DNA of 8,382 nucleotides, from positions 1 to 8,382 of the forward strand of contig JAFYAB010000127.1 in assembly GCA_017540945.1 (NCBI GenBank), written 5' to 3'. The notes under the pieces are model-generated. The model was not told where the DNA came from. It searched no databases and saw nothing but the letters and a program-made list of their open reading frames with translations. A program made the position numbers and the translations under genes. The stretch comes from Oscillospiraceae bacterium. Its GTDB lineage: Bacteria > Bacillota_A > Clostridia > Oscillospirales > Oscillospiraceae. Positions 1 through 8,382 of the stretch are shown here, piece after piece (position 1 is the stretch's first letter; each line of letters starts with the position of its first letter).

Positions 1-140
1 AGCTCCGCCTCACATTTGGGACAGCTTCCCTTGCAATCGCCCTGGTAGCTGCACTCCCGGGTTACGTAGGGGATATCGTTCTCGTCGGCGATCCGCTGGC
101 GGATTTCCTTCAGGATCTTGCACTTGTTCTTGCCCTTCAT
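1..140 (-). CDS. Small cysteine-rich conserved hypothetical protein (C-terminus cut by window edge)
   Basis: Reading the minus strand from the ATG at 140 gives an open frame of 46 residues to the edge, beginning MKGKNKCKILKEIRQRIAD. A strong AGGAGG ribosome site (149-154 on the plus-strand numbering) sits 8 bases before this ATG and fixes the start. The visible part has a basic, helix-like N-terminus (residues 1-20) and then a cysteine cluster, C30-x5-C36-x3-C40-x2-C43, in the segment ECSYQGDCKGSCPKCEAE. An extra cysteine lies at C7. The spacing suggests binding of a metal such as zinc or an Fe-S cluster, but this is inference. The segment resembles short uncharacterised proteins I have seen in Clostridia genomes; I know no function. 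It is divergent from the AlaX gene, with a repeat element in the shared upstream gap. A longer open frame in another register (10-357) is rejected because it runs through that repeat and has no ribosome site. Confidence 0.75.
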   Translation of the reverse strand, partial: MKGKNKCKILKEIRQRIADENDIPYVTRECSYQGDCKGSCPKCEAE

Positions 141-211
141 GGTCCTCGCCTCCTGCTTTCATTTGCCCATTAGACGGCGGAGAAGCTGAAATGTTCCCGC
201 AAAATGGGAGG

Positions 212-285
212 CGTAGGGGCCGATGCCCACATCGGCCCTTTTCCCGGGACGATGCGGAGGGCCGATGTGGGCATCGGCCCCTACG
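212..285. repeat. Intergenic palindromic element 1 (28-base perfect inverted repeat)
   Basis: The arms at 212-239 and 258-285 are perfect reverse complements, separated by 18 bases. Each arm is also a small hairpin by itself, with GGGCCGATG pairing to CATCGGCCC around a CCCA loop. The outer ends read CGTAGGGG on the left and CCCCTACG on the right, the same tips as the two other intergenic elements in this window. It lies between the divergent small cysteine-rich gene and the AlaX gene. There is no T-run beside it, so it is not an ordinary intrinsic terminator. It looks like a non-coding interspersed repeat (REP- or MITE-like); mobility is not shown. Confidence 0.85.
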
Positions 286-329
286 AATGAAATCGACAAA
301 TCCGAACTGATTTCCAACAAGGTGATTGT

Positions 330-1472
330 ATGCTGACTGAAAAACTGTATGAAACAAACTCCTATCTCAAATCCTTTGACGCGCAGGTCCTCACCTGCGA
401 ACCTGTCAAAGACGCTTATGCCGTGGTGCTGGACCGGACGGCCTTCTACCCCGAAGGCGGCGGACAGCCCTGCGATTTGGGGGTCCTGGGCGGGGCTCGG
501 GTGCTGGACGTGCAGGAGCGCGACGGGGTCGTCGTCCACAGCGTGGACGCACCGCTCTCCGGGACCGTCACCGGGACCATCGACTGGGATCGCCGCTTTG
601 ATCTGATGCAGCAGCACTCCGGCGAGCACATGATCTCCGGCACGGCCCACCGGCTTTTCGGCTGCGAGAACGTGGGCTTCCACATGGGGGCCGAGCTCAT
701 CACCATCGACTTCGACCGGGTGGTCTCCATGGAGGAGCTGCTGACGGTGGAAGCCGAGGTCAACCAAGCCATCTGGCTGGATCAGCCCGTACAGGTCCGG
801 TATTACGACAGTGAATCCGACTGCCCCGAGGACTACCGCAGCAAGAAGGCCATCGCGGGCCGCCTGCGGCTGGTGGAATTCCCCGGCGTGGACCTCTGCG
901 CCTGCTGCGGGACCCACGTGGCCCGGACCGGGGAGATCGGCCTGGTGAAGCTGCTCTCCGTGGTGAAGTTCCACCAGGGCGTGCGGATCGAGCTGGTCTG
1001 CGGCAGGCGGGCCTATGGGTATCTGGCCGCGGTCACGGCCCAGAACCGGGCCGTCTCCGGCCTGCTCTCCGCCAAGCCCTTCGAGACGGCGAAGGCCGTG
1101 GAGCGGACCCTGGGCGAGCTGGCCCAGATCAAGCAGGAAAAGGCCCTTTGGGAGAGCCGCTACGTCCGGGCCCGGGCTGCAGCCCTGCGAGACGCCGGAA
1201 ACGTGCTGCTCTTTGAGGAGGGACTGGCCCCGGACGCCCTGCGCCGGCTCTGCGTGGAGGTCATGGAGCTCTGCGGCGGCCGCTGCGCGGCCTTCTCCGG
1301 CGACGACGAAAACGGCTGGGCCTATGCCATCGGACAAGCGGGCGGCGATCTGCGGCAGTTCGTGAAGGACATGAACGCCTCCCTGCAGGGCCGCGGCGGC
1401 GGCAAGCCCAATTTTGCCCAGGGCCGGGTGGCCGCAAAGCGGGCGGATATCGAGGAATATTTCGGAAAGTGA
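330..1472 (+). CDS. alaX: Alanyl-tRNA editing protein, AlaX long form with DHHA1 domain
   Basis: This 380-residue protein is a free-standing relative of the editing half of alanyl-tRNA synthetase. The family hydrolyses Ser- or Gly-tRNA(Ala) in the cytoplasm so that wrong amino acids do not reach the ribosome. The N-terminal part has the conserved FYPEGGGQPCD segment (residues 39-49). The zinc-site motifs follow: HxxxH at H96 and H100 (QQHSGEHM), and CxxxH at C192 and H196 (CACCGTHV). Residues about 240-300 are helical and charged, and the C-terminus is a DHHA1 domain with the glycine-rich GRGGGKPNFAQG motif (354-365). There is no aminoacylation domain, and the length fits the AlaX-L class. 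The ATG at 330 follows a weak AAGGTG site. The next gene downstream is prfA, after a 342-base gap with its own promoter. Ser versus Gly preference cannot be told from sequence. Confidence 0.92.
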   Translation: MLTEKLYETNSYLKSFDAQVLTCEPVKDAYAVVLDRTAFYPEGGGQPCDLGVLGGARVLDVQERDGVVVHSVDAPLSGTVTGTIDWDRRFDLMQQHSGEHMISGTAHRLFGCENVGFHMGAELITIDFDRVVSMEELLTVEAEVNQAIWLDQPVQVRYYDSESDCPEDYRSKKAIAGRLRLVEFPGVDLCACCGTHVARTGEIGLVKLLSVVKFHQGVRIELVCGRRAYGYLAAVTAQNRAVSGLLSAKPFETAKAVERTLGELAQIKQEKALWESRYVRARAAALRDAGNVLLFEEGLAPDALRRLCVEVMELCGGRCAAFSGDDENGWAYAIGQAGGDLRQFVKDMNASLQGRGGGKPNFAQGRVAAKRADIEEYFGK

Positions 1473-1502
1473 TTGCAAGCCGCCTTGTGTTTGTGGTATA
1501 AT
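1473..1502 (+). promoter_or_regulatory. Sigma-A type promoter before prfA
   Basis: A perfect -10 box TATAAT (1497-1502) is preceded by TGG, giving an extended -10. A -35-like TTGCAA (1473-1478) lies 18 bases upstream and begins at the last base of the AlaX stop codon region. Transcription should start near 1509. The leader to the prfA start codon would be about 300 bases long and would contain all of intergenic element 2. No other promoter of this quality is seen before the coaE or peptidase genes, so this one may drive the run of genes from prfA onward. Confidence 0.7.
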
Positions 1503-1526
1503 ATCTTGAATGGGATAAACCAGCGC

Positions 1527-1792
1527 CGTAGGGGCGGCTCTTATTCATAGAATGAGCCGCCCGGTTTGCGAAGCAGACAATCGCCCGGAGGGCGATCCGG
1601 GTGGGTATGGTAATGGGAAAGACGAACTGACTGATTGTTTGGCGGTTTTTTTCGGGACCGTGCCAGATTTGCCTGCGGCAAATTGTCCGCCGATGGCGGA
1701 CCGGGACGCTCACCCCTTGTGGGTAAGAGCGTCCCCTACGGCAAAACTGAAAGGCTTCTGCCCCGGGCTGGCGGCCAATGGCCGCCCCTACG
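1527..1792. repeat. Intergenic hairpin-array element 2 in the prfA leader
   Basis: This element fills most of the 342-base gap between the AlaX gene and prfA. It opens with CGTAGGGG and a hairpin GGGCGGCTC (1532-1540) / GAGCCGCCC (1554-1562). Next come ATCGCCC/GGGCGAT (1580-1596), ATTTGCC/GGCAAAT (1667-1683), GTCCGCC/GGCGGAC (1685-1701) and GGGACGCTC (1703-1711) / GAGCGTCCC (1727-1735), the last ending in CCCCTACG (1733-1740). A further hairpin GGCGGCCA/TGGCCGCC (1770-1786) ends in another CCTACG tip at 1792. The block 1666-1712 matches element 3 (4013-4059) at 42 of 48 aligned columns. The prfA frame stays open back through part of this DNA, but I take that as chance. Confidence 0.8.
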
Positions 1793-1814
1793 GCGGGATT
1801 CGATAGGAGAGTTT

Positions 1815-2885
1815 ATGGAAGAAAAGCTTGCACAACTGGAAAACAAATACGAAGAATTATGCGCCCGCGCGGAGCAGCCGGATTTTTACGCGGACCCCAA
1901 GCTGGCGGCCAAATATCTGAAGGAGCAGCGGGAGCTGGAGCCTGTGGTGACGGCCTTCCGCCGCTGGAAACAGGCCCGGGCCGACATGGCCGAGGCGCTG
2001 GCCATGATGGGCGAGGAGCCCGAGATGAAGGACTTCCTCCAGCAGGAATACCAGGCTGCCAAGGCCGACGCCGCGGTGCTGGAGGACGAGCTCCGGGTTC
2101 TGCTCCTGCCCCGGGACCCCAACGACGACAAGAACGTCATTGTGGAGATCCGCGGCGGCGTGGGCGGCGAGGAGAGCGCGCTCTTTGCCCATTCGCTGTT
2201 CCGGATGTACTCCATGTACGCCGCGGCCAAGGGTTGGACCCTGGAGCTGCTGAACTACAACGAAACCGAGCTGGGCGGCGTCAAGGAGGCGGACTTCCTG
2301 ATCTGCGGCGACGGGGCCTTTTCCCGGATGAAGTTTGAGTCCGGGGTCCACAGGGTCCAGCGGGTCCCGGAGACCGAGTCCGGCGGCCGCATCCACACCT
2401 CCACCGCCACGGTGGCGGTGCTGCCTGAGATGGAGGCCGCCGAGGTGGACATCCGCCCCGAGGACGTCGAAATGCAGGTCTACCGCAGCTCCGGCGCCGG
2501 CGGCCAGCACATCAACAAGACCTCCTCCGCGGTCCGGCTGATCCACAAGCCCACGGGCATTGTGGTGGCCTGTCAGGAGGAGCGCAGCCAGTTCCAGAAC
2601 CGGGAAAAGGCCATGAACATGCTGGCCTCCAAGCTCTATGAGATCGAGCAGGAGAAGCTGGACGCCGCGGTGTCCGGCGCCCGGAAGAGCCAGGTGGGCA
2701 TGGGCATGCGGAATGAGAAGATCCGCACCTACAACTTCCCCCAGGATCGGGTCACGGACCACCGCATCGGCCTGACCCAGCACAACATCCAGGGCTTCAT
2801 GGACGGAGACCTGGACAGCATGATCGACGCTTTGACCAACGCGGCCCAGGCGGAGCGGCTGCGGGACGGAAGTGATACGATATGA
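1815..2885 (+). CDS. prfA: Peptide chain release factor 1
   Basis: The 356-residue product is RF1, the cytoplasmic class I release factor that reads UAA and UAG stop codons in the ribosomal A site and triggers release of the finished protein. The tripeptide that reads the stop codon is P185-E186-T187 in RVPETESGGRIHTS, the PxT form of RF1 rather than the SPF of RF2. The GGQ catalytic motif is at 229-231 (SGAGGQHINK), whose glutamine is normally methylated by PrmC. The N-terminal helical domain covers roughly residues 1-95. Length and order are normal for the family. The ATG at 1815 is chosen because an AGGAGA site (1805-1810) precedes it and the protein then begins like other RF1s; an upstream in-frame ATG at 1635 would add 60 residues encoded by repeat DNA. 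The stop codon overlaps the next gene's ATG, suggesting coupled translation. The prmC gene often found beside prfA is not here. Confidence 0.97.
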   Translation: MEEKLAQLENKYEELCARAEQPDFYADPKLAAKYLKEQRELEPVVTAFRRWKQARADMAEALAMMGEEPEMKDFLQQEYQAAKADAAVLEDELRVLLLPRDPNDDKNVIVEIRGGVGGEESALFAHSLFRMYSMYAAAKGWTLELLNYNETELGGVKEADFLICGDGAFSRMKFESGVHRVQRVPETESGGRIHTSTATVAVLPEMEAAEVDIRPEDVEMQVYRSSGAGGQHINKTSSAVRLIHKPTGIVVACQEERSQFQNREKAMNMLASKLYEIEQEKLDAAVSGARKSQVGMGMRNEKIRTYNFPQDRVTDHRIGLTQHNIQGFMDGDLDSMIDALTNAAQAERLRDGSDTI

Positions 2886-3910
2886 CAACGCTGCTGTTAT
2901 CGACAACTGAACAGGACCTCGAAAGAGCCGCCGCCATCATCAAGGCGGGCGGGCTCGTGGGGATCCCCACCGAGACGGTCTACGGTCTGGGCGCCAACGG
3001 GCTGGACCCGGAGGCGGTCAAAAAGATTTTCGAGGCCAAGGGGCGGCCCCAGGACAATCCGCTGATCCTCCACATCCACGACGCGAGCCAGCTCTACGAC
3101 TTCTGTCGGGAGGTCCCCGAGACCGCTCTGCTGCTGGCCGGGACCTTCTGGCCGGGACCCTTGACCATGATCCTGCCCGTGGCGGACTGCGTACCGAAAA
3201 CCACCACCGCCGGTCTGGAAACCGTCGGAGTTCGCTGCCCGGACAACGACGCCACCCGGGAAATCATCCGGCTGGCGGAGGTGCCCATCGCGGCTCCCTC
3301 GGCCAACAGCTCCGGCAAGCCCTCCACCACCACGGCGGCCCATGTCCTCCACGACATGGAGGGCAAGATCGACGCCATCGTGGACGGCGGCCCCTGCCGC
3401 GTGGGCGTGGAATCCACCATCGTGGACCTCAGCGGCCCCGTACCGCGACTGCTGCGGCCCGGCGGCATCGGTCCCGAGCGCCTGGAAAACCTGCTGGGCG
3501 CGCTGGAAATCGACAAGGCCGTCACCGGCGAGATCGACAAGGACGCGATCGTCCGGGCTCCCGGCATGAAATACAAGCACTATGCTCCGGCGGCGGAGGT
3601 ACTGATCGTGGAGGGCTCCGCGGAGGCCGCCGCCCGCTGGGTTCGGGAGCGCTTCGCCCCCGGCGACGCGGTACTCTGCTTCGGCGAGGAGCTGCCCCTC
3701 TACCAGGGCCTGAACCCCACCGCCTACGGTCTGGAGGCGGACCCGGCTACCCTCTCCGCCGGCCTCTTCGCCGCCCTGCGGAAGCTGGACGACGGGACCG
3801 TCAAGCGGATCTTCGCCCGCTGCCCCACCGGCGGCGGCGTCAGCGTCGCCACCCGGAACCGGCTGCAAAAATCCGCCGGCTTCCACACCGTAAATACGGA
3901 GGAACCGTAG
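2882..3910 (+). CDS. ywlC: L-threonylcarbamoyladenylate synthase, Sua5/YwlC type (TsaC2)
   Basis: This 342-residue enzyme makes threonylcarbamoyl-AMP from threonine, bicarbonate and ATP, the first step in t6A37 modification of tRNAs that read ANN codons. The YrdC domain covers about residues 10-200. It shows PTETVYGLGAN (29-39), KGRPQDNPL (53-61), FWPGPLT (89-95), SANSSGKPS (140-148) and GVESTIVD (175-182), all typical of substrate and ATP binding in this family. The PGMKYKHYAP linker (227-236) and the C-terminal Sua5 domain (about 240-335) identify the long Sua5 form rather than short TsaC. The length is close to that of Bacillus YwlC. Its ATG overlaps the prfA stop as ATGA, a classic sign of translational coupling, and this prfA-ywlC neighbourhood is common in Firmicutes. 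The other t6A genes (tsaB, tsaD, tsaE) are not in the window. Confidence 0.96.
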   Translation: MTTLLLSTTEQDLERAAAIIKAGGLVGIPTETVYGLGANGLDPEAVKKIFEAKGRPQDNPLILHIHDASQLYDFCREVPETALLLAGTFWPGPLTMILPVADCVPKTTTAGLETVGVRCPDNDATREIIRLAEVPIAAPSANSSGKPSTTTAAHVLHDMEGKIDAIVDGGPCRVGVESTIVDLSGPVPRLLRPGGIGPERLENLLGALEIDKAVTGEIDKDAIVRAPGMKYKHYAPAAEVLIVEGSAEAAARWVRERFAPGDAVLCFGEELPLYQGLNPTAYGLEADPATLSAGLFAALRKLDDGTVKRIFARCPTGGGVSVATRNRLQKSAGFHTVNTEEP

Positions 3911-3919
3911 GAATCACGC

Positions 3920-4073
3920 CGTAGGGGCGCTCACTGAGCGCCCGCCCATGCGAAGCATGCATCGTTTGCGTCAGCAAACGATGCAACCACCTGCCATATC
4001 GTAACCGCATCGGATTTGCCTGACGGCAAATTGTCCGCATGCGGCGGACCGGGCGCTCAATGAGCGCCCCTAC
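3920..4073. repeat. Intergenic hairpin-array element 3 before coaE
   Basis: The element has terminal inverted repeats of about 25 bases (3920-3944 and 4050-4073, nearly complementary). Each is itself a hairpin of GGGCGCTCA/TGAGCGCCC (3925-3943 and 4051-4069), with GTAGGGG and CCCCTAC tips. Between them lie CATGC/GCATG around GAA (3947-3959), GCATCGTTTGC/GCAAACGATGC (3959-3984), ATTTGCC/GGCAAAT (4014-4031) and GTCCGC/GCGGAC (4033-4049). The block 4013-4059 is the near copy of 1666-1712 in element 2. The right tip ends directly against the AGGAGG ribosome site of coaE (4074-4079). There is no open frame or protein signal inside. Confidence 0.83.
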
Positions 4074-4083
4074 AGGAGGAACC

Positions 4084-4860
4084 ATGTTTGTAATCGGCAT
4101 CACCGGTCCTACGGGGGCCGGAAAGACCACGGCCCTGCGGGTGCTGGAGCGGATGGGCGGGCAGGTCTACGACTGCGACGCAATCTATCATGAGATGCTG
4201 GCCTCCGACGGAGAGCTGCTGGGTCGCATCGAGGCCGCTTTCCCCGGCGCGGTAAAGGACTATACGCTGGACCGCAAGGCCCTGGGCGCTCGCGTGTTTG
4301 CAGACCCCGAGGGCCTGCAGCGGCTCACCGACATCACGCAGCCCCTGGTGGCGAAGCGGGTATTGGAGGAGATTGCAAGATCGGACGCCTCTGCCTGTCA
4401 TTCTGAGCGGAGCGCAGCGGAGTCGAAGAATCCGTATTCCCCATCCTCCGATCCCGCTTGCTCCGCCAATACGCCGCCTCATCCGTCATCCGGCTTCCGT
4501 GAGACGCCGGATGCCACCTACCCCGCAAGGGGAAGGCTTTCCGTCATCGACGCCATCGGGCTCTTCGAGAGCGGGCTGGGAGCGGAGTGCGACCTGACCG
4601 TGGCGGTGGTGGCGGACCCGGAAATCCGGCTCAGGCGCCTCATGGCCCGGGACGGGATCACAGAGGACTACGCCCGCTCCCGGATCGCCGCCCAAAAGCC
4701 CGCGGAGTGGTACGCGAGCCACGCCGACGTTATCCTGGAAAACAACGATACGGCGGACAGCTTTGCGAAAAAATGCGAATCGGTTTTTTCGCAAATGCTC
4801 CGGGCAAAGCCGACCGATCAATCAGGTCAGACAAAAAAGAAAACAAACGGAATAATATAA
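4084..4860 (+). CDS. coaE: Dephospho-CoA kinase with a repeat-derived internal insertion
   Basis: CoaE phosphorylates the 3'-hydroxyl of dephospho-CoA with ATP, the last step of coenzyme A synthesis, in the cytoplasm. The product here is 258 residues; the family is usually about 190-210. The P-loop is GPTGAGKT (8-15), followed by YDCDAIYHEML (29-39, the conserved D-A-D/I region), LTDITQPLV (81-89) and, after the insertion, VIDAIGLFESGL (154-165), RRLMARDGIT and the ENND segment near the C-terminus. The known catalytic framework is therefore present in order. Residues about 105-152 have no counterpart in ordinary CoaE. They are proline-, serine- and charge-rich and come from two repeat modules (4396-4540), placed in the loop between a helix and the strand leading to LFESG. 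The ATG at 4084 has AGGAGG at 4074-4079; a frame extension to 4039 would run into element 3. The gene is followed after 21 bases by the peptidase gene. I think it is functional because the frame stays open through both halves. Confidence 0.93.
   Translation: MFVIGITGPTGAGKTTALRVLERMGGQVYDCDAIYHEMLASDGELLGRIEAAFPGAVKDYTLDRKALGARVFADPEGLQRLTDITQPLVAKRVLEEIARSDASACHSERSAAESKNPYSPSSDPACSANTPPHPSSGFRETPDATYPARGRLSVIDAIGLFESGLGAECDLTVAVVADPEIRLRRLMARDGITEDYARSRIAAQKPAEWYASHADVILENNDTADSFAKKCESVFSQMLRAKPTDQSGQTKKKTNGII
4396..4540. repeat. Two interspersed-repeat modules inserted in frame within coaE
   Basis: Module A (4396-4433) begins TGTCATTCTGAGCGG and ends GTCGAAGAATCC, the form of a widely seen bacterial interspersed repeat (read from the other strand, GGATTCTTCG...CAGAATGACA). 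Module B (about 4477-4540) begins CCTCATCCGTC, has a hairpin CATCCGGC (4487-4494) / GCCGGATG (4506-4513), and ends with CCACCTACCCC-GCAA-GGGGAAGGC, resembling a second repeat I associate with gut Clostridia genomes. About 43 bases of linker lie between them. The whole block is open in the coaE frame and encodes a low-complexity loop with H-S-E-R-S-A-A-E-S-K-N-P near its start. Repeat identity rests on recognition, not on a search. Confidence 0.75.
4762..4795. repeat. 12-base perfect inverted repeat at the 3' end of coaE
   Basis: TTTGCGAAAAAA (4762-4773) pairs perfectly with TTTTTTCGCAAA (4784-4795) around a 10-base loop. The block lies inside the coaE coding sequence, about 65 bases before the stop codon. 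The T-run belongs to the right arm rather than following the stem, so it is not a standard intrinsic terminator. It may simply form an mRNA hairpin. Confidence 0.6.
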
Positions 4861-4881
4861 AACCAAGGAGGCAAACACACA

Positions 4882-6276
4882 ATGAGCGAAAAAACCGATG
4901 AACTGAGAAAGAGCCTGCTGCGCGCGCCGAAGAACGGCTATGACCGCATCAGCCCCGAAGAGCGCGCAGAAATGGAGCGCTACTGCAAGGACTACATGAA
5001 GTTCATGGACGCCGCCAAGACCGAGCGGGAGGCAGTGAGCTACACCGTGGAGAAGGCCGAGGAGGCCGGCTTCGTGGTCCTGGAGCCCGGCATGGAGCTG
5101 AAGCCCGGCATGCGGGTCTACCGCAACAACCGGGGCAAGAGCGCCATCTTTGCCGTCATCGGCAAGGAGCACATCGACAACGGCGCCCAGATCGTGGCGT
5201 CCCACATCGACTCCCCCCGCATGGACATCAAGCCCAATCCCCTCTATGAGGACGCCGGTATGGCCTATCTCAAAACCCACTACTACGGCGGCATCAAGAA
5301 GTACCAGTGGACCACCGTTCCCCTGTCCATCCACGGCGTGGTGGCCAAGAAGGACGGCTCCGTCATTACCATCCGCGTGGGCGACGAGCCCAGCGATCCC
5401 TGCTTCATGGTCACCGACCTGCTGATCCACCTCTCCGCCGATCAGATGAAGAAGACTCTGGCCGAGGGCGTCACCGGCGAAGCCCTGAACATCCTCATCG
5501 GCTCCGAGCCCATCGCCGACGACGAGGGTGCCGACCGGGTGAAGCTGGCGGTTATGAAGCTGCTCAACGAGAAGTACGGCATCATCGAAGAGGACTTCCT
5601 CTCCGCCGAGCTCACCATGGTCCCCGCGGACCCCGCCCGGGAGATCGGCTTTGACCGCTCCCTGATCGCCGCCTACGGCCATGACGACCGAGTCTGCGCC
5701 TGGGCCTCCTTCGAGCCCCTGCTGAACATGGAGATCCCCGAGCATACCGCCGTCTGCGTCCTGGCGGACAAGGAGGAGATCGGCTCCGTGGGCGTCTCCG
5801 GCATGCAGAGCCGCTTCTTCGAGACCTTCATGGCCGACATCTGCGAGTCCCAGCAGGGCCAGCTGCGCCGCTGCCTGGAGCGCTCCTTCTGCCTGAGCTG
5901 CGACGTGTCCAACGCCTTTGATCCCATCTACGCCGAGACCTGCGACAAGCGCAACAACTCCCAGATCAACTACGGCATCGCCCTGTGCAAGTACACCGGC
6001 TCCCGGGGCAAGGGCGGCTGCTCCGACGCCTCCGGCGAGGTCATGGGCCGCATCCGCCGGCTCTTTGACGACAACGGCGTCGTCTGGCAGACCGCTGAGC
6101 TGGGCAAGGTGGACCAGGGCGGCGGCGGCACCGTGGCCGCCTACATGGCCAACCGCAACATCGACACCCTGGACGCCGGCGTGCCCGTGCTGAGCATGCA
6201 CGCGCCCATGGAGATCGTCTCCAAGCTGGACTGCTACATGACCATGAAGGGCATGAAGGCAGTCTACCATGATTAA
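4882..6276 (+). CDS. M18 family metallo-aminopeptidase
   Basis: The 464-residue product is an M18 (aspartyl aminopeptidase/aminopeptidase I) enzyme, a cytoplasmic two-zinc peptidase of the MH clan that removes N-terminal residues, often acidic ones, from peptides. Metal and catalytic residues visible in order are H108 in ASHIDSPRMD (with D110), D268 in YGHDDR, E298-E299 in DKEEIGS, D341 in SCDVSNAFDP and H440 in MHAPMEIVSK. KYTGSRGKGGCSDAS (about residues 371-385) is another conserved region. The length is usual for clostridial members. An AAGGAGG site (4865-4871) lies 10 bases before the ATG. There is no signal peptide. The gene lies 21 bases after coaE and its last 8 bases overlap the next gene. 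Substrate preference cannot be read from the sequence. Confidence 0.93.
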   Translation: MSEKTDELRKSLLRAPKNGYDRISPEERAEMERYCKDYMKFMDAAKTEREAVSYTVEKAEEAGFVVLEPGMELKPGMRVYRNNRGKSAIFAVIGKEHIDNGAQIVASHIDSPRMDIKPNPLYEDAGMAYLKTHYYGGIKKYQWTTVPLSIHGVVAKKDGSVITIRVGDEPSDPCFMVTDLLIHLSADQMKKTLAEGVTGEALNILIGSEPIADDEGADRVKLAVMKLLNEKYGIIEEDFLSAELTMVPADPAREIGFDRSLIAAYGHDDRVCAWASFEPLLNMEIPEHTAVCVLADKEEIGSVGVSGMQSRFFETFMADICESQQGQLRRCLERSFCLSCDVSNAFDPIYAETCDKRNNSQINYGIALCKYTGSRGKGGCSDASGEVMGRIRRLFDDNGVVWQTAELGKVDQGGGGTVAAYMANRNIDTLDAGVPVLSMHAPMEIVSKLDCYMTMKGMKAVYHD

Positions 6277-6739
6277 AACTGCGACCCAGAGGGAGACCGC
6301 CGCGGTCTCCCTCTGGGTCAAGCTGCAAACAGGGCTGCTGGCGGCCATTCTGCTTTTGCTGATCGTGGCGATCCTGCTGCTGGCGGGCTCCGTCAAGCGG
6401 CTCGACCACAGCCTGGAGCTGGTTCAGACCGACCTGGAGGCCCTGCAGATGGACAAGGTCAACGAGGCCGTGGCCGCCCTCACGGAGGCGGCGGACCGAC
6501 TGGCCGCCATCGACGTGGAGGGCCTCAACGAAACCGCCCAATCCCTGAAGGCCGCCGCCGACAGCCTCACCAAGGTGGATGTGGAGACCCTCAACGGGGC
6601 CATCGCCTCCCTGAAGGACGCGGCCAACACCCTGAAGGACCTGGACATCGAGGGCCTCAACGGAGTGATCCAGTCTCTGAGCAAGACTGCCGCCAACCTT
6701 CAGAAGGTCAGCGACGCCATCGGGAGCATTTTCGGGTGA
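6269..6739 (+). CDS. Single-pass membrane protein with four 22-residue helical repeats, unknown function
   Basis: I do not recognise a named family. The 156-residue product has a short N-terminal segment (1-18), one hydrophobic helix (about 22-40, rich in L, I and A), a basic VKR stop, and then a long amphipathic region without proline. Residues 60-147 divide into four repeats of exactly 22 residues, starting at Q60, D82, D104 and D126, with the pattern D-(V/I)-E-x-L-N near the start and S-L-K-x-A-A-x-x-L later in each. The period is two 11-mers, as in hendecad coiled coils. With K18 before and VKR after the membrane helix the topology is unclear; the repeats could face the cytoplasm or the outside. 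It resembles in layout the DUF948-like small membrane coiled-coil proteins, but I would not assign it. The start overlaps the peptidase gene by 8 bases, with AAGG 9 bases upstream. A strong palindrome covers codons 5-17. Confidence 0.82.
   Translation: MIKTATQRETAAVSLWVKLQTGLLAAILLLLIVAILLLAGSVKRLDHSLELVQTDLEALQMDKVNEAVAALTEAADRLAAIDVEGLNETAQSLKAAADSLTKVDVETLNGAIASLKDAANTLKDLDIEGLNGVIQSLSKTAANLQKVSDAIGSIFG
6283..6319. repeat. 37-base near-perfect palindrome at the peptidase / membrane-protein junction
   Basis: GACCCAGAGGGAGACCGC (6283-6300) is the exact reverse complement of 6302-6319, with a single C at the centre (6301). It lies 6 bases after the peptidase stop codon and 14 bases after the start codon of the membrane-protein gene, so it encodes TQRETAAVSLWV there. 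Both strands encode the same peptide in the matching register. No T-run follows, so a rho-independent terminator is unlikely; an mRNA hairpin that lowers translation or shields the upstream message from 3' decay is possible. Confidence 0.9.
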
Positions 6740-6768
6740 TTGTTCGTCCGTTCCAGGATAGTGAAATA

Positions 6769-6797
6769 TTGACAATTTTAACCGGATATGGTATTAT
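6769..6797 (+). promoter_or_regulatory. Strong sigma-A promoter and leader of the P5C dehydrogenase gene
   Basis: A consensus -35 TTGACA (6769-6774) is followed after exactly 17 bases by TATTAT (6792-6797), which is preceded by TGG as an extended -10. Transcription should begin near 6804, leaving a leader of about 100 bases. That leader is AT-richer than the genes. It can form alternative small stems: TTTTC/GAAAA around GGTG (6820-6833), or GGTG/CACC (6825-6837) with TTTCA/TGAAA outside it, and GACTC/GAGTC near 6866-6884. None resembles a riboswitch class I know. The promoter separates the dehydrogenase gene from the coaE-peptidase group. Confidence 0.82.
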
Positions 6798-6905
6798 ATT
6801 CTTTGTGGGGTTTCATCATTTTTCGGTGGAAAACACCTGAAAGACCTGATAAACAAACGCAGACTTGACTCTCTTCGCTGGAGTCATAAATTTGAAGGAG
6901 GAACT

Positions 6906-8382
6906 ATGCCAAACGCTTATTTCACCATTGCACGTCCCGAAAACGACGCGTTCCGCGCCTATCTGCCCGGATCCAAAGATCGCGCGGAATTGAAGAAAGA
7001 GCTTGCCCGCCAGTCTGCCGAAGTCGTGAAGATCCCGCTGATCATCGGCGGCAAGGAGATCTACACGGAGAAGACCATCCAGGTCACCATGCCCCACGAT
7101 CACCATCATGTGATCGCCGAGTGCTCCATGGCCGGAGAAAAGGAGCTGACCATGGCCGTGGACGCCGCCCTGGCCGCCAAGAAGGCCTGGGAGGAGATGC
7201 CCTGGGAGCACCGCTCCGCCATCTTCCTGAAGGCCGCTGAGCTGATCACCGGTCCCTATCGGAAGGTCCTGAACGCCGCCACCATGCTGGGCCAGTCCAA
7301 GACCGTGTTCCAGGCGGAGATCGACATTGCCGAGCTGGCGGATTTCCTGCGCTTCGGCGTCTGGTCCGCCCAGGAGATCTTCAAGGATCAGCCCGCCTCC
7401 ATCCCCGGCATCTGGGACCGCCAGGACTACCGGGCTCTGGACGGCTTCATCTGCGCCATCACCCCCTTCAACTTCACCTCCATCGGCGGCAATCTGCCCA
7501 TGGCCCCGGCCATCGTGGGCAACGTGGCGGTCTGGAAGCCCTCCCGCACGGCGGTGCTCTCCAACTACTACTTCATGAAGCTTTTGATGCACTGCGGCCT
7601 GCCCGCCGGCGTCATCAATTTCGTACCCTGCAAGGGCAGCGACATGTCCAAATATGTCATTTCCCGAAAGGAGCTGGCCGGCTTCCATTTCACCGGCTCC
7701 ACCGAGGTCTTCCAGAGCGTCTGGAAGCAGATCGGCGAAAACATCGCCTCCTACCGCAACTATCCCCGCATCGTGGGCGAGACCGGCGGCAAGGACTTCA
7801 TCTTTGCCCACAAGAGCGCCGATATCCGGCCCCTGGCGGCCGCGCTGATCCGCGGTTCCTTCGAATACCAGGGCCAGAAGTGCTCCGCCTGCTCCCGCGC
7901 CTTCGTGCCTGAGAGCATCTGGCCAGAGGTCCTGGCCACCATGAAGGAGATGATGAAGGAAGTCAAGATGGGCGACGTGCAGGATTTCGACACCTTCCTG
8001 GCCGCTGTGATCGACAAGGACTCCTTTGATCGCTGCAAGGGCTATCTCGATCGGGCGAAGCAGAGCCCCGACTGCGAGATCGTGATCGGCGGCGGCTGCG
8101 ACGACTCCAAGGGCTGGTTCGTGGAGCCCACGGTCATCGCCTGCAAGAAACCCGACTACGAATCCATGGTCAAGGAGATCTTCGGGCCCATTGTCTCCGT
8201 CTACGTCTACCCCGACGAGAAGCTGGAGCAGACCCTGAAGGTCTGCGACGAGGCCTCCCCCTACGCCCTCACCGGCGCCATCTTTGCCCAGGACCGGGAA
8301 GCCATTGTTCTGATGGAGAAGGCCCTGCTGCATGCGGAGGGCAACTTCTACATCAACGACAAGTGCACCGGCGCCGTGGTGG
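6906..8382 (+). CDS. pruA: L-glutamate gamma-semialdehyde (delta-1-pyrroline-5-carboxylate) dehydrogenase, C-terminus cut by window edge
   Basis: This aldehyde dehydrogenase oxidises glutamate gamma-semialdehyde, the open form of P5C, to glutamate with NAD+, the second step of proline breakdown and also the end of arginine/ornithine breakdown. 492 codons are visible; the family is about 530-545, so roughly 40-50 residues are missing. The sequence follows the ALDH4 (mammalian ALDH4A1-like) group closely: ITPFNFTSIGGNLP, GNVAVWKPS, the cofactor-loop FTGSTEVF (262-269), the general-base E292 in GETGGKDF, the nucleophile C326 in GQKCSACSR, EIFGPIVSVYVYP, and GNFYINDKCTGAVV at the edge. There is no proline dehydrogenase domain fused to it, unlike PutA. 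An ideal AAGGAGG (6895-6901) precedes the ATG, and a strong promoter lies upstream. Whether a proline dehydrogenase gene follows cannot be seen. Confidence 0.95.
   Translation, partial: MPNAYFTIARPENDAFRAYLPGSKDRAELKKELARQSAEVVKIPLIIGGKEIYTEKTIQVTMPHDHHHVIAECSMAGEKELTMAVDAALAAKKAWEEMPWEHRSAIFLKAAELITGPYRKVLNAATMLGQSKTVFQAEIDIAELADFLRFGVWSAQEIFKDQPASIPGIWDRQDYRALDGFICAITPFNFTSIGGNLPMAPAIVGNVAVWKPSRTAVLSNYYFMKLLMHCGLPAGVINFVPCKGSDMSKYVISRKELAGFHFTGSTEVFQSVWKQIGENIASYRNYPRIVGETGGKDFIFAHKSADIRPLAAALIRGSFEYQGQKCSACSRAFVPESIWPEVLATMKEMMKEVKMGDVQDFDTFLAAVIDKDSFDRCKGYLDRAKQSPDCEIVIGGGCDDSKGWFVEPTVIACKKPDYESMVKEIFGPIVSVYVYPDEKLEQTLKVCDEASPYALTGAIFAQDREAIVLMEKALLHAEGNFYINDKCTGAVV

Follow-up and report, generated by a model that had tools for sequence, protein, structure and literature searches.

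The window, i.e., the whole stretch of 8,382 nucleotides that was analysed (Oscillospiraceae bacterium, contig JAFYAB010000127.1), carries coaE together with genes for an AlaX-like editing protein, PrfA, TsaC/Sua5 and an M18 aminopeptidase, and ends in the start of an incomplete gene, which we take to be aldehyde-dehydrogenase-like. Positions 6269-6739 encode a small protein without a Pfam match; it has a hydrophobic stretch, and its tail is repetitive and coiled-coil-like. The features of interest, with the evidence for each in brackets, are as follows.

213..238, plus strand: GTAG-tagged REP-like hairpin between genes (hairpin detector)
259..284, minus strand: GTAG-tagged REP-like hairpin, inverted partner of 213..238 (hairpin detector)
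1770..1791, minus strand: intergenic GTAG-REP belonging to family C, which in some relatives is found within coaE (pattern, detector)
3921..3943, plus strand: GTAG-tagged REP-like hairpin between tsaC/sua5 and coaE (hairpin detector)
4051..4073, minus strand: GTAG-tagged REP-like hairpin immediately upstream of coaE, inverted to 3921..3943 (hairpin detector)
4084..4860, plus strand: coaE, dephospho-CoA kinase, 258 amino acids with a 48-residue insert (Pfam, open reading frame, AlphaFold2, PDB fold matches)
4396..4433, plus strand: module A, 38-bp dispersed repeat, read as CHSERSAAESKNP (pattern matches in relatives)
4434..4476, plus strand: spacer of 43 bp, no recognised repeat (no module match by eye, no fold)
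4477..4540, plus strand: module B, 64 bp, two hairpins, read as PHPSSGFRETPDATYPARGRL (pattern matches, fold)

The frame 4084-4860 is open throughout and encodes 258 amino acids that match the Pfam family CoaE (PF01121) at 1.8e-32, with 112.9 bits against a cut-off of 27. The Pfam and NCBIfam matches fall in two stretches with the insert (residues 105-152, positions 4396-4539) between them. The first 30 PDB fold matches include 29 structures named CoaE or CoA synthase, the remaining one, 1uf9, being named only TT1252. By domain and fold the protein is a member of the CoaE family, for which catalysis can be predicted. The solved CoaE structures lack the insert: the best match, 1uf9, steps from residue 107 to 115 where the query goes from 103 to 159. 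Likewise, the segment from helix to strand has 74 residues in the window CoaE vs 25-29 in all 25 of the more distant CoaEs listed (P0096, P0098-P0121). The preliminary description of this DNA, an intact CoaE interrupted without a stop by two repeat-like modules, is borne out, and these more distant relatives are devoid of residues 105-152, as it had asked. We reject a chance open frame, because all 20 loops that were read in relatives are open and Pfam matches flank the insert on both sides. Three findings would have refuted that description, namely a loop shared with distant orthologues, single-copy modules or a second intact coaE, and as far as the available genomes allow none of them holds. 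The second coaE was sought in the genomes of 20 relatives: the PF01121 search gave one coaE in each of them, the match in 12 consisting of two halves of one gene.

In the AlphaFold2 model (57 aligned sequences) the CoaE core has a pLDDT above 90 and the insert about 50-60; the C-terminal tail of the protein is of low pLDDT as well. The insert lies between the helix 75-105 and the strand 152-156, and no stretch of it reaches four residues of helix or three of strand. It is modelled as a disordered loop between the helix and the IDAIGLFES strand, in agreement with the placement before the strand leading to LFESG that had been proposed beforehand. Given the usual topology of P-loop kinases, the insert would point away from the active site.

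Modules A and B are dispersed repeats and not chance sequences. A strict pattern for A, searched in 20 relatives' genomes (G021-G027 being outside this search), matched in 14 of them, e.g., 156 times in G002, 60 in G009 and 47 in G007, with no match in the other 6 and none in the reversed control. The pattern for B matched in 13 of 27 relatives' genomes (15 copies in G001, 14 in G007, 11 in G008 and 10 in G013, among others), with none in the remaining 14 or in the reversed control. All copy numbers given here for A, B and C are counts in relatives' genomes. They uphold the earlier view that the modules are interspersed repeats, and the exact 38-base A of the window is found also elsewhere in G007 and G001. 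A is rarer inside genes: in 379 kb of G007, called genes take up 81% of the sequence and hold 16 of 54 copies, the called genes including frames without domain support (L117:4860-7748, L123:3925-6333, L119 and L142). Module B folds as two hairpins (z −3.05), and module A shows no strong palindrome (z 0.37). Neither carries a GTAG tag, and the GTAG-hairpin detector was blank over 4396-4540; we therefore reject their membership of the GTAG-REPs. Neither of the two could be linked to a mover.

A third family, module C, is a GTAG-REP. GTAG-REPs carry the tag 0-2 nt 5' of a stem of 7-20 bp with a loop of 2-5 nt (PMC6006769). In module C the GTAG precedes a hairpin of 8 bp in the stem and 3 nt in the loop (fold z −2.76); the module is dispersed in high copy number and flanks a RAYT gene. 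Its pattern, with at most one mismatch, occurs in 15 of 27 genomes (119 copies in G005, 72 in G001 and 60 in G006, for instance; control 0). The short C pattern used in the G007 survey also yields chance matches, in an epimerase (L116) and a DUF6937 protein (L136), with no module in the translations. Between the genes of the window itself there are five GTAG-tagged hairpins, against a mean of 0.02 and a maximum of 1 in 50 Markov-1 controls.

As in REPIN/RAYT systems, family C repeats here flank a RAYT with the HUH motif; modules A and B differ from such systems in having neither GTAG nor a mover that could be found. A RAYT-like transposase (MPNHVHLLL) has C repeats on both flanks at L222 of G007, and a RAYT frame of G001 (HVH, YIEYNP) is entered directly by tandem family-C-like units. 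The class 2 signature Y---NP, as described in PMC6006769, is present in the G001 frame, the corresponding motif of G007 being Y---NA. PF01797, a family that covers RAYT and IS200 transposases together, is above the cut-off in 14 of 27 genomes. It has no match in the decorated genomes G002, G004, G009, G010, G011 and G015, and no C repeat lies near the PF01797 genes of L223 (G006) and L224 (G008). At L150:12457-14469 (G001, minus strand) the RAYT frame is fused in frame, via ten tandem VGAVIGRP units, to a protein that we presume from reading it to be sugar-kinase-like.

The best 95 protein matches to the window CoaE form one side of a core tree of weak support, with stars on 18 of its 114 inner branches, and the named records among these relatives are gut and rumen Oscillospiraceae or Clostridia. 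In this clade the loop after the helix ranges from 8 to 165 residues, and its modules, single or stacked, come in seven kinds, recognised by reading of the CoaE loops.

Module A: CHSERS..EES
Module B: SSV..PGG
Module C: GGRPMAAPT
Module D: low complexity, PSPVACCLLPVAS
Module E: TGRQIAGAT
Module F: HPSTGLEAGPP
Module G: GSDARIAPVIAAGND

At least one module is present in the loop of 83 of the 95 clade CoaEs, a descriptive figure, as the regular expressions were written post hoc after inspection of the loops and miss module-like text in at least P0027 and P0053. The genome-wide counts cover A, B and C only; in 379 kb of G007, the expressions matched E 7 times, G 6 times and B/F 16 times, and D had no match there. 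Within the genus, 21 of 23 genomes have a CoaE match (G023 and G026 have none) and 20 have a readable loop (that of G022 is unreadable), 13 being decorated and 7 not, as judged by eye. There are no stop codons across the 27 coaE matches in 21 genomes, nor in the 20 loops read. Decorated genomes are richer in B and C copies (one-sided Mann-Whitney p 0.0009, a test that ignores kinship and counts the copies within coaE), and G010, with three A-like copies in its loop, is decorated yet has no B or C match.

The loop seems to move as a cassette between strains and species, as two kinds of comparison suggest. In the first, nearly the same enzyme carries a different loop. The window CoaE and P0004 are identical over the first 89 residues, then have loops of 20% identity (the helix end included), and then differ at 4 of 106 positions; P0005/P0006 and P0026/P0057 behave in the same way. 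Ten pairs have a core identity of at least 97%, and in four of these the loops are less than 50% identical; since the protein records are representatives of 90%-identity clusters, such pairs are over-represented and indicate existence, not a rate. In the second kind, different enzymes share a loop. Silent divergence between G007 (L007) and G011 (L011) is 0.51 in the core and 0.07 in the B-C-A-E array, 76 codons long with the spacers included (Fisher p 1e-9, from rounded counts); the high identity sets in where B begins and reaches into the IDAIGLFESGLG codons. Silent divergence is lower in the loop for 5 of the 7 pairs tested, the other four of these five being G005/G006 (0.35 core vs 0.10 loop), G004/G008 (0.51 vs 0.18), G001/G014 (0.53 vs 0.27) and G002/G004 (0.53 vs 0.31). 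It is no lower for window/G001 (0.47 core, 0.46 loop) and window/G014 (0.59, 0.63), pairs in which the loops are mostly unrelated. Homologous recombination between conserved flanks would explain both patterns, and we infer it to be their cause.

CoaE is not alone in carrying such modules. In G007, G008, G009 and G001, in-frame modules occur in proteins with Pfam matches: PolA, TsaD, a P-type ATPase, an Orn/Lys/Arg decarboxylase, HutD, ScpB (at the C-terminus), CitG, HydF, an ABC transporter ATPase domain, an HI0933-like flavoprotein, a DUF2344 protein, a PLP decarboxylase C-terminal domain, AroE-AroK and an RNA methyltransferase, the last presumably RsmE from our reading. The stretches of G007, G008 and G009 were picked around A copies, and that of G014 and two of G001 for convenience, so that the sample is not random. 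Orthologues without the insert were compared for CoaE and AroE, and these two are repeat-decorated in frame: in each, the insert is a dispersed repeat that orthologues do not have, its presence in the protein product being predicted from the sequence. The AroE comparison covered the 13 readable loci out of 20. G007 has four tandem A copies (L121:6980-8392, CHSERSEESV), and a single copy occupies this site in G008 and in G009; the other 10 loci have no A there, with other module-like text in G001, G002 and G006. The AroE repeat is a case of copy-number variation within an enzyme. In the P-type ATPase of G007 (L140:4951-7929), a stretch of ~200 residues with A and two B/F modules lies between the catalytic parts.

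The examined set comprised 131 copies of A; outside it are the 156 copies of G002 and several that lie on further contigs of G008 and G009. Twenty copies lie in frames with coding signal on both flanks, and 19 of them, in 16 of 17 genes, are read in the register HSER..EES or its reverse partner DSSTPLRSAQND (p 2.6e-8). Two orthologue pairs share a site (AroE and the PLP decarboxylase, each in G007 and G009); with such pairs counted once, the figure becomes 14 of 15 (p 2.8e-7). A strict cut on codon score had left only 6 genic copies, with the register in 6/6, and the flank rule was then loosened post hoc with the same register result. The exception is the frame L139:2517-3491, probably a spurious one, for which Pfam gives no match; two frames that were counted, L139:10691-13507 and L202, are likewise without a Pfam match. 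Since one register is used even though three other frames are open in 116-130 of the 131 copies, translation together with selection on the peptide would be the simplest reading of this hydrophilic bias.

Taken as a whole, we consider repeat insertion, in-frame survival and exchange of the loop by recombination to be probably the right explanation; the two pairs in which silent divergence is no lower in the loop, and the decorated genomes with no PF01797 match, weigh somewhat against it. Short non-autonomous repeats of several families would spread through the genomes, family C being most likely mobilised by RAYT. Most insertions into genes would presumably be lost, and those surviving would be the ones that are in frame, stop-free, in tolerant loops and in the hydrophilic register. 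One such tolerant place, filled repeatedly, would be the loop of CoaE ahead of the IDAIGLFES strand. Once filled, it would change largely by homologous recombination, the conserved coding flanks permitting whole arrays to pass from one strain or species to another; the repeats that an array contains would allow in-frame deletion of pieces. The insert would be translated as a disordered loop, probably a near-neutral one.

In a different history, a full array (B-C-A-D/E) would have been inserted once, long ago, and only in-frame deletions would have come after. The order B-C-A-D/E is indeed frequent and the frame of A and C is largely constant, both by eye, and the difference between P0082 and P0091 resembles a deletion between two C copies. 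Nevertheless, B comes after A in the window and is read there partly in another frame than in most B-carrying relatives (by eye), and other events are required for G, for F and for the several A copies in the G010 loop. Moreover, each of the modules A-D needs at least 19-20 state changes, a count made with post-hoc expressions and on a tree of weak support. Because of the order and frame of B and the separate events that several families need, we disfavour this history and regard it as unlikely.

It might also be supposed that the loop serves CoaE as an adaptive and diversifying segment, e.g., for regulation of activity or binding of a partner, built from repeats and kept for its function. The recurrent filling, the near-identical array in two species and the hydrophilic register would fit this. 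So would the comparison of P0001 with P0003, in which 2 of 49 insert residues are changed vs 7/103 and 21/86 in the core. Plain neutrality does not predict such a low change, and recent exchange would predict it. On the other hand, relatives with short loops sit inside the clade (G003, G012; P0049, P0056, P0058, P0066), the same place is filled by unrelated peptides, and the same repeats appear in unrelated enzymes. We think that this reading is quite improbable, and the word 'domesticated' in the preliminary description was too strong, the functional role of the insert being only putative.

Nearly all named genomes are labelled as MAGs, metagenome contigs are among the data as well, and the loops consist of repeats, where assemblies misjoin; loop and core could in principle come from different organisms as the result of misjoins between strains. 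Such a swap requires two joins, both within coaE. The frames are open in 20/20 loops. The window's loop is found again in the separate clusters P0002 and P0003, and the near-identical array recurs with its spacers in G007 and G011. Alternative loops also lie on long contigs, namely 6 contigs of up to 68 kb for P0006 and one of 46 kb for G014 (the P0005 loop). An assembly artefact is, in our opinion, very unlikely. That the insert is missing from the protein through ribosome bypass or removal from the mRNA, for which the coding-strand hairpins of B would be a hint, is hardly credible in view of the frame kept in 20/20 loops, the register bias in 16/17 genes and an Rfam scan of 3880-4900 that gave no family at gathering score.

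Going further than insertion, in-frame survival and exchange, the CoaE loop might be a hypervariable cassette, in which peptide alleles of repeat origin pass between species more quickly than the enzyme evolves, with selection keeping them in one register, selfish DNA being the source of a shuffled and possibly functional segment; we offer this tentatively, as a possibility with the odds against it. The apparent scale already exceeds that of the preliminary description, with several repeat families in one loop, an apparent loop exchange and further decorated enzymes.

Besides the REPIN/RAYT systems, two known systems come close. In Rickettsia, RPEs are elements of 105-146 bp found in frame in conserved protein genes, and an RPE-bearing guanylate kinase (Gmk) is reported to be translated and active with a changed substrate affinity (PMC2229807, reviewing Ogata 2000 and Abergel 2006). 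The likeness lies in dispersed repeats in frame in conserved genes, a nucleotide kinase included. The modules of the window, with 38 and 64 bp, are set apart by length from the RPEs of that source; besides, Rickettsia is intracellular, whereas several unrelated and shorter modules are stacked here, in Oscillospiraceae and with apparent exchange of the loop. The parts consulted of Di Nocera et al. 2013 (PMC3733652) describe intragenic GTAG/CGTC REPs as giving 'REP-decorated' proteins in several species, with RAYT association, in-frame copies in open reading frames, clusters coding for 43-82 amino acids, and, in recB, an approximate site at which two Xanthomonas carry REPs that differ from each other. 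The GTAG tag with a short hairpin, the RAYT association and the in-frame copies are common to both. Stacking with modules like A and B and cassette exchange were not met in those parts, and the main text of PMC3733652 has no word beginning with Clostridi-. No such report for Clostridia or coaE was found among the top-ranked papers of a literature search whose coverage left out most subscription journals. The stacked unrelated modules in one loop, the apparent loop exchange, the register test and the Oscillospiraceae host appear, on this search, to be new.

With these observations the conversion of repeats into protein, known from Rickettsia and from REP-rich genomes in other phyla, takes in uncultured gut Bacillota as well. 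They also provide a natural series of one enzyme with many unrelated inserts at one site, in which some sequences differ almost only in the loop, and thus it becomes directly testable whether inserts of this sort are useful or neutral, an old question. They are a warning as well, as hypervariable repeat loops may be taken for annotation or assembly errors.

The other end of coaE is variable too. In the window a stop and a gap part CoaE from the M18 aminopeptidase. In 6 of 10 genomes viewed, CoaE reads by eye without a stop into the downstream M18 sequence: L164 (G007), L156 (G003), L161 (G027), L162 (G025), L168 (G024) and L171 (G016). Pfam finds both domains in one 746-aa frame of G007. The CoaE frame of P0024 is extended by a GNAT acetyltransferase, with similar-looking tails in G005 (L158) and G006 (L157), and that of G015 (L155) by an apparent Nudix domain, these by eye. 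By the same kind of reading, C-terminal fusions of coaE with various downstream sequences appear to recur.
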